DNA from: Bacteroidales bacterium
GTDB taxonomy: Bacteria > Bacteroidota > Bacteroidia > Bacteroidales > ML635J-15
Direction of reading: 5' to 3'
Assembly: GCA_017994175.1 (NCBI GenBank)
Contig: JAGOLH010000002.1
Coordinates: 1 to 64,000 of the forward strand
DNA: 64,000 nucleotides
Each line of letters begins with the position of its first letter. Position 1 is the first letter of the stretch. Position numbers and translations under genes: made by a program. The notes under the pieces are model-generated. The model did no database searches, was not told the DNA's origin, and saw only the letters and a program-made list of their open reading frames with translations. Shown in pieces: positions 1 through 64,000 of this stretch.

Positions 1-2260
1 CTTTATCATCCCAAAGCATTCCCAGATAAATGCTGTCGTTTTCAGCATGCAGACCGATAGCCAGATTATTGAATATATTCAGTTTGCCTGCATTTACAGC
101 TGCAGATCCCATATCGAGCTTAATGCTTTTAGAATTAGTGGAAATATAAAAGTTTCCTCCCTCAACCGAAATGGAATCATAGATAATACGGGGTAATTGC
201 GATTGCGCTGTAAACAAACCTGTCGATGATTCCATCCTGCCTTCTACAAGCCAATCATCGTTTATTCGGAGTTGTGGTATGAAGAAATCAAAAATACTGT
301 TCAGGTTTTTCAGATGCAGCTCATACGTAAAATCGTTCTTCGAAAAATACCGGTGTTCGGTATTCTCTGTTACCATCGACGGTAAATAGGTAGAAACCAG
401 CGAAGAAAACACTTGTGTTAGTTCGATGAAGTTGTATTTCCCCTGTAGATTTAAATCGAGATAATCGCTTTTAACCGTGAAGATCTGCATGTTATTTTCT
501 TCAGTGGCTCTTACCTTAATGGCATCAAGGGCAATTATTTTTCCATTGTAATTTACATTAATGTCGTTCACAACGAGTTTTCCGATGACCGCTTCGGTAA
601 TGTCGCCCCTGAAGTCGGCGTTCATATTCAGCTTAACAGATGCATTCATCGACGTATCAACCAAAACTTCATCAATATTAGCATCAATATCCATTTGCAG
701 TAGAGCCACGGGTTCATCGCCTGATGTATTATAACTGCCGTTTATATTGAACTTTAGGTTGGGGTCATTTACATGTATTTCGCCTAGCAATAACGCGTTG
801 CTGAAATCGCCATCTATATCAATGTTTCGATAGGTATAATCAAGTATTTTAATGTAATCGATGCTGCAGTCAACATTTGCCGTGAAATTTCCTTTAGAGT
901 CTGCTTCACCCTTTAGTTTGGCATTCATGCTCATGTTTCCGAAATTTTTATTATCCTGAATTAATTCACCAAGATGCAGGTCGTACACATCGATTTTCCC
1001 GTTGAATGCAATCTTTTCTTTGTCCATATCATACGACAATGCCAGGTCGGTTTTCAGGTCGCCTGCATCGGTGCTCAAAGAACCGTAAGTTACCAAATCA
1101 TTTATCATACCGGTAATATTACCTTGATAACGTACTAAGCCCAGTGTGTGAATGTTCTTGGGAAGTTTTGCTGCCGGGTCGCTGGTAAAGCACTGCATCA
1201 GATGCTCTACTTCATTAACCGATGTACTTAAATTGGAAATGTCGGCAAAAACAAAGGCCTCTGAAAAGTTTTCCAGATTGCTGCAACTGATATCGGCATC
1301 CAGTCGTGTGTTTTCACCATACAAAAAACTGAAGTCTTTGAGCTTGATGTCGGAGAGTTTTCCTTTCAGGTTGCCCTGAAATGCCAGATATTCATCAATA
1401 CAGAGCACATCGGGCATGAAAAGTGAAATGTCGCGTAACGAAATCCGGCAAGTGTCGATTTGCAGATTAACTTTCATTTTTTTGAAAGGGTCGCTCAAAT
1501 AATCATCGCCGTTACCTTCTACCTGTGCTTTGTGGCATAGCAATATTGATTCACTTGTCCTGAAAACAAGCTGGTCGAAATCAATTCCCTTCGGATTATA
1601 CTTTATATGTGCCGAAAGCTCTTCTATATTCAGTCCGCTTCGGTCGTAAAAACTAAATTCGTTCAGGTCAAGCTCGATTGTGTCGGCATACATCTGAAAG
1701 TCGCTTATCCATACGTTAAAATTATCAAGGCTGATATGCTTAACATCAAGACCTTTTGCAGCAATGGGTGCATTCCGGTCGTTGTAATCAAACCGTGAAT
1801 TTTCAAATTCAAATTCATTGCAGAAAATATCGAAGCCACCGGAAGACGTGGTATCGTTGGAGGTGAATTTTTTAATCAGGAAATCCATATTATTCACACC
1901 GGCTGTGTCCACATATAAATTCAGGTATGCTTCGTTAAAAACCAGGCGGTCGACATATATTTTTGAATCCATTATTTTTACCGCTGATATTTTCGTATAT
2001 AGCTCGTTGGCATAAATCAGGGTGTCGTGGTTCATATCTTCGAGATATACACCTCCGAAAACAATTTTATTCGGGAAATTGACATACACTTTTTCGATAC
2101 TGAGCTTCAACCCGTAATGCTCAGCAAAATACTGTATGGCCGTGCGGGTCATAACACTTTGTACTGAAGGAAGCTGAAGTAGGATGAATATGACAAAAAA
2201 CCAATGCAGTAGCCATAAGGCTACAACCAACAGAAATCTTTTAAATCTGAACCAACCCAA
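1..2260 (-). CDS. tamB: TamB-like translocation/assembly module protein (3' end outside the window)
   Basis: An open minus-strand frame runs from about 2260 to base 1 without a stop, giving about 753 residues of the N-terminal part. It opens with a hydrophobic inner-membrane anchor (FLLVVALWLLHWFFVIFILL) followed by LPSVQSVMTRTAIQYF, the usual start of Bacteroidota TamB/DUF490 proteins, then long beta-rich repeats of AsmA/TamB character. TamB family proteins span the periplasm and help move lipid or outer-membrane proteins. The gene is divergent from tsaD, an arrangement I recall from Bacteroidota genomes. No ATG follows the upstream in-frame stop; a TTG at 2260 (or ATT at 2278) is the likely start, so the exact end is uncertain. 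Family call is from domain pattern, not alignment. Confidence 0.8.
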   Translation of the reverse strand, partial: MGWFRFKRFLLVVALWLLHWFFVIFILLQLPSVQSVMTRTAIQYFAEHYGLKLSIEKVYVNFPNKIVFGGVYLEDMNHDTLIYANELYTKISAVKIMDSKIYVDRLVFNEAYLNLYVDTAGVNNMDFLIKKFTSNDTTSSGGFDIFCNEFEFENSRFDYNDRNAPIAAKGLDVKHISLDNFNVWISDFQMYADTIELDLNEFSFYDRSGLNIEELSAHIKYNPKGIDFDQLVFRTSESILLCHKAQVEGNGDDYLSDPFKKMKVNLQIDTCRISLRDISLFMPDVLCIDEYLAFQGNLKGKLSDIKLKDFSFLYGENTRLDADISCSNLENFSEAFVFADISNLSTSVNEVEHLMQCFTSDPAAKLPKNIHTLGLVRYQGNITGMINDLVTYGSLSTDAGDLKTDLALSYDMDKEKIAFNGKIDVYDLHLGELIQDNKNFGNMSMNAKLKGEADSKGNFTANVDCSIDYIKILDYTYRNIDIDGDFSNALLLGEIHVNDPNLKFNINGSYNTSGDEPVALLQMDIDANIDEVLVDTSMNASVKLNMNADFRGDITEAVIGKLVVNDINVNYNGKIIALDAIKVRATEENNMQIFTVKSDYLDLNLQGKYNFIELTQVFSSLVSTYLPSMVTENTEHRYFSKNDFTYELHLKNLNSIFDFFIPQLRINDDWLVEGRMESSTGLFTAQSQLPRIIYDSISVEGGNFYISTNSKSIKLDMGSAAVNAGKLNIFNNLAIGLHAENDSIYLGMLWDDK

Positions 2261-2331
2261 GTCGATATTATTAATAATGCAAAACTAAGACAGATTTTGC
2301 TCCAATAAAACCATTTTAACGCCATTTTCGT

Positions 2332-2339
2332 TATTTTTG
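2332..2339 (+). promoter_or_regulatory. -7 box of tsaD promoter
   Basis: TATTTTTG matches the Bacteroidota -7 consensus TAnnTTTG and ends ten bases before the tsaD ATG, predicting a very short 5' leader. No TTG lies at the right -33 spacing, so this rests on the -7 box alone. Confidence 0.4.
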
Positions 2340-2349
2340 CCAACTGATT

Positions 2350-3384
2350 ATGGTTAATAATCCAAACATACTCGCTATTGAGTCATCATGCGACGATACA
2401 TCAGCAGCTGTGATGTGCGGTTCTGTAGTGATGTCGAATGTAATTGCATCTCAGGCAGTTCACTCCTTGTATGGAGGTGTGGTTCCCGAGCTGGCCAGCA
2501 GAGCTCATCAGCAAAATATTGTGCCTGTAGTCGATTTGGCCATAAAAAAAGCAGGGCTTACAGTCTCCGATATTCATGCCGTTGCCTTTACAAAAGGTCC
2601 GGGATTGCTTGGATCCTTATTAGTAGGCGCTGCATTTGCCAAGTCGTTTGCACAGGCACAGGGAATCCCGATTATTGCTGTAAACCATTTGCATGGACAT
2701 TTATTATCGAATTTTATTGTTGAAAAAGACGAAGCTCCTGTTTTCCCACAATTCCCCTATCTCTGTTTGTTGGTTTCGGGTGGACATACGCAACTCGTAA
2801 TTGTGCGCGATTATCTGCAATTTGAGATTATAGGAAAAACAATTGACGATGCTGCGGGAGAAGCATTCGATAAATGTGCCAAAGCAATCGGACTCGATTA
2901 TCCGGGTGGTCCCATGGTTGATAAACTTGCGGCTACGGGTAATGAACTCGCATTTACATTTGGTCTGCCGCGCATCAGAGACTACGACTACAGTTTCAGC
3001 GGACTGAAAACATCGTTTTTGTACACGCTTCGCGATCATCTGAAAGACAATAAAAACTTTGTTGAAGAGAATATGAATGATCTTTGCGCCAGCCTCCAAA
3101 AAGCAATCATCGATGTTTTGGTCGCAAAACTGAAAAAAGCAATTCGTGATACCGGCATTAAAACAGTTTGCATCAGCGGTGGTGTTGCCGCTAATATGGG
3201 ATTACGATTACGACTGACCTTGCTGAGCGAAAAAAATCACTGGAACGTGTTCCTTCCGAAAAAGCAATACACAACCGATAATGCAGCTATGATTGCTGTG
3301 GTTGCCAATTATTGCTATTCAAAAGGGTTTTTCGATGAACTTAGCGTTTCTCCGCTTGCCCGCCTCGATGTTCAGGATTTCTGA
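2350..3384 (+). CDS. tsaD: tRNA N6-adenosine threonylcarbamoyltransferase
   Basis: TsaD (Kae1/Gcp/YgjD) transfers the threonylcarbamoyl group from TC-AMP to A37 of ANN-decoding tRNAs, working in the cytoplasm with TsaB and TsaE. The 344-residue length is typical. The N-terminal nucleotide-binding motif ESSCDDT is at residues 11-17. The metal-binding pair in HLHGH is H113 and H117. GGHTQL, SFSGLKTS and the C-terminal SGGVAANMGLR and TDNAAMIA motifs of the ASKHA fold are all present. The start is fixed by closeness of the ESSCDDT motif and the -7 box just upstream. It is followed 87 bases later by a membrane peptidase that need not be co-transcribed. I see no TsaB or TsaE in the window. Confidence 0.97.
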   Translation: MVNNPNILAIESSCDDTSAAVMCGSVVMSNVIASQAVHSLYGGVVPELASRAHQQNIVPVVDLAIKKAGLTVSDIHAVAFTKGPGLLGSLLVGAAFAKSFAQAQGIPIIAVNHLHGHLLSNFIVEKDEAPVFPQFPYLCLLVSGGHTQLVIVRDYLQFEIIGKTIDDAAGEAFDKCAKAIGLDYPGGPMVDKLAATGNELAFTFGLPRIRDYDYSFSGLKTSFLYTLRDHLKDNKNFVEENMNDLCASLQKAIIDVLVAKLKKAIRDTGIKTVCISGGVAANMGLRLRLTLLSEKNHWNVFLPKKQYTTDNAAMIAVVANYCYSKGFFDELSVSPLARLDVQDF

Positions 3385-3471
3385 GATTTGATAAAAACTG
3401 TCATTTTGTCTTGCATTAATCTGTGGCAAACATTTTGAAATCACCATTCGGAACAATTAAATTAAAAAATT

Positions 3472-4149
3472 ATGCTATACTGGGTTATATTTGGATTTTT
3501 TCTAATCTTGAGTGTTATTGTAAGTTCTGTCCTTAAATCAAAGTTTAAGAAATACTCAAAGATTCCAACACAGGGTTTTATTACGGGAAGAGAAGTTGCT
3601 GAAAAAATGTTACGCGAAAACGGTATTTACGACGTAAATGTTGTTTCGGTCAGAGGTCAGCTTACCGATCATTACAACCCTCTTACAAGAACCATTAATC
3701 TTAGCCAGGATGTATATTCCGGGAATTCGGTTGCAGCCGCTGCCGTGGCTGCTCACGAAACCGGCCATGCACTGCAGCATGCTCAGTCGTACAGTATGCT
3801 GAATATTCGTTCAAAGCTGGTGCCTGTGGTAAGCTTTGCATCACGGTGGGTACAATGGGTCCTGCTTGCAGGAATAATTATGGTGAATTCTTTCCCACAG
3901 TTGCTGCTTGCCGGCATTGTGCTGTTTGCCCTTACCACGCTTTTCAGCATTATTACCCTCCCCGTAGAAGTGAATGCGAGCAGCCGTGCTTTGCAATGGT
4001 TACAAACAGCCCGCATTACTACTGATGAGAATCACCGGTACGCTAAAGATGCTTTGCAATGGGCTGCAACTACCTATTTTATTGCTGCAATATCGTCGCT
4101 CGCCACTTTACTGTATTTTGTCCTTATTTACATGGGTGCACGCGATTAA
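3472..4149 (+). CDS. Membrane-bound neutral zinc metallopeptidase (YugP/Zn_peptidase_2 family)
   Basis: This 225-residue protein has an N-terminal membrane helix (residues 3-20), a zincin motif HETGH at 95-99, and two further hydrophobic segments around 120-160 and 190-218. That is the layout of the YugP/DUF2268-like Zn_peptidase_2 family. The helix preceding HETGH is the usual alanine-rich stretch (AAAAVAAHETGHALQH). The conserved VEVNASSRAL segment after the central membrane helices supplies the downstream ligand region. The family is widespread, inner-membrane located and of unknown substrate; a role in envelope protein quality control is only a guess. The start codon is the first ATG after an AT-rich leader; I saw no clear promoter box. 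Confidence 0.85.
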   Translation: MLYWVIFGFFLILSVIVSSVLKSKFKKYSKIPTQGFITGREVAEKMLRENGIYDVNVVSVRGQLTDHYNPLTRTINLSQDVYSGNSVAAAAVAAHETGHALQHAQSYSMLNIRSKLVPVVSFASRWVQWVLLAGIIMVNSFPQLLLAGIVLFALTTLFSIITLPVEVNASSRALQWLQTARITTDENHRYAKDALQWAATTYFIAAISSLATLLYFVLIYMGARD

Positions 4150-4215
4150 TTGCTGATTTCTTTAAAAAATGTTAAAGCAGGCAACTTTTTTTATTTTTTT
4201 GGTCTGATAATTGTT

Positions 4216-4223
4216 TAAGTTTG
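4216..4223 (+). promoter_or_regulatory. -7 box upstream of the DUF1573 pair
   Basis: TAAGTTTG matches TAnnTTTG and lies 36 bases before the ATG at 4260, supporting that start over the upstream TTG at 4221, which overlaps the box. The -33 region is a T-run rather than a clear TTG. Confidence 0.45.
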
Positions 4224-4259
4224 CACGTTACATTGAAAATTAACCTAAATCAGGGCAAA

Positions 4260-4670
4260 ATGAAAAAAATCTATTTAATGGGCATATTACTGATGGGCTT
4301 TATTGCCGTTTATGCTCAGGGAGCTGTTCAAACTACCACAATTAAATGGGAGCAAACCGAAAATAATTTCGGAACATTTAAAGAAGATGCCGGTCCCCAG
4401 TCGTTTACTTTTAATTTCACGAACACGGGAAAAGTACCTTTAGTACTCACTGATGTTAAAGCTTCGTGCGGTTGCACCACACCGCAATGGTCGAAAGAAC
4501 CCGTGCAACCGGGTAAAAGCGGATTTGTTACTGCTACATACAACCCCAGTGGCCGTCCGGGCTCATTTAGTAAGTCGATTACCGTTACTGCAAACACCGA
4601 TCCTGCTTCAACCGTACTGAAGATTTCGGGAGAAGTAATACCTATGGCTCCGCCACAGGAAAATAAATAG
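4260..4670 (+). CDS. Single-domain DUF1573 exported protein
   Basis: This 136-residue protein starts with a Sec signal peptide (MKKIYLMGILLMGFIAVYAQ) and then one DUF1573 domain, an immunoglobulin-like ASH/MSP-type fold common in Bacteroidota envelopes. Characteristic motifs are the HDFG-like NNFGTFKED, NTGKVPL, KASCGCTTPQW, and VTATYNPSGRPG. The frame opens at a TTG at 4221, but the signal peptide and the -7 box at 4216 favour ATG 4260. It is the first of two tandem paralogues; the next gene begins with a nearly collinear copy of this domain. The family's function is not established, although proteins of this type are found in the periplasm or cell surface. Confidence 0.88.
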   Translation: MKKIYLMGILLMGFIAVYAQGAVQTTTIKWEQTENNFGTFKEDAGPQSFTFNFTNTGKVPLVLTDVKASCGCTTPQWSKEPVQPGKSGFVTATYNPSGRPGSFSKSITVTANTDPASTVLKISGEVIPMAPPQENK

Positions 4671-4709
4671 AGTATTTATCAGTTAATTAAATATTAAAAT
4701 GTTGAATAT

Positions 4710-5810
4710 ATGAAAAGATTAATTTTAATTTCGGCAGCTCTTTTTGCTGCATTTGGCCTGATGGCTCAGCAAAAAACCGCTAACATTTCATGGGAGAAAA
4801 CATCACACGATTTTGGTGCGTTTAAAGAAGAGGCTGGCCCCAAAACTGCTGTTTTCAACTTCACCAATACCGGCAGCGAACCCCTTATTGTTACCAATGT
4901 GAAAGCTTCGTGCGGTTGCACAACTCCCGATTGGACAAAAGAACCAGTTCAACCCGGACAAAAAGGTTTTGTTAAAGCCACCTATGACCCCAAAAACAGA
5001 CCGGGAAAATTCGATAAATCGATAACAGTAACAACCAACACAGAGCAACCAACTACTATTCTGCGCATTTCTGGTGACGTTACACCCAGAGAAAAAACTC
5101 TTGAGGATTTCTACCCAAAGGCAATCGGAGATTTACGCCTCAAAACCTCACACCTTGCATTTGTAAAAGTATATAACACGAAAAAGGCGGTCGATTCCAT
5201 TCCTATTGTTAATATGGGAACAACTGATTTGAAACTTACTTTTTCCGAAATCCCTGCTCATATTACTATTAAAGTTGTTCCTGAAGTGTTAAAAGGCAAA
5301 TCAGGCAATGCAGAGTCAGGACAGAAAGGCAACATTATTGTAACTTACGACGGTACAAAACAAAAAGATTTTGGGTTTATCATGGACAGGGTAGTGATGT
5401 CGCTTAACGGTGTTCCCCAAACCAACGACAGGATTTCGATAAGCGCTACGGTTGAAGAAGATTTCTCATACATGTCACCTGAAGAAAAAGCAAAAGCTCC
5501 CCATATGTCGTTTAATTCAACTGAATTTGATTTCGGCAAAATTAAAACAGGAGAAAAAGCCAGCTACGACTTCACATTCACTAACACAGGGAAAAGCGAC
5601 CTGTATATACGCAAAATCAAAGCTTCATGTGGCTGTACTGCTACCAATCCCGAAAAAATGGTGATAAAACCTGGCGAAACCAGCAAAATTGGTGTAACCT
5701 TTAATTCCAGCGGGAAAAAAGGGAATCAGAATAAAACCATTACCGTTATCGCCAACGATCCGGATTCACCCAGCATTATTCTCAAAGTAAAAGGCGAAGT
5801 GTTGGAATAG
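4710..5810 (+). CDS. Exported protein with two DUF1573 domains
   Basis: The 366-residue product has a signal peptide (residues 1-19, MKRLILISAALFAAFGLMA), an N-terminal DUF1573 domain at about 25-130 that closely resembles the gene just upstream, a middle beta-rich segment (about 135-250) that looks like a degenerate repeat, and a second clear DUF1573 domain at about 265-366 with its own KASCGCTATNP motif. It lies 39 bases after the single-domain paralogue, so the two are probably one transcript, ended by the hairpin at 5831. The pair looks like tandem duplication followed by domain accretion. Function unknown; surface or periplasmic location is inferred from the signal peptide. Confidence 0.88.
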   Translation: MKRLILISAALFAAFGLMAQQKTANISWEKTSHDFGAFKEEAGPKTAVFNFTNTGSEPLIVTNVKASCGCTTPDWTKEPVQPGQKGFVKATYDPKNRPGKFDKSITVTTNTEQPTTILRISGDVTPREKTLEDFYPKAIGDLRLKTSHLAFVKVYNTKKAVDSIPIVNMGTTDLKLTFSEIPAHITIKVVPEVLKGKSGNAESGQKGNIIVTYDGTKQKDFGFIMDRVVMSLNGVPQTNDRISISATVEEDFSYMSPEEKAKAPHMSFNSTEFDFGKIKTGEKASYDFTFTNTGKSDLYIRKIKASCGCTATNPEKMVIKPGETSKIGVTFNSSGKKGNQNKTITVIANDPDSPSIILKVKGEVLE

Positions 5811-5830
5811 GAGCATTGTAAAAAAAAACG

Positions 5831-5861
5831 AAAGGCTGGCTGTTTGTCAGCCTTTTTTTAT
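5831..5861 (+). terminator. Rho-independent terminator after the DUF1573 pair
   Basis: AAAGGCTG (5831-5838) pairs perfectly with CAGCCTTT (5848-5855) across a nine-base loop, followed by a T-run. It lies 21 bases past the stop of the second DUF1573 gene and ends before the start of the subtilisin gene. Confidence 0.85.
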
Positions 5862-5890
5862 TAATTTGCAATTCAATAAATTACCTAACT

Positions 5891-8671
5891 ATGAAAAAAC
5901 TGATTTCAAGTTGTATATTTCTCCTTGCAATTGTTTTTCTTGCCACTGCACAAACATATCCCGATTACCTCCCAAACAGGGTAATATTTAAAATTAGACC
6001 CGAGCACAGGAATGCAATTTCTGATAGAAAAGTTCACGACGAAAACTTGAAGTATCTGTTTGAAGAATACCGGGTTTCCGCTTATTATCAGAAATTTATA
6101 GGCAGCAAGGCCCCAGAAACAGAATTCGATAAATATAAGCGTAAAATGATTGATATCAGCACTATATACGAAGCAGAGCTGAATGCTGACATATTTGCAT
6201 TTATCGGTAAACTTGAAAAGCTTGAAATAGTTGAGTATGCTCAGCCACACTACCTTCCACAGCTTCTGTATATCCCCGATGACCCTTATAATACAACAAA
6301 CCAGTTCCATTTGGCAAAGATTATGGCATACGAAGCCTGGGACATTAGCAAGGGCGACAGCAGCATTGTGATAGGTATTACCGACACCGGAACCGACATC
6401 GATCATCCTGACCTTATTTATCAGATTGCCTATAATACCAACGATCCGGTTGATGGAGCCGATAACGATGGCGACGGATTTATCGATAATTTCAGGGGAT
6501 GGGATCTGGCAGAATACGATAATAACCCTCAGGCGGACTCGTCACCGCACGGAACATGGATTACCGGATTAAGTTCTGCAGAAACCGATAATGGTATCGG
6601 GGTTGCGGGTGTTGGTTTTAAATGCAAATACCTCCCTGTGAAGATTTCGGATAACGAAAACCAACTCACTATGGCTTACGAAGGTATAGTGTATGCTGCC
6701 GATCATGGTTGCAAGGTTATAAACTGTTCCTGGGGGGGGAGCCATCGTGATGCTCTGGGGCAGGATGTGGTTGATTATGCCGTAATCAACAGAGATGTAT
6801 TGGTAATTGCCGCCTGTGGGAATACCAACAATCAGATAGACTATTACCCGGCCTCGTTCGACAGGGTTCTGTCGGTAGCAGCAACAACCTGGAAAGATGA
6901 AAAATGGTCGCCACTGAACACACAAACCACCTCGGGAAGCTCCTACAGCTATCGCGTTGACATTTCTGCTCCGGGTGCTATGTTGTATTCCACCGACAAT
7001 GGAGGTTACCTGACCTGCTGGGGAGGGACGTCATTTGCATCACCGGTAGTTGCCGGGGCTGCCGGAGTTTTACGCTCATATTACCCACACCTTTCGGCAC
7101 TGCAGATTGGAGAATTACTGAAAATAAGCTCGGATAACATCGACACAGTGGCATTTAATGAGCCGTTTGCCGGTATGCTCGGAGCCGGAAGAATAAACAT
7201 GTTTAATGCTATAACCGATGAATTCACACCTTCTATTATTATGGAAGATATTGTGGTTGAAGACGATCGTGAAAACAACTATGAGAACTCCACGCTGGTT
7301 AAGGTTAAAGGAAATGTGATTAATTACCTTGCCGATGCCGAAAATGTTGTTGTACAGGTTTCTTGTTCTTCGTTGTTTGTTACCTTACTTACAACACAAA
7401 TCAGCATTGGCGATTTGGCAGCAATGGAGCATTATTCTCTTGATGAACACTCTATTCAGCTGAACATGGCAGCAAGCACTCCCGTTAATACCCCTGTTCT
7501 TCTCAAGCTGCAGTTTACAGCCGATAACTATATTACGGTTCAGAATATCGAGATCACTTTAAACCCCGGATGTAAAAACTTGAATGTTAATGATATCAGT
7601 TTGCCGGTGGCAGCGAATGGCAGGTTCGGCTATTACGATGTTGCACGGAAATTCGGAGATGGTATGGATTATCGTGAATTTGATGACTTATTCAACGATT
7701 GTGGTTTAATTGCAGGAACCGCTTTAAACACCGTGTTTTGCTCCGTAAGGCAGCAATCTGATTTTCTACCGGTAACTTCACCTGTATATGTGAATCCTCC
7801 TGAGTCCGGCGATATGCAAATAAGCTGTTCCATGAACGAATCGAACGATATTAATTCATTGGGGATTACAATTAATCAGAATGTTTACGCTTGGATGGCC
7901 GAAGAATATAAAAATCTTGTAATTATCGATTATAAATTTATCAATACTACAACCATCCCTGTTACGGGGTTATATGCAGGAATATTTGCCGACTGGGATT
8001 TGGTGAACCCGTATGAGAATATTGCTTCATACGACTTTCAGGATAAGTTTATATTTACCCAGCATACAGGCGCAAATACCCTGTATTGTGCGATGAAACT
8101 GTTATCGCCCCAGAATGAAAACCACTATTGTCTGGAACTGGTGAGCGGTGGAGATGGCTTGGTGGATCTTACTGATGGCATGTCGGACAGTGAAAGATTT
8201 TATATAATCTCGAATTCGAGAGATGAAATGCTTACCGACAGCAACGGCGAAGACGCAGCAAATGTGGTTTCAGCAGGCCCTGTGAACATTGCTCCCGCCG
8301 ACACTGCAACCATGGTATTTGCTATGTTTGCGGCCGAAAACTATTTCGACCTCAAACAGACTGCAGAGCATGCGCAGGCGTTGTATAACACTTTGCTTTA
8401 TCCCAATGGTATAACCGCTAATTCGACCGAAGATATTAGGGTATATCCAAATCCGGCTTCCGATTACCTGATAGTGGAAATTCCAGAGGTGTTGCTGCAT
8501 GACGCAGTATCGGTATGTATTACCGATGTCTCTGGCAGGAATGTGTTTTCTGACTGTATTGGTGAAAAAAGGAGTGTTATTGGTTTGCGTTGGCTCAAAC
8601 CGGGAATTTATACGGTGGAGATACGTGCAGGATCAACTCCGTTCGTAAAAAGGATTTCAGTAAACCTATAA
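5891..8671 (+). CDS. Secreted subtilisin-like S8 peptidase with T9SS sorting domain
   Basis: This 926-residue protein has a signal peptide (1-20), an N-terminal propeptide (about 25-125), an S8 catalytic domain (about 135-440), a beta-rich middle, and a C-terminal type A T9SS sorting domain (about 850-926: VYPNPASDYL ... GIYTVEI ... KRISVNL). The catalytic triad is complete: D165 in ITDTGTDIDHPD, H220 in SPHGTWITGL and S381 in GGTSFASPVVAG; the oxyanion Asn is N311 in AACGNTNN. HGTW instead of the usual HGTH is a small deviation. The sequence DGADNDGDGFIDN (about 188-200) is a calcium-binding type loop. Expected route: Sec export, then T9SS to the surface or medium. It is flanked by a terminator upstream and a convergent trmH downstream, so it is a single-gene unit. 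Confidence 0.95.
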   Translation: MKKLISSCIFLLAIVFLATAQTYPDYLPNRVIFKIRPEHRNAISDRKVHDENLKYLFEEYRVSAYYQKFIGSKAPETEFDKYKRKMIDISTIYEAELNADIFAFIGKLEKLEIVEYAQPHYLPQLLYIPDDPYNTTNQFHLAKIMAYEAWDISKGDSSIVIGITDTGTDIDHPDLIYQIAYNTNDPVDGADNDGDGFIDNFRGWDLAEYDNNPQADSSPHGTWITGLSSAETDNGIGVAGVGFKCKYLPVKISDNENQLTMAYEGIVYAADHGCKVINCSWGGSHRDALGQDVVDYAVINRDVLVIAACGNTNNQIDYYPASFDRVLSVAATTWKDEKWSPLNTQTTSGSSYSYRVDISAPGAMLYSTDNGGYLTCWGGTSFASPVVAGAAGVLRSYYPHLSALQIGELLKISSDNIDTVAFNEPFAGMLGAGRINMFNAITDEFTPSIIMEDIVVEDDRENNYENSTLVKVKGNVINYLADAENVVVQVSCSSLFVTLLTTQISIGDLAAMEHYSLDEHSIQLNMAASTPVNTPVLLKLQFTADNYITVQNIEITLNPGCKNLNVNDISLPVAANGRFGYYDVARKFGDGMDYREFDDLFNDCGLIAGTALNTVFCSVRQQSDFLPVTSPVYVNPPESGDMQISCSMNESNDINSLGITINQNVYAWMAEEYKNLVIIDYKFINTTTIPVTGLYAGIFADWDLVNPYENIASYDFQDKFIFTQHTGANTLYCAMKLLSPQNENHYCLELVSGGDGLVDLTDGMSDSERFYIISNSRDEMLTDSNGEDAANVVSAGPVNIAPADTATMVFAMFAAENYFDLKQTAEHAQALYNTLLYPNGITANSTEDIRVYPNPASDYLIVEIPEVLLHDAVSVCITDVSGRNVFSDCIGEKRSVIGLRWLKPGIYTVEIRAGSTPFVKRISVNL

Positions 8672-8692
8672 GTATCACAGGGGGCTGGTAAT

Positions 8693-8712
8693 TCAATGAG
8701 CTGGTTCATTGA
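8693..8712. other. Hairpin between convergent S8 peptidase and trmH genes
   Basis: TCAATGA (8693-8699) and TCATTGA (8706-8712) form a perfect seven-base-pair stem around a six-base loop. It overlaps the trmH stop codon. Without a clear T-tract it is only a weak candidate for a shared terminator. Confidence 0.3.
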
Positions 8713-9419
8713 GGATTGGGCGGGAAAAAGTTTTTTTGCTCGGTTTTATAGAATTCGGCAACGATTTTTTCGGAACGTTTGATGCTGGCTTTGAGCCAAC
8801 CAATGAAAACTTCTGCTTTGTCAGCTTCGCTGAGTCTGAAGTCAACCTTACTGCTGCGTAGTTTATGCGACAGAAAATGTATGCATATAGCAGCAGTAAC
8901 CGAAATGTTCAGGCTCTCGGTAAAGCCAACCATGGGAACACTCAGATGTTCATCTGCATTGTTGAGCACATAAGGGCTGAGCCCGTTGACTTCTGAACCA
9001 AAAAACAATGCAAACGGACCCCTGGTAATATCGAAATCGCCGAGTGTGGTCGATTCATTACGGGGAGAAGTGGCAATAATTCTGTAACCTTTTTTTCGCA
9101 GCGTTTCTACTGCCGAAGGAGTGTTATCGGTAGAAGAATTGTAATGGTGCATGCTGAGCCACTGCGCTGACCCCAAAGCCACATCGGGGTTAATTTTGTA
9201 AGTGTTTCTGTTTTCGATAATATGAACATCCTGAATACCGAAGCAGTCGCAGGTTCTCAACACTGCATTGGCATTGTGGGATTGAAAAATATCTTCGAGG
9301 GCGATAGTAAAATAACGGGTTCGGTGAGTGATTAGTTTCTCGAATAAATGCAACCTGTTATTAGTAATAAAATTACTTAAGTATTTTATTAGTAAAATAT
9401 TTTCGTTAAATTTATCCAT
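8706..9419 (-). CDS. trmH: tRNA (guanosine-2'-O-)-methyltransferase, TrmH type (SpoU family)
   Basis: TrmH methylates the 2'-hydroxyl of G18 in the tRNA D-loop using SAM and a trefoil-knot SPOUT fold. The 237-residue product carries the TrmH signatures: FEKLITHRTRYFTIALEDIF, then HNANAVLRTCDCFGIQDVH (motif 1), FFGSEVNGLS (motif 2) and PMVGFTESLNISVTAAI (motif 3). The frame could open at ATG 9467, but the peptide added there is not family-like; ATG 9419 (MDKFNENILL) is preferred. The gene follows hup by about 65 bases and may be read from the hup promoter. G18 specificity is inferred from the TrmH-type C-terminus and could be wrong. Confidence 0.92.
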   Translation of the reverse strand: MDKFNENILLIKYLSNFITNNRLHLFEKLITHRTRYFTIALEDIFQSHNANAVLRTCDCFGIQDVHIIENRNTYKINPDVALGSAQWLSMHHYNSSTDNTPSAVETLRKKGYRIIATSPRNESTTLGDFDITRGPFALFFGSEVNGLSPYVLNNADEHLSVPMVGFTESLNISVTAAICIHFLSHKLRSSKVDFRLSEADKAEVFIGWLKASIKRSEKIVAEFYKTEQKNFFPPNPQ

Positions 9420-9483
9420 ATTGATAGTAAAGAAAAAGGGAGCACTTAAGAGCACTCCCAAATTCATTAAAAAGCCAATATCC

Positions 9484-9759
9484 CTATTTTACAGTTTTTT
9501 TCAGTTCGCTACCGGCTGAGAATTTAACAACTTTTTTAGCGGGGATGTTAATAACTTGGGTCGGTTTCTGAGGATTACGTCCTTTACGTGCAGCTCTTTT
9601 AGCAACACCAAAAGTACCAAAACCTACCAATGCAACACGGCCACCTTTTTTCAAAGTGTCGGTAGTAGCACACAGGAAAGCGTCTAAAGCTTTTTTTGAA
9701 TCAGCTTTTGTTAAGCCGGCTTTTTTTGCAATAGCATCAATTAATTCTGCTTTGTTCAT
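9484..9759 (-). CDS. hup: HU family DNA-binding protein
   Basis: The 91-residue length and sequence are those of a canonical HU nucleoid protein: MNKAELIDAIA start, the helical dimerisation part (residues 1-45), GFGTFGVAKRAARKGRNPQ (about 47-65) with the beta-arm including the intercalating-proline region NPQKPTQVINIPA, and a C-terminal KFSAGSELK helix. It binds and bends DNA as a dimer. A strong -33/-7 promoter lies 48-79 bases upstream of the ATG. trmH follows on the same strand. Confidence 0.97.
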   Translation of the reverse strand: MNKAELIDAIAKKAGLTKADSKKALDAFLCATTDTLKKGGRVALVGFGTFGVAKRAARKGRNPQKPTQVINIPAKKVVKFSAGSELKKTVK

Positions 9760-9806
9760 AACTTTTTAATTTAAGGTTAATAACTAGGAAAAATGTTTTT
9801 CTTCTG

Positions 9807-9838
9807 CAAATATAGATTATTACAAGTATTAAGCAAGT
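9807..9838 (-). promoter_or_regulatory. hup promoter (Bacteroidota sigma-ABfr type)
   Basis: On the minus strand TTG is followed by exactly 19 bases and TATATTTG, matching TTG-N19-TAnnTTTG. The -7 box occupies 9807-9814 and the TTG 9834-9836. The predicted leader is about 40 bases to the HU ATG. Confidence 0.8.
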
Positions 9839-10005
9839 TTTTGCTTTAAAAAAATATCATTTTGTTAATATTTCCCATGAATTGTTAATAAAGTCGATAA
9901 AAACAGGGTGTATTTATGAAGGGCTATGGGGCAGAATGGGTACAAAAGGTAAACAATGAAATAAAAATAAATATGATTGGGGAGGTGCGGAAAACAAAAA
10001 TTTTT

Positions 10006-10013
10006 TACTTTTG
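10006..10013 (+). promoter_or_regulatory. -7 box of the tRNA-Ser gene
   Basis: TACTTTTG matches TAnnTTTG and ends four bases before the mature tRNA 5' end, implying transcription starts at or very near the tRNA itself. No correctly spaced TTG is visible. Confidence 0.4.
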
Positions 10014-10017
10014 CAGC

Positions 10018-10104
10018 GGAGAAATGGCAGAGCGGTCGAATGCGGCGGTCTTGAAAACCGTTGTCCGGGCAACCGGACCGGGGGTTCGAATCCCTCTTTC
10101 TCCG
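10018..10104 (+). tRNA. tRNA-Ser (anticodon UGA)
   Basis: The acceptor stem GGAGAAA (10018-10024) pairs with TTTCTCC (10097-10103), with discriminator G at 10104. The anticodon stem-loop has loop CTTGAAA (10050-10056) with anticodon TGA at 10052-10054. The T arm has loop TTCGAAT at 10085-10091. A long variable arm (CCGGGCAACCGG region) identifies a class II tRNA, as expected for serine. CCA is not encoded (CAA follows). Predicted proteins read across this stretch on both strands are spurious. Confidence 0.97.
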
Positions 10105-10115
10105 CAATCATCTGG

Positions 10116-10142
10116 AAATGACCCGTTAGGGTCATTTTTTAT
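10116..10142 (+). terminator. Rho-independent terminator of tRNA-Ser
   Basis: AAATGACCC (10116-10124) and GGGTCATTT (10129-10137) form a nine-base-pair stem with loop GTTA and a following T-run, eleven bases after the tRNA. Confidence 0.9.
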
Positions 10143-10145
10143 TGG

Positions 10146-10177
10146 TTAGCGATGCAAATTTATTTGCAATCGCTAAA
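10146..10177. repeat. Inverted repeat downstream of tRNA-Ser
   Basis: TTAGCGA-t-GCAAA is mirrored by TTTGC-aa-TCGCTAA around a short AT-rich centre, forming the second of three consecutive hairpins after the tRNA. There is no T-tract, so termination is doubtful. Confidence 0.6.
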
Positions 10178-10190
10178 TCAATAAAAAACC

Positions 10191-10213
10191 AAACCTGCAA
10201 AGCAGGTTTTTTT
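10191..10213. terminator. Third hairpin, terminator-like
   Basis: AAACCTGC (10191-10198) pairs with GCAGGTTT (10202-10209) around loop AAA and is followed by a T-run on the plus strand and preceded by an A-run, so it could work in both directions. The remaining interval to 10387 holds a run of nine C (10229-10237), a GC-rich imperfect hairpin (10243-10267) and no gene. Confidence 0.7.
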
Positions 10214-10387
10214 CAGATGGTTGATTCTCCCCCCCCCTTACGGGATCACGAGCGCAGCGAGTAATCCTAAATTCAATAATGAAATAAACTGTTGACATAT
10301 CAATATTTGCGAAAGCCGTTAACATCCGAATCCTCGTTGAGTGAATTGAATTGGGATGCAGAGAGAAACCGATACTGACTTAAACTT

Positions 10388-11245
10388 CTACATCGAAAGC
10401 AACATGTCAATTAGTTCCGGTTGAGGGAAAACATCGAACTTTCCACGGTCCACATTGCTGTGTGACCATAACCCCGGTTTCTTGCAGCACATTTCGATAT
10501 TGCACTCGTCGAATGCATCAGCTCCTATTTGCTTGATCCGCTCCGGTAATCCTTTGGTAATATCGATAGAATCGCGGTCTGCAATAAACAATAAAAGCTT
10601 TTTCAATGTTTCGAGCTGTTTGTCAGAGTAGCGGTGATAGCTGCTAAACCCTCTGAATGGTTTTGATAGGTTTACTATTTGAGAAGCTGCAACAGGTGAA
10701 TTGACGTACGTCTTTCCGTTTTTAACCCAACTGAAATTGCACAACTCAATACCAACCGAGTTGCGGTGCATTGCGTTGTTGCCTATTCCAAGATGCCATG
10801 CATATCCTCCTTCCGGGAAAGCTTGCACTGCCATACCATCGTAACTATTATCGTTGTTCGTGATGCTTTGTCCGCCAAGTACAAATTCCGTGGCAATCAG
10901 CCCCCTGGTATCGTTGTTCCAACTGCTTACCACGTTCAGTGGATTGTGCCATCCGGCAGTGTGGTGCAAAAATACCCATTGCTTTTGCGTGGGTCCTGCA
11001 TAGTACTCGTCTTTGTCCATATATCTTTTTTCGAAATATAATGGACTGTCAATCTGATTAGTATCGAGTAAACCCATTGCTGAAAGCGTTTTGGGTCCTG
11101 CAATACCGTCGGAAGTGAGACCATGTTGCGCCTGCCAGTTTTTTACTGCCTGCAGTGTGCCGTTACCGAAAATTCCATCTGCGGTAATACCCAGAAACTC
11201 CTGAAGTTTTTTTACATCGTCTCCTGTTGAACCTAGTGTTAGCAT
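10388..11245 (-). CDS. N-acetylmuramoyl-L-alanine amidase with peptidoglycan-binding domain
   Basis: The 285-residue product has an N-terminal PG_binding_1 domain (about 1-60: LGSTGDDVKKLQEFLG ... DGIFGNGTLQAVKNWQ ... DGIAGPKTLSAMG) and a C-terminal Amidase_2/PGRP-type domain (about 88-285). The latter has FLHHTAGW with a zinc His, and LWSHSNVDRGKFDVFP with the distal His and Lys/Asp positions. It should cleave the amide bond between MurNAc and L-Ala. No signal peptide is seen, as in endolysins, so export is unclear. The frame opens at a TTG (11350), but ATG 11245 begins exactly at the domain and has a TACATTTG box (11284-11291) upstream. No other phage-like gene is nearby, so it is probably a resident autolysin-type enzyme. 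Confidence 0.88.
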   Translation of the reverse strand: MLTLGSTGDDVKKLQEFLGITADGIFGNGTLQAVKNWQAQHGLTSDGIAGPKTLSAMGLLDTNQIDSPLYFEKRYMDKDEYYAGPTQKQWVFLHHTAGWHNPLNVVSSWNNDTRGLIATEFVLGGQSITNNDNSYDGMAVQAFPEGGYAWHLGIGNNAMHRNSVGIELCNFSWVKNGKTYVNSPVAASQIVNLSKPFRGFSSYHRYSDKQLETLKKLLLFIADRDSIDITKGLPERIKQIGADAFDECNIEMCCKKPGLWSHSNVDRGKFDVFPQPELIDMLLSM

Positions 11246-11283
11246 AGGGCGGTCGGTGTTAGTTTTCGTTTCAAAAGAAGTAT

Positions 11284-11291
11284 CAAATGTA
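11284..11291 (-). promoter_or_regulatory. -7 box of the amidase gene
   Basis: TACATTTG on the minus strand fits TAnnTTTG and lies 38 bases before ATG 11245, inside the longer TTG-initiated frame. It supports the shorter start. The -33 element is imperfect. Confidence 0.5.
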
Positions 11292-11379
11292 AAATATTTC
11301 CATAACTTTTCGAAATTATACACAGGTAAAAAATGTGAACCTTTCCCCAATTAAAACATACCAAACAAAACAAAAGCAC

Positions 11380-11409
11380 TTGTTGTATTCGGTTCGATAT
11401 TTACATTTG
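11380..11409 (+). promoter_or_regulatory. Promoter of the tandem UvrA-like gene, predicting a leaderless mRNA
   Basis: TTG (11380-11382), 19 bases, then TACATTTG (11402-11409) is an exact match to the Bacteroidota promoter. The ATG follows only four bases after the -7 box, so transcription should begin at or within a few bases of the start codon. No in-frame ATG occurs before the conserved IRISGACENNLK motif, so a later start is not available. Confidence 0.75.
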
Positions 11410-11413
11410 CACC

Positions 11414-14400
11414 ATGGTTACTGACAACAACAACACAATACGGATTTCGGGTGCGTGCGAAAACAATCTGAAGTCAGTGAGCGTGGAAATACCTAAAAAT
11501 CAACTGGTTGTAGTAACCGGTGTTTCGGGTTCCGGAAAATCGTCGCTGGTTTTCGATGTTTTGGCGCAGGAGGGGCAGCGGCGTTTCCTTGAGACTTTTC
11601 CTTCGTTTTCGCGTTTGTATATGGGAAAAATGAATCGCCCTGCAGTTGGGTTGATCGAAGGTGTATCGCCGGTAGTGTGTATCGGTCAAAAGACGGCAGG
11701 TTCGGGAGTCCGCAGCACTGTTGGAACAATCACCGATATCTACGATATGCTTCGTTTGTTGTTTGCCCGTGCAGGCAAATCGCCGGACGGGACACCCCTG
11801 AAACGCAGTATGTTTTCGTTCAATGCGCCAGAAGGAGCATGCCCGCATTGCAAGGGAACAGGCCTCGAGGAAAAGATATCAGAAGCGAAGCTGGTGGCTT
11901 CCCCCGAAAAAAGCATACGCGAGGGAGCGCTTGCACCTACCTTACCCAACGGATACATTATGTATTCGCAGGTCACTGCTGAGGTGCTCGATACAGTGTG
12001 CCGCGAACATGGTTTTAGTGTGGATATTCCCTGGCAACAACTTTCGCGCGCGCAACAGGAAGTTGTGCTCTATGGAAGTACAAGGATCAAGGTTCCATTC
12101 GGAAAACATCCGCTGGAATCGAGGTTGAAATGGACGGGTATTACTGCCAAGCCCCGTGAAGAAGGCTTCTACAGAGGACTTATCCCTATTATGACTGAAA
12201 TCCTTCAACGCGATCGCAACGATAATATTCTGCGCTATACCGAATCGCTGCCATGCAGCGTATGTAATGGTAAGCGACTGAATAGCAGAGCGTTGTCGGT
12301 AACCGTTGAAGGTGCTACCATACAACAGCTTTCCGAAATGGAGCTTTCTGAATTGAAAGAGTGGTTGTTGGAACATTCGAAAAATGAAGCGGTGCATCCG
12401 GTTTTCATGGCAGTACAGCAATCTGTCTGTCGCAGCATCGAAAATCTGGAGCCTCTTGGGCTTGGGCATCTCAGTTTGTCGCGCCCTGCCACGGCATTAT
12501 CACCGGGCGATATTCAGCGGCTGCGCCTTGTGAATCAATTGAGTAACGGACTAAGCGGGATTATTTACGTATTCGACGAACCCTCGGCAGGTTTACATCC
12601 TGTGAACCTTACAGGGATGATCAGGTTGTTCCGAAATCTGGTGAATACAGGGAACACAGTTATTGTAGTAGAACACGACCCTGCTCTGATAGCTTGTGCC
12701 GACTATATTGCCGATATGGGTCCGGGAGCAGGAACCCATGGAGGAGAAATAGTTTTTGCTGGTTCTTACAGCGATTTTATCGATAACACAACCCTCCAAT
12801 CTGCTACACTGAAGGCAATACGTGAATTCAACAACCCCGGTATAGTATCTTCTGCCGCGTATTCCCCCGGGCAAAGCTTTGTTATTCGTAACTGCCATGC
12901 TTACAACCTTAAAAATATTGATGCAGTTTTTCATTATCAGGCATTAAATATGGTCTGTGGTCCTTCAGGCTCCGGAAAAACAGCACTGGTGGAATTTGAA
13001 CTGGAGCAAAAAGCCTTGCAGTCAATCAGCAACCTAAAACGAGGCAGACCGGAAACGGAAGACCTGAAATTTGACAGAATTATTAAAATTAACCGTCAGC
13101 CTATTGGAAGAAGTCCGCGAAGCAATCCTGCCACTTACACAGGGCTTTCCGACCGCTACCGCGATTTGTTTGCATCTCTGGGCGAGTCGAAAGAAGCAGG
13201 TTTGAGTAAATCGGACTTCTCGTTCAATACAAAAGGGGGCTGTTGCCCGCATTGTGGTGGTGCCGGAAGGGTAAGTGTAGGAATGCATTTCCTTGGTGAT
13301 GTTGACGTGGTATGCCCTGTTTGCAATGGGAAACGATTCAATGCAACGGTGCTTTCGGTGCAATACCGAGGCAAAAATATTGCAAGCATTCTCGATATGA
13401 CGGTAAACGAATCGATTCGATTTTTCGAAGGGCATTCGTCTATACTGCGTCCACTGCTGGCACTCGAAGCCACCGGACTGGGATATATTCAAACAGGGCA
13501 GTCGTCGACTACACTTTCGGGAGGTGAGGCTCAACGTATGAAACTAGCTGCTGAGCTGCAACGGAACGACACGGGTAATACACTATACATTCTCGATGAA
13601 CCCTCTGCAGGACTTCATCCGGCTGATATTACGGTTCTTGCCGGAGCGTTGCGAAAACTTATTTCACGCGGGAATACCGTTGTTTGCATTGAACATGACG
13701 AAACTTTCATCAGGTATGCCGATCATATAGTCGAATTGGGTCCCGGACAAGGCAGGCACGGTGGAACGATAGTAGCATTTGGAACCCCGTGGCAGCTGAT
13801 GTACCACGATGGCTCTGCCAGCCTGCTGAAACCCGAAAATCGAAAGCAATTGCACGAAAAAGGTTTGCTTCATTCACTGCGCAATACGCACATCAGCTTT
13901 AAGGGCATTACGACCTGCAACCTAAAAAATATTGATGTTGACATCCCGCTGGGTGTTCTCACCGCTGTTACCGGAGTTTCGGGTAGTGGTAAAACGTCGC
14001 TTGCGCTCGGGACGCTCTATGCCGAAGCGTTTACCCGCTTTGCCGGAAGTTTGTCGACCTATTCGAGGAGTATGCTGAAACTTTCGAACCGCGCCCGAAT
14101 GGAATCGGTTACCGGTCTGGTACCCTGTGTCGCTGTCAGCCGGAGGTATGTTAGCCATTCTGCCCGCAGCACTGTCGGAACACTTACTGGCATATACGAT
14201 CTGTTCAGATTGCTTTATTCGCGTATTGCCCAGCAACAGGGTATTATGCTGACAGCCGGATTTTTCTCGTTCAACCACCAACCGGGAGCATGCAGTCATT
14301 GCGATGGACTGGGTTATATTTTCACTTGCGATGCCGGTAAACTGATTTCGCATCCCGAAAAACCCATAGGAGCAGGAGCTATGGATGGAAGCCGCCCGGG

Positions 14401-16228
14401 CAGGTTCTATGGTGACCCATACGGACAATACATTGCTGTCCTGAATAAAATTGCATCAGAACAGGGCGTAGATCTGGGTCAGGCATGGGAAAGTCTCCCC
14501 AACGATTTTAAGCAAATTGCACTATATGGTACAGGCAACCGAATTTGGAATGCTGAATGGAAGTTCAAAAATAAAACACGGGAAGGCAGCCATAGTCTGA
14601 GCAATGTTTGGAAGGGATTCTGCAATCTGGTTGATGAGGAGTACCAGCGCCGGCATCTTAACAAAAGTACCGGTGGCACTGAAGACCTGATGATGAAGAA
14701 AAAGTGTAGTGTTTGCGACGGCAAACGGTTGAACAGCGAAGCGCTTTCCATTACTTTTCAGGGTTGCGACATTTCCAGCCTTTCCGATAAAGATATAGGC
14801 AGCTTACCGGGAATATTTTCAAAACCTGTTTCCGGCAATGTATTGCAGGAGGTGGTAAAGGACATCGGGCTTCGCGTTACTGCCATTGCTACTGTCATGG
14901 AGCAACTCGGGCTGGCGTATCTGTCGGCATCGCGTTATTCGGAAAGCCTTTCAGCAGGCGAGTCGCAGCGATTACAGCTTGCATCGGCTTTTTCGGCAAC
15001 ATTAAGCGGAGTATGTTATGTGATCGATGAACCTGCTGCCGGGTTGCACCCCAGCGATGCTGAAAAAATCGGCATTGTTATGCAAACACTGGCAGATGCA
15101 GGCAATACGGTAGTGTTTACAGGACACAACAGTGCTCTTGCTGCGCAGGCTGCCTATGTGGTCGAAATGGGTCCGGGCTCCGGTTCCGAAGGTGGACGGG
15201 TTGTTGCTGCTGGTACCCCTGAAGAACTCAAACAAAGATCAGATTCGGCCACAGCGGCATTGCTCACGCAGGCTATACCCGCAGTAAGACACAATTATAC
15301 CTGCAAAATTTTCGGTTTTGGGGTTGAAAAAGCCAACGCCAATAATTTAAAAAATATTGATGCAGGCTTTGCCCTTGGCGGGATAACTGCACTTACAGGA
15401 GTTTCAGGAAGTGGAAAAACCTCGCTGGTTCGCGATGTACTCTATGCATCAGCTCTTGCAAAGCAACCCGTGCAATGCAGTGGCGTTTATGGTCTTCAAG
15501 AATTTGGAGAAGTGATTTTTATGGCGCAGGGGCAGGGAGCAGGCTCTGCACTGAGTAGCCCTGCAACATTCAGCGGATTGCTCGATAAAATAAGGACCTG
15601 CTATGCATCGACTACTGAGGCGAAAAGCCTTAGTATGAAAGCTTCGCATTTTTCGTATGTTCATGCCGATGGCAAATGCCCTGACTGCAACGGCATGGGT
15701 GAAAGAAGCATTTCGATGGACTTTATGAGTGAGTTGAACATCCCTTGCCCCACTTGCGGTGGAACACGCTACAAACCCCAAAGCCTTGATGTGATGTATC
15801 AGGGAAAAAGCATCGGCGATATTATGAAAACAAGCTTGCACGATGCCATACAGGTTTTTCATGAGAACCCCAAAATTACCCATATGCTCCATATAGCGGA
15901 TGCATGCGGCATTGGTCATCTGCTATTCGGACAGCCACTTACATCACTGTCGGGTGGAGAATACCAGCGTTTGCTACTGGCAAAGCAACTTATGCATCCC
16001 CAAAAGCAAAAATGCCTGTATATTTTCGACGAACCTGCTGCCGGACTGCATCCGTTTGATATTGAAAAGCTGAATGTAATATTTCTTAACCTCGCTGAAA
16101 ATGGCCACAGTGTGGTAATTATAGAACATAACCCAACGATGACAGCCATTGCCGATCAGGTGCTGGAACTGGGTCCCGTCGGCGGCCCTGAAGGAGGGTA
16201 TATTCTGAAAAACCACACATCTGAATAA
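11414..16228 (+). CDS. UvrA-like ABC ATPase, fused tandem dimer with four nucleotide-binding modules
   Basis: The 1604-residue protein is two UvrA-like halves in one chain. Walker A motifs are at about residues 36, 516, 853 and 1328 (TGVSGSGKSS, CGPSGSGKTA, TGVSGSGKTS, TGVSGSGKTS), each with a UvrA NNLKN/YNLKN lead-in, and there are four Walker B motifs of the type Y-(V/I)-x-DEP-(S/A)-AGLHP. Signatures are SPGDIQR, SGGEAQR, SAGESQR and SGGEYQR; the first and third are degenerate. Each half has CxxC zinc-finger pairs such as CPHCKGTG and CPVCNGKR. In both N-terminal modules the chain runs from LLFARAGK or LLYSRIAQ directly to FSFN..GACxHC, so the UvrB-binding domain of classical UvrA is absent, as in UvrA2-class proteins. 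The third module has GH instead of EH before the H-loop histidine. Role in DNA damage tolerance or drug protection is inferred. It is monocistronic. Confidence 0.93.
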   Translation: MVTDNNNTIRISGACENNLKSVSVEIPKNQLVVVTGVSGSGKSSLVFDVLAQEGQRRFLETFPSFSRLYMGKMNRPAVGLIEGVSPVVCIGQKTAGSGVRSTVGTITDIYDMLRLLFARAGKSPDGTPLKRSMFSFNAPEGACPHCKGTGLEEKISEAKLVASPEKSIREGALAPTLPNGYIMYSQVTAEVLDTVCREHGFSVDIPWQQLSRAQQEVVLYGSTRIKVPFGKHPLESRLKWTGITAKPREEGFYRGLIPIMTEILQRDRNDNILRYTESLPCSVCNGKRLNSRALSVTVEGATIQQLSEMELSELKEWLLEHSKNEAVHPVFMAVQQSVCRSIENLEPLGLGHLSLSRPATALSPGDIQRLRLVNQLSNGLSGIIYVFDEPSAGLHPVNLTGMIRLFRNLVNTGNTVIVVEHDPALIACADYIADMGPGAGTHGGEIVFAGSYSDFIDNTTLQSATLKAIREFNNPGIVSSAAYSPGQSFVIRNCHAYNLKNIDAVFHYQALNMVCGPSGSGKTALVEFELEQKALQSISNLKRGRPETEDLKFDRIIKINRQPIGRSPRSNPATYTGLSDRYRDLFASLGESKEAGLSKSDFSFNTKGGCCPHCGGAGRVSVGMHFLGDVDVVCPVCNGKRFNATVLSVQYRGKNIASILDMTVNESIRFFEGHSSILRPLLALEATGLGYIQTGQSSTTLSGGEAQRMKLAAELQRNDTGNTLYILDEPSAGLHPADITVLAGALRKLISRGNTVVCIEHDETFIRYADHIVELGPGQGRHGGTIVAFGTPWQLMYHDGSASLLKPENRKQLHEKGLLHSLRNTHISFKGITTCNLKNIDVDIPLGVLTAVTGVSGSGKTSLALGTLYAEAFTRFAGSLSTYSRSMLKLSNRARMESVTGLVPCVAVSRRYVSHSARSTVGTLTGIYDLFRLLYSRIAQQQGIMLTAGFFSFNHQPGACSHCDGLGYIFTCDAGKLISHPEKPIGAGAMDGSRPGRFYGDPYGQYIAVLNKIASEQGVDLGQAWESLPNDFKQIALYGTGNRIWNAEWKFKNKTREGSHSLSNVWKGFCNLVDEEYQRRHLNKSTGGTEDLMMKKKCSVCDGKRLNSEALSITFQGCDISSLSDKDIGSLPGIFSKPVSGNVLQEVVKDIGLRVTAIATVMEQLGLAYLSASRYSESLSAGESQRLQLASAFSATLSGVCYVIDEPAAGLHPSDAEKIGIVMQTLADAGNTVVFTGHNSALAAQAAYVVEMGPGSGSEGGRVVAAGTPEELKQRSDSATAALLTQAIPAVRHNYTCKIFGFGVEKANANNLKNIDAGFALGGITALTGVSGSGKTSLVRDVLYASALAKQPVQCSGVYGLQEFGEVIFMAQGQGAGSALSSPATFSGLLDKIRTCYASTTEAKSLSMKASHFSYVHADGKCPDCNGMGERSISMDFMSELNIPCPTCGGTRYKPQSLDVMYQGKSIGDIMKTSLHDAIQVFHENPKITHMLHIADACGIGHLLFGQPLTSLSGGEYQRLLLAKQLMHPQKQKCLYIFDEPAAGLHPFDIEKLNVIFLNLAENGHSVVIIEHNPTMTAIADQVLELGPVGGPEGGYILKNHTSE

Positions 16229-16338
16229 AATATTCTCTAGCCAAAGCCTTGATAAATATTACCGATGGCCATTAGGTTCAACATTTGGCTTTATTGATTG
16301 ATTTTACAATTGAATCAGCAATAATGCTATCAATATAT

Positions 16339-16346
16339 TACCTTTG
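16339..16346 (+). promoter_or_regulatory. -7 box upstream of the DUF364 gene
   Basis: TACCTTTG matches TAnnTTTG and would give a leader of about 50 bases to the ATG at 16402. The nearest TTG is 26 bases upstream, too far for a standard -33 element. Confidence 0.45.
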
Positions 16347-16401
16347 CTAAAAACCGGATTGCAGATAGAATATTCTGACCAGAATTTAATGGGAGTGAGC
16401 T

Positions 16402-17214
16402 ATGATTTTGGATGAAACCTTTGCTTTATTAAAAACCCGCTACGAGAACCGGTTCAATTCAACACGCATCGAAAAAGTGCAGATTGGCGTTTGCTTTGCT
16501 GCTGTGCAATTATCGAGTGGATATTGCGGTCTGTCGAGTGTAGATTCCGCCAGTGTAAGCTGCTGTACTGGAAAACGGATCAGAGAAAACCTTCCTTTTA
16601 CACCGGGAAACATATGCGGGCAAAAACTACTTGACTTGTTTTCATGTCCACTGGAATCAAGAACGCTCGATATTGTAAGAATGGCAGCAATGAATGCTGT
16701 TTCGCAGGAACTGATAGCATCGGAAGATTATACCATTGTTGAAGACAAAGACCCTATTGAACTTGTTGATTTACAAAGCAATAAAATAATTTGTATTGTA
16801 GGCGCATTTCATAGTTACATGAAAACTATTTCACAAACACAATCAACGTTGGTTGTTATCGAAATGAATGAGTTGGCAATCCCCGATGAATATAAGCAAT
16901 GCTATGTTCCTGCATCGAAGGCAGCTTCGGTTTTTCCTGAGGCTGACACGATTATTATTACGGGATCTACTTTAGTAAACCGTACACTTGATTTTGTAGT
17001 CGAGTCTATTCCTTCTGGTAAGCAAGTAATCCTTGTGGGTCCGACTGCAGGGTTAATTCCGGATGTGTTGTTCCGGCATGGTATTCAGGTTATCGGGGCA
17101 ACACGGGTTGCCGATCCGGAAAGGGTAATGCAAGCTATTGCTGAAGGTGCAGCCGGTTACCATTTATTTAGAAACGGAGCGCAGAAAATATGCATAATGA
17201 ATAATGCAAAATAA
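16402..17214 (+). CDS. DUF4213/DUF364 domain protein (putative metal chelatase-like)
   Basis: The 270-residue protein has an N-terminal DUF4213-type part (about 1-90, with LSSGYCGLSSVDSASVSCC) and a C-terminal DUF364 part (about 115-260, IICIVGAFHSY ... ADTIIITGSTLVNRTLDFVVES ... VGPTAGLIPDVLF). DUF364 is described as a putative heavy-metal-chelation domain, and such genes occur beside molybdenum-hydroxylase or metal-uptake genes. Several cysteines (C33, C42, C54, C55) lie in the N-terminal part. The next gene overlaps this one by 11 bases, so the products are probably linked in function. The substrate metal is not known. Confidence 0.82.
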   Translation: MILDETFALLKTRYENRFNSTRIEKVQIGVCFAAVQLSSGYCGLSSVDSASVSCCTGKRIRENLPFTPGNICGQKLLDLFSCPLESRTLDIVRMAAMNAVSQELIASEDYTIVEDKDPIELVDLQSNKIICIVGAFHSYMKTISQTQSTLVVIEMNELAIPDEYKQCYVPASKAASVFPEADTIIITGSTLVNRTLDFVVESIPSGKQVILVGPTAGLIPDVLFRHGIQVIGATRVADPERVMQAIAEGAAGYHLFRNGAQKICIMNNAK

Positions 17215-18958
17215 AACACTGTCGGATACATGGCTTAAAGCGTCGGTGCTCGGATGCCTATGGGCATCTTCCGAAATTGTACTCGGTAGCTTTTTGCATA
17301 ACCTGAAAGTGCCGTTTGCCAGCAATTTTCTTACAGCAATAGGGATTATTCTGTTGATTTCGGTGAGCTATATCTGGAAAGACAGGGGTTTGATATGGCG
17401 TTCCGGTATTATTTGTGCCCTCATGAAAGCGGTTTCGCCCAGCGCTGTGATACTGAGTCCGATGATAGCAATTTTTTTTGAAGCGCTCCTGCTCGAATTT
17501 GCTGTGACAATTTTTCGAAAAAATATTTTCGCATATCTTGTTGGCGGAATGCTTGCCATGTCGTGGACCTTTGTGCACAAAATTGCCGCATATCTGATTA
17601 TATACGGGTTCAACCTGGTGGAACTGTACAGGAATCTGGCAATCTTTGCCCAAAAACAACTGCACATTCAAATAGAAAACATTTGGTCACCGGTGATTGT
17701 GCTTTGGTTATTGTACGGACTGATGGGTATAATTGCAGCAATACTTGGAATTTATATCGGTAAAAAGGCAATTAAAACTCCGCTCCAAAACAATTTATTC
17801 AGAGGAAACAATGTATATCGGAACCCTGCACCCAAACCGGTTCAAGTATTTAAACATTCATTGATGTGGTTGATTGTGAATGGTATCAGTATGATAGGAG
17901 TGCTGCTTTTGATGAACTATGCTCACTGGATATGGTGGAGCAGCGCAGGTGTTGCCATAGCATGTGTATGGGCTATAAAATACAGGAATGTTTTACACCG
18001 TTTGAAAAAACCGGGCTTCTGGTTGTTTTTTGTTGCTATTACCATGATAAGCAGTATTCTGTTTTCGAAATTCAGCGCCAATACTGTAAGTTGGATTGAT
18101 GGGCTGATGATTGGATTGCAGATGAACGTGAGGGCTGTAATAATGGTCATGGGATTTGCAGTTATCGGCACCGAACTGAGTAATCCTGTTATCAGGAATT
18201 TCTTCGCCAGAACCCCGATGCGACAAGTTACACCAGCACTTGAAACAGCATTCGAAACTTTACCTTATGCAATATCGTCGTTACCCGATATTAAAATGGT
18301 TTTCCGTAAGCCGGTTTCAATAATCCAGCAAATTGTAATGCAATCGGAGTACTTGCTTGAAAAAATTAAATTAAAGCAATTTGGCAAAGAGAATGTTGTA
18401 ATTATCACAGGCGAAATTCATCAGGGTAAAACATCTATTTTACAAGCATTAATACCTATGTTTAAAGAGCAAAACCTTGTTGTGGGTGGAATTATTTCAC
18501 CGGGTATTTTCGAAGATAATATGCGCATTGGTTACGATATAATTGATGTTGCTACCGGAGAAAGGAGGGTGTTGTCGCGAACGACAGGCAGCGAAAATAT
18601 GATTCAGATAGGAAAATATTTTTTACACGACGAAGGTTTGGTATTTGGAACAACAGCCCTTTCGGTGGAAAATAACTGGAATTCAAATATGATAGTTGTC
18701 GATGAAATAGGACCAATGGAACTCGACAATCAGGGTTGGGCGCAAAGCGTGGGAGAATTGTTACAAGCCTTTGATGTGCCGATGATTTTTGCTGTGAGAA
18801 AAGGTATCATTGAGCAGGTAACTGAAGAATGGGCTATTACAGATCCATTGATTATTGATGCTGAAAAATGCGATACGACAATGGCATTTTCTTTAATTTC
18901 TAATTTTTTTAAAAACAAAAAAATGAATACCGTATCCGAACATTATGTGAAGGAATGA
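17204..18958 (+). CDS. Membrane protein with ECF-transporter-like segments fused to a THEP1-type NTPase
   Basis: The 584-residue protein has three parts. Residues about 10-190 form roughly six membrane helices resembling a small S-component. Residues about 215-385 form further helices ending in a cytoplasmic helical stretch (GLQMNVRAVIMVMGFAVIG ... LETAFETLPYAISSLPD) that resembles an EcfT-type coupling domain. Residues about 395-570 are a P-loop NTPase of the THEP1/NTPase_1 type with Walker A GEIHQGKTS (about 403-411) and Walker B MIVVDEIGPMEL (about 495-506). The DUF364 gene overlaps its start. A chelated-metal or cofactor transporter driven by an unusual NTPase is my inference; the THEP1 domain call is firm, the ECF resemblance is by eye only. 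Confidence 0.75.
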   Translation: MQNKTLSDTWLKASVLGCLWASSEIVLGSFLHNLKVPFASNFLTAIGIILLISVSYIWKDRGLIWRSGIICALMKAVSPSAVILSPMIAIFFEALLLEFAVTIFRKNIFAYLVGGMLAMSWTFVHKIAAYLIIYGFNLVELYRNLAIFAQKQLHIQIENIWSPVIVLWLLYGLMGIIAAILGIYIGKKAIKTPLQNNLFRGNNVYRNPAPKPVQVFKHSLMWLIVNGISMIGVLLLMNYAHWIWWSSAGVAIACVWAIKYRNVLHRLKKPGFWLFFVAITMISSILFSKFSANTVSWIDGLMIGLQMNVRAVIMVMGFAVIGTELSNPVIRNFFARTPMRQVTPALETAFETLPYAISSLPDIKMVFRKPVSIIQQIVMQSEYLLEKIKLKQFGKENVVIITGEIHQGKTSILQALIPMFKEQNLVVGGIISPGIFEDNMRIGYDIIDVATGERRVLSRTTGSENMIQIGKYFLHDEGLVFGTTALSVENNWNSNMIVVDEIGPMELDNQGWAQSVGELLQAFDVPMIFAVRKGIIEQVTEEWAITDPLIIDAEKCDTTMAFSLISNFFKNKKMNTVSEHYVKE

Positions 18959-19018
18959 TAATTTTATTATCAGGTAGTTTAAATATTCGATAAGTACTGT
19001 CAAGGAGTTTATATAGAA

Positions 19019-19606
19019 ATGAGTGATAATTTTTCAACGATAATATTGGCATCGGGAATGTCCGGAAGAATGGGTGAGCCAAAAGCCTTGCTGAGGTGGG
19101 ACAGTTCTTTTACTTTTCTCGAAAAAATTGTTGATGTATTTGTAAGAGCCGGCAGCAGCAACATAGTTTGTGTAGTGAACAAGGCTGCTGAGCCATATTG
19201 TATTGGGCTTAAGTTGCCTTCATGCGTAAGTATTGCAACAAACAATCATCCCGAGTGGGACAGGTTTTATTCTGTAAAAACAGGCATTCAACATGTGAAG
19301 GACACAGACTATTGTTTTATCCATAATGTTGATAATCCTTTTATAACGCCTGAAATTGTAAAAGAAATTTTCGCATCGAGAATGCCCGGGGCATGGTGTT
19401 CACCGGTTTTTGAGGGAAAAGGGGGGCACCCCGTTCTTTTATCTAAAACGATATATAGCAGAATTACCAATAAAATGCCGGACGAAACCAAGCTTAAAGA
19501 TTTTCTATTCCCATTTCCCCGCATCATTGTTGAAACCGACAGCGATTGTATTCTGCGTAATATTAACACTCCCGACGATTACAAAAGGCTTGTTGCGCAA
19601 CAATAA
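19019..19606 (+). CDS. MobA/MocA-like nucleotidyltransferase
   Basis: The 195-residue protein has the NTP-transferase motif LASGMSGRMGEPKALL at about 10-25 (consensus LAAGxSxRMGxxK), followed by the Rossmann-like nucleotide-binding domain with HNVDNPF (metal-binding DxP-like region, here about 101-107) and GKGGHPVLLS. The family includes molybdenum cofactor cytidylyltransferase (MocA) and guanylyltransferase (MobA). With XdhC convergent 9 bases downstream, a MocA-type role (MCD cofactor for a xanthine dehydrogenase family enzyme) is most likely. Ser for the usual Ala in LASG and NVDNP for DxP are mild deviations. CTP versus GTP preference cannot be told by eye. Confidence 0.85.
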   Translation: MSDNFSTIILASGMSGRMGEPKALLRWDSSFTFLEKIVDVFVRAGSSNIVCVVNKAAEPYCIGLKLPSCVSIATNNHPEWDRFYSVKTGIQHVKDTDYCFIHNVDNPFITPEIVKEIFASRMPGAWCSPVFEGKGGHPVLLSKTIYSRITNKMPDETKLKDFLFPFPRIIVETDSDCILRNINTPDDYKRLVAQQ

Positions 19607-19615
19607 ACTTTCAGT

Positions 19616-20386
19616 TTATTTTTTGTCTTTTGTGTTTTTTACATCAATTAGTTTTGCCAGAATGCTGATGGCTATTTCGGCCGGGGCAATGGCATTGAAT
19701 TTAATGCCGATTGGCATATCAACGCGGTTGAGTTCTTCTTCGGTGAGAATGTTATCTTGAAGGAAAGCTTTCCGCAATGTGGCAATTTTCACCTTACTGC
19801 CAATCAGACCCAGATAGGCCATTGACTTCTTACCCAGCACAGCAAGAATTTCTTCATCCATGTCATGGTTGGGTGTAACAATTACACAGTAGGTGCTGCT
19901 GTCGGGCTGAATTTCGCTTGCGACTTCAAGGTAGGGTTTACACACTTGCGTGTAGTGTATGGCATCGGGATTTTCGAAAATATCGCTCCTCCAGTCGATA
20001 AGCGTTGTTTCAAACCCAAACTCGGGGGCATATCCGGCCAATACCTTACCGATATGTCCGGCTCCGAAAATAAAAAGTTTTGCCGGCTTCGCTATCGGTT
20101 CGATGTAAACACACAGTTTGCCGCCGCAAGTCATCGCCAGGTCGGTTTGCAGGTTATATTCCCTGAATAGGGTCGATTGAGTTCTGATTACTTCGAGCGC
20201 ATCGGCAATCACCTGCTTTTCGATTCCACCACCACCCACAGTTCCTTCGATTGCCCCATCGGAAAACACCACCATTTTGGCACCGGCTTTTCCGGGCGTA
20301 GATCCGCTCATTGAGGTAACAATGCACAACGCTGATGCACGAGTATCTTTGTAATAATCCGAAATCTTTAAAAGTAAGTTTTTCAT
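19616..20386 (-). CDS. xdhC: XdhC/CoxI family molybdenum hydroxylase maturation factor
   Basis: XdhC binds molybdenum cofactor, promotes its sulfuration and delivers it to xanthine dehydrogenase-type enzymes. The 256-residue protein has the N-terminal XdhC_CoxI domain with SGSTPGKAGAKMVV (about 27-40), GTVGGGGIE (about 48-56) and MTCGGKLCVYIEP (about 84-96), followed by a Rossmann-like C-terminal domain with IFGAGHIGKVLA (about 105-116) and GLIGSKVK. A TAGATTTG box at 20409-20416 gives its own promoter. No hydroxylase structural gene is in the window, so the client is encoded elsewhere or just absent here. Confidence 0.92.
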   Translation of the reverse strand: MKNLLLKISDYYKDTRASALCIVTSMSGSTPGKAGAKMVVFSDGAIEGTVGGGGIEKQVIADALEVIRTQSTLFREYNLQTDLAMTCGGKLCVYIEPIAKPAKLFIFGAGHIGKVLAGYAPEFGFETTLIDWRSDIFENPDAIHYTQVCKPYLEVASEIQPDSSTYCVIVTPNHDMDEEILAVLGKKSMAYLGLIGSKVKIATLRKAFLQDNILTEEELNRVDMPIGIKFNAIAPAEIAISILAKLIDVKNTKDKK

Positions 20387-20408
20387 GTATAGTGAATTAT
20401 AAGTAATA

Positions 20409-20416
20409 CAAATCTA
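20409..20416 (-). promoter_or_regulatory. -7 box of xdhC
   Basis: TAGATTTG on the minus strand matches TAnnTTTG, 22 bases before the xdhC ATG. The -33 TTTG present is too close (12 bases), so only the -7 box is supported. Confidence 0.4.
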
Positions 20417-20505
20417 AAAAATTAAACTCAAATTCAGGATGAAAAAACAAACAGTATCATGCGCTAATGTGATTCAGGGCTCAGATGAACAGAGAGCAAC
20501 AACAC

Positions 20506-21027
20506 CTATTTGCTTATCGGATCAATGCAGAACTCTTTTCGCTTGCATTTGGAGCAATGTGCTCCCATCCATACCCTGTCGAACTGATTTACAGCTGCAT
20601 CTACCAATTCAGGGTCGCTGGTAAGGATGCCGGACTCGAAATTCCGGTTATCGCTGCTTTTCATGCCTAGACCTGCACCGGTAAGGTTGGCAGAACCTAT
20701 ATAAGCCGTTTTATTGTCGAATAGAATCAGCTTACAATGTACCCTTGGGCACAGCATCCGTTCAAGACCCTCGATAAGGGCAGGGTAGCGGTCGAAATCT
20801 TCCCTGAAAGTGCGTCCTGGTTCCGAAGCATGAAGCAAACGCACCGACACGCCTCTTGTAATAAGATCTGAAAGCAACTCAAGCAGGGGTACAACCTTTG
20901 TACCTTTCTTTACATACAAATCCTTGATATCGGCTGTTGCAATCCAAATGCTACGTTTAACCGCAGTGAATAATTCCACAACTTCGGTATAATGTTGTTC
21001 GTTTTGTATAAACCGTGTCTGGCTCAT
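20506..21027 (-). CDS. Phospholipase D-like protein with single HKD motif
   Basis: The 173-residue protein has one HKD motif, HCKLILFD (H97, K99, D104), followed by AYIGSANLTGAG (about 108-118), the hallmark of PLD-superfamily phosphodiesterases; single-motif members act as dimers. A short C-terminal tail carries HCSKCKRKEFC (C158, C161, C167), and with C93 and C98 near the active site this could bind zinc. There is no signal peptide. It overlaps the upstream lipid kinase gene by four bases (ATGA), so the two are translationally coupled; lipid, nucleic acid or phosphatidyl transfer substrates are all possible. Confidence 0.85.
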   Translation of the reverse strand: MSQTRFIQNEQHYTEVVELFTAVKRSIWIATADIKDLYVKKGTKVVPLLELLSDLITRGVSVRLLHASEPGRTFREDFDRYPALIEGLERMLCPRVHCKLILFDNKTAYIGSANLTGAGLGMKSSDNRNFESGILTSDPELVDAAVNQFDRVWMGAHCSKCKRKEFCIDPISK

Positions 21028-21986
21028 TTCAACGATAGTTTGCTCTGGAGTTTCATCGATTGCCGCATCCCACGCAAATACACACGAGGATCGGTTTTTT
21101 TATAGGGTACAATCATATTCAGCGAACGGGGTACTATCGAAATTTGCACCCGTTTGCATCTGCTGGAAGGCTCTCCGTCGAACTGGCAGGGCACCTCGTT
21201 TTCAGTTTCAACAATTGCACTGTCGGTTTTATATATCTCAACGTATTGAGAACGGTTGATGATTTTTAGGAATAGCATGTTCGCAAGATGCGGGACTTTA
21301 TACATGGGTATAGGATGAACAATGCAAAGATCGATCAGGCCGTCGCTGATGCGGGCAACCGGAGCAATGCTTGCGTTAAACCCGAACTGGTCGGAGTTGG
21401 CAAAACTAACAAACAATGCTTTTGTTTTAATGTCTTTATCTTTAAATCGGATGTGGTATAATTCGGGTTTATAGCTGAAAATGTTCCTTTTAATAATCCT
21501 TAAATAGGGAACAAACCCACGTTGTTTGCTACCTGCAAATTCTTCAGCCACCAAGGCATCGAACCCCATACCGGCAATACTGATAAACATGGTATCGTTC
21601 AGCAAAGCAGTATCAATACGCTTAATATTATGATTATTAAGTATCTCTATCGATTTTCGGTAGATAACAGGTATTCTTAAATAGTGCGCCAGACCGTTGC
21701 CTGACCCAACAGGGATAAGACCCATAACCGTGTTGCTGTTTACCAGCCCACGTGCAACTTCGTTTGCCGATCCATCACCGCCGACTGCAACCACAACATC
21801 GGTACCCTTTTCCGATTCGTTGCGTGCTATTTCTATGGCATGATGCCTGTAGGCAGTATAGATTATCTGATAATCGTACAGGTCACGATCGAGATACTTT
21901 TTAATGGCAGCCTCAACCCTGGTTTTGCTTCGCCCCCCCGAAACCGGGTTAATGATAAAAACTATTTTTTTCTTTGTTTCAGGCAT
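21024..21986 (-). CDS. Diacylglycerol kinase family lipid kinase (YegS/DgkB-like)
   Basis: The 320-residue protein has the DAGK catalytic domain: INPVSGGRSKTRVE (about 12-25), VVAVGGDGSANEVARGL (GGDG at 69-72) and LIPVGSGNGLAHYLRIP. The C-terminal beta-rich YegS-type domain ends in QFDGEP. It should phosphorylate a diacylglycerol or another lipid with ATP. Its promoter has TACCTTTG (21994-22001) eight bases before the ATG, so the mRNA leader is extremely short. It is coupled to the PLD gene through a 4-base overlap, suggesting a shared lipid or phospho-head-group pathway. Confidence 0.92.
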   Translation of the reverse strand: MPETKKKIVFIINPVSGGRSKTRVEAAIKKYLDRDLYDYQIIYTAYRHHAIEIARNESEKGTDVVVAVGGDGSANEVARGLVNSNTVMGLIPVGSGNGLAHYLRIPVIYRKSIEILNNHNIKRIDTALLNDTMFISIAGMGFDALVAEEFAGSKQRGFVPYLRIIKRNIFSYKPELYHIRFKDKDIKTKALFVSFANSDQFGFNASIAPVARISDGLIDLCIVHPIPMYKVPHLANMLFLKIINRSQYVEIYKTDSAIVETENEVPCQFDGEPSSRCKRVQISIVPRSLNMIVPYKKTDPRVYLRGMRQSMKLQSKLSLK

Positions 21987-21993
21987 GATTTTG

Positions 21994-22001
21994 CAAAGGT
22001 A
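21994..22001 (-). promoter_or_regulatory. -7 box of the lipid kinase gene (near-leaderless)
   Basis: TACCTTTG on the minus strand fits TAnnTTTG and ends eight bases before the start codon. The -33 position lacks TTG. Confidence 0.45.
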
Positions 22002-22072
22002 ATCCTTTCAGCTTATAATGGTTCGATTGGAGTTTGTGAGTTATTAACGGACATCAATATTGTTTATTTTTA

Positions 22073-22080
22073 TATTTTTG
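22073..22080 (+). promoter_or_regulatory. -7 box upstream of the coiled-coil exported protein
   Basis: TATTTTTG fits TAnnTTTG and lies 16 bases before ATG 22097. No properly spaced TTG is found. Confidence 0.4.
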
Positions 22081-22096
22081 AAAAAAAACCGTAACG

Positions 22097-23521
22097 ATGA
22101 ACAAACTGCTTATATCAGGTTTTATTATTGCTATGGTATGCAATACTTTGAACGCACAGCAAAGCTTATTGGGCGACAACCCGATACATATCAGCTTTAG
22201 CTACTGCAATACCGATAATGTCGAAAAACTGTTGCGCAAGAATAAAACAATCAGTTACAGCGATCTGCAGATTCAGGAGCTTCGCATGGAGATTTGGAAT
22301 CAGAATGCCCGCATCGACAAGGAACAGCAGGAGCTGATAAACCGAAGGAATGAATTGATTTCGGTGCGGCAACAGATTGTCCAGCTTGGAAACCCCGAAC
22401 TGATAACGGCAAGGATAAATGAAAAAAAATCAAGTATCGACAAAATAAATGCTGATATCCGAAACAACCTGTCGGGGTTGGGTTATAAAGGTCTTTATGT
22501 GTTTGCCTGTAAAATTTCGTCGAGTTACGACACCGAAAAGCAGTTGCGCGATCAGGCTATGAAATTTATTATCCCGGTTGCCGTAGAAAAAACAAATGGC
22601 AGTTATATTGCCTCGGTAACTGAGTTGCGCAGGAAGGAAGGCTACGACGATACTCTGTACCGTTATATCAGCGAGGTTACCCAGGGCACTTCGAACGTGG
22701 AGGCAGAAATCATCAACCGAATGAATCGCAAAGGCGGTTACTATATTTATATGGCAAAACTAAACACAAAACCTTTGCAGAAAGAAGTTAAAACCCTGAC
22801 TGCTGCCGACGGCAACAATCCGGAATATGTGGTGGTATTCGATGCCCTGCGCGATAAAAATATGACGAAAAAAATTCTTGAAGTCGGTGCATCAAAAGAC
22901 GATCTGAAAAAACTGGAGCAGGAGATCGATAACAATAAAGCCCTAGTATTAGCCGAAAATGCCAGGATCGAAGAAATTGAACGGAATTATATTCTATCGG
23001 GCAACGAACGAATAAACCAAACCCTGCGCGAAATAGAGAAGCTCAATGCAGAGTACAAAAGCAACATTGAAGCACTGCAATCATTGATGCAGGTGTATAC
23101 TCCCAATATAAAGCTCGATGAAAAATCGCCAAAGAATAGCATAACCGCAGTTATAAAGGAGATCGATGATAAAATCGCCGCGCTCGACAGCGGAATTATG
23201 GAGAAGGAGTCGCAGCGGCTCTATGGTGATTTCCAGATTCTGGTGACTTCGGGCAGTGATTACTTTCGTAAAATTGCCGAAGAAAGCATTGCCTCAAAAG
23301 ACCGTTTGACCGAGATGTACGCAAAAGCCAACAATTATGTGCAATTTGTGGAAATGGAAAACGACGATTACCGCAAAGCAGTGGGTAACGAGGAGGTGTA
23401 TCAGCGGTATTTCGAAAATATGTGGGTATTTCCCGAGCCGGGTGATGGCGATTTTTTCAGGGTAACGGTTATTGTTAAGTTTTCGCTTCAGAAAACCAAA
23501 CCTGCCTGGAAAGTCTGGTAA
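22097..23521 (+). CDS. Exported coiled-coil protein of unknown function
   Basis: I do not recognise this 474-residue protein. It starts with a Sec signal peptide (MNKLLISGFIIAMVCNTLNA, cleavage before QQS), followed by two charged heptad-rich stretches (about 60-125 and 285-350) that should form coiled coils, and two mixed alpha/beta stretches between and after. No catalytic motif or lipobox is visible. It lies between the divergent lipid kinase and the convergent DegT gene, so it is a single-gene unit with its own -7 box. A periplasmic structural role is a guess. Confidence 0.85.
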   Translation: MNKLLISGFIIAMVCNTLNAQQSLLGDNPIHISFSYCNTDNVEKLLRKNKTISYSDLQIQELRMEIWNQNARIDKEQQELINRRNELISVRQQIVQLGNPELITARINEKKSSIDKINADIRNNLSGLGYKGLYVFACKISSSYDTEKQLRDQAMKFIIPVAVEKTNGSYIASVTELRRKEGYDDTLYRYISEVTQGTSNVEAEIINRMNRKGGYYIYMAKLNTKPLQKEVKTLTAADGNNPEYVVVFDALRDKNMTKKILEVGASKDDLKKLEQEIDNNKALVLAENARIEEIERNYILSGNERINQTLREIEKLNAEYKSNIEALQSLMQVYTPNIKLDEKSPKNSITAVIKEIDDKIAALDSGIMEKESQRLYGDFQILVTSGSDYFRKIAEESIASKDRLTEMYAKANNYVQFVEMENDDYRKAVGNEEVYQRYFENMWVFPEPGDGDFFRVTVIVKFSLQKTKPAWKVW

Positions 23522-23554
23522 TTTTCTGATAGGTTTTAATCTGCAGTTTCTTAA

Positions 23555-24685
23555 TCATCTGATAAAAAAATCCAGCACTGAATCGGAGATATATTTTAGG
23601 GTAGAATCATCCATTTCGGTATGTATCGGTAGCGAAAGCACTGTCTCACACAAGCGGTCGGTAACAGGATAATCATCAGCACAATAGCTGTAGCCCTGAA
23701 AAGCATCCTGTTTGTGAAGGGGTACAGGGTAATACACTGCCGAAGCAATACCTTTTTCCCTGAGATGATTTTGCAGGGCAGCCCTGTCGGTATCTTTGAG
23801 TATCAGCGTATACTGATGAAAAGTATGCAGCGAATAGGTATTTCTTGCGGGTACAATAAGGTTTTTGCACGATGAAAATGCTTTAGCATAATAATCTGCA
23901 ACGCGGATACGCGCCTTGATATAGTTGTCGAGATGTGGAAGTTTTGCCCGCAGCACTGCCGCCTGAATGCTGTCGAGTCTTGAGTTGACCCCAATTCTTT
24001 CGTGATAGTAACGAACCCGCATCCCATGGTTTGTAATGCTTTGAATAAGATAAGCCAGGTTGTCGTCGTTGGTGTATAAGGCGCCACCGTCGCCATAGCA
24101 ACCCAGATTTTTGGAAGGGAAGAACGAAGTGCATCCAATGTGCCCGATGGTTCCTGCCATTGCAGAATTGCCGTTGCTGAACAGGTAGTGGCTGCCGAGT
24201 GCCTGAGCGGTATCTTCGATAACAAATAAATTATGCTCCCCGGCAATTTTCATGATTTCTTCCATATTGGCGCACTGCCCGAACAGATGGACAGGAACAA
24301 TGGCTTTTGTGCGGGGAGTGATGGCTTTTTTCAATTTTTCGGTATCAATATTAAAATACTGAGGGTCAACATCTACCAGCACCGGGGTTAACCCAAGCAG
24401 TGCAATAACTTCGACGGTAGCAATAAATGTAAAATCAGCAGTAATCACTTCATCGCCGGGTTTTAGCCCGAGAGCCATCATCGCAATCTGCAGTGCATCA
24501 GTACCATTAGCGCACGCTACAACGTGTTTTACCCCGAGGTAAGCAGCCAGTTCCTGCTGGAATTGCTTCACTGCATTGCCCCCGATAAAAGCAGTATTAT
24601 CAATAACCTCGTGTATGCCATTGTCAATCTCATCTTTTATTTTCAGGTATTGACTCTTCAGGTCAACCATCGGAATTTCTTTCAT
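23555..24685 (-). CDS. DegT/DnrJ/EryC1/StrS family PLP-dependent sugar aminotransferase
   Basis: The 376-residue length and motifs are typical of nucleotide-sugar aminotransferases: ANGTDALQIAM (about 59-69), VPVHLFGQCANM (about 130-141), EDTAQALGS (about 157-165), and the PLP lysine K192 in SFFPSKNLGCYGDGGAL. The product would transaminate a keto-sugar nucleotide for surface polysaccharide or glycoprotein glycans, using glutamate as donor. Exact sugar cannot be told. It is not in a visible polysaccharide cluster here: neighbours are an exported coiled-coil protein and a SPOR protein. Confidence 0.93.
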   Translation of the reverse strand: MKEIPMVDLKSQYLKIKDEIDNGIHEVIDNTAFIGGNAVKQFQQELAAYLGVKHVVACANGTDALQIAMMALGLKPGDEVITADFTFIATVEVIALLGLTPVLVDVDPQYFNIDTEKLKKAITPRTKAIVPVHLFGQCANMEEIMKIAGEHNLFVIEDTAQALGSHYLFSNGNSAMAGTIGHIGCTSFFPSKNLGCYGDGGALYTNDDNLAYLIQSITNHGMRVRYYHERIGVNSRLDSIQAAVLRAKLPHLDNYIKARIRVADYYAKAFSSCKNLIVPARNTYSLHTFHQYTLILKDTDRAALQNHLREKGIASAVYYPVPLHKQDAFQGYSYCADDYPVTDRLCETVLSLPIHTEMDDSTLKYISDSVLDFFIR

Positions 24686-24751
24686 AATTGCAATTTTGTT
24701 GCTAAAATAAAACTTTGCATGGTATGAAAACCATATTCAACGAAATTTATG

Positions 24752-24759
24752 TAAATTTG
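24752..24759 (+). promoter_or_regulatory. -7 box of the SPOR protein gene
   Basis: TAAATTTG fits TAnnTTTG and lies inside the longer possible reading frame, 18 bases before ATG 24778. It therefore supports the shorter start. Confidence 0.5.
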
Positions 24760-24777
24760 CCTCATAATTGTGTAGAA

Positions 24778-25749
24778 ATGAACCTGCAAAACTATCTTAT
24801 TTCGTTGCTGTATGAGCACAACTGTGTGATATTACCCGGTTTCGGAGGTTTTGTGGTTAATTACAAGGAGGCGGTAATTGATTTTCAGAATCAGAAGCTT
24901 TCTCCACCATCACGCATCGTTGCTTTCAACCAAAACCTAAATGTGAACGATGGTTTACTCGCCGATTTTATTGCACGCAGCGAGAAAATTACATACGATG
25001 AGGCGTTGCATAAAATCGAAAACTTTGTTGCCGCAATGACTGATGATTTGGGCAGGATGCCGTCTGTAGCTCTTTCGGGCATAGGCAGTTTTGCGATGAA
25101 CCACGATACGCTAGAATTTCGTCCGGAAGCCGGGCAGAATTTCCTAAGAGATTCATTCGGATTGGAGAGCTTTCATTTCCCATTGCTGAAAACTGCGAAA
25201 CCACGTGAAGTTATCGAAGAAAAAGCAAAAACAGTTGTTTCCACGGTTACTGTAAACCGACGCATTAAACCCAGTTGGGCAATCGGAATTCCGGCTGCTG
25301 CAGCAATATTTATACTGGCGGTTATGTTTTTCAATCAGGATAACCTTAAGTTCAATATTCAGCAGAATACCGAAATGAATCCATTGTATGTGGGTCCAAC
25401 AAAAAATATTGACGATAAAACGAATACTGTTTCAGCCGAGGCTGTTCTGCCTCAGGCGGAGAAGCCTGATGCAACATATAATCAACCCGCTGAAGTTCAA
25501 TCGGTAGATGTTGCGGCACAAAACGAACTTAAGGTTCATGTTATTGCCGGAAGTTTTTCGCAGCAGGAAAATGCGCTAACTATGGCTGAAAGTCTGAAGA
25601 CAGTTGGATATAATGCTCAGATATTGCATATTGAACCATGGTATAAGGTAAGCATTAAGGCGTTTGCCACTCCCGAAGAAGCTGCAGCAGAACTCAATGC
25701 ATTGAAACAGGCAACCGGCAATAATGCATTGTGGGTAATGACTAATTAG
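24778..25749 (+). CDS. HU/CCDC81-like and SPOR domain membrane protein
   Basis: The 323-residue protein begins with a bacterial HU-CCDC81 module (about 1-125: NYLISLLYEHNCVILPGFGGFV ... LSGIGSFAMN), then a membrane segment (about 168-185, AIGIPAAAAIFILAVMFF), a linker, and a C-terminal SPOR domain (about 245-320: HVIAGSFSQQENALTMAESL ... PWYKVSIKAFATPEEAA). SPOR domains bind denuded septal peptidoglycan glycan strands, so this is likely a cell-division or envelope protein anchored in the inner membrane, with the N-terminal module in the cytoplasm. The frame opens earlier at 24715, but the domain start and -7 box favour 24778. Confidence 0.9.
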   Translation: MNLQNYLISLLYEHNCVILPGFGGFVVNYKEAVIDFQNQKLSPPSRIVAFNQNLNVNDGLLADFIARSEKITYDEALHKIENFVAAMTDDLGRMPSVALSGIGSFAMNHDTLEFRPEAGQNFLRDSFGLESFHFPLLKTAKPREVIEEKAKTVVSTVTVNRRIKPSWAIGIPAAAAIFILAVMFFNQDNLKFNIQQNTEMNPLYVGPTKNIDDKTNTVSAEAVLPQAEKPDATYNQPAEVQSVDVAAQNELKVHVIAGSFSQQENALTMAESLKTVGYNAQILHIEPWYKVSIKAFATPEEAAAELNALKQATGNNALWVMTN

Positions 25750-25763
25750 TCGTTGCTAACGAC
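25749..25763. other. Short hairpin after the SPOR protein gene
   Basis: GTCGTT and AACGAC form a perfect six-base-pair stem around GCT, starting at the end of the SPOR gene's stop codon. It lacks a T-tract, so a terminator function is unproven. Confidence 0.3.
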
Positions 25764-25907
25764 ATCAACCTAAAAACAACGTAGTGACAGAATTCATCAT
25801 TTTAGGTGATACTTTTTTGTGAAATTGCTGCAAATGAAATGTAATTATCGATAAGTTTTGCGTAAGATGTGCAACCATTTTCGGTTTCATAGTCTTCTAT
25901 ATGAAGT

Positions 25908-26513
25908 ATGATGAGCGATCAGGAAATTATTAAGGGCTGTATTAAAAGCCATTCCGATGCTCAGGCTGCATTGTATAACCGCTATGCCCCTGTGCTGAGA
26001 GGTATTTGTATGCGATACACCGGAAATAAGGACGATGCTGAAGATGTGCTTCACGATAGTCTGATAAAAGCGCTAATGGCAATGAAACAATACAAGGGAA
26101 ACGGATCGTTCGAAGGTTGGCTGAAACGTATCGCTATGAATACCTGTATAAGTTATATCAATGGAAAGAACAAATCAGGAGTATCCTCTGTGAACAGAGT
26201 GGTTGAAAACGAAGCAGATGATCCGGAAGAAACTGAAGGAAATCAGGGTCTTATTGAACGTTTCCTTAACAGCGGGATCGAAAAAAGCGATTTATTGCAG
26301 GCGGTTGCCGGTTTACCCGATGGGTACCGTATGGTGTTGAACATGTACGTGATTGATGGCATGCCGCACCATGAAATTGCTGCTCAACTTGGTATTAGCA
26401 TCAATACTTCGAAATCGCAGCTCTCTCGTGCACGAAATCTGCTTAAATCGAGATTGCTTGGTATGATACAAAATAATGAATTTAATGTACATGTAAATGA
26501 AAAATGCTATTGA
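25908..26513 (+). CDS. ECF-type RNA polymerase sigma factor
   Basis: The 201-residue protein has sigma region 2 (about 15-85: YNRYAPVLRGICMRYTGNKDDAEDVLHDSLIKAL ... FEGWLKRIAMN) and region 4 (about 125-190: AVAGLPDGYRMVLNMYVIDGMPHHEIAAQLGISINTSKSQLSRAR). It is a group IV (extracytoplasmic function) sigma factor that would direct a small regulon. The downstream gene overlaps it by 17 bases and encodes a one-helix membrane protein that is probably its anti-sigma factor. A third gene abuts that one, so all three form one operon. A start one codon later (ATG 25911) is equally possible. Confidence 0.93.
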   Translation: MMSDQEIIKGCIKSHSDAQAALYNRYAPVLRGICMRYTGNKDDAEDVLHDSLIKALMAMKQYKGNGSFEGWLKRIAMNTCISYINGKNKSGVSSVNRVVENEADDPEETEGNQGLIERFLNSGIEKSDLLQAVAGLPDGYRMVLNMYVIDGMPHHEIAAQLGISINTSKSQLSRARNLLKSRLLGMIQNNEFNVHVNEKCY

Positions 26514-27099
26514 CAACAAACTCGACAATGTACTACGAGAGGAACTGGGAGCAATTGAAATAGCCGGTCCTCCTGCCGGACTTACGTCGTTTATTTCGAA
26601 AATCCCCAAAACAGGGTTGTCGTATGTTACCCAGATAATTATAATTACTGTTACCTCTATGGCAGTAGTATTTACGGGGATTATCATGTGGCAGGCAGGA
26701 GCAAACCATGCTTATCAGAAACTTACTGCAAAAGAACTTCATAATGTTTCTGAAAAACAATTATTCCGTGTCAATTATACCTCGAAAGGTGCTTTGCCTT
26801 TGGAAGATAGCAATGAACGCTTAGCTTTTGCAACAAACAATACAGTCCAGAACAGACATACTGGTGCAGCGATTAGTACGACTAAAAATGATACTTACAT
26901 AATTAATGAATCAGAAGCAAATGCCAGGACTATTATGCCTGCGGGTACCGAAAACAATGACTTTAAAAAAGATGTTTCGGCTCCGTATTTTTGTGATACT
27001 GTGGTTGTTTACGATACGGTTGTTGTTGTCGATACCGTATTAAAATTCCGTCAGCAAAAGATTATTGTTAAATCGAAACGTAAAAATACTCGCCGGTAA
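26497..27099 (+). CDS. Probable membrane anti-sigma factor
   Basis: The 200-residue protein has a short N-terminal cytoplasmic part (1-42), one membrane helix (about 43-65, YVTQIIIITVTSMAVVFTGII) and a long periplasmic tail. The tail ends with a repeated DTV pattern (CDTVVVYDTVVVVDTV) and a basic C-terminus. Position directly after, and overlapping, an ECF sigma gene is the main evidence for an anti-sigma role; the N-terminal part is short and does not show a classical zinc anti-sigma motif. The same DTV-type repeat appears at the start of the next gene's mature protein, which suggests the two periplasmic regions are related or interact. Confidence 0.7.
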   Translation: MKNAIDNKLDNVLREELGAIEIAGPPAGLTSFISKIPKTGLSYVTQIIIITVTSMAVVFTGIIMWQAGANHAYQKLTAKELHNVSEKQLFRVNYTSKGALPLEDSNERLAFATNNTVQNRHTGAAISTTKNDTYIINESEANARTIMPAGTENNDFKKDVSAPYFCDTVVVYDTVVVVDTVLKFRQQKIIVKSKRKNTRR

Positions 27100-28029
27100 A
27101 TGAATTCACAAAGTAAATACTTGTACTTTATTGCACTGTTGATTTTATTATTACCAGCCGGAGAATTGTTTTCTCAGCAAACTGATACGGTAAAAGTACA
27201 GATAAGAAAGGTGGTTTACGATACAGTATTTACTGAAGTAGAAATTCCGGTATATGATACCGTTTATAAAGAAAGATTTATAAGCAGTCTTTCGTTTTCA
27301 CCGGCCATAGGAGCAGGAGTGGGGGTAAATCGTTTTGGAAAGGACACAGATAGTACTGCATTGAATTTTCTGAACCGGACCTATGCTGAATCATGGTTTT
27401 ACAGTGTCGGTACTGGTTTTACAGCCACCAGCGGTCGCTTTGGAATTGGTACAGGGGTATATTACACTGCAATGGATCAGAAATTTATCTATAGTCATTC
27501 AACTTTCAACTATGATACTATAACCTACTATAATACGGAAATACACCTCGAAGTGCAAACAGATACTGTATGGTTCGACTCGATAAACTATCAAATAACT
27601 ACGATTTCGAATTATACCCTTGATTCTGTACCCTACGACAGTGTTTTGGTGCATACCCATGATACAAGCCTGAATTATACCAACAGATACAGAATGATAA
27701 GGATTCCGCTTCTGCTGAGTTATTCTCTTATCGATAAGAAAGGTTTTGTGCTTAATTTTTCTATCGGACCGGTGTTGGGAATTATGTTCCGTAATGATTC
27801 GTACAGTCTTGGCCTTGATTTGTACCCTGTAAAAAATGAAAAAAAGATATATTTTATCCCATATATTTACGGAGCCGTTGGTCTTGAGTACGCTTTTTGT
27901 CCGGGCATTTCGCTTGGTTGCGATCTGTTCTGTTGTTTTCCTCTGAAAAGCATTGGTAATAGCTCTGGGGTTTATTGGTATAATATTGATAATTATGGAG
28001 TTGCATTGAAGTATTTGTATTATTTTTGA
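27100..28029 (+). CDS. Probable outer-membrane beta-barrel protein of the ECF operon
   Basis: I do not recognise a named family. The 309-residue protein has a signal peptide (about 1-25, LYFIALLILLLPAGELFS), then a short DTV-repeat segment (TDTV, YDTV, YDTV at about 28-62), and a beta-strand-rich body with alternating hydrophobic residues, ending with ALKYLYYF. The final aromatic residue and pattern (PAIGAGVGVNRFG, SYSLIDKKGFVLNFSIGPVLG) suit an outer-membrane barrel. Its ATG touches the preceding stop codon, so it is co-translated with the anti-sigma gene. It may be the outer-membrane signal input or output of the sigma system. Confidence 0.72.
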   Translation: MNSQSKYLYFIALLILLLPAGELFSQQTDTVKVQIRKVVYDTVFTEVEIPVYDTVYKERFISSLSFSPAIGAGVGVNRFGKDTDSTALNFLNRTYAESWFYSVGTGFTATSGRFGIGTGVYYTAMDQKFIYSHSTFNYDTITYYNTEIHLEVQTDTVWFDSINYQITTISNYTLDSVPYDSVLVHTHDTSLNYTNRYRMIRIPLLLSYSLIDKKGFVLNFSIGPVLGIMFRNDSYSLGLDLYPVKNEKKIYFIPYIYGAVGLEYAFCPGISLGCDLFCCFPLKSIGNSSGVYWYNIDNYGVALKYLYYF

Positions 28030-28098
28030 AATGCTGATTTTTGCGATGCAACCTTTTCTTATCTGTAAGTCTTATTATTGAAAAACAATATCAACAAT

Positions 28099-29502
28099 AT
28101 GAAAAAAATAATTCTTTTCTCTCTGCTAATTTCAAGTTTTATCATCCTGCCACAAATGCTCCGTTCACAGAATTGCTATTTACAGGCAAGCTACGAAGCA
28201 AATGGTCTGGATGTAAACTTTGCCGCACAACTCTACGATTTAACCGTCAATCAGCAGGACAGCTCTTTTCAACCCATCCAAGGCCAGTATATTTGGGTAA
28301 TCGACAATGCAACATTGTCGGGTCAGAATCTTGAGTTTTCTTACAACTCCTACGGGCAGCATGTTGTTACCGTTACCGGAAGCGGGATGGGTTGCAGTGC
28401 TACTACTACGCTTATTGTAACTCTCGACGAAAATAACCCGATCGACAGTACTGGGAATTTTGTGGTTCTTATTTCCGGCGATAGCTACTCATCACTCGAT
28501 TGCGATGCCGATATCAACGCATATGTAATTGGCGGTATAGCCCCTGTTAGTTTTAACTGGAATAATGGAGTTACTTCAAGTTTACTTAACGATGTGTGCG
28601 CCGGTGAGTTTTGCGTTACCGCTGTTGATGCAAATGGAACAACCGCTGAATCCTGTTTCACTGTAGGTTATGGCAACACCGATACATTGCCAAACGACTC
28701 GACCAATTATGGAAACATTTATGTAAGCATTGAGTACTATTCAAATTCGTTAGATGATTGTGGATATTCAGCATGGGCAAGCGTGTACGGAGGTACTCCG
28801 CCATATTTTTATCAATGGAATACCGGTCAAAATACCTCTCAGGTTGCCGAATTATGCGTAGGGCAGGAAATATGCCTTATGGTGGTAGATATCGATGGCA
28901 ATTCAGCTACTGCCTGTGCATTGATTCTCGCCGACAGTGTTTATAACACCGATACCGTATTGAATGGCGGAGATCCATGGGAATCGACTTTTGAATGGCA
29001 GGGCGATTCATTGTTTGCCGATGCTCAGATTGTTCATTACTGGATCACCAATACCGAAATATGTTTTGTCTGGGCTCTTATCTACGAAAATTCTTATCAG
29101 GAAACCATGACCGTTTGCTATCCCCTGTCCGACAGTTTGAATAGCGGCTGGTACGAAGTAATACTGCATGTTATTTTCAATAACGGACAAAAGGCAAATA
29201 TCAGTTTTATTGACAATGTGTATCTAGAACCATCCGACTTATCGTCGAACCCTGATAATGAAAACATCCTTGATGTTACTGCATACCCCAATCCGGTTGG
29301 CGATATGCTCAATATTTCAGTTTCGAAGCAGGGAAACTCTTGTTCCATCAGTGTGTTCGATCTTAGTGGCAAACTCATATATAAATCAGACTATTCAGGC
29401 AACGAGTTGATACGCATCGAAACGTCAAATTGGGAAAATGGGATGTATTTTCTTGAAGTACGTAGTGATAATGAAAAGTCAGTGCTTAAAATCGTGAAAT
29501 AG
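28099..29502 (+). CDS. T9SS-secreted protein with SprB-type repeats
   Basis: The 467-residue protein has a signal peptide (MKKIILFSLLISSFIILP), a short N-terminal domain, two SprB-like repeats (about 140-200 and 215-280, with the pattern GG-x2-P-x-F-x-W-NNG and CVTAVDANG or CLMVVDIDG), a beta-rich domain, and a C-terminal T9SS sorting domain (about 390-467: AYPNPVGDMLNISV ... GMYFLEVRS ... LKIVK). It should be displayed or secreted by T9SS; adhesin-like function is inferred from the repeats. The frame opens at a TTG (28078), but ATG 28099 begins the signal peptide. It follows the ECF operon by 69 bases and may or may not belong to it. Confidence 0.87.
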   Translation: MKKIILFSLLISSFIILPQMLRSQNCYLQASYEANGLDVNFAAQLYDLTVNQQDSSFQPIQGQYIWVIDNATLSGQNLEFSYNSYGQHVVTVTGSGMGCSATTTLIVTLDENNPIDSTGNFVVLISGDSYSSLDCDADINAYVIGGIAPVSFNWNNGVTSSLLNDVCAGEFCVTAVDANGTTAESCFTVGYGNTDTLPNDSTNYGNIYVSIEYYSNSLDDCGYSAWASVYGGTPPYFYQWNTGQNTSQVAELCVGQEICLMVVDIDGNSATACALILADSVYNTDTVLNGGDPWESTFEWQGDSLFADAQIVHYWITNTEICFVWALIYENSYQETMTVCYPLSDSLNSGWYEVILHVIFNNGQKANISFIDNVYLEPSDLSSNPDNENILDVTAYPNPVGDMLNISVSKQGNSCSISVFDLSGKLIYKSDYSGNELIRIETSNWENGMYFLEVRSDNEKSVLKIVK

Positions 29503-29521
29503 AGTACTGTTTTAGGTAAAT

Positions 29522-29556
29522 AAAAAATGCCTGGCTTGTTGAGTCAGGCATTTTTA
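29522..29556. terminator. Bidirectional terminator between convergent genes
   Basis: AAAATGCCTG is mirrored by CAGGCATTTT with an 11-base loop. It is flanked by an A-run and a T-run, so it can end the T9SS protein gene on the plus strand and the peroxiredoxin gene on the minus strand. Confidence 0.85.
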
Positions 29557-29569
29557 TTTGAATGAATGC

Positions 29570-30280
29570 TTATTTTTTAATAATGGCTTTCATTACTTTT
29601 TCTTTATCGAGTTTTTTAGTGCAGAAGAACCAGTCATAGCATTTTACATCTTCATCTTTGCTTAGCATTCTTTCTTTCGCTACACCACACGATCCGGCAG
29701 TCGGAACAATTACATCGTCGCCCGGACGCCAGTCGGCGGGGGTTGCTACGCTGAATTCATCGGCTGTTTTAAGTGCCAGAACAACGCGGTACAATTCATC
29801 GAAATTCCTTCCTAGACTTAGCGGATAATAAATTATTGTGCGGATAATTCCTTTTGGGTCAATTACAAATACTGCTCTCACTGCTTTGGTGTTGCTTTCG
29901 CCAGGCATCATCATGCCATATTTGGTGGCAACTTCCATAGTGATATCCTCAATTAAAGGGAATGTAACCTCAACGTCTTTCATTCCTTTATACTCTATTT
30001 TTTCCTTTATGGTACGCAACCATGCGATATGGCTGTAAAGACCGTCAACCGAAAGCCCTACCAGCTTGCAGTTTGCCTCATTGAATTTCTTTTCCATCGA
30101 GGCAAAGGTCATAAACTCTGATGTACACACTGGTGTGAAGTCGGCAGGGTGACTGAACAATATAACCCAGCTTCCTTTGTAATCACCGGGAAAACTAATT
30201 TTACCCTGTGTGGTAACAGCTTCAAATTCTGGTGCACGATCACCAATGCGTGGCATTGCATTTACTTTGTTTTCTTCCAT
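29570..30280 (-). CDS. Prx6-family peroxiredoxin
   Basis: The 236-residue protein reduces peroxides with the peroxidatic cysteine C52 in SHPADFTPVCTSEF. Its length and the conserved C-terminal cysteines (GSCGVAKERM ... VKCYDWFFCTKK) match archaeal and bacterial Prx6-type thiol peroxidases, in which the C-terminal pair takes part in resolving the oxidised cysteine. Cytoplasmic. The reductant is not visible here. It is 120 bases downstream of the C10 peptidase gene on the same strand. An oxidative-stress role is established for the family. Confidence 0.94.
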   Translation of the reverse strand: MEENKVNAMPRIGDRAPEFEAVTTQGKISFPGDYKGSWVILFSHPADFTPVCTSEFMTFASMEKKFNEANCKLVGLSVDGLYSHIAWLRTIKEKIEYKGMKDVEVTFPLIEDITMEVATKYGMMMPGESNTKAVRAVFVIDPKGIIRTIIYYPLSLGRNFDELYRVVLALKTADEFSVATPADWRPGDDVIVPTAGSCGVAKERMLSKDEDVKCYDWFFCTKKLDKEKVMKAIIKK

Positions 30281-30399
30281 TGTTATAATTTTAAGGTAAT
30301 GGTTATTTATTTGTAATTAGTAACAAATGAATAATGGAAATGTTCAGAAAAATGTGGACTTAAAAAATGAGAAATCCCGGTAAATAAAGACCAGAATCC

Positions 30400-32478
30400 T
30401 TATTGTACAACTATTCTGCCCTGATAGGTATAATCTTGTGAGTATAGATGGTATATATACATTCCTTCCGAAATATGGCCGATGTCGATGTGGTGATCCT
30501 CCGGTAAAAATTGTTGGAGGAGCAATTTCCCCTGTACATCGTAGAGTTCGATTTGTATTGGCTGGGCCATATTTCCGGTGCGGAATTCAATAAAATTGTC
30601 AGCAGGGTTTGGAAATACCGAAATATTCTCTGTTGCTCCGATAGGGTTGCCCACGAACTGAGTAGAGTAATTCAGGCTGAATCCCCCTGCGCGGGTATTC
30701 CCGTTGGCTTTAAAATTCACTGTAATTTTATACGCTTCAATGGTAAGAACATCAGGTAGGGTACTCCCCGAGTAGGTAGCAACTGTTTGCGAAGACTGAT
30801 TGAGTATTTTTACATAATCATAAACAGGCTCCAGATCGAAATCGGTGAATTCAACCGTGATGCTTTGGGCGTTTTCGGGTTCAATATACCAGTAGCAGGT
30901 TGTATTATTCTGATAATTATACTGGTTGCTGCCGTCAGAAACGGTTCCTACCGGTTCCGAAATATGGGTTACCAGCGGACAGTACACAGGCTTAATACCT
31001 TTGTACGATAGGAGAAACCCGTCACCATTCAGGTCATTGTCCGTAACAAAACGAATCAGCACCTCATCGGAAGTGCTTTCAAATGTTGCAGGGATTGTGT
31101 TCCCTGAAAAAACTCCCAACACCTGAGCCTCATCGGTAGGTCCATCGAAAATGGTTATAAAATCGTTAGGGTCGGTTTGCAGTTTTAAAAATTCAAATTC
31201 AATTCCATTGGCCGAGTCGTTTGGTTGAATGAGCCATTCGCATTCCGTACCGGCTTCGTAATCGAAAAGAGGTCCGCTGCCGTCATCGATGGTACCTGCT
31301 GTAGTTGTCAGAATTTTTTGGGATTGACAGCCCTGCGGATAGATACCCGAAGGTACTGCGTTCACAATAACTTCGTGCAGCAAAGTGAAGTCGCTTCCAC
31401 CGGGTGTAAGGTTGTCGAGGTAGAAATACCCGTCGTAACTTCCGCCCCAACCCCAATTGAAATGGTAATAATCTTCGGTTTGGTAGCCGTCAACAATAAA
31501 TGCATGACCCGATACAAACTCGTAATCGCTCCAACCGGCATAATAAAGCGGGATTCTCTGATCGAGGTGCTGAATTAATGTGCCTTTCCAGTCGAAATCT
31601 TCCGGAAGACTGTCGCGGAACAGATAGGTGGTTTCATCATCGTAACCGAAGTAGGTGTGGAGTGTGTAGGCTCCTTTGTGATTCCACATTCCCGATCCAT
31701 CGGGACCGTAATTCATATCCACAGAAACGCCGATGTTATAAATTAACCGTGCCACATCATCGTTGAAATCGGTAAGTTCTACCGCCATCTGATCGTAATT
31801 ATAGTTTTGTTGCGAAAAGTCAACTTCAATCCATCCATAATCGTCGTGCTGATATCCATAAGAACCGGTTCCCTGTTCAGGATATCTGAAATAATTCAAC
31901 AATTGCCCCAATGCAGTTGCAACACAGCCGGTAACAACATGACCACCCGGTCCTGCACCGTCAGCAGGGCACATGGCATTGTAATACAACCCCTGATTCC
32001 ATTGGGTAAACAACATAGGCGTCACCCCTGTTTTCACCGATTTAACTAGACTACTGCTTTCTCCCTGCAAATGCGACCACATTGCAGCAATATTTTCATC
32101 AACCAATGTTTGATTATCAATCACATGGGCAATTTGTACTGCATAATTATCGAGCCATGTAGCGCAGGAAGAATTCATTTCAGCGGGAACTTGGGCTTCT
32201 GCAAATGAATAACCCAGCACCGGAACCACCTTTTCACTTTCCGAAACAATTACAAATCCTGAAGGATTCATTGCACAAATTGTATATACAGCTTTGCCGT
32301 TATGCATCCGCGTTTCGGTTGATACAACACTGATATCATCGTAATGAACACTTTTAAAAGCATTTGCCTGCTCATAATAGAAATTTCTGGCTACAATTTC
32401 AGTTCTTTTATTTTCGTTGGATTGTGCAAACAAAACTGCAGCAAATAATAACAATGCAAGGGTAATATATACTCTCAT
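30400..32478 (-). CDS. Secreted C10-family cysteine peptidase (streptopain-like) with CUB and T9SS domains
   Basis: The 692-residue protein has a signal peptide (1-19), a Spi-type inhibitory pro-region (about 25-140), a C10 peptidase domain with nucleophile C185 (VVTGCVATALGQ) and H325 (SGHAFIVDGY) followed by HFNWGWGGSYDGYF, then two CUB-like domains (about 385-500 and 502-610, each starting with a cysteine and containing FITIFDGP or YVKILN), and a T9SS sorting domain (about 615-692: VFPNPADNFIEF ... GMYIYHLYS). It is synthesised as a zymogen and sent out by T9SS. Its start is three bases after the malic enzyme stop, so it is likely read through from that operon. Confidence 0.94.
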   Translation of the reverse strand: MRVYITLALLLFAAVLFAQSNENKRTEIVARNFYYEQANAFKSVHYDDISVVSTETRMHNGKAVYTICAMNPSGFVIVSESEKVVPVLGYSFAEAQVPAEMNSSCATWLDNYAVQIAHVIDNQTLVDENIAAMWSHLQGESSSLVKSVKTGVTPMLFTQWNQGLYYNAMCPADGAGPGGHVVTGCVATALGQLLNYFRYPEQGTGSYGYQHDDYGWIEVDFSQQNYNYDQMAVELTDFNDDVARLIYNIGVSVDMNYGPDGSGMWNHKGAYTLHTYFGYDDETTYLFRDSLPEDFDWKGTLIQHLDQRIPLYYAGWSDYEFVSGHAFIVDGYQTEDYYHFNWGWGGSYDGYFYLDNLTPGGSDFTLLHEVIVNAVPSGIYPQGCQSQKILTTTAGTIDDGSGPLFDYEAGTECEWLIQPNDSANGIEFEFLKLQTDPNDFITIFDGPTDEAQVLGVFSGNTIPATFESTSDEVLIRFVTDNDLNGDGFLLSYKGIKPVYCPLVTHISEPVGTVSDGSNQYNYQNNTTCYWYIEPENAQSITVEFTDFDLEPVYDYVKILNQSSQTVATYSGSTLPDVLTIEAYKITVNFKANGNTRAGGFSLNYSTQFVGNPIGATENISVFPNPADNFIEFRTGNMAQPIQIELYDVQGKLLLQQFLPEDHHIDIGHISEGMYIYHLYSQDYTYQGRIVVQ

Positions 32479-32481
32479 AGC

Positions 32482-33798
32482 TTATACTTCATTTATATCG
32501 TTTAAAAAATCAGCAATTTTTTGAGAACGAAGCATGCGTTCGTGCAGAAGAATACGGTACGATTCGATATTATCGATATTCTTGCGGGCAACTCCTGTTT
32601 TCATTGCTGCCATGGCAACCGCAGGTGCAACATACTCAATTACTCTTCTGTCGAGAGGTTTCGGGATAATGTAATTGATGCCAAAACTCAGTTCTTTTAT
32701 ACCATAGGCTTGCATCACTTCTTCCGGAACCGGAAGTCTCGCCAGCTCAGCCAGAGCTCTTGCTGCAGCCATTTTCATTTCCTCATTAATGTCGCTTGCC
32801 TGTACGTCGAGGGCACCTCTGAAAATGAACGGAAATCCCAATACATTGTTAACCTGATTCGGAAAGTCGGAGCGACCTGTAGCCATGATGATATCGCTTC
32901 TGGTTTTCAATGCCAGATCGTACGATATTTCGGGAACAGGGTTGGCAAGAGCAAAAACAATCGGTTTCGCATTCATCGAAAGAAGCATGTCGGGGCTTAC
33001 AATATTTCCGGCAGACACTCCGACAAATACATCGGCATCTTGCATACACTCGGCAAGGGTATTCAAATTCCGATGCGTAACAAAGCATTTCCGCTCTTCA
33101 TCGAGATTTGTTCTCGATTGGTTGATTACCCCTTTTGTATCGGTAATAACAATGTTTTCATGAAGAACCCCCAGTTGTTCGAAAAATTTTGCACATGAAA
33201 TACCTGCAGCTCCGGCACCACTAAACACAACTCGGATTTCCTCAATTTTTTTACCGACTATTTCCAGAGCATTTAACAGTGCGGCTCCCGAAATGATGGC
33301 AGTACCATGCTGGTCGTCATGAAAAACAGGGATATCGCATATTTTTTTCAATTCACGCTCGATTCTGAAACATTCCGGAGCTTTAATGTCTTCGAGGTTA
33401 ATGCCCCCGAATGTAGGACAGAGTGATTTAACGATGTGAATAAGTGCATCAGGGTTGGGTTCATCAATTTCAAGATCGAAAACATCGATATCGGCAAAAG
33501 CCTTGAAAAGCAGCCCTTTCCCTTCCATTACGGGTTTTGATGCATGGGGACCTATATTTCCGAGACCCAGTACGGCAGTTCCATTTGAAATTACTGCAAC
33601 AAGGTTCGATTTGGCTGTGTAATCAAATACGGTGCTAACATCATCTTTAATAGCCAGACATGGTTCAGCAACTCCCGGAGTGTAAGCCAACGAAAGGTCT
33701 TTCTGGGTTATATAGGGTTTTGTTGCAACAACTTCAATTTTTCCAGGCCTGCCATTTTTATGGTAATCAAGCGCATCTTTGGGTGTAAATAATGTCAT
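32482..33798 (-). CDS. NAD(P)-dependent malic enzyme, short form
   Basis: Malic enzyme converts malate to pyruvate, CO2 and NAD(P)H. The 438-residue protein shows [42 protein letters not shown] and the Rossmann motif [17 protein letters not shown]. It lacks the C-terminal phosphotransacetylase-like domain of the approximately 760-residue MaeB enzymes, so it is the short bacterial form. Its start overlaps the pdxA stop by one base; C10 peptidase follows after three bases. Cofactor preference is not obvious by eye. Confidence 0.95.
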
Positions 33799-34889
33799 TA
33801 TAAATCGTTTTCATCGGTGGGTACATCGTCGTCGCTTCCAATAAAGTCTCTCGCATGCCCATGGTCTTTCATGGCGTTTTTCATGAGCTCTTTATTCTGT
33901 TGTCGGTTTTTAAATATATCAATAGCGAGGTACAGCGCATTGCGGAACGATTCTTCCGAAGCTTGTCCGGTGCCTACCAGTTCATATGCTGTACCATGAG
34001 CCGGAGATGTTCTGACAATAGGAAGTCCGGCTGTGAAATTAACTCCTGTGTCGAATGCAAGGGCTTTGAAGGGAGCGAGTCCCTGATCGTGATACATTGC
34101 CAGTACACCATCGAACTTGGTGAAATTGTCCGACCCAAAAAATCCATCGGCTGGGTAGGGGCCTAAAGCCATAATTTTATGGTTTCGTGCTTCTTCAATA
34201 GCGTGAGCAATAATATCTGATTCCTCTGTCCCTATTACACCCATATCGCCGCAGTGCGGATTTAGTCCAAGCACAGCAATACGGGGTTTGCGTACGTTGA
34301 AGTCGAATTTAAGCGATTCGTTAAATATTTTCAGTTTCGAAACAATTTTTTCTTTGGTCAGTGTCGTGGCAATGTCTTTCACAGGTATGTGCCCGGTAGC
34401 AACCCCCACTCTGAGTTTGCCCGAGACCAGCAGCATGAGGTGTTCCTTTGTTTCAAATTTTTCGGCAAGATACTCAGTGTGTCCGGGGAAATGAAACCCA
34501 CTTTCCTGAATATTGTGCTTGTTGATAGGGCCTGTGACCAATACGTCGATTTTACCCTGCTGCATACTTTTTACTGCGCATTCAAGCGAAGCATACGATG
34601 CAGCCCCAGCTTCGGGAGTCGATTTACCAAGTTCAACCTTCACCTCCTCGTCGATACAGTTAATAATGTTTGATCGCTTGGGGTGTGCTTCTTCAGCTGA
34701 ACGTACCTGATTCAGACTGAAATTTTCGATGTTTAATGCTTTTCGGTGATAGGCAACTACTTTTGGAGACCCAAACAAAATAGGTACGCACATATCGTTG
34801 ATTCGTGTATCGCTGAGTGTTTTAATAATTACCTCGTAACTAATACTGTTAATGTCGCCATGACTGATTCCAACCCTGATTTTATCCAT
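33798..34889 (-). CDS. pdxA: 4-hydroxythreonine-4-phosphate dehydrogenase
   Basis: PdxA oxidises 4-phosphooxy-L-threonine with NAD in DXP-dependent pyridoxal 5'-phosphate synthesis. The 363-residue sequence has the metal-binding histidines in [27 protein letters not shown] and [18 protein letters not shown], and the start motif [16 protein letters not shown]. The acidic C-terminal tail ([12 protein letters not shown]) is longer than usual. It is transcribed after leucyl aminopeptidase and overlaps the malic enzyme gene. Confidence 0.95.
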
Positions 34890-34931
34890 AATTACGACTT
34901 AAGATTTATGTAAAAACTATATTGTAAAATT

Positions 34932-36386
34932 TTATGCAATATTACACTTATTAGTGAAAAAATCGAACAGAAGCCTAACTCCGTTTCCTGTTCCGGCTTT
35001 CCCTCTGTATTTATCAGGACTGTCGAGATACGCCGTCCCTGCAATATCAAGATGAGCCCAGGGGTAATCGGTGAAATGTTCCAGAAATTTGCCTGCTGTA
35101 ATTGAACCTGCCCATTTGCCACCTACATTTTTCAGATCAGCAAAATCAGATTTAATATATTCGTCGTATTCTTCCCAAAGCGGAAACTCAATAATGCGTT
35201 CGTAGGTTTCGTTTCCTGATGCCACTAATTTTTTCAGTAGTTCTTTGTTGTTACCCATTCCTGCTATTGCGATGGTTCCAACAGCCACAACCGCAGCGCC
35301 CGTAAGTGTCGCCAGATCAATTACAGCTTCTGGGTCATATTTTTTTGCATAAGCCAAGGCGTCAGCGAGTAATAACCGCCCTTCGGCATCGGTATTCAAA
35401 ACCTCAACTGTAGTACCATTGAACATGGTAATAATGTCTTGAGGGACATAGGCATTTTCACCGGGACGATTATCGGTAGCAGGAACCAGTGCGATGACAT
35501 AAACAGGTAACTTGGCTCTGGCAATGGCATTCATACAACCGGTTACAGCGGCTGCTCCGGCCATATCGCTTTTCATACTGTCCATACTTCCCTGAGTGGG
35601 TTTCAGGCTTAATCCACCGGTATCGAATACAATCCCTTTACCAACAATTACATAAGGTTTTGAGTTTATTGCATTTTCGGGTTTCCAGGTCATTACGCTG
35701 AAACTGGGTGGTTCTTTACTTCCGCGGTTAACGGCTAAAATTCCTCCCATTCGCAGAGTTTCAATTTTTTTCTTATCGAAAACTTCCACTGAAAAACCTG
35801 CATCTTTACCCGTTGCCTGAATGCATTCAGCAAGCTTATGCGCTGTGAGGTACGACAACGGTTCGTTCACGAGGTCGCGGGCAATGTACACCGATTCTGC
35901 AAGAATGGTAATCATTTCAATGCTTTTGTCGCTGATATTTTCTGATTTGATGTTTATCTGCTCCAGTGCTTGTTTTTTCTTATCCTTATCGGTAAAATAT
36001 TTTGTGAAAGTGTAGGCTGAAAGAACCAACCCCTCTGCAAATGCAACCGCAAATGAAAGCTCTCTGGTGAAATCAACAATATGTATCAGGTTGATTTTGT
36101 ACTTATTTATCAGATTGCACACCTCATATCCTTTAATACGCAAAGCCTCTTTTACAGTATAAGCTTCTCCCCCGGATGAAGGCGCAACCACAATAAAGCT
36201 CCACTTAAAATAGGAATTTATACAGATAAGTGTTTCCTTGCTTTCGAGCTGCGATTTCACATAGGCAAGCTCTGTTTTTGTAAAAGAAAGTGCATTGCAA
36301 TCGAAGTTTTCTGGAATCAGGTACACTACCGGATCGTCGACGGGTACTGTGCTTACTGATTTGATAAGAGGTATGTTGCGTTTCAT
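34932..36386 (-). CDS. pepA: M17 leucyl aminopeptidase
   Basis: The 484-residue cytoplasmic dizinc exopeptidase removes N-terminal residues from peptides. Active-site residues are K250, D255, K262 and D273 (GKGIVFDTGGLSLKP ... KSDMAGAAAV), and D333, E335 and R337 in the signature NTDAEGRLLLADALAY. The N-terminal domain (1-160) is the usual divergent macro-like fold. The zinc-ribbon gene ends 6 bases upstream and pdxA starts 42 bases downstream; these genes run in one direction, probably as one transcript. Confidence 0.95.
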   Translation of the reverse strand: MKRNIPLIKSVSTVPVDDPVVYLIPENFDCNALSFTKTELAYVKSQLESKETLICINSYFKWSFIVVAPSSGGEAYTVKEALRIKGYEVCNLINKYKINLIHIVDFTRELSFAVAFAEGLVLSAYTFTKYFTDKDKKKQALEQINIKSENISDKSIEMITILAESVYIARDLVNEPLSYLTAHKLAECIQATGKDAGFSVEVFDKKKIETLRMGGILAVNRGSKEPPSFSVMTWKPENAINSKPYVIVGKGIVFDTGGLSLKPTQGSMDSMKSDMAGAAAVTGCMNAIARAKLPVYVIALVPATDNRPGENAYVPQDIITMFNGTTVEVLNTDAEGRLLLADALAYAKKYDPEAVIDLATLTGAAVVAVGTIAIAGMGNNKELLKKLVASGNETYERIIEFPLWEEYDEYIKSDFADLKNVGGKWAGSITAGKFLEHFTDYPWAHLDIAGTAYLDSPDKYRGKAGTGNGVRLLFDFFTNKCNIA

Positions 36387-36392
36387 ATGTAA

Positions 36393-36752
36393 TTAGTTAA
36401 CGTAGTCCTGTCGTTTTACAATGGTATAAAAATCATTTTCGTTTTGAATATATCCCTGATCGTAACAGAAAAAATAGGTGTTTCCTGTTTTTGTAGTGAA
36501 CACATTGGTAAGGTAATCGAAATTAAAGCCTTCATCCATGAGGCGTTGCCGCGTAACACGGGTTTTGCCCTTTTTGTTGAGCGATTCTAGTATCCTGCGG
36601 TTTTTTTTCAATATCCGGTTGATATTGCGCATCATATTGGTTGAATCCTGATTGAGCCTGTTGTTATAAGTATTGCGGCATTGGTCGCTGCAAAACTTTT
36701 TATCGACACGCCCTGTAAGTTTTTCACCACATTCAAGACAGCCTGTTTTCAT
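36393..36752 (-). CDS. Small zinc-ribbon protein of Bacteroidota, function unknown
   Basis: The 119-residue protein has an N-terminal treble-cleft/zinc ribbon (CLECGEKLTGRVDKKFCSDQC, C5, C8, C21, C25), a basic helical middle (RNINRILKKNRRILESLNKKGK) and a C-terminal part with YFFCYDQGY. The arrangement suits a nucleic-acid-binding or ribosome-associated protein, but function is not established. The frame opens at TTG 36773; ATG 36752 is chosen because it begins just before the zinc ribbon and a TATCTTTG box ends upstream. It leads the aminopeptidase-pdxA-malic enzyme run. Confidence 0.8.
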   Translation of the reverse strand: MKTGCLECGEKLTGRVDKKFCSDQCRNTYNNRLNQDSTNMMRNINRILKKNRRILESLNKKGKTRVTRQRLMDEGFNFDYLTNVFTTKTGNTYFFCYDQGYIQNENDFYTIVKRQDYVN

Positions 36753-36770
36753 AGTCTGATGATTTGTTAC

Positions 36771-36778
36771 CAAAGATA
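36771..36778 (-). promoter_or_regulatory. -7 box of the zinc-ribbon/pepA operon
   Basis: TATCTTTG on the minus strand fits TAnnTTTG and overlaps the rejected TTG start, giving a leader of about 18 bases to ATG 36752. No TTG at -33 was found. Confidence 0.5.
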
Positions 36779-36861
36779 GTAAGAATGGATGAATTGCACA
36801 GCGAAAATGGCGAAAACTTTCATTTCTTCATGGTCTAAACCGATTTTCAGAAGATGTTTTT

Positions 36862-37611
36862 CTACCTGTTAACAGTAAATATCCGGTATTTTGCCACTCT
36901 GATTTTTTGCAAAAAATATTGCAGCGATGTTTTTAGCACTCCCATGCCATACTTAATACTTCGCCGGAAATTAATTGAGCTGGCTTCTTCGAAATACAGG
37001 GTAGGGCAGGTAATTTCGGCAATTTCGAATCCTGCAAAGCAAATCTGCGCAAGCATCTGATTATCGAAAACAAAATCATCAGAATTAAGGTTATAACTTA
37101 TTTTGCGAAGCACGTCAGATGAAAACGCCCGGTATCCGGTGTGATATTCCGAAAGTTTCTGATGCATGAGCAAATTTTGCGTAAAAGTAAGCAGTCGGTT
37201 GGCAATGTATTTATACAAGGGCATTCCTCCACGAAGTGCACCCCTGCCAAGAATTCTCGATCCTAAAACTACCTGATACACTCCGTTTGCAATAAGGTAT
37301 GCCATAGAATGAATTAAACGGGGAGTGTACTGGTAATCGGGATGAAGCATAATCACAATGTCGGCATTCATTTCGAGTGCTTTATTATAGCACGATTTCT
37401 GATTTCCTCCATAACCTGTGTTATGCTCGTGAATGATAATGTTCCTTATTCCCAGCTGCCGGGCAATACCTACGGTATTATCCCTGCTTGAATCGTCAAC
37501 CAGAATAACATCGTCCACAATATCGAAAGGGATCTCGGAATAGGTCTGAGCCAGTGTGCTTTCTGCATTATAGGCAGGCAGCACTATTACGAGTTTTTTG
37601 CCGTTAATCAT
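36862..37611 (-). CDS. Family 2 glycosyltransferase (DPM1/dolichyl- or undecaprenyl-phosphate sugar synthase type)
   Basis: The 249-residue GT-A protein has VIVLPAYNAESTL (about 8-20), the DxD-like VDDSSRDNT (about 38-46), EHNTGYGGNQKSC and MLHPDYQYTP (about 88-98). No membrane helices at the C-terminus, so it resembles soluble DPM1-type enzymes that make polyprenyl-phosphate sugars. It overlaps the next upstream gene by four bases (ATGA). That gene is a TMTC-like GT-C membrane protein, which could be the acceptor-side enzyme using the lipid-linked sugar. Confidence 0.88.
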   Translation of the reverse strand: MINGKKLVIVLPAYNAESTLAQTYSEIPFDIVDDVILVDDSSRDNTVGIARQLGIRNIIIHEHNTGYGGNQKSCYNKALEMNADIVIMLHPDYQYTPRLIHSMAYLIANGVYQVVLGSRILGRGALRGGMPLYKYIANRLLTFTQNLLMHQKLSEYHTGYRAFSSDVLRKISYNLNSDDFVFDNQMLAQICFAGFEIAEITCPTLYFEEASSINFRRSIKYGMGVLKTSLQYFLQKIRVAKYRIFTVNR

Positions 37612-39770
37612 TTATTTGTCTGCTGTTTTAATTGATTCGACTTTCCGATATATTCATTGGCTTTTGCCATGTTGCCCATCTGATAGTAAGTTACTCCAGC
37701 ATTATACCAGCTTTCGGCATCGGAAGGGTTGAGTTCGATTGATTTGAGAAAGTTTTCGAGTGCCGAAGGCAGGTTGCCCTTTATGCCATAGGCTACTCCC
37801 AGATCCATGTAAAGACCTGCGTTCGGGTTTTTCAATGAAGCTGATTTTGAAAGGTAATAAATAGCCGTGTCGATATTCTGAAGGTATTTGCCATAGATAG
37901 TACCCTCGAGGTGATACAGTTCAGGAATTCCCGGCTTTATTTTGTCGAGTTTTTGGATGGCATCCAGTATTTCTTCAGGCGTGTTTGACGATTTGCCCGC
38001 ATTGAGTAAACCATACGAGTTCATAATGATGATTTTAGCATTATTAAGTGCAATGCCATGATAGGGTTTCAGTGAAAGTACTTTTGTGTAGCAACCCAAA
38101 GCTTTTACCGAGTTGGTAGTGTATTCATACCATGCATTCCCCAACAGGTTGATAGCATCAACGTACTCGGGATATATTTGTATCGATTGCTCCAGATATT
38201 TTATCGCATCACGGCAATATTGATTATGAATTGCAGTGTCTTTTTTTATCTCCGATTTCTGGGCTTGTTCAATTAATTTACCTCCAGCACTGCATGTGCT
38301 TTTGGCAGAATTGTAGGAAGTTTTCACATCAGTGGTGAATAATACAAAATCGTTTTCCCATGCTTTATTTCGCGAAAAGGTCTTTCCCGAATATAACACC
38401 AAAAGAATGCAAAGCAAAGGGATGCTTAGTGAAGTGGCTTTCATCTTGAGTGTTTCGCTCAACTGTAACAATGGTCCGGTAATTATCCAACCCATCAAAA
38501 TGCAGAATCCTATAGAGGAAATAAATATGAATCGTTCGTTCATGAAAGTGCCGACCGGAAAGAAAATATTGGAAACAACCGATAATGGAATAATATAGAA
38601 CCAGATACTGTACGAAATTAAGTCACGTTTCTTAATCATACCCCATATTGCATAAAAGCCCAGTGCCAGATATGCAAGCAGAGTAACAACAGGGCGCCAG
38701 TCGTTCCATCCGACAATTGGGATTTGCTTTGGGTAATAGTCATAGGTTAAGGGATGCGGAAAAAACAAAAGCTGCAGGTATTTACCGAGAGTAAGGAAAA
38801 TAGTTGCAAATTTTTCGCCAACAGAGGCATACAGGAACGGGTTGTTCATGAGTTCCTCTGCAATTTCTTTTTCACCTCGTCCTCCGCCGAGAATACTATA
38901 ACGTATGAGCAGAAATACTCCGGCAGCAATCAACAGAGGCACATAAGCACCCAGCGTTTTTACAAACTTGTGTTTCGAAAAATAATACACGGTAAGCGGT
39001 ATTACTGCCAAAAAGGTAATTGCATTCTCTTTTGAAAGCAAACCCAAAAAAAGCGATACCCCTGAAAATATCAGGTTAATAAATTTTCTAGTATCAAGGT
39101 ATTTTAACGTGAACCATAAAGCCAAAAGTGATCCGAGCAATGTGAGTATTTCATCACGGCCTTTAATATTTGCTACCGCTTCGGTGTGTATCGGATGGGC
39201 AAGGAAAAGTACCGATACCACAAAAGGCAGCGAAATATACCACCGGGTCTCAGGTTTGGGGGGTATCAGCCTGACTAGTATTTTATACAGCAGCAGGGTG
39301 GTGAGAATGTAGAGGATAATGTTGTTGAAATGACTAATATAAGGCCTTCCGGTTATTTTAGGATTTTCCCCTTTCAGTGTGCTTTTATCACCAAAAACCT
39401 GCAGTTCCATGGCAAACGTCGCAAGAGAAAGTGGCCGATACCGACCTCCGGCTACCAGTTTTTTATCTTCCTGGATTTTTTCGGCAGAAACACCCGGATA
39501 ACTTGTCATCCAAAAGCCAGTAAATGTATCGTACCGGAAAATGTCGGGAATCCCGGCAATCCCTTTTGACGTGAACTGATTGTCATATATTACAATGGCA
39601 TCATCAAGGGCGTAGTCATGTGTCAGTGTATTGGCATACAGCATAGCCCCAAGTACTATGATTACAATCATCGCATAAGGATTGGCTTTCACGGCGGGTA
39701 TGGGTAGAGGCTTCCCAACTTTTTTAGGATCAGTGATAATCTTCTTTTTTATGGGCTGCTGTTTTGCCAC
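37608..39770 (-). CDS. TMTC-like GT-C membrane protein with TPR repeats
   Basis: The 720-residue protein has a cytoplasmic N-terminus, about 9-10 membrane helices up to residue 480, and a C-terminal set of at least three tetratricopeptide repeats (about 510-720, e.g. GKSSNTPEEILDAIQKL and SDAESWYNAGVTYYQMGN). The first extracytoplasmic loop has the GT-C style acidic motif THDYALDDAIVIYDNQ, as in TMTC O-mannosyltransferases. It could glycosylate exported proteins with a polyprenyl-phosphate sugar from the coupled GT2 gene. The frame opens at TTG 39821, but GTG 39770 (giving MAKQQPIKKK) is more likely because a -7 box lies between the two. Confidence 0.83.
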   Translation of the reverse strand: MAKQQPIKKKIITDPKKVGKPLPIPAVKANPYAMIVIIVLGAMLYANTLTHDYALDDAIVIYDNQFTSKGIAGIPDIFRYDTFTGFWMTSYPGVSAEKIQEDKKLVAGGRYRPLSLATFAMELQVFGDKSTLKGENPKITGRPYISHFNNIILYILTTLLLYKILVRLIPPKPETRWYISLPFVVSVLFLAHPIHTEAVANIKGRDEILTLLGSLLALWFTLKYLDTRKFINLIFSGVSLFLGLLSKENAITFLAVIPLTVYYFSKHKFVKTLGAYVPLLIAAGVFLLIRYSILGGGRGEKEIAEELMNNPFLYASVGEKFATIFLTLGKYLQLLFFPHPLTYDYYPKQIPIVGWNDWRPVVTLLAYLALGFYAIWGMIKKRDLISYSIWFYIIPLSVVSNIFFPVGTFMNERFIFISSIGFCILMGWIITGPLLQLSETLKMKATSLSIPLLCILLVLYSGKTFSRNKAWENDFVLFTTDVKTSYNSAKSTCSAGGKLIEQAQKSEIKKDTAIHNQYCRDAIKYLEQSIQIYPEYVDAINLLGNAWYEYTTNSVKALGCYTKVLSLKPYHGIALNNAKIIIMNSYGLLNAGKSSNTPEEILDAIQKLDKIKPGIPELYHLEGTIYGKYLQNIDTAIYYLSKSASLKNPNAGLYMDLGVAYGIKGNLPSALENFLKSIELNPSDAESWYNAGVTYYQMGNMAKANEYIGKSNQLKQQTNK

Positions 39771-39785
39771 GACAATTTGTTTTGT

Positions 39786-39793
39786 CAAAAATA
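39786..39793 (-). promoter_or_regulatory. -7 box of the TMTC-like/GT2 operon
   Basis: TATTTTTG on the minus strand fits TAnnTTTG and lies 16 bases before GTG 39770, supporting that start. No TTG is found 19 bases upstream. Confidence 0.45.
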
Positions 39794-39940
39794 AAAAAAA
39801 GCTTCGAAATTGACATAACAAAAAAGCACATGCTAATTCTGGATGAAATGCACTTGATGCAAATAGTTTTTTTTATATATTGCCTCAAATTGTAAAACAA
39901 TAGCAATAAGAAAACAGTTATAGTTAAAATGCCGACAGCT

Positions 39941-41020
39941 ATGAATAAAAAAATATCGTTAGTATTATTATGGATAGCAACAATTCTGCCAGCTATCGCA
40001 CAGCAAAACATCGCGGTTTTGGGGGAAATTGATGTTTTACAAAAAGGAGACCCTGTATCATTGCTTCGTGTTGATGGTAGTGATGAAACAGTTGCTGGGG
40101 CAGTGTATAGTGATACGAACTTTGAAATGAATTTTCAGGCTTCACAGTCCAGTTTATATATGTTTTATTATGGTGATGAAGATGGTTTTTTAATTGTATT
40201 ACATCCCGGCGATACTTTGAAGATAGGTATTAATAAAAATGAAATCGTCATGGAAGGCTCTTATGAAAATAAGATGAATTCATTTGTAATGATGGAAAGC
40301 AATTTATTAAATGAAAAATATAACGAGCTCTACGAAGAGTATCTTAGCACTGAAGATATTGATAAACAGGTAAAAATCAATGAAGAAATCGATACCCTTG
40401 TTGCGCGGTATAATGCGCTGATTAAAAGTTTTGTTCGAAATCACCCCGGATCATTGCTAAGTTTGATATATCTTGAAGAATTGAATATTGATGAGGATTT
40501 TGAGTTCTTCTTAAGCAGCTGCGATAGCTTGATGATTAAATATCCCGATAACATTTATGTTATTGATTTGAATAGTAAAGTGGAGGGGAAAAAACGACTC
40601 GCTATCGGAAATGAGGCACCTGAAATTGAATTACCCGATAAGGATGGGAAAATGTTGAAGTTATCGGACCTGAAAGGTAACATTGTACTCATTGATTTTT
40701 GGGCTAGTTGGTGCAGACCTTGCAGACAAGAAAGTCCAAATATGGTAAGAATATATCAAAAATACCATAAATCTGGTTTGGTAATTTATGGCGTGAGTTT
40801 GGATAAGGAACGACAAAGCTGGGTTGATGCAATTGAATCGGATAAGCTCACATGGAAGCATGTGAGTGATTTAAGCGGTTGGGAAAGTGTTGTCTGCGCC
40901 GATTATGCTATTTCCGGAATACCGAATACAGTTCTTGTTGACAAAGAGGGGAGGATAATTGCTACGGGTTTACGTGGTGAGGACTTAGAAGCAAAGCTCC
41001 TGGAAATTTTCGGCTTCTGA
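39941..41020 (+). CDS. TlpA-like thioredoxin-fold exported protein, copy 1
   Basis: The 359-residue protein has a signal peptide (MNKKISLVLLWIATILPAIAQ), an N-terminal domain (about 25-225) like DUF4369, and a C-terminal TlpA/ResA thioredoxin domain (about 230-359) with active site WASWCRPCRQESP. It is expected to be a periplasmic or lipoprotein-associated thiol-disulfide reductase. An in-frame ATG at 39929 would add four residues; the signal-peptide start at 39941 is preferred. It is followed by a similar gene, with closely matching length, motifs and neighbouring sequence (LPDxxGxxxKLSDLKGNIVLIDFWASWC), so the two are recent tandem duplicates. Confidence 0.88.
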   Translation: MNKKISLVLLWIATILPAIAQQNIAVLGEIDVLQKGDPVSLLRVDGSDETVAGAVYSDTNFEMNFQASQSSLYMFYYGDEDGFLIVLHPGDTLKIGINKNEIVMEGSYENKMNSFVMMESNLLNEKYNELYEEYLSTEDIDKQVKINEEIDTLVARYNALIKSFVRNHPGSLLSLIYLEELNIDEDFEFFLSSCDSLMIKYPDNIYVIDLNSKVEGKKRLAIGNEAPEIELPDKDGKMLKLSDLKGNIVLIDFWASWCRPCRQESPNMVRIYQKYHKSGLVIYGVSLDKERQSWVDAIESDKLTWKHVSDLSGWESVVCADYAISGIPNTVLVDKEGRIIATGLRGEDLEAKLLEIFGF

Positions 41021-41182
41021 CCATAGCAAAACAATCATAAAAGGATGAAATCTTTATTGCAGTTTGTTCTAATTGCAAATAGTAATTGATTTACGGGGAC
41101 AGGTATTACAGATTATCTTTTTATTTTGTATTTTGCATTACCCAATGAAACAAATATAGGCTGTGGACAATTCTGATAAACA

Positions 41183-42271
41183 ATGCGTATGAAAAAACTC
41201 TTATTTTTGGTTTTATGGTCATTTATTACAGGCTTTGCTTCTATAAAAGCACAGCAAACCATTGTTGTAACGGGTGAAATCGATATACTCGGGGATGGCG
41301 AGTTGGTATCGTTGGTATGCCTGAATGGTTTGAACGAAGTTGTAGCTGAGGACAGTGCTTCTGCGAAAAATTTTGAATTGGTATTTCAAGCGTCTCAATC
41401 GAACTTGTACTCTCTGAATTTTGGTGATGATGATGGGTTTGTTATTGTTCTGCATCCGGGCGATGCCATTCAGATCTACATGAAAGAACTTGAAATCAAC
41501 ATTAATGGCTCTGAGGAAAATTCGAAAAATGCCAAGGTAATGATGGAAAGCAATTACCTGTCGGATAAATATAGTCTAACCTATTCCGAATACCTAAACA
41601 CCGAGGATAAAAACTTTCAGGCATTGATTGAAGATGAATTGACACACCTGATGGACAGGTACACTAAACTTATTAAAGGGTTTATTAATGAGAATCCTTG
41701 TTCGCTGCTGAGTTTACTGTACCTCGAAGAATTAAATATTGATGCTGATCTCGCATTTTTTCAACTGGCTGCCAATTGCCTCACAACTCAATACCCCGAT
41801 AATGTTCATGTAATTGAGCTCAAACGTAAAGTTGAAGCAAAAATGCGTGTAGCCAACGGAAATCCTGCCCCCGAAATTGCATTGCCTGATACGAATGGCA
41901 GCATTATGAAATTATCAGACCTGAAAGGTAACATTGTCCTCATCGATTTCTGGGCAAGCTGGTGTAAGCCATGCCGGCAAGAAAGCCCGATTATGGTTGC
42001 TCTTTACGAGAAATATAATAAATCAGGCCTGGTAATTTTGGGTGTTAGTCTTGATAAAGATTTAAACAGTTGGCTCGATGCTATTCAAAAGGATAAACTT
42101 ACATGGTACCATGTGAGCGACCTTAAAGGATGGGATAGTGTTGTTTGTGATGATTATTCCATTGGCGGGATTCCGTATACCGCGATAATCGATAAAGATG
42201 GTAAAATATTGGCTACAGGTTTACGTGGCGAAACTCTTGAGAAAAAACTCGAAGAGATTTTTGGCTTTTAA
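41183..42271 (+). CDS. TlpA-like thioredoxin-fold exported protein, copy 2
   Basis: The 362-residue paralogue of the preceding gene has a signal peptide (about 1-24, KKLLFLVLWSFITGFASIKA), a DUF4369-like N-terminal part and a TlpA-type domain with WASWCKPCRQESP. It is very similar in order and motifs to copy 1: KLSDLKGNIVLIDFWASWC and YEKYNKSGLVILGVSLDKD. An ATG two codons later (41189) is equally possible. The 162-base gap upstream holds only a weak promoter-like TATTTTG. A weak hairpin with a four-base-pair stem (GGTC/GACC) follows at about 42290-42304. Confidence 0.88.
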   Translation: MRMKKLLFLVLWSFITGFASIKAQQTIVVTGEIDILGDGELVSLVCLNGLNEVVAEDSASAKNFELVFQASQSNLYSLNFGDDDGFVIVLHPGDAIQIYMKELEININGSEENSKNAKVMMESNYLSDKYSLTYSEYLNTEDKNFQALIEDELTHLMDRYTKLIKGFINENPCSLLSLLYLEELNIDADLAFFQLAANCLTTQYPDNVHVIELKRKVEAKMRVANGNPAPEIALPDTNGSIMKLSDLKGNIVLIDFWASWCKPCRQESPIMVALYEKYNKSGLVILGVSLDKDLNSWLDAIQKDKLTWYHVSDLKGWDSVVCDDYSIGGIPYTAIIDKDGKILATGLRGETLEKKLEEIFGF

Positions 42272-42377
42272 TATTGGCACACTCAATTATGGTCAAAAGA
42301 CCTTATTTTCTTTGAGTACCCTATTGCCCTAGCTTATCGAAGGATAGAAAGTTCAAAGGGCATTACTATTACTCATT

Positions 42378-43433
42378 TCAGGCTGTTTTTGCATTTATTA
42401 GTTTATGAAAATACATGGCAAACGACCGGTACAAAAAGTGTGTCCATTTACCAAAGGGAACAATGATGAGCGCCCATTGGGCAAGTATTGTCAGGTGAAA
42501 CAAATACAGCCACAAATTGCTCTCGATAAGCCCCAGGTCGATGAACAGACGTACAGCAAAGGCGGTAAAACCCATCAGGAAAAGCCAGATTACAAAGAAC
42601 CAATCGGATGGTTGCGAGTGTTTGCTCAGTTCTTTCTTTTTACGGATACGTGCATTTACAAACAAAAAGGTAATGGTAAATACAGTTATACTCACCGCAT
42701 ATCCAAAAATATTCACCAGCAAATATTCGGTTCCAAACCAGTCGAGAAATACAGTGGTCATGAGCAGTGCCATATAACCCAAGACCAGAATAAAGTGCAT
42801 GAACCAGCGCCCTTTGTTATCGTCGCAACCTAAAGCGCGTTTTTGGGTAAACATGTGCAGGAAAAAATCACCCAGCGATTGCAGGTAAATTTTAAAAGGA
42901 ATTTTCTTACCGGGTTTTATCACCGTGAAATACCACATCCTGATCATGTTGGGCATAAGAATTACCAGCAATACGCCACCAATGGCAAACATTTCAAAGT
43001 AATGACCAAAGTGCATTATGCTTTCGGTGTCGAAGTCCTGAATGGCAGCAAAGCCAATTACACCGGCCAGCACAACAATCATGGCAATAATGGTAGCTGC
43101 TGCCGAACGGTAGAACATGCCGGCCAGGCCTGTCCAGTCGTATTTTCCCATCAGCCAGCGGCGCAGCGACATCATGAGTTCGCCCGGGTTGGCGGTTTGC
43201 GGACAGTGCTCGGAACATTCACCACAGTAATAACACAGCCAGGGTTTCAGCGAGGCCGAAATTTCGTCAGAATTACCAACGGCACTGCTGCGCACCATAC
43301 TTCGCGGAAAAGCATCTTTTTCGTCGGCTAATGAACAAACTGCCGTGCAAGTGCCGCAATTGTAGCATTTATTATAATCGAATGCTCCGTAACTTTTCAG
43401 TTGTTTTCCGAATTTGGGGTCTATCTTACTCAT
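42378..43433 (-). CDS. qmoC: QmoC/HdrC-HdrE-like membrane iron-sulfur protein
   Basis: The 351-residue protein fuses a soluble two-cluster ferredoxin part with a membrane part. Cluster ligands are C23, C26, C29, C33 (CYNCGTCTAVC) and C67, C70, C73, C77 (CYYCGECSEHC). About six membrane helices follow (from about residue 105 to 345). This is the layout of QmoC, which combines HdrC and the cytochrome b-like HdrE and passes electrons to or from menaquinone. It is the last gene of the dsrE2-tusA-hdr operon, overlapping the small winged-helix gene by 8 bases. Redox direction is not shown by sequence. HdrB is absent. Confidence 0.9.
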   Translation of the reverse strand: MSKIDPKFGKQLKSYGAFDYNKCYNCGTCTAVCSLADEKDAFPRSMVRSSAVGNSDEISASLKPWLCYYCGECSEHCPQTANPGELMMSLRRWLMGKYDWTGLAGMFYRSAAATIIAMIVVLAGVIGFAAIQDFDTESIMHFGHYFEMFAIGGVLLVILMPNMIRMWYFTVIKPGKKIPFKIYLQSLGDFFLHMFTQKRALGCDDNKGRWFMHFILVLGYMALLMTTVFLDWFGTEYLLVNIFGYAVSITVFTITFLFVNARIRKKKELSKHSQPSDWFFVIWLFLMGFTAFAVRLFIDLGLIESNLWLYLFHLTILAQWALIIVPFGKWTHFLYRSFAMYFHKLINAKTA

Positions 43434-43710
43434 TGTTCTTCAGTTTGTAATAGTAGTATTCGTCCATATCATCAACCCTCGATATTTTCACAAAGCCATA
43501 TTTCAGTAATGTCATCAGCAGAAACACCACATCGTCTTTTTTCATTTGCGTGGCAGTGCACAGTTCAGCGATGCTTTTTTCGCCCTCTTTCAACTGGTCG
43601 AGAATCTGCTTTTTGTCGCGGGTAAACTGTTTAAGATTGTCTTTTACCTTGTCGGAAACCTTGTGTGTTTCGCGGAGTATTTTATAGGTCTGTTTGTTTT
43701 CGGTAATCAT
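43426..43710 (-). CDS. Small winged-helix-like protein in the Qmo/Hdr operon
   Basis: I do not recognise a named family. The 94-residue protein is highly charged, with a helical N-terminus (about 1-45) and a C-terminal winged-helix-like pattern (EKSIAELCTATQMKKDDVVFLLMTLLKYGFV about 43-73, then VDDMDEYYYYKL). It contains one cysteine. The conserved turn-helix spacing resembles the MarR/ArsR winged-helix type, so a regulatory or complex-assembly role is possible. It lies between hdrA (12 bases away) and qmoC (overlap), so it is translated with them. Confidence 0.75.
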   Translation of the reverse strand: MITENKQTYKILRETHKVSDKVKDNLKQFTRDKKQILDQLKEGEKSIAELCTATQMKKDDVVFLLMTLLKYGFVKISRVDDMDEYYYYKLKNNE

Positions 43711-43722
43711 AGCTGTTTCGGT

Positions 43723-45444
43723 TTATTGTGCTAATACATCAATCATGCTTTCCATTTCTTTGTTGGTAAACGATATCAACTCGATGGAGTCGGACGGGCA
43801 AACGGGCAGGCACATTCCACAACCTTTGCAGTTGCTTTTGCTTATTTCAGCCACTTTTTTGCCGTTGAAATCAATCGTGCTTATCGCACTGAACGGACAA
43901 GCGTTTGTGCAGGCATTGCACCAGTTGCAGGTTTCTTTATCCACATAGGCCACTATGGGTTCCAGTTGTAATTCGCCTTTGGCAATAATGGAGTGCGCTT
44001 TGGTGGCGGCTGCAATGGCCGAGTTCACCGATTCGGCAACATTTTTAGGTCCCTGGCAAGCTCCGGCAATGGTAACACCGTCGATTACGGTTTCAACCGG
44101 ACGCAGTTTCATGTGTATTTCGTTGAAGAAATGGTCGCGGCCTTTGGGTAATTTAAAAATATTGCCGATAGTTTCGTCCTTATCGGGAACCATACCGGTA
44201 ACCAGCACCACGAGGTCAACTTCGGCTTCGTGTTCACGTTTTTCGAGCAATAAATCAACCGCTTTCACGCTGAGTTTATCGCCGGAAGCTTCCACCACAG
44301 GCGGTTTCTTATCGAGAAACTGCACGTAGATATCGCCTTTATCGTTGGTTGCTTTGTAAATAAGCTCTTGTTTTCCGTAACTGCGAACACCCCGTGTGAA
44401 GTGATAGCATTGCAGGTTGCTGAATTTGGCTGTTGCATCGAGCGAGGTTTGCATGGCAGCAGTGCAGCAAAAACGCGAACAATGCTTGTTGTCGCCTTTC
44501 ACCTGTCGACTGCCCACGCAATAGATAAATGCTACCGAATTAATTTCTTTATCGTTTACCACGAGTTGTTTTCCACTACTGTTTTGTAGTATTGCTTTAA
44601 ACTCAGGTAAGGTAATTACGTTGGAATGACTGTGATAGCCAAATTCTCCTTCTTCGGGGGTGTAGGTGTCGAAACCGGTGGCCAGCAAAACAGAACCTAC
44701 CGTAACTTCGCGATTTCCGGCCGGCGAGTTGAGTTTCAGTGTGAAATTACCAATACTGCCACTGCTTTCGGCAAGCATGGTTTCGGTGAATAGTTCAATG
44801 CGGCTGTTGTTGGCTATTTCAGCTTCGAGTTGTTTCAGTAAGTCGCTGCCCGATTGTTTTTCGGGGCTGATAACGTCCATTGTTTTCAGTTTGCCGCCAA
44901 TTTCTTTCGATTTTTCGATGAGATACACTTTGTCGTTCATGCCGGCAAGGCTTAGTGCAGCTTTCATCCCGGCAACACCGGCACCCACTACGGCCACCGA
45001 GCGTTCCGATTTTATTGTAATGGGGTTGAGGGCTTCAGCCAGACGTGCTTTGGCAATGGCGGCCTTTACTATCTGAATGGCTTTTTCGGTAGCCCCTGTT
45101 TTGTCGTCGCTGTGTGCCCACGAAGCTTGTTCCCTGATGTTGGCATGCACGTAGGTGTAGGGGTTTAGTCCGGCGCGTTCGCTTACGTTACGAAATGTAG
45201 TAAGATGCAGTTTGGGCGAACACGAAGCCACCACCACACCGCTCAGGTCGTTGGCCTTAATGTCGGCATCCATGTCTTTTTGGTTGGTATCGCCACAGGC
45301 AAACATGGTGGTTTTGGCCAGAATTACCGCATCTTCGTCTTTAATGGCTTCTTTAACCTTCTCGATATCAACATAGTCGGAAATATTTCCGCCACATGCA
45401 CATATATATATACCTAGTTTCTTCTTCATTGTTTCGTGTTGCAT
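43723..45444 (-). CDS. hdrA: HdrA/QmoB-like FAD and iron-sulfur oxidoreductase
   Basis: The 573-residue protein has an HdrA N-terminus with cysteine clusters (YICACGGNI, ASCSPKLH), a FAD Rossmann fold with GAGVAGM at 154-160, the HdrA-type C309 VGSRQVKGDNKHCSRFCC region (C309, C322, C326, C327), and a C-terminal double ferredoxin (C506, C509, C512, C516 and C539, C542, C545, C549). In methanogens HdrA is the electron-bifurcating subunit; in QmoB it passes electrons to quinone. QmoB usually has MvhD fused at the end; here it is a separate gene. The start at 45444 is one base after the qmoA stop; ATG six codons later is possible. Confidence 0.93.
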   Translation of the reverse strand: MQHETMKKKLGIYICACGGNISDYVDIEKVKEAIKDEDAVILAKTTMFACGDTNQKDMDADIKANDLSGVVVASCSPKLHLTTFRNVSERAGLNPYTYVHANIREQASWAHSDDKTGATEKAIQIVKAAIAKARLAEALNPITIKSERSVAVVGAGVAGMKAALSLAGMNDKVYLIEKSKEIGGKLKTMDVISPEKQSGSDLLKQLEAEIANNSRIELFTETMLAESSGSIGNFTLKLNSPAGNREVTVGSVLLATGFDTYTPEEGEFGYHSHSNVITLPEFKAILQNSSGKQLVVNDKEINSVAFIYCVGSRQVKGDNKHCSRFCCTAAMQTSLDATAKFSNLQCYHFTRGVRSYGKQELIYKATNDKGDIYVQFLDKKPPVVEASGDKLSVKAVDLLLEKREHEAEVDLVVLVTGMVPDKDETIGNIFKLPKGRDHFFNEIHMKLRPVETVIDGVTIAGACQGPKNVAESVNSAIAAATKAHSIIAKGELQLEPIVAYVDKETCNWCNACTNACPFSAISTIDFNGKKVAEISKSNCKGCGMCLPVCPSDSIELISFTNKEMESMIDVLAQ

Positions 45445-45445
45445 A

Positions 45446-46741
45446 TTACTGGTTTAAATAGCTTATGGCTTCGCCGGCGGCAGCACCGGCCGACAGAATG
45501 GAATCGGGAATGTCTTTGGGACCGGTGGCTGTGCCGGCAACAAACACGCCTTCGATATTTGTTTTCGATGGACTAAGCAATGGGCTGGGTTGTGCCACAT
45601 AGTTGAGCACGTCGAGTTCAAGCTTTTTACCTTCGAAAAGATTACCGGCTTCAGCATTGGCGATTACACCTACCGAAAGCACTACCATATCGTGTTCGGC
45701 TTCCTTGAGTTTTCCGGTTGCTATATCTTCGTAGCGCAACGAAAGATTTCCGTTGGGTTTTTCGGTGATTTTGCCAATTTTTCCTTTTACAAACCGAACA
45801 CCCATGCTAACTGCCTGTTCGTAAAATTCATCGTAACCCTTGCCAAATGCACGAATATCGATGTAATAAATCGTAATATCGGCCATGGGCAGTGCACCCA
45901 TCAGCAACTGAGCCTGCTTGATGCTGTACATGCAGCATATTTGCGAGCAAATGGGGTTGCCCACCGAATCGTCGCGCGAACCGGCACAAAGAACATAGGC
46001 CAGTTTGTCGGGCACTTTTCCGTCACCGGGACGCAATATGGTGTGAAACGGACGCGTGGGAGCCAGTTGTCGTTCCATTTGCATCGAGGTAATCACATTT
46101 TTTGCACTTCCATACGAATAACGCGAAATTTTCAGCGGATCAAACAGTTTGAAACCGGTTGCAACAATGGTTGTTTTTGCTTTCAGCACATACTCGCGGG
46201 GTTTCTGCGTGAAGTCGATACAACCCGGAGGACATACTTTTTCGCAGGCTCCGCAAAGCGTACAATTATCAATGTCGATGGCAGCAACCTTGGGGCTGCA
46301 AATGCTGAACGGGATAAAAGCGGCTTTACGACCGACCAGATTGTACTGATATTCGTCGCGCACCACTACAGGGCATGCTTCTTCGCACAACTGGCAAGCT
46401 GTGCAATCGGCCTCGACTACGTATCGCGGACGACGGGTTACCCGTGCTTCGAAATTCTTTTCACCCAGCTTTTCGATGGAGAGCACATCGGTTTCGGTAA
46501 AAATACTGATGTTGGGGTGCCTAGATATTTCCGACACCTTTGGGGTAGTGATACAGGCTGCGCAGTCGAGGGTGGGAAACACCTTGCTCAGCAATATCAT
46601 TTTGCCACCAATCGATAGTTCTTTTTCCACGAGGGCCACCTTGTAGCCGTTGTTGGCCAGATTCAATGCGGTTTCGCCGCCGGCAATACCGCCGCCAACC
46701 ACCAATGCATCGAAATTCAGGATTTCAGGCTCTTTTTGCAT
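45446..46741 (-). CDS. qmoA: QmoA-like FAD and iron-sulfur protein (HdrA family)
   Basis: The 431-residue protein has a FAD-binding GGGIAGGETAL (16-26), a cysteine pair LDCAAC (C60, C63), and two clusters C113, C116, C119, C123 and C160, C163, C166, C170. The C-terminal part has VAGTATGPKDIPDSILSAGAAAGEAI. It has the length and fold of the shorter Qmo/HdrA-type subunit. Together with the longer HdrA, an MvhD-like protein and QmoC-like membrane protein it would make a Qmo-type complex. It is 3 bases downstream of mvhD and 1 base upstream of hdrA. Confidence 0.92.
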   Translation of the reverse strand: MQKEPEILNFDALVVGGGIAGGETALNLANNGYKVALVEKELSIGGKMILLSKVFPTLDCAACITTPKVSEISRHPNISIFTETDVLSIEKLGEKNFEARVTRRPRYVVEADCTACQLCEEACPVVVRDEYQYNLVGRKAAFIPFSICSPKVAAIDIDNCTLCGACEKVCPPGCIDFTQKPREYVLKAKTTIVATGFKLFDPLKISRYSYGSAKNVITSMQMERQLAPTRPFHTILRPGDGKVPDKLAYVLCAGSRDDSVGNPICSQICCMYSIKQAQLLMGALPMADITIYYIDIRAFGKGYDEFYEQAVSMGVRFVKGKIGKITEKPNGNLSLRYEDIATGKLKEAEHDMVVLSVGVIANAEAGNLFEGKKLELDVLNYVAQPSPLLSPSKTNIEGVFVAGTATGPKDIPDSILSAGAAAGEAISYLNQ

Positions 46742-46744
46742 AAA

Positions 46745-47140
46745 TTATTCCTGCGATTTTAATAAATACTCGTTAAAACTTTTCACCTGTTTCACGAACG
46801 ATTCGCTGCACACCGAGCAAATGGCTGCCATGCGCAGGCGTGCAGGGTCGATGTTTTGTTCTTTCATCAGGTTGTGGGTTTGCTCTACCAGATGTCCGGT
46901 TTTTTCGGTGCAACTTTCGCCATAGGCACAGTCGCTGCCATCGGCGGCAATAAACACACCGTCGAAACCTTTGTCGAAAGCCCGCATTATCCACTTTGGC
47001 TTAATGCTGCTCGAGCAACGCATTGCTATGGTATAGACCTGCGGTGGATAATGCAGTTTAAGCAGACCCGCCATGTCGATGGCAGGGTCTGATATTTTTT
47101 CGGTAGAGAAAACCAGGATTTTCGCGCTTTTTTTAGCCAT
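46745..47140 (-). CDS. mvhD: MvhD/HdrD-type hydrogenase iron-sulfur subunit
   Basis: The 131-residue protein resembles MvhD, the [2Fe-2S] protein linking a partner (in methanogens [NiFe] hydrogenase) to HdrA. Cysteines are C42, C71, C77, C108 and C111, and the region FDGVFIAADGSDCAYGESC is characteristic. In sulfate reducers the equivalent is fused to QmoB. No hydrogenase gene is present here. It sits between tusA (11 bases) and qmoA (3 bases), implying it is the electron relay to the Qmo-like part. The physiological partner is not known. Confidence 0.88.
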   Translation of the reverse strand: MAKKSAKILVFSTEKISDPAIDMAGLLKLHYPPQVYTIAMRCSSSIKPKWIMRAFDKGFDGVFIAADGSDCAYGESCTEKTGHLVEQTHNLMKEQNIDPARLRMAAICSVCSESFVKQVKSFNEYLLKSQE

Positions 47141-47151
47141 GTTCCGTGGTG

Positions 47152-47409
47152 TTAGATTTCGTTTTTACGCATGTAAATTTTGTAGTAACCGTTTTCTTCC
47201 AATGTACCCAGATAATCGTGTCCCTGTTTGTTGCACCATTTGGGAATGTCGACACGGGTTCCTTCGTCGGCAGATAGTATTTCCATGATTTCGCCTTCTT
47301 CAATGGTTCCAAGGGCTTTTTTTGCTTCGAGTAGTGGTCCGGGGCAGGCAGTTCCGCGTGCGTCAACCGTTTTTGCTACCACTAAGTTTTTCAGTTCTTC
47401 GTTTGTCAT
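47152..47409 (-). CDS. tusA: TusA-family sulfur carrier protein
   Basis: The 85-residue protein has the TusA/SirA signature with persulfide-carrying cysteine C22 in RGTACPGPLLEAKKAL. TusA relays sulfane sulfur between DsrE-type proteins, rhodaneses and sulfur oxidation complexes. C59 (PKWCNK) is a second, downstream cysteine. It lies between dsrE2 (with a stem-loop in the gap) and mvhD, the same neighbourhood as in sulfur-trafficking operons such as dsrE3A-rhd-tusA. Cytoplasmic. A link with the Qmo/Hdr module is inferred from shared operon position. Confidence 0.92.
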   Translation of the reverse strand: MTNEELKNLVVAKTVDARGTACPGPLLEAKKALGTIEEGEIMEILSADEGTRVDIPKWCNKQGHDYLGTLEENGYYKIYMRKNEI

Positions 47410-47461
47410 TGTTTTAGAGTTTTATGGTTAAAAATTTTGTGTTTTAATATTTCAATTATTG

Positions 47462-47552
47462 AAACCGGTCGCCGAGCGGAGTCGAGGTGCCGGTGTTATA
47501 ATTTCTACACTTCCACCTTGCCGCCACCTCGGCTCCGCTCGGTGGCCGGTTT
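47462..47552. repeat. Long GC-rich inverted repeat between dsrE2 and tusA
   Basis: Arms at 47462-47493 and 47521-47552 (32 bases each, 27-base loop) match as an inverted repeat with 28 Watson-Crick pairs, three positions that would pair as G-U in RNA and one true mismatch. The core is CCGAGCGGAGTCGAGGTG against CACCTCGGCTCCGCTCGG. It is far more GC-rich than its surroundings. Located inside the operon gap, it may stabilise mRNA ends or attenuate transcription, or be a dispersed REP-type element. Confidence 0.85.
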
Positions 47553-47564
47553 GGTGTTCGGCAA

Positions 47565-48131
47565 TTAAATAAACAACTGCGCTGCGCTTTCGCCGGCATC
47601 TGTAACAAATGTAGCGGCTCCAGCATAGGTCAGATGCGGATAGTCGATAAATTCTTCTTTCTTGAACCCCATCAGGCCCATCGACATTTCGCAAACGATG
47701 ATTTCAATGCCGAGTTCACCGGCTTGTTTGAACATCTCGTCGAGCGACAGTACGTTGTGTTTTTTCATCAGATATTTAATCATCATAGGGCCCATACCGG
47801 CCATGTTCATGTTCGACAGTTTCAGCTTGTTCTTGCCTTTTGGCAGCATAATGCCAAACATTTTAGAGATGAAATCTTTACCCTTTGCTGATTTATTCTT
47901 GTCGCGCAAAGCTGATAATGCCCAAAACGAGAAGAAAATTTTCACTTTGGTGTCCATGGCTGCAGCGGCGAGCGAAATAATCATTCCGGCCATAATTTTA
48001 TCGAGGTCTCCCGAAACAATGGCAATCGAAAGCTGGTCTTTGCGGTTGTTTTCGAGTTTTGCAAGTTTCTTGCCCATTTTGTCGAGCTGAGCCTGCATCT
48101 GGCTGAGTTGTTGCTGAAGTTCTTCGTTCAT
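47565..48131 (-). CDS. dsrE2: DsrE2-family sulfurtransferase-like protein
   Basis: The 188-residue protein has an N-terminal coiled coil (1-33, rich in Gln, Lys and Leu) and a DsrE/DsrF-like fold. Key motif is IIVCEMSMGLMGF with the only cysteine, C147; this C-x-MS-x2-MG pattern is typical of DsrE2. Such proteins carry or transfer sulfur in sulfur oxidation and are often next to TusA. It is the first gene of the operon with a weak promoter-like box (TTACTTTG, 48169-48176) and a Crp/Fnr-type palindrome upstream. The typical DsrE2 membrane-associated N-terminus is replaced here by a coiled coil. Confidence 0.88.
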   Translation of the reverse strand: MNEELQQQLSQMQAQLDKMGKKLAKLENNRKDQLSIAIVSGDLDKIMAGMIISLAAAAMDTKVKIFFSFWALSALRDKNKSAKGKDFISKMFGIMLPKGKNKLKLSNMNMAGMGPMMIKYLMKKHNVLSLDEMFKQAGELGIEIIVCEMSMGLMGFKKEEFIDYPHLTYAGAATFVTDAGESAAQLFI

Positions 48132-48168
48132 ATTCTTAATTGTTAATGTGTTACAATTTAATTAAGAA

Positions 48169-48176
48169 CAAAGTAA
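48169..48176 (-). promoter_or_regulatory. Possible -7 box of the dsrE2 operon
   Basis: TTACTTTG on the minus strand matches TAnnTTTG except for one base and lies 38 bases upstream of the dsrE2 ATG. No strong -33 TTG is present, as expected for an activator-dependent promoter. Confidence 0.35.
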
Positions 48177-48227
48177 GAATTTTAACTGATATAAAATCCC
48201 TTTTTCTTATTGATTTGTGTTTTAATT

Positions 48228-48249
48228 AAGTGTGATATATATCACACTT
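48228..48249 (-). promoter_or_regulatory. Crp/Fnr-type operator upstream of dsrE2
   Basis: A perfect 22-base palindrome has the core TGTGATATATATCACA, i.e. TGTGA-N6-TCACA, which also contains the FNR-like TGAT-N4-ATCA. It lies about 97-118 bases upstream of the dsrE2 start. The Crp/Fnr protein at 57313 has residues suited to this motif. Functional binding is inferred. Confidence 0.65.
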
Positions 48250-48355
48250 GAGTAATGATATTTTTATCAAGAATTCTTAAAGACTTGGATGAGGAAAATT
48301 AGTGACAACAAATGAAATTTCAAAATTGAAATTTTCCCAACTCTTAATTTCTAAT

Positions 48356-48913
48356 TTAGTCCTTAATACAACGAACACTGAGGAAATCGTTTTTACTGGT
48401 GAAATAACGTGTGGCAGAGCCATGCATTATGTAAAAGTACCATGATTTTTCTTCATTGCTCTCAGAAGATAACCACCAATAGCCACAGTACTCAATATGG
48501 TTGTACTCATAAAGCTCTGTACAATAACCGCCCAAAAGACCATCAAAACCACTTCTACCCCCAACTTTAAGCGCCTTATAGCCTTTAGCACCATAATTGC
48601 CAACATGGCTTATCAAAGTATCAAATTCGTTTTTTGTTGGCAAATGCCATCCATTCGGGCAAGCATTTTTTGCAGTGCTCCAATTGTACAATCTTCCGTA
48701 TTTGTCACAATTTGGAAAGCTATCATCGTAGCAAAACGCAACAGCTTCAGTAATGTAATTCAGGTTTTCTGCCATCCAGGTTTGTGACCCTATGGTAATG
48801 GTTTTATAGGTTTTACCATCGCGAGAATCGGTGAATGTACCCGAAGCTTGCGATTGTGCTTTAATTGTAATTGCAACTAAGGCAATCGTGATTAATAATA
48901 GTTTACTTTTCAT
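48356..48913 (-). CDS. FISUMP-domain exported protein A
   Basis: The 185-residue protein has a signal peptide (MKSKLLLITIALVAITIKAQ) and one Fib_succ_major (FISUMP) domain: GTFTDSRDGKTYKTITIGSQTWMAENL start, CDKYGRLYNWSTAK, NACPNGWHLPT, GYWWLSSE and the terminal SVRCIKD. The domain has several conserved cysteines likely to be disulfide-bonded. FISUMP proteins are abundant, exported Bacteroidota and Fibrobacter proteins of unclear function. The frame opens at TTG 48922; ATG 48913 begins the signal peptide. It is one of three FISUMP genes within about 4 kb. Confidence 0.9.
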   Translation of the reverse strand: MKSKLLLITIALVAITIKAQSQASGTFTDSRDGKTYKTITIGSQTWMAENLNYITEAVAFCYDDSFPNCDKYGRLYNWSTAKNACPNGWHLPTKNEFDTLISHVGNYGAKGYKALKVGGRSGFDGLLGGYCTELYEYNHIEYCGYWWLSSESNEEKSWYFYIMHGSATRYFTSKNDFLSVRCIKD

Positions 48914-48983
48914 AGTTGTCAACTTTTAAGTACTGTAACATCAGGTTTTTTGAACGGTTAATTTGGATTCTAACATATTCTAG

Positions 48984-49445
48984 TTATTGCACGTCGCTGA
49001 AAGCATTAATATTGGCAGTAGTAATTTGCCATTTCCCTTCCGATGTCTTAACCCAGTTTATCGTAAATACTCCATGCGGATGTCCGATTACCGAGTCGTT
49101 CACGACAATATCGAGACCGTAATTACCTGTGTAACCGGCTCTGTCGATACTCGACCATTCCTGTAGCTTTTCAACTTTCATGTTTTTTACGTATCGGTGA
49201 AACGGACCGATCCAGTTTTTTGACAGGTCTGATGTATTCAGCACCACCAGTTCATCATCAATGAGTACCACCTCGTCGGCGAACAGGTTTCTGATGGCTG
49301 CCGAATCGTTGTTGTTCCACGCATTTTGCCAGTTTTCGATAAGCGAGTCAATGGGTGCTTTTTGAATCGAAGATGTTTCGCTTGGATTTTGGTTGCAGGA
49401 AATCAATATTCCAGCTACGGCAAGTAAAAGAATCATTTTTTTCAT
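48984..49445 (-). CDS. NTF2/SnoaL-like lipoprotein
   Basis: The 153-residue protein has a lipoprotein signal with lipobox GILISC (C17) and an NTF2-like fold with SLIENWQNAWNNNDSAAIRNLFADEVVLID (about 33-62) and DVVVNDS-like strands, as in DUF4440/SnoaL proteins. Such proteins are small-molecule-binding domains; a catalytic role is not supported. It lies between two FISUMP genes. I see no promoter box, so it may be in an operon with the PKD-FISUMP gene upstream, separated by 70 bases. Confidence 0.82.
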   Translation of the reverse strand: MKKMILLLAVAGILISCNQNPSETSSIQKAPIDSLIENWQNAWNNNDSAAIRNLFADEVVLIDDELVVLNTSDLSKNWIGPFHRYVKNMKVEKLQEWSSIDRAGYTGNYGLDIVVNDSVIGHPHGVFTINWVKTSEGKWQITTANINAFSDVQ

Positions 49446-49515
49446 TGTTTTGTTTTTTAAGTTAATAATTATGGATTATTTGTTGGTTTAATAAAATTGC
49501 TTTTTTCATTCTCAT

Positions 49516-50853
49516 TTAATCTTTTACACAACGTATGTATTCACCATTTACATAGGCAGAATTTGTTGAATACAATGAAACCACCTCATTGAATATTGCA
49601 AAACTGTAGCAATCGGATGTTCTCCACCACGTCATCATTCCCATTCCATCAAACACCCCACCAAGGTCAGCATTGCGCATACCCCCGGGGTAGGCAGTAA
49701 AACCGCTTTTGTTTCTGAATGAACTGTAATCGGTGTTACCGGGTGTGCCGGGTACGGTTGAATTATCCCACAATGTGGTTGATGCCATGGCTTTTGCGAT
49801 TTTATTCTCGAAATTTGTATTGTCGTAATTGTAATAGTGGCTAATCAGATAGTTCTGCATGGTAGTCCATTCATCGTAGCTTGCAACATGCCAGCCTTCG
49901 GGTGCTATGCCCCTTGGGTCGCTAACTGCGTACCAGTTATACATTACCCCGTAAGTATCTGCGTTAGCAGCATAGTTGTTGTAATAGCAAAATGCACCTG
50001 TGTTTAGACTGTACCAGGTTGAATTATCAATAACATTGGGAATTGGGTCGCCATTGTTATATTTGGTTGTCCTGAGGTTTTCAACCAGCCAGTATTGATC
50101 GCCGATTTTTACACTGTGGTATATATTTCCATCAGCATCCATTGCCCATTCGGGGTTGAGGCTTACGTGTATATAGTCGGTTTTTGTGACGGTGGAGTCT
50201 CCGTAATTATTTGTTGCTGTTAGCGTTACTGTGTAGTTGCCGGGAGTTTCGTACACATGATAAGGATTCTTTGCGGTTGACGTGGTGTTGTCGCCAAAAT
50301 CCCAAAAATACGATGCGCCATTGATTGTGGTATTTGCAAAATAGACTTCTTCGCCGGTATAAACTTCGGTGTCATATACAATGAAATTGGCGATAGGTTT
50401 TCCGGGGCGGAATCCTGATACGGAGTAGAAGACACTTACGCGCTTTGAAGTTGTCAGCCCTGCAAGATCAATTACCATGATATCAACTATTGCCGAATCG
50501 AGATCGGTTTCGAAATGCAGGCTTATAATTTGGCCGCTCGAGTAATTCACCGTATTCGGGTTTAAAGCGATGATGGGCAATTCGACACCATTTTTTTTAA
50601 TAGAAATTTCTTTAATGCCGTTGGGGGCAGCTACGAGAAACATAATTTCGCCATTCCAATATTGATCAGTGTTGCTATAGGGTTTAACCACAGTGTCTTC
50701 AGAAACTATGTACTTATGTTGACTGTAGCTCCAATTCTCAAGCAGAATCCATGGCGCAGGCTTATCACCTATGTCAACTTTCTCACATGAATAGAACATT
50801 GCAAACGCTATTATGGAGGCAACAATAATTATGTGGTTTCTAATGGTTTTCAT
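49516..50853 (-). CDS. PKD and FISUMP domain lipoprotein
   Basis: The 445-residue protein starts with a lipoprotein-like signal (lipobox MFYSC, C23), an N-terminal beta-domain (about 30-150), a PKD domain (about 150-228: GEEVYFANTTINGASYFWDFGDNTTSTAKNPYHVYETPGNYTVTL), and a C-terminal FISUMP domain (about 238-445: DADGNIYHSVKIGDQYWLVENLRTTKYNNG ... APEGWHVASYDEW ... GEYIRCVKD). PKD domains mediate protein or glycan contacts. It is likely outer-membrane anchored. It is 18 bases downstream of the probable outer-membrane protein gene and should be co-transcribed with it. Confidence 0.88.
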   Translation of the reverse strand: MKTIRNHIIIVASIIAFAMFYSCEKVDIGDKPAPWILLENWSYSQHKYIVSEDTVVKPYSNTDQYWNGEIMFLVAAPNGIKEISIKKNGVELPIIALNPNTVNYSSGQIISLHFETDLDSAIVDIMVIDLAGLTTSKRVSVFYSVSGFRPGKPIANFIVYDTEVYTGEEVYFANTTINGASYFWDFGDNTTSTAKNPYHVYETPGNYTVTLTATNNYGDSTVTKTDYIHVSLNPEWAMDADGNIYHSVKIGDQYWLVENLRTTKYNNGDPIPNVIDNSTWYSLNTGAFCYYNNYAANADTYGVMYNWYAVSDPRGIAPEGWHVASYDEWTTMQNYLISHYYNYDNTNFENKIAKAMASTTLWDNSTVPGTPGNTDYSSFRNKSGFTAYPGGMRNADLGGVFDGMGMMTWWRTSDCYSFAIFNEVVSLYSTNSAYVNGEYIRCVKD

Positions 50854-50871
50854 GATGATTATGTTTTTAAA

Positions 50872-51849
50872 TTATTCATAATTACGGTTAAACAATGGCC
50901 ATCCGGTTTCGAGTCCGGCTTTCAAAGAGAAATACAGTAGAAATGAACTTCCCATGCTTTCATGATAGGGGCGTATTCCCGGAAGCATCCCAATCTCGAA
51001 CATCCAATACCCCGAAAACGCATTCAGACGGTTCATTTCGATCCCTATGCTGAAACCGGGCTTCTGAATATATTGTGTTGGAATGTAACCTGGAAAAACC
51101 TCATTTCCTTTTTCGGTGAGAAAACGGTAGTTAATGAAAGGTGCATACACTATATCAATGTACATTTTACGCATTCCGATCCGGTCGGTTCCTTCACGGG
51201 TGCCGGGCGATCCTACATTAAATACTTTTGTGGTACCAATGCCAAGATGAAACATGGTGTACCGGCTTGAACTGAGGATATTTTGCGTACTATAGCTGTA
51301 ATAATATGATTGCAATTGTGTTGGGTATGGGTAATGGCATACGGGCACAGTGTCGAGACCGTCAGTCGGGAATGCCAGTTGCATATTGGTTACTCCGAAA
51401 CGGATCTGGTTATAAGTAGCCGCGTTTCCTTCGCCATAAGAGTACACATCGTACGCATTTCCTCCTTCGTAATCTCTGCCCCTGTAAAAGAAAGAGCCTT
51501 TTCTGCTTACTTTCGACGAGAATGTCAAAGCTCCGTCAAATTCCAAGCGACTGAAAAAGTTGTCGAGCAGCTGGTATTCGTTTTCATCGCTGAGGGCACC
51601 ACGGAACCAATCCTGTATGGCGCGCTCGTAATAGACATCCAAAGCAATGCGGGGTTTGAAATAGTGCAGCGAAAACTCCAGCGTTTCTCCATAACTGCCT
51701 GCCATCGTAAACCACGAGGCTGCCACCACAAACGAGAAGTTTCTGTTGGTGGGAGGAGGAACCAGCCCGAAATGTTGCCGTTGGTCCTGTGCATTCAGAG
51801 AAATCGCCCAAGCAATAACTGAAATTATGACGAAAATGATCTTTTTCAT
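50872..51849 (-). CDS. Probable outer-membrane protein of the FISUMP operon
   Basis: I do not recognise a named family. The 325-residue protein has a signal peptide (MKKIIFVIISVIAWAISLNA) and beta-strand-rich sequence with many aromatic residues, e.g. NQIRFGVTNMQLAF and YIDIVYAPFINYRFL, ending in GWPLFNRNYE; a barrel-type outer-membrane protein is plausible. It lies between the FISUMP gene (25 bases upstream) and the PKD-FISUMP gene (18 bases downstream) on the same strand. It could act as an export or assembly partner of those exported proteins, which is inference only. Confidence 0.78.
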   Translation of the reverse strand: MKKIIFVIISVIAWAISLNAQDQRQHFGLVPPPTNRNFSFVVAASWFTMAGSYGETLEFSLHYFKPRIALDVYYERAIQDWFRGALSDENEYQLLDNFFSRLEFDGALTFSSKVSRKGSFFYRGRDYEGGNAYDVYSYGEGNAATYNQIRFGVTNMQLAFPTDGLDTVPVCHYPYPTQLQSYYYSYSTQNILSSSRYTMFHLGIGTTKVFNVGSPGTREGTDRIGMRKMYIDIVYAPFINYRFLTEKGNEVFPGYIPTQYIQKPGFSIGIEMNRLNAFSGYWMFEIGMLPGIRPYHESMGSSFLLYFSLKAGLETGWPLFNRNYE

Positions 51850-51874
51850 GATTCACATTTTTATTGTTTCAGAA

Positions 51875-52480
51875 TTAGTAATTTTTAATGCAGCGAACAC
51901 TATAACCATTTGTTTTCCATGAAGTGTATTGTTCAACCAAATTTGTTGAGAATGTAAAACAATAAGAATATGCCATTTCATTGTCTTCAAATACGGTGGT
52001 TGATGACCATAGAATTGACGTCCACTTGAGATTGCCAAACTCATCTTTTTCGCTATTATAAAAACCTGCAGGTAATATTCCCAAGCCAGATTCATTATAG
52101 GAGTATTCAATATTTTCATCATAATAAAATGCTCCTGAGGCTTTCAGTTTTGCACCGGCATTAGCGCCTCCATTATTCATAATAAGTAAGTTCCATTCGA
52201 TAGCATCTGGCAGGTGCCAGCCTTCAGGGCAAGACGTCATTGCAGTTTCCCAATCGTATAAGTACCCAAACTTTTTCACGTGTTTGTCCTTGTATTCATA
52301 AGCAAAATAATTTCCGCTGTCTGGAGCAAAAGCCAGGTTTTCGGCAAGCCAGGTAACATGATTAATGATAACGGTTTTGTACACTTTGCCGTCGCGGGTG
52401 TCGGTGAAGCTTCCAAACTCCTGGCAGAACCCGAACGATACAGACATAGCAAGGGCTAACAAAAGAATTGCTTTTTTCAT
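51875..52480 (-). CDS. FISUMP-domain exported protein B
   Basis: The 201-residue protein has a signal peptide (about 1-19, MKKAILLLALAMSVSFGFC) and one FISUMP domain: FGSFTDTRDGKVYKTVIINHVTWLAENLAFA, FGYLYDWETAM, SCPEGWHLPDAIEWN, GILPAGFYNSEKD, and the terminal SVRCIKNY. It lies first of a minus-strand run with the outer-membrane-like gene 25 bases downstream. It is a paralogue of FISUMP A at 48356. Function unknown. Confidence 0.9.
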   Translation of the reverse strand: MKKAILLLALAMSVSFGFCQEFGSFTDTRDGKVYKTVIINHVTWLAENLAFAPDSGNYFAYEYKDKHVKKFGYLYDWETAMTSCPEGWHLPDAIEWNLLIMNNGGANAGAKLKASGAFYYDENIEYSYNESGLGILPAGFYNSEKDEFGNLKWTSILWSSTTVFEDNEMAYSYCFTFSTNLVEQYTSWKTNGYSVRCIKNY

Positions 52481-52577
52481 TTTTTTCTGGTGTTATTGCT
52501 TACTTTGTTAAGGCGTCAGCACTCCTTTAATTACAATCAAATGGTTTTCTGCTTTGCAGTGGAAAGAATATTTTATC

Positions 52578-53408
52578 TCACTTTTTAGTGAACTGATCGA
52601 GCATTTCGGGTAAACAAGTGCTAAAAACAATCCCGTCGAAATGGCCGCCTTCAATTTCGATGTAGTGATATTTGATTTTTTTCTTGTCGAGCTCTTTCTT
52701 TAGCTTTTGGTGCTGCGGTACAATGAAGTCGAATTCGTCTTTTGTTGCCATTGCCATATATACAAACTGATTGCTCCCTTTTTTCATGTTGCTGACAATT
52801 TCGAAAACATCGGTTCCCCGCGATTGGTAACTGTTTTCATCGCCAAAAGCTTCGCGCACACTGCTCATGATAAAATTCAGGGGCGATTCAGGTGTAAGCG
52901 GAATATCGTAGAATGGTGCATTGATGGCTCCACACATGTCTGCAATAAAAGTAAACCGTCCCGGGTGCTTCAACCCGACAAGAAGAGCTCCGTAGCCACC
53001 CATCGAAAAGCCACCTATGCCTTGCCACGACGGGTCGGTTTTGTATTTCTTGTCGATGTACGTAAACAATTCTTCGGTCATGAAACTTTCGTATTTAGCC
53101 GTAGGATTCGAGAAAGAATTAACATACCAGTTTGTACCGGCATCTGGAGTTACTACAATAATCTGCCTGTTTTTCAGTTCAGATGGCAAATTTGTCTCAA
53201 GAAAACTATCGTTGTTGCCTCCCCACCAGTGCAACAGATACATTACGGGATAAACCTGCGTAGTATCGTAACCAGCCGGCAGAATCACTGTGGTGGCCAC
53301 TTTCCGGTTTAAAATGACAGATTCAATTGAATCTGTTGTAACTGTCTGCGCTTTAGTAAGGCTGGCAGCCAAACAGCTAATGAATAATATAAAGTAAATC
53401 TTTTTCAT
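52578..53408 (-). CDS. Exported alpha/beta-hydrolase esterase
   Basis: The 276-residue protein has a signal peptide (1-20) and an esterase-D/putative feruloyl-esterase fold: YPVMYLLHWWGG (oxyanion region), nucleophile S135 in GIGGFSMGGYG, and a late histidine in IEGGHFDGIVF (about H258), with an Asp/Glu probably in ATKDEFDFIVPQH. This resembles the S-formylglutathione hydrolase/feruloyl-esterase family; the substrate is likely a sugar or cell-wall ester. It is four bases downstream of the response regulator and so co-transcribed with it, which suggests a specific environmental ester as the inducing signal. Confidence 0.88.
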   Translation of the reverse strand: MKKIYFILFISCLAASLTKAQTVTTDSIESVILNRKVATTVILPAGYDTTQVYPVMYLLHWWGGNNDSFLETNLPSELKNRQIIVVTPDAGTNWYVNSFSNPTAKYESFMTEELFTYIDKKYKTDPSWQGIGGFSMGGYGALLVGLKHPGRFTFIADMCGAINAPFYDIPLTPESPLNFIMSSVREAFGDENSYQSRGTDVFEIVSNMKKGSNQFVYMAMATKDEFDFIVPQHQKLKKELDKKKIKYHYIEIEGGHFDGIVFSTCLPEMLDQFTKK

Positions 53409-53412
53409 GGGC

Positions 53413-54036
53413 TTAGTGTTTATAAATTTTATTTATGGCTTCAGTTCTCGACTGAACCTGGAGTTTTTCGTAAATATTCCGAATATGTGTCCGGACAGTT
53501 TCGATGCTGATAAAAACTTTTGCAGCTATTTCCTTATAGCGGAACCCCTGTGAAAGCAGATCCAGAATTTCGCGTTCACGTTGGCTTAAAACATGTATTT
53601 CATTTGAAATTCTGGTTTTAAGACTGAATTGTTCAATTACCCTACGGGCAATTTGCGGTGACATGGGTGAACCTCCTGAATGTATTTCAGCAATAGCCGA
53701 AATTATTTGTTCAGGCCGGGAGTTTTTCAGAAGATACCCTGTTGCGCCTGAACACAAGGATTGAAACACCGACTCATCGTCATCGAAAATGGTGAACATC
53801 ACAAATTGTATTTCGGGAAATTTTGATTTTGCTGCCTCAACACATGATATTCCGTTCATGCCCGGAAGTTCTATATCCATTATTACCACTTCTGGTGTAT
53901 TGACTTCCAAATCATGCAAAAAAGCCTCAGCATTAGCATACCCTTTTACCAGCAGACAGTCAATTGCTTGCCCGACAATATTTTCGACCGATTTTCTCAG
54001 ATCGTGGTCGTCTTCAACTATGCTAACTGAAATCAT
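53413..54036 (-). CDS. LuxR/NarL-type response regulator
   Basis: The 207-residue protein has a receiver domain (about 1-120) with phosphoacceptor D54 in VVIMDIELPGMNG, and a C-terminal LuxR-type HTH (about 140-207: VLSQREREILDLLSQGFRYKEIAAKVFISIETVRTHIRNIYEKLQ). The frame opens at TTG 54081; ATG 54036 (MISVSIVEDDHDL) is chosen because the receiver begins there and an exact promoter lies directly upstream. The sensor kinase gene lies 75 bases upstream, so the two probably form a pair. It is the first gene of the two-gene unit with the esterase. Confidence 0.94.
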   Translation of the reverse strand: MISVSIVEDDHDLRKSVENIVGQAIDCLLVKGYANAEAFLHDLEVNTPEVVIMDIELPGMNGISCVEAAKSKFPEIQFVMFTIFDDDESVFQSLCSGATGYLLKNSRPEQIISAIAEIHSGGSPMSPQIARRVIEQFSLKTRISNEIHVLSQREREILDLLSQGFRYKEIAAKVFISIETVRTHIRNIYEKLQVQSRTEAINKIYKH

Positions 54037-54050
54037 CGCTTTTTTTATTA

Positions 54051-54081
54051 CAAATGTACGCTCACTAAAAACTGAATACAA
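54051..54081 (-). promoter_or_regulatory. Promoter of the response regulator-esterase operon
   Basis: On the minus strand TTG (54081-54079) is followed by 20 bases and TACATTTG (54058-54051), matching TTG-N19/20-TAnnTTTG. It lies 14 bases before ATG 54036, fixing that start. Confidence 0.75.
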
Positions 54082-54110
54082 TACTACTTTAGTGGTAATT
54101 TTTATTTGGT

Positions 54111-57110
54111 TTATAGCGGAACTATTAATGTTACTGTTGTCCCTTTGTTCTTGGCGGAATCGAATGTAATGCTACCCCCGCAGGCTGTAGCCCGCTTATT
54201 CATGTTCCCGATGCCGGTGCTGAAAACTCCTGCTTGTTCTAAGTCAAACCCGATACCATTATCCGTAATTTGCAATCTAATTTGATTTTCAGTCAGGCTG
54301 ATTTCAACAAAACACGATGTTGCCGAAGCGTGCTTTACAATATTGTGCAATGCTTCTTTCAGGATAAGAAAAAAGTTCTGCCTTAATAAAGGCGAAATGT
54401 TTATTTCCTCATGCACCGAAGGGAAATTTATATCACATTCTATTCCTGAATCTTCGAAGAAATTGTTACAGTAATTGCGAATATACGCCAGCAGCGAGCT
54501 GATGTTGTCGTATTTCGGATTAGTCGACCAGATGATTTCCCTGAAATCGTCGATAACCCGCCGCGAAAGCAACGAAATCTGAGTTAGCTTATTCAGAGAA
54601 CTCTGACTGTCTTTAATTTCGCTTTTCAACGATTCGCTGAGCAACGATATCTTCGACAGCGATGCTCCGGCACCATCGTGAATGTCTTTCGACAATGCTG
54701 ATCGTATTTTCTCAATTTCTTTTAGCTTGTTTAGCTCTTCAATTTTCTTTCGGTATTTCAGGTACAGAATAAATCTGATAATTACAGCCAGAATTGTAAC
54801 GACTGCGGCAATTGCCAGTGCGATAAACCACCATGTTTGCCAAAATGGAGGCTTAATGGTAAAACGATAGGCGAGGGGTTGATTATTCCAAACACCATCG
54901 TTGTTACATGCCTTGACTAAAAATGTGTAGTCTCCGGGTTCAAGATTTGCATATTCCGCCTTGGTTTGCTCCGATACAGGCGACCAATCTTTTTCTAACC
55001 CTTGCAGCATCCATTGATACTTCACAGCATCTGGATTAGTAAAACATATAGCTTCAAATTCGAAAGTAACATGGTTCTTATCGTATGGCAGGCAAAGATT
55101 TACAGGTAAACGAAACCAAGGACTTACTGAATCGCAGAATTTGCGGAATTCCGAACTTTCCCAGTTTACATCTTTATAAAAGAGTTTTATTTTTCGGATA
55201 TTTACTATGGGCGGTTTTGTATTGGGTGTTAACTGAGATGGATCCAGCCTGATCAATCCCTGGGTGGTCGCGAAATATAAATTCCCCTTTTTGTCGGTAT
55301 TAATATTTTGTGCACCAAGCGATGACCCTATAAATCCGTCACCTTTCCCGTAATATTTAATTGATGAAACCGAACCATCCTGTGTAAACGAAATCAAATC
55401 AAAACCCTGATTGTAGCCGGCGTACATATTTCCCTTGTTGTCGAAGCCAAGAGAAACATAGTAACCTGATGAAAGTCCGTCTTCAGTAGTCAATAACCGC
55501 TGTCCGTGGGTATCGACAAGCAGAAGACCACCGTACAAAGCAATCCAGACACGGTTCCATTTGTCAACAGCGATATCATCAGGGCTTATACTGTTCTTGG
55601 GATAGGTTGTATAGGAGTACATTTTTCCATCCCATTTAATATATCCGGCATTTGCAGCAAACCATACATTCCCGATATTGTCGCTTGTAATACTCAGTAT
55701 AGTCCCTGCTTCGGCACCTATTTCTTCAGCACTTACTACAGCAGAGGTTTTTCCATCGAATCGTATCAGGGAACTGCCATTGGCTGAAAACCAAATGTAT
55801 TTGCCATCATTATACGCGATATACGGAATTACATCGCTTTCCAGATCAAACATGTTGTTCAATTGATAACCATTACTGCTGTTAGCATCAAAAAGGCCCT
55901 GATATGTAAGCACTATTACCTGATGCTCGTTGGTTTCGAAAAATCCCAAAGTTTCACGATTGTCGGGTGCATCAATATATAGAATTTCGGAGCCGTTAAA
56001 TTTGCAAACCTGATCTGTTGGAGTAGAGAACCAGATGTTACCCTGTGAGTCTTTAAAATTAAAGTAAACTTTCGATGATTTCAATCCATCTTTTTCGTTA
56101 AGGCATATGAATTTTTCCCCCATAAATTTTATTAGCCCGAGCCCCCTTGTAGCCAACCAAATGTTATTTTCGTTATCCTCCGTGACCCAAAAAACAAGCT
56201 CGATGGGCAAACCGTTTTGCTCATTAAAATGCTTGACCTCACCATTGCTGCTTACTCGCCATAATCCAAACTCTGAAGGAACCCAGAGGTTGTTTTCATG
56301 ATCCTCACAAACCCCCGATAAAAACCAATACCCAACTTCAGCAGGCATATCGAGATAGGTGATTACTCCATTTTGAAGGGTGAAAATAGAAAGCTTCTGG
56401 ATTTTAGCGTCAAACGACAGAAAAAACTGGGTGTGATCGGCAGTTTCATAAAACAGATTTAACCAATTCTCCGATACTTCAGCCGGGACCCCGGGATTGT
56501 ATTCATTCAGCACGGTGTCGTTTACTATGTACATGTTCCCCAAGGTATTTACTATGATATCCCCGTCTCCATTTTTTACGACCGAAAGCAATAACGATTC
56601 AGGTGCATTTAGAAAAGGGTTCACGGGAGTGATATCATGAAACCGGTTGTTTTCGAAATACAATAACTGTCGGGTTTCATCAGCATTCCATAAAGCAATC
56701 CAGAGTCGCCCTTTTTTATCGAAGGCAGTGGAAGCCCATTGCCCGGGTAATGCAAGACCATCTTTTGATGTGTAGTTGGTAAATTTTAGTCCGTCGTAAA
56801 TACTGATGCATTTCAGGCTTAGAATCATTAACCTGCCGTCGGGCAATTCGACTATGCTACCTGTATTGTTATCACCAAGGCCGTCTTTTTCGGTATAGTT
56901 GTCAAATGTATTCCCATTGAACCTGTAAATTCCATTGCCCATAGTGGTAGCCCAAAGATATCCCCGGCTGTCCTGAATTATTTTTGTAACATCATTCGAC
57001 TTCAGCCCTTGATCGGCGCCAAACTCCCAAAACTGATATTGCTGGGCGTTTAAAGTTACAGATTTAATTATCAGAATTATAAATAAAACATTGAACTTCA
57101 TGCGATTCAT
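54111..57110 (-). CDS. Sensor histidine kinase with periplasmic beta-propeller (HisKA_3 type)
   Basis: The 999-residue protein has a signal peptide (about 1-22), a large periplasmic sensor with Reg_prop-type propeller repeats (about 25-680, e.g. IIQDSRGYLWATTMGNGIYRF and EDNENNIWLATRGLGLIKF), a Y_Y_Y domain (about 690-750), a membrane helix (about 757-782), and a HisKA_3 module with phosphoacceptor His in DIHDGAGASLSKI (about H809) followed by a HATPase_c domain (ITDNGIGFDL). This is like the hybrid sensor of polysaccharide systems but with no response regulator domain fused, and its partner is the LuxR-type gene downstream. Another ATG three codons in (57101) is equally possible. Confidence 0.93.
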   Translation of the reverse strand: MNRMKFNVLFIILIIKSVTLNAQQYQFWEFGADQGLKSNDVTKIIQDSRGYLWATTMGNGIYRFNGNTFDNYTEKDGLGDNNTGSIVELPDGRLMILSLKCISIYDGLKFTNYTSKDGLALPGQWASTAFDKKGRLWIALWNADETRQLLYFENNRFHDITPVNPFLNAPESLLLSVVKNGDGDIIVNTLGNMYIVNDTVLNEYNPGVPAEVSENWLNLFYETADHTQFFLSFDAKIQKLSIFTLQNGVITYLDMPAEVGYWFLSGVCEDHENNLWVPSEFGLWRVSSNGEVKHFNEQNGLPIELVFWVTEDNENNIWLATRGLGLIKFMGEKFICLNEKDGLKSSKVYFNFKDSQGNIWFSTPTDQVCKFNGSEILYIDAPDNRETLGFFETNEHQVIVLTYQGLFDANSSNGYQLNNMFDLESDVIPYIAYNDGKYIWFSANGSSLIRFDGKTSAVVSAEEIGAEAGTILSITSDNIGNVWFAANAGYIKWDGKMYSYTTYPKNSISPDDIAVDKWNRVWIALYGGLLLVDTHGQRLLTTEDGLSSGYYVSLGFDNKGNMYAGYNQGFDLISFTQDGSVSSIKYYGKGDGFIGSSLGAQNINTDKKGNLYFATTQGLIRLDPSQLTPNTKPPIVNIRKIKLFYKDVNWESSEFRKFCDSVSPWFRLPVNLCLPYDKNHVTFEFEAICFTNPDAVKYQWMLQGLEKDWSPVSEQTKAEYANLEPGDYTFLVKACNNDGVWNNQPLAYRFTIKPPFWQTWWFIALAIAAVVTILAVIIRFILYLKYRKKIEELNKLKEIEKIRSALSKDIHDGAGASLSKISLLSESLKSEIKDSQSSLNKLTQISLLSRRVIDDFREIIWSTNPKYDNISSLLAYIRNYCNNFFEDSGIECDINFPSVHEEINISPLLRQNFFLILKEALHNIVKHASATSCFVEISLTENQIRLQITDNGIGFDLEQAGVFSTGIGNMNKRATACGGSITFDSAKNKGTTVTLIVPL

Positions 57111-57215
57111 GCCCTGAAATATTATTTTTTGTCGAAGATAATGATATTATTTGTTGAATTCTAATATATAAAGGCTAAGTTGTTTTTTAAACTTTAAAAT
57201 GTGTATGAATATCAC

Positions 57216-57227
57216 TGATTAATATCA
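57216..57227. promoter_or_regulatory. Possible Crp/Fnr operator between kinase and regulator genes
   Basis: TGATTAATATCA is the symmetrical TGAT-N4-ATCA core of FNR-type sites, in the 202-base divergent region between the sensor kinase and the Crp/Fnr gene. The same core occurs in the dsrE2 palindrome. The flanking bases are not symmetrical, so this is weaker. Confidence 0.35.
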
Positions 57228-57312
57228 TTTTGCCTGTTGATTAATACTATAGATAGCATATTCGTTTGTATTGCTAATTAATTTTTGTATTTTGTCTCGA
57301 TAATTCAAAGAG

Positions 57313-57990
57313 ATGAACCATAACTGCAGTTTTTGCGAACATAAATCGGCTGCTGCTCACAAACTGAATAATGATGAACTGTCTGCTTTGTCAGCCAACT
57401 GTCTTACGGTGAAGTTTAAAAAAGGAGACAATATCATTCGTCAGGGCACATATTCAACCAATGTAGCCTACCTGAAAAGCGGGCTCGTGAAAATTCATAT
57501 GGAAGGACCCTATCACACGCAGGTAGTGCGTATTGTGAAACCCCGCAATTATCTTGGCCTGCCCACTACTTTCGGCGATAAAATCAATCAGTACTCGGTT
57601 ACTGCGATTGAGTTTTCAGAAGTGTGCTTTATCGATATTACCACATTCAGGGATTTACTCAACAACAGCCCGGCATTCTCCAACCAAATACTGATAGAGC
57701 TTTGCAGGGGTGAACTCGAATCGTACCAGAAATGCGTAAACCGCACTCAAAAGCAGGTTCGCGCTAAAGTTGCCGATGTATTGCTAGATTTCTGCGAAAA
57801 TATTTATAAATCAAATTCATTTCAGTTGAATATCACTCAGGAAGATATTGGTAACCTTGTTGATGCCACAAGAGAAAGTGTATCAAGGATTTGGAATGAG
57901 TTTATAAAGGATGATATCATCAGGGTTGATGGAAAAACCATAGAAATTGTCAATATTGCTAACCTGAAAAATATCAGCCGTAAAGGTTAA
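57313..57990 (+). CDS. Crp/Fnr family transcriptional regulator
   Basis: The 225-residue protein has a cyclic-nucleotide-binding-type domain (about 20-130, KKGDNIIRQGTYSTNVAYLKSGLVKIH) and a C-terminal HTH (about 170-200, ITQEDIGNLVDATRESVSRIWNEF). N-terminal C5 and C8 (NCSFC), plus C30 and others, could hold an iron-sulfur cluster like FNR, but spacing differs from E. coli FNR. The recognition helix reads TRESVSR; Arg-Glu match CRP R180-E181 and the final Arg matches R185, the residues that read TGTGA. This fits the palindrome upstream of dsrE2. It may sense redox or nitric oxide, as Bacteroidota paralogues do; unproven. Confidence 0.9.
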   Translation: MNHNCSFCEHKSAAAHKLNNDELSALSANCLTVKFKKGDNIIRQGTYSTNVAYLKSGLVKIHMEGPYHTQVVRIVKPRNYLGLPTTFGDKINQYSVTAIEFSEVCFIDITTFRDLLNNSPAFSNQILIELCRGELESYQKCVNRTQKQVRAKVADVLLDFCENIYKSNSFQLNITQEDIGNLVDATRESVSRIWNEFIKDDIIRVDGKTIEIVNIANLKNISRKG

Positions 57991-57996
57991 AGCCCA

Positions 57997-59235
57997 ATGA
58001 CAGTTCATTTTACATCAGGTATCCGAAGCAAATGGATGCAGCTTACAGTGTACGACAAAAAACACCCTGTTGTTCTAATACTGCTTGTTGCAATTCCAGT
58101 ACTGTTGTGGTTTGGTTATCTGAATATTATGAACTGGACCGATGGAAGCATTTCGAATGGCATTCCCGGATTAAAATTCTGGCTCGACAGTGAACGATAT
58201 ATCGATGGAGCGACCAGTATTGCACATGGTATGCCGTTGCAGGGAAGGGAAATACAGTTCACAGGTTATATGCTCCTGATTGCATTGGTTCAAAGCCTGC
58301 ACCTTCCTTTATCGGTTATGGCAGTAATCCAGATTGCTATTGCATTGCTGGCAGCGGTGGCGCTGTACGATTCGTGTCGGTTGCTTTCGGGGTCGCGCAT
58401 TGCGGGATTGTTTGCTGCAGCATTGTTTTTGTGCAACCCATTTATAGCGAGATGGCATATTTATATAATGACCGAATCGCTTTACACATCTCTGATAGTG
58501 CTTTGCTTCTGGTCGCTGTTGCGGCTGCTTATAAGGAAAAAACCCGTTGATTATATTGTGTCAGCAATTTTTCTGATTTCTGCCATGTTTGTGCGACCGA
58601 ACGGCTGGATATTGTTACCTGTGTTCTTCATTGTGTATTTATACTCTTTCAATCTCAAAAAATGGGTGTTCATAATATCGGTTTTCGCAACAATTGTGGC
58701 ATTTACGCTGACAATGGCGAAAGTTCCGGTTTTCAGAAGCTCTGTTCAGATTACTACTCCTGTTGAAAACCTGCAAAAAGGTATTACTGTTTGGGGTCAC
58801 GGTGAGTTGAGTTTAAAAATGCCTCAGGATAAGGATATTGATAAAACCCAATGGACTTCGGGTTGGAAGTACATTGCTAGGCATCCATGGGTGAGCTTCA
58901 AACTGGCTGCTGCAAGAGCTGGATATTCCCTAATTCACATCAGACCTTACCACAGTACTGCTTATACATGGCATGTGGCTTTGTGGGTATTTCCGGCATA
59001 TTTGCTTGCACTGATCGCGTTTATTGGCTATCGTAGAAAAACAGCTGTTTATGTTGCTTTAATGATCATTTTAGGACACTTGCTGGTAGTAGCACTTAGC
59101 TATGCTGAGCACGACTCGAGGTTCGACATTTATATATTGCCGGTTTTTTATATTTTTGCAGGACTTGGTCTATTGGAGCTACTGAAAAAAGTAAGTTCTT
59201 TAATTTCCCCGAAAGTCGACCAAGCTAAATTATAA
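57997..59235 (+). CDS. Polytopic membrane protein, GT-C/GT39-like
   Basis: The 412-residue protein has about ten membrane helices. Features resembling GT39 (PMT-type) glycosyltransferases include a first loop with acidic residues (WLDSERYIDGATSIAHG, about 63-79), WHIYIMTESLYTSLIVL (about 151-167), and FVRPNGWILLP (about 201-211). The lumenal loops are short, so the fold call is tentative. The start is 6 bases after the Crp/Fnr gene stop, so the two may be co-transcribed. Substrate and acceptor are unknown. No soluble partner enzyme is next to it. Confidence 0.7.
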   Translation: MTVHFTSGIRSKWMQLTVYDKKHPVVLILLVAIPVLLWFGYLNIMNWTDGSISNGIPGLKFWLDSERYIDGATSIAHGMPLQGREIQFTGYMLLIALVQSLHLPLSVMAVIQIAIALLAAVALYDSCRLLSGSRIAGLFAAALFLCNPFIARWHIYIMTESLYTSLIVLCFWSLLRLLIRKKPVDYIVSAIFLISAMFVRPNGWILLPVFFIVYLYSFNLKKWVFIISVFATIVAFTLTMAKVPVFRSSVQITTPVENLQKGITVWGHGELSLKMPQDKDIDKTQWTSGWKYIARHPWVSFKLAAARAGYSLIHIRPYHSTAYTWHVALWVFPAYLLALIAFIGYRRKTAVYVALMIILGHLLVVALSYAEHDSRFDIYILPVFYIFAGLGLLELLKKVSSLISPKVDQAKL

Positions 59236-59299
59236 ATTGCTCACGTAAGAAGGCTTCAGATAAATCGCAGTAAATATATTGTTTTTGAGTACTAAAATC

Positions 59300-59307
59300 T
59301 ACTTTTG
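59300..59307 (+). promoter_or_regulatory. -7 box of the membrane protein gene at 59329
   Basis: TACTTTTG fits TAnnTTTG, and TTG (59279-59281) lies 18 bases upstream, one base short of the usual spacing. The box overlaps the rejected TTG start at 59305 and so supports ATG 59329. Confidence 0.6.
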
Positions 59308-59328
59308 TATTTCATAGCCCTTGTTAAT

Positions 59329-60198
59329 ATGAGAAAAATATTTGACAGATTAATAGTTTTTGTTGGAAGCCTTGAAATTAAAAAAGATCAATTGTCGTTT
59401 GACTTGAGCATCCTGTTTAGTATCGTTTTTTATCAAATCCTTACAAAAGTTGCGGGAAAAACTGTAACACAGATGTTAAGCCCAGCAGCAACCTTGTTCT
59501 TGTGTATGTTTTTTCTACTGATTTTATCGATGAGTTGCGGGTATTTGCACATGCTTTATGCCCGACAAAGGCGGATATGGGGTTATTTAACTATACTCGT
59601 TACGGTATTCCTCATGATGTTCCCACTGACGGTTATGAGTAGAATTGCTGATGCCGGCGATTTGGGGATGATAGCAACATTCTTGACGGGAACTGGTTTT
59701 GTCATGGGGCGCATCATAGCCCCCGATAAAATGGCATTAACCATTAAGCGATATGTTTTGTTGCTGCTGCTTGTTCCTGCTTCGGTCGGTTTGATTTTCT
59801 GGATGATAAGTTTCACAGGAGACGAGGGTTATAAAGGAGTACTGATATGTGTTTTGGGCTTTGCCGCAGTGGCTGGCTTGGGATTTATTATCCACAAATT
59901 ATTCTCCCGAAGCGAGACAGCTTTAAACAATTTCTTTTTATCGCCCAATGCGAAAGGTATTGCAAAGTTCCTGATTTATTTTTTCTGGTGCGTGGCAGCC
60001 TTTGCTATATGCACTTGGCAGGAAGTACTTACTGATGCACCACAGGATTCCGGATTCTACCGGATATTTATCCTAACACTTTCAGGTATTATTCCCTACC
60101 GCATTCTTTGGGCTTTTATCCCACCCCGAAAGCTGGCGACAACCATTATTGCAACAGTTGTGCTGGTTATTAACATGCTTTTTGTTTACATGGGGTGA
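59329..60198 (+). CDS. Polytopic membrane protein of unknown function
   Basis: I do not recognise this 289-residue protein. It has about eight membrane helices with short loops (e.g. ATLFLCMFFLLILSMSCGYL, LTILVTVFLMMFPLTVMS, YVLLLLLVPASVGLIFWMI, ILFVYMG-type C-terminus). No motif for transport or catalysis is visible. The frame opens at TTG 59305, but ATG 59329 (MRKIFDRL) is preferred on promoter and signal grounds. Lack of charged patterns in the helices makes a permease role less likely than a structural or sensory one. Confidence 0.78.
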   Translation: MRKIFDRLIVFVGSLEIKKDQLSFDLSILFSIVFYQILTKVAGKTVTQMLSPAATLFLCMFFLLILSMSCGYLHMLYARQRRIWGYLTILVTVFLMMFPLTVMSRIADAGDLGMIATFLTGTGFVMGRIIAPDKMALTIKRYVLLLLLVPASVGLIFWMISFTGDEGYKGVLICVLGFAAVAGLGFIIHKLFSRSETALNNFFLSPNAKGIAKFLIYFFWCVAAFAICTWQEVLTDAPQDSGFYRIFILTLSGIIPYRILWAFIPPRKLATTIIATVVLVINMLFVYMG

Positions 60199-60235
60199 CA
60201 TAAATTAAATAAAGACTTAAATACTACTTGCGGTT

Positions 60236-60931
60236 TTACAGTTTAATATCGGGCAGCGACGTAAACAGTTGCATCCCTATAGTTGCATTTTCTTTAATCA
60301 CTTTAAAACGGTAAAACGAAGGAATAAATACATTATTTGGATCGATAAGAAATCGCAGGCAATGCTCTGGGATGTATTCAATCAATGAGGCTGCCGGATA
60401 CACCTGCAGACCGGTTCCAACCACCAGAAATATATCGGCAGTTCTCACGATCTCAACGGCATCTTCTATCAATGGAACAGCTTCTCCAAACCATACAATG
60501 TGTGGTCGCAGCTGAGAGCCCAGCGGACAGAGGTCACCTACATTCAATTCAGTCCCATTGATATCGACCACAATTTCGGGATTTGCCGTGCTGCGCGCTT
60601 TTTTTATTTCACCGTGGAGATGTAAAACCCATGTACTGCCTGCTCTTTCGTGCAAATCATCGATGTTTTGAGTTATTATTTGAACATTATAAATTTTTTC
60701 GAGCTGTACCAGAATTTTATGCGCTTCGTTGGGCTGCGCCCGAGCTACATTCTTACGCCGCTGATTATAAAAATCCAGCACAAGGGCTTTGTTTTTTTTC
60801 CACCCTTCAGGTGATGCTACTTCTTCGATTTTATGGTTTTCCCAAAGGCCTCCCGAATCTCTGAAAGTACTGATTCCGCTCTCTGCGCTTATGCCTGCAC
60901 CTGTTAGTACAACCAGTTTTTTCTTTTTCAT
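60236..60931 (-). CDS. cobB: Sir2-family NAD-dependent protein deacylase (class III-like)
   Basis: The 231-residue sirtuin removes acyl groups from lysines using NAD. Motifs: GAGISAESGI (11-20), TQNIDDLHERAG (87-98), catalytic H106 in LHLHGE, and WFGEAVP. Y55 and R58 (DFYNQRRK) form the YxxR motif that gives SIRT5/CobB-type enzymes preference for succinyl or malonyl groups. Only one cysteine (LCPLGSQLRP) occurs where other sirtuins have four zinc ligands, so it may lack zinc, as I recall for other Bacteroidota sirtuins. The frame opens at 61006; ATG 60931 (MKKKKLVVLTGAGIS) is preferred because the fold begins there. Confidence 0.93.
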   Translation of the reverse strand: MKKKKLVVLTGAGISAESGISTFRDSGGLWENHKIEEVASPEGWKKNKALVLDFYNQRRKNVARAQPNEAHKILVQLEKIYNVQIITQNIDDLHERAGSTWVLHLHGEIKKARSTANPEIVVDINGTELNVGDLCPLGSQLRPHIVWFGEAVPLIEDAVEIVRTADIFLVVGTGLQVYPAASLIEYIPEHCLRFLIDPNNVFIPSFYRFKVIKENATIGMQLFTSLPDIKL

Positions 60932-61061
60932 CTGATATGAATTTAATAGTGTAAAAATAGCATGAAACCCGATTATATAAGAAAAAAATGACTCAAATAT
61001 GCTCATGCAAATCCGTATTTAGCGTAATAATCGAATTTGCGGCATTAATCTTGCAGATGGG

Positions 61062-61091
61062 TTGTAATTTTAAAAGCAAATAGTATTTTTG
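61062..61091 (+). promoter_or_regulatory. Promoter of the DUF5606 gene
   Basis: TTG (61062-61064), 19 bases, then TATTTTTG (61084-61091) is an exact match to the Bacteroidota consensus, and lies 16 bases before ATG 61108. Confidence 0.8.
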
Positions 61092-61107
61092 TCGAACTAA
61101 TTATTTA

Positions 61108-61572
61108 ATGAATATGTTTCTAGAAGGAATTCTTGCCATATCGGGACAACCGGGTTTGTACAAACAGGTATCTCAATCGAAAAACAGCATTATCGTGGAG
61201 TCGATTGAAACAGGAAAACGCTTTCCGACATTTTCTGCAGCAAAAATCAGTGCTTTGCAGGATGTTGCCATCTACACTTCCGACAAAGAAGTTCATTTGG
61301 CAGAGGTTTTTTCCAACGCTTATAATGCCATGGAGCAATTTCCCAATATCAGTCCGAAATCGGCCGATAAGGAATTATATGCTTATTTTGAAGTGATTTT
61401 ACCGGATTACGACCGTGAAAAAGTATATCTTTCAGATATCCGCAAAGTTGTAAGCTGGTTTACATTATTGCATAAAGCCAACATAATTACCCGTGAAAAC
61501 CTTGATGCATATTTTGAGGAAGTTAAAAATGCCGAAGCTGCTGAAAATGAAGCAGAACCAGCCGAGGAGTAA
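61108..61572 (+). CDS. DUF5606 domain protein
   Basis: The 154-residue protein matches the DUF5606 pattern, a Bacteroidota-specific family: LEGILAISGQPGLYKQVSQSKNSIIVES (about 4-30), FPTFSAAKISALQDVAIYT (about 38-56) and the helical YLSDIRKVVSWFTLLHKANII (about 107-127). The C-terminus is acidic (EAAENEAEPAEE). Members are cytoplasmic, small and conserved; function is not established. It has its own exact promoter and lies convergent to the methyltransferase gene. Confidence 0.85.
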   Translation: MNMFLEGILAISGQPGLYKQVSQSKNSIIVESIETGKRFPTFSAAKISALQDVAIYTSDKEVHLAEVFSNAYNAMEQFPNISPKSADKELYAYFEVILPDYDREKVYLSDIRKVVSWFTLLHKANIITRENLDAYFEEVKNAEAAENEAEPAEE

Positions 61573-61588
61573 TTCTTTGTTTTATCGA

Positions 61589-62353
61589 TTAGTATTTGAA
61601 TGCGATAAAAAGTTTTTCATCATTATCGAGGCGATATAAACCCATTACATCTTGCCCTAATGCGGTTACGGGGTCAAAAATCTCAACTCTGAATCCTGCC
61701 GATTTTAGTCTGTCGGGATAATCTTTACCATGCCATCTTACGTGGTCGTACTGACCGAATACTTTTTCCCTTTCTGCCGGTGTGGTTATATTTTTATCTT
61801 CGAAAGTTGTTTCAAGCGATTGATTTATAGGTACCTGCATAATTGCCCATCCCTTGGGTTTTAGAATGCGGTAAATTTCTTTCATGGCATCAATATCGTT
61901 TTCAACATGTTCAAGCACATGATTGCAAAAAACCACATCGTATGAATTGTCGGGCAAAGGAATATGCATTACATCGAAATGAAGCTCTGCAATAGGCGAA
62001 ACCATATCAGCAGTAGTGTAGCTGAGTTTTTCCATTTTTTTAAACCTCCTCCTTAGCGATTGCTCCGGTGCAATGTGCAGTACCGTATATGTTTTATTGA
62101 ACATGTCAGTATAGTCTCGAAGATATATCCATAATAAGCGGTGTCGCTCCAGCGAAAGGCAACGGGGGCACAAACGATTGTCGGCACCTTTATTACCGTA
62201 GGGTAGCATCTTGCGGAAACGATTCCCACAAATCGGGCATTCGTAATTTTTCCCTTTGTAAAATGGCGCTACCATTGCCGCAAAAAGATAGGAGAACTGT
62301 ATCAACACAGGCCGGGGAACATTCCTAACTAAAAAGCGCATCAGCTTCTTCAT
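61589..62353 (-). CDS. Class I SAM-dependent methyltransferase with N-terminal zinc ribbon
   Basis: The 254-residue protein has an N-terminal membrane-like or basic helix (LMRFLVRNVPRPVLIQFSYL), a zinc-ribbon (YECPICGNRF ... NRLCPRCLSLERHRL, four cysteines at about C38, C41, C61, C64), and a methyltransferase domain (about 85-254: VLHIAPEQSLRRRFKK motif I, DVMHIPLPDNSYDVVFCNHVLEHVEN). Family members next to polysaccharide genes modify sugars, but the substrate here is not known. The frame opens earlier, but ATG 62353 overlaps the helicase stop by four bases (ATGA), typical of translational coupling. Confidence 0.88.
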   Translation of the reverse strand: MKKLMRFLVRNVPRPVLIQFSYLFAAMVAPFYKGKNYECPICGNRFRKMLPYGNKGADNRLCPRCLSLERHRLLWIYLRDYTDMFNKTYTVLHIAPEQSLRRRFKKMEKLSYTTADMVSPIAELHFDVMHIPLPDNSYDVVFCNHVLEHVENDIDAMKEIYRILKPKGWAIMQVPINQSLETTFEDKNITTPAEREKVFGQYDHVRWHGKDYPDRLKSAGFRVEIFDPVTALGQDVMGLYRLDNDEKLFIAFKY

Positions 62354-64000
62354 GCAATCAGTTCTGTTAATGTAATTTCTTTTTTCATATTGATTTCTAT
62401 CAGTTGCCTGCCGAAAACATACCATACATAACCCTTGACACAGGTTTTCCCCATAAGGCTTATAAGTTGCATATAATCGAACACCTGATTAATATGTTCC
62501 GCACTACGTTTATTACCAAATTTATAGTCAACCACAGCAATATGGTCGTCGAAACTCATTACCCTGTCAGGTTTATGAATACTTCCATCCGGAGCAAGAA
62601 TCCAGTTTTCGCGGTGCAAATCAGTGTACCCAGTGAACCAGTCAGAAATTTTAGGCTGGGAAATAATTTCGGCAATTTTTTTTGTAAGTGCTGGCTTTTC
62701 TGATGCCGGAAGTAAATTCTTTGCATGTACCTGGTTTATTGCTTTTTCAATATCACCGGTATTGCGGATGTTTTCGAAAATTTTGTGATAAAGAATGCCC
62801 TGTTCTACCGGCAGGTTTTCTTCAGCTTCAAGCAGACGGGTGTAATCGCCATGGGTTACGGCCTGCTTTTTATTTTTAACTACCGGATGAATTGCTTCAA
62901 TGCTGCAGCGTTTCGATGATTCTTCAATGGCCTGGGTATGTCCAACTTCGAAACAATTGGTAGAAACATCGTAATGTTTTCGCAAATCGTTGGAAAACCC
63001 ATCGTCTGAGGAAAACTTTCCCTGAAGCAATGTTTGTAAAAATCCGGAAACACTGGACTCAATATTATCGTTTCTCCGAGAAGGGCAATGTATATACATT
63101 GCCTTTTTGGCACGGGTAAAAGCTACGTAAGCCAGGTTTAATTTGTCGAGATAACAATTAAGCTTTTCTTCAAAGTATTCATTGCAGAAGTCGGTATTAC
63201 CTAACTCTGCGTTGTATTTCAGGGGGATGAACGGAACAGCATCGTACATGTGACCGGAGGTGTCTGCCCAAATTATTGGATAATGCTCCTTGGGCTCCAG
63301 ATAAAACTCGCAAAAAGGTAAAAACACTACATCAAATCCAAGTCCTTTCGATTGGTGTATGGTTAATATACGCAGTGCATTGTCCGAATCTGGCATCTGA
63401 AGCGATTTTCTTGAGCCATCTGATTCCCACCATTCCAAAAAACCGGATAAACCCGTTCCTTTTGATCGCGAAAAGTCCGCTGCACAATCAACAAAACTAT
63501 CGATAAAAGGAATACAATCAGAAAACTCGTTTAATTTGCACATGGCGATAATGCTTTCTGCCAGTGCAATTAAATCGGTTCCGGCAGAATGGTCGATCAG
63601 CGTTCCAAAATCGTCGGGAAAAACATCTGTAAGGGTCTGAATGCCAGAATGTGCGCTGATGTTCGTAATCTTGTCTTCCTCGCCTGTAAAGTGAATCAGG
63701 TAATTCAAACAAGCTGTGTACAATGCTATCGTATTCCCGGGTTCGAGAATATAACGCATTATTCCTGTTATTACAATTATGGCAGGGTTAGAAGAAAGAA
63801 CCAGCGATTCACTCGATACCACAGGATATCTTAGGCGTTCATCTGGTTTTTCCTTCGACTGATGTTCAAGAATAAGAGCAGCAGCACGTTTAGCTTCGGT
63901 ATGAGTGCGAACAAGTATGGCAATATTCCCGGGGTTGAAGTTTTGCAGCAGAAGGCTGTCGATTCTTTCAATGGTTTCCTGCATCGACGAAAGCTCCCAA
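62350..64000 (-). CDS. AddA/RecB-like UvrD-type helicase-nuclease, C-terminal part (5' end outside the window)
   Basis: About 550 residues of a UvrD-family helicase C-terminal part are visible, open to the window edge. It has NIAILVRTHTEAKRAA, motif V-like RILTIHQSKGLGFDVVFLPF, motif VI-like LAYVAFTRAKKAMYIHCPS, and a C-terminal PD-(D/E)xK nuclease with DRVMSFDDHIAVVDYKFG. This is the order of AddA/RecB-type enzymes that resect double-strand breaks. The first methionine at 63984 is internal (it follows WELSS), so the gene continues beyond 64000. Its stop overlaps the methyltransferase start. Confidence 0.9.
   Translation of the reverse strand, partial: WELSSMQETIERIDSLLLQNFNPGNIAILVRTHTEAKRAAALILEHQSKEKPDERLRYPVVSSESLVLSSNPAIIVITGIMRYILEPGNTIALYTACLNYLIHFTGEEDKITNISAHSGIQTLTDVFPDDFGTLIDHSAGTDLIALAESIIAMCKLNEFSDCIPFIDSFVDCAADFSRSKGTGLSGFLEWWESDGSRKSLQMPDSDNALRILTIHQSKGLGFDVVFLPFCEFYLEPKEHYPIIWADTSGHMYDAVPFIPLKYNAELGNTDFCNEYFEEKLNCYLDKLNLAYVAFTRAKKAMYIHCPSRRNDNIESSVSGFLQTLLQGKFSSDDGFSNDLRKHYDVSTNCFEVGHTQAIEESSKRCSIEAIHPVVKNKKQAVTHGDYTRLLEAEENLPVEQGILYHKIFENIRNTGDIEKAINQVHAKNLLPASEKPALTKKIAEIISQPKISDWFTGYTDLHRENWILAPDGSIHKPDRVMSFDDHIAVVDYKFGNKRSAEHINQVFDYMQLISLMGKTCVKGYVWYVFGRQLIEINMKKEITLTELIA

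Follow-up and report, generated by a model that had tools for sequence, protein, structure and literature searches.

A 64,000-nucleotide stretch of Bacteroidales DNA, hereafter the window, encodes a protein in which two membrane modules, S and T, are joined in one chain to a THEP1-type P-loop NTPase. What does this protein carry, and what powers it? For the protein and its relatives we computed architecture, relationship to EcfT, gene neighbourhoods, riboswitch and genome distribution; the direction of transport, the substrate, the energy coupling and the roles of the S module and of the neighbouring DUF364 protein are inferred. Sequence comparisons lead us to favor, with somewhat better than even confidence, the reading in which the fusion is the inner-membrane component of an importer that salvages molybdenum cofactor (Moco) or molybdopterin and would be driven by THEP1 instead of EcfA.

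The genes of the locus are listed in Table 1. The fusion reading frame begins inside the DUF364 frame, and the overlap noted in the initial annotation measures 11 bp. Both PF04016 and PF13938 score above their cut-offs in the DUF364 frame, making it a clear family member, and its gene is probably the first of the operon. The MocA/MobA-like gene lies 60 bp downstream of the fusion gene, and its product matches TIGR03310 (MocA) with E = 3e-29, a score below the equivalog cut-off. The XdhC gene is convergent with this side of the locus. All three neighbours point to a Moco context. Two further genes of the window stand apart from this locus. One (11414-16228, + strand) encodes a 1604-aa UvrA-like protein, an apparent tandem of two UvrA units far above the usual UvrA length, and the other (30400-32478, - strand) encodes a C10-family peptidase with a Spi-type inhibitor domain, CUB domains and a type IX secretion tail.

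Table 1. Features of the fusion locus, in coordinates of the window
Feature	Position	Strand	Description
DUF4213/DUF364 protein	16402..17214	+	270 aa; PF04016 E 3e-41, PF13938 E 2e-6
S-T-THEP1 fusion	17204-18958	+	584 aa; candidate Moco/molybdopterin importer
S module	17216..17818	+	residues about 5-205; candidate substrate-binding part
T module	17816..18370	+	residues about 205-389; EcfT-related coupling/translocation module, without the EcfT arginine motif
THEP1-type P-loop NTPase domain	18398..18814	+	residues 399-537; PF03266
MocA/MobA-like nucleotidyltransferase (Moco cytidylyl- or guanylyltransferase)	19019..19606	+	PF12804 E 2e-22
XdhC/CoxI-type molybdenum-hydroxylase maturation factor	19616..20386	-	PF13478 E 2e-30, PF02625 E 9e-19

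The C-terminal domain of the fusion is the only part that Pfam recognizes, with a match to PF03266 (NTPase_1/THEP1) at E = 1.4e-23 and 84.1 bits against a cut-off of 23.9. Its Walker A (GEIHQGKT) and Walker B (IVVDEIG) motifs are both intact. Among homologues, Walker B (DE[IV]G) is kept in 36/36 and Walker A in 32/36, and two of the four exceptions are truncated reading frames. Two THEP1 proteins of solved structure, 1ye8 (E = 3e-14) and 2i3b, are also matched by the family profile. The window protein has the same P-loop domain, but in the solved members it stands alone, whereas here it is joined to a transporter by fusion or within an operon.

Residues 1-390 consist of membrane segments and have no convincing Pfam or NCBIfam family match. 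Conservation in the homologue alignment is highest in S, where mean column identity reaches 64%, compared with 51% in T and 44% in the NTPase. Conserved residues of S are W20, E24, G28, L31, H32, P37 and K75, and the motif W...E...G..LH....P..G and one lysine are kept in a wide family alignment. An AlphaFold model built from two sequences had a pLDDT of 40.

We found matches to the fusion in 19 of 61 genomes, drawn from its own genome, the same family and the same order. Most are full-length, with 30-52% identity. Since full-length homologues occur in many Bacteroidales, the fusion is no annotation or assembly artefact, and the three-part chain of membrane modules and THEP1 NTPase described in the initial annotation is a real and conserved reading frame. 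A profile of the S module identified 39 convincing carriers among 395 genomes of the phylum. Plasmid and viral collections returned no full-length relative. The adjacency of DUF364 and fusion genes, which had been proposed as something to look for in other genomes, is seen again at eight further loci (L024-L026, L028-L032).

The modules occur in several arrangements. In the window type, S, T and NTPase are fused in that order. N-S-T fusions are found in L082 and L083, while L084-L086, L089 and L090 have an S-T gene of ~360 aa followed by a THEP1 gene. Separate genes for S, T, a TonB-dependent receptor and THEP1 are present in L076-L080, and likewise in L086 minus THEP1. In L038 and L039, S-T lacks the NTPase and is flanked by MobA and a molybdenum oxidoreductase operon, and the S-T genes of L091-L093 have no NTPase nearby. 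Because the NTPase and S-T are linked in several orders, these data suggest that they work together. On a tree of S, the arrangement changes seven times, compared with 17 times when labels are shuffled, and the NTPase-less L038 and L039 are nested among fused forms. The initial description of the system as self-contained was too strong, given that relatives add a TonB-dependent receptor and that some have no linked NTPase.

Two side observations concern these loci. One genome (G413, locus L086) holds two paralogous systems, at 6663-7825 and 17881-19405; the one under riboswitch control lies beside NapA and the other beside a xanthine dehydrogenase (XDH) gene, and the two might differ in the nucleotide form of the cofactor that they serve. 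In genome G236, which has XDH and lacks MoaC and MoeA, a stand-alone THEP1 gene (L121, 5817-6320) sits in a neighbourhood like that of L085 minus the S-T gene.

EcfT is the scaffold of vitamin importers, and in the usual ECF transporters EcfA ABC ATPases supply the energy or gating. We compared T with a set of 12 annotated EcfT/CbiQ proteins, reached through a search with an EcfA-type consensus. With all 30 T sequences, hhalign gave a probability of 61.8% and a score of 36.6, against 21.2 for the best of 150 block-shuffled controls. When the six split T proteins were compared with the 12 EcfT proteins, the probability rose to 83.7% and the score to 43.5, against 23.9 for the best of 200 shuffles. 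Shuffled EcfT controls reached a probability of at most 4%, and reversed and unrelated membrane profiles stayed under 1%. Across the last membrane helix and the coupling region, split T and EcfT align in register. Fused, window-type T alone aligns weakly over the same region (1.6%), and it would thus be tied to EcfT through the split members. Pfam CbiQ is touched by 7 of the 30 T sequences, at E = 0.085 or worse. These comparisons support the EcfT-like coupling segment that had been proposed, by way of the split relatives.

The invariant arginines of EcfT lie opposite non-conserved T positions, so the arginine coupling-helix motif is not kept. No EcfA/A' ABC ATPase was identified among the neighbouring genes examined, and the fused or adjacent nucleotide-binding domain is NTPase_1. 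Taken together, the loss of the arginines and the absence of a neighbouring EcfA would fit coupling to THEP1 rather than to EcfA, which agrees with the earlier suggestion that THEP1 stands in EcfA's place. The N-terminal half had also been likened to an S component, and for this no such backing was found: S-bearing proteins have no Pfam match, no NCBIfam match at the curated cut-off and no PDB match by sequence. Against BioY-type S and CbiM, S scored 0.2% by hhalign, a comparison covering few of the very diverse S components. The term S-component-like is plausible from context. The likeness to ECF transporters (EcfT PF02361, S and EcfA/A') lies in a membrane substrate module joined to an EcfT-related coupling module, and, for the vitamin importers, in riboswitch control and a cofactor-type context. 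The differences are that S matched no known S family in these searches, that THEP1 replaces EcfA, that the EcfT arginine motif is not kept and that the system is often one chain (S-T-N or N-S-T) working with a TonB receptor. On present sequence evidence we call the system ECF-like and do not file it as a proven ECF transporter.

Gene neighbourhoods connect the family with molybdenum. TonB receptor genes precede the S-T-NTPase fusion directly in L034 and with DUF364 between them in L026; in L032 the order is TonB receptor, DUF364, fusion, MoeA and a MogA-like gene. L038 and L039 read MobA, S-T, molybdoenzyme, FeS protein and NrfD. Members of the MobA/MocA family lie beside the fusion or S-T in L035, L038, L039 and L091; in L080 the neighbour of such a gene is the NTPase. 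In L041, THEP1 is encoded on its own, two genes away from XdhC::MocA, 2Fe-2S and XDH genes. NapA, NapD and FeS genes adjoin S, T, receptor and NTPase genes in L077, and similar NapA-type operons are found in L076 and L086. Molybdenum oxidoreductases lie beside the system in L079 and L080, and the XDH gene in L086 adjoins the second S-T-NTPase set.

The DUF364 family adds to this context. The first structure paper of this family, on Dhaf4260, inferred a flavin- or pterin-like ligand and noted that DUF364 genes elsewhere adjoin genes for the transport of rare metals (molybdate, tungstate) (PMC2954201). The window gene belongs to the same family (PF04016); here it is tied to a membrane NTPase module, not to an ABC transporter. 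ModABC, WtpABC and TupABC operate in the same metabolic area, but they are unrelated proteins and import the oxyanion.

We observe a Moco riboswitch (RF01055) directly upstream in 6/6 split operons (L076-L080, L086), with 53-97 bits against a gathering threshold of 36. It stands directly before S except in L080, whose aptamer is almost canonical and where one small gene intervenes. That gene encodes a carboxymuconolactone-decarboxylase-like protein. Proteins of this kind, ~109 aa long, are encoded directly before S or S-T in L080 (10162-10491), L084 (8193-8516), L085 (8712-9041) and L090 (1741-2085), all on the - strand. Scans for RF01055 at the window locus and at the other loci gave no match, and the riboswitch is confined to one branch of the family. 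In E. coli, control by this riboswitch needs MoeA activity, indicating a response to the completed cofactor instead of molybdate (PMC2408646).

Vitamins and metals of many kinds are cargo of ECF-like systems, and in L084, L085 and L090 nucleotide-sugar genes adjoin the system. The protein might then import some other metal chelate or vitamin, with the molybdenum link incidental. We regard this as very improbable, given that all six riboswitches are of the Moco class, that Moe, Mob and Xdh neighbours recur and that the association with molybdoenzymes across genomes is strong.

That association was measured in a draw of 395 genomes of the phylum and among the relatives. Genes are counted as absent on the basis of profile searches, and the genomes are drafts of mostly more than 95% completeness. 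A molybdoenzyme was defined as a match to PF01568 or PF20256, minus ActB-like frames of 1000-1050 aa. We rejected the weak PF01568 matches in those frames; three that were checked lack PF00384, and their layout is presumably that of ActB of alternative complex III. We gave up MoaE as a marker, since few Bacteroidales have it even when they carry both MoaC and MoeA: among 61 Bacteroidales relatives, MoaE (PF02391) was found in 3, compared with 17 each for MoaC and MoeA. Molybdopterin synthase may be diverged, or of a different kind, in these Bacteroidales.

Of the S carriers in the phylum draw, 26 lack MoaC, which is present in 229 genomes of the draw. S is thus commoner where MoaC is absent (Fisher odds ratio for MoaC 0.32, P = 0.0018). 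Among MoaC-negative genomes, molybdoenzymes occur in 28/34 S carriers but in only 4/45 genomes without S (P = 2e-11), or 5/46 when one doubtful case is counted. The 28/34 divide into 20/26 in the phylum draw, which alone gives P = 7e-9, and 8/8 among relatives. Molybdoenzyme-positive S carriers without MoaC span 15 families, so the association is not that of one clade. In the six other S-positive, MoaC-negative genomes, searches for the two families gave no molybdoenzyme. MoeA is also absent from 30/34 S-positive, MoaC-negative genomes and present in all MoaC-positive controls searched alongside, which indicates that the MoaC absences are real. Twenty-four genomes have molybdoenzymes without the early (MoaC) or the late (MoeA) step of Moco synthesis. 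In 15/28 cases S lies no more than 17 kb from a molybdoenzyme gene, compared with a chance expectation of about 4% each.

If the protein imported molybdate, tungstate or a metal chelate, cofactor would be made inside the cell by Moa and Moe proteins or their replacements. This is nearest to the initial view, and the placement of DUF364 genes beside metal transporters in other organisms would agree with it, as would the control of molybdate transporters by the Moco riboswitch in other bacteria (PMC2408646). Among the relatives, moreover, S carriers are enriched for MoaC and MoeA (12/19 compared with 6/42, P = 2e-4). Across the phylum, however, the trend is the reverse, and carriers that keep molybdoenzymes while lacking both MoaC and MoeA, the latter needed for metal insertion, would find metal alone useless. 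We consider a metal importer possible but unlikely. The molybdenum link proposed initially holds, and because most carriers without MoaC and MoeA keep molybdoenzymes, the data favor a pterin cofactor, Moco or molybdopterin, over a molybdenum or tungsten chelate. No strong ModB/WtpB match came from the eight S-positive, MoaC-negative relatives, whereas the genome of the window has one, as do seven further carriers with MoaC.

The same counts bear on two other proposals. A membrane factor for maturation or insertion, or an exporter or flippase moving Moco to periplasmic enzymes such as NapA, would account for the adjoining NapA and polysulfide-reductase-type operons, MobA and XdhC. But S is absent from 216/229 MoaC-positive genomes, so it is no general maturation factor; XDH-type genes co-occur as well, and import is in keeping with TonB receptors and a feedback riboswitch. 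This proposal appears quite unlikely. The other is that MoaC-negative carriers use an unrecognised new route of Moco synthesis in which the membrane protein moves an intermediate. Orphan molybdoproteins have earlier been taken as a sign of unknown synthesis parts or of molybdenum-free forms (PMC6147048). Against a new route, an early step and a late one are both lacking, and it is transport proteins that recur as partners; we give it hardly any weight.

Under the favored salvage reading, a TonB-dependent receptor would carry a form of Moco or molybdopterin over the outer membrane, and S would bind it with its membrane segments, through their conserved E, H and K. Release into the cell would be driven by T, the EcfT-related module, with energy or gating supplied by the fused or adjacent THEP1 NTPase, as EcfA does in ECF transporters. 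MocA/MobA, XdhC and probably DUF364, for which we suppose a part in cofactor processing, would adapt the cofactor and pass it to molybdoenzymes. Because MoeA is missing from most MoaC-negative carriers, the imported form should already bear metal there. Metal-free molybdopterin would do in a few, such as G050, where MoeA and a MogA-like gene directly follow; with MoeA in that position, as at L032, it may be the imported form. Free Moco is oxygen-labile, which counts against its import. In outline, the scheme resembles B12 salvage by BtuB-BtuCD, with a TonB receptor, an inner-membrane pump and a riboswitch that senses the imported cofactor, but the inner-membrane proteins are unrelated and the cofactor is different.

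The riboswitch, the TonB receptor, the EcfT relationship and the molybdoenzymes in genomes that do not make Moco would be explained together by a Moco importer. We see an even chance that this is the first recognised bacterial importer of intact Moco: a pump of a new S family, EcfT-like and THEP1-powered, fed by a TonB receptor and repressed by the Moco riboswitch, whose hosts are Moco auxotrophs living on cofactor leaked by neighbours. Our literature search, with subscription papers outside its scope, found no bacterial Moco importer. A 2018 survey left unexplained several hundred prokaryotes with molybdoenzymes but an incomplete Moco pathway (PMC6147048), and dietary Moco uptake is known in C. 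elegans (PMC9793310). If the reading is true, a salvage importer would explain many orphan molybdoenzymes of Bacteroidota, Moco would be an exchanged nutrient like vitamin B12, the uptake in C. elegans would have its first bacterial counterpart, and an ECF-like pump would be run by a non-ABC NTPase.

The window's own genome encodes XDH-type enzymes and, on another contig, MoaA-, MoaC-, MoeA- and MOSC/MogA-type genes together with ModB/ModC-like genes. A search of this genome for MoaE gave no match, which may reflect a diverged MoaE rather than a defect, since MoaE is generally rare in these Bacteroidales. The region on the other contig (C95; L098, 2549-11270) appears to encode a likely TonB receptor, a putative sulfite-oxidase-type protein, ModB/ModC-like proteins, MoeA, MoaA, MoaC and a MOSC-MogA fusion. 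MoaA is short there (266 aa), no MoaD or MoaE was seen, and assignments beyond MoaC, MoeA and ModB were made by eye. With its own MoaA, MoaC and MoeA and a ModB/WtpB-like permease, this genome has no obvious need for salvage, and the system would probably give it a second, at most supplementary, supply of cofactor.
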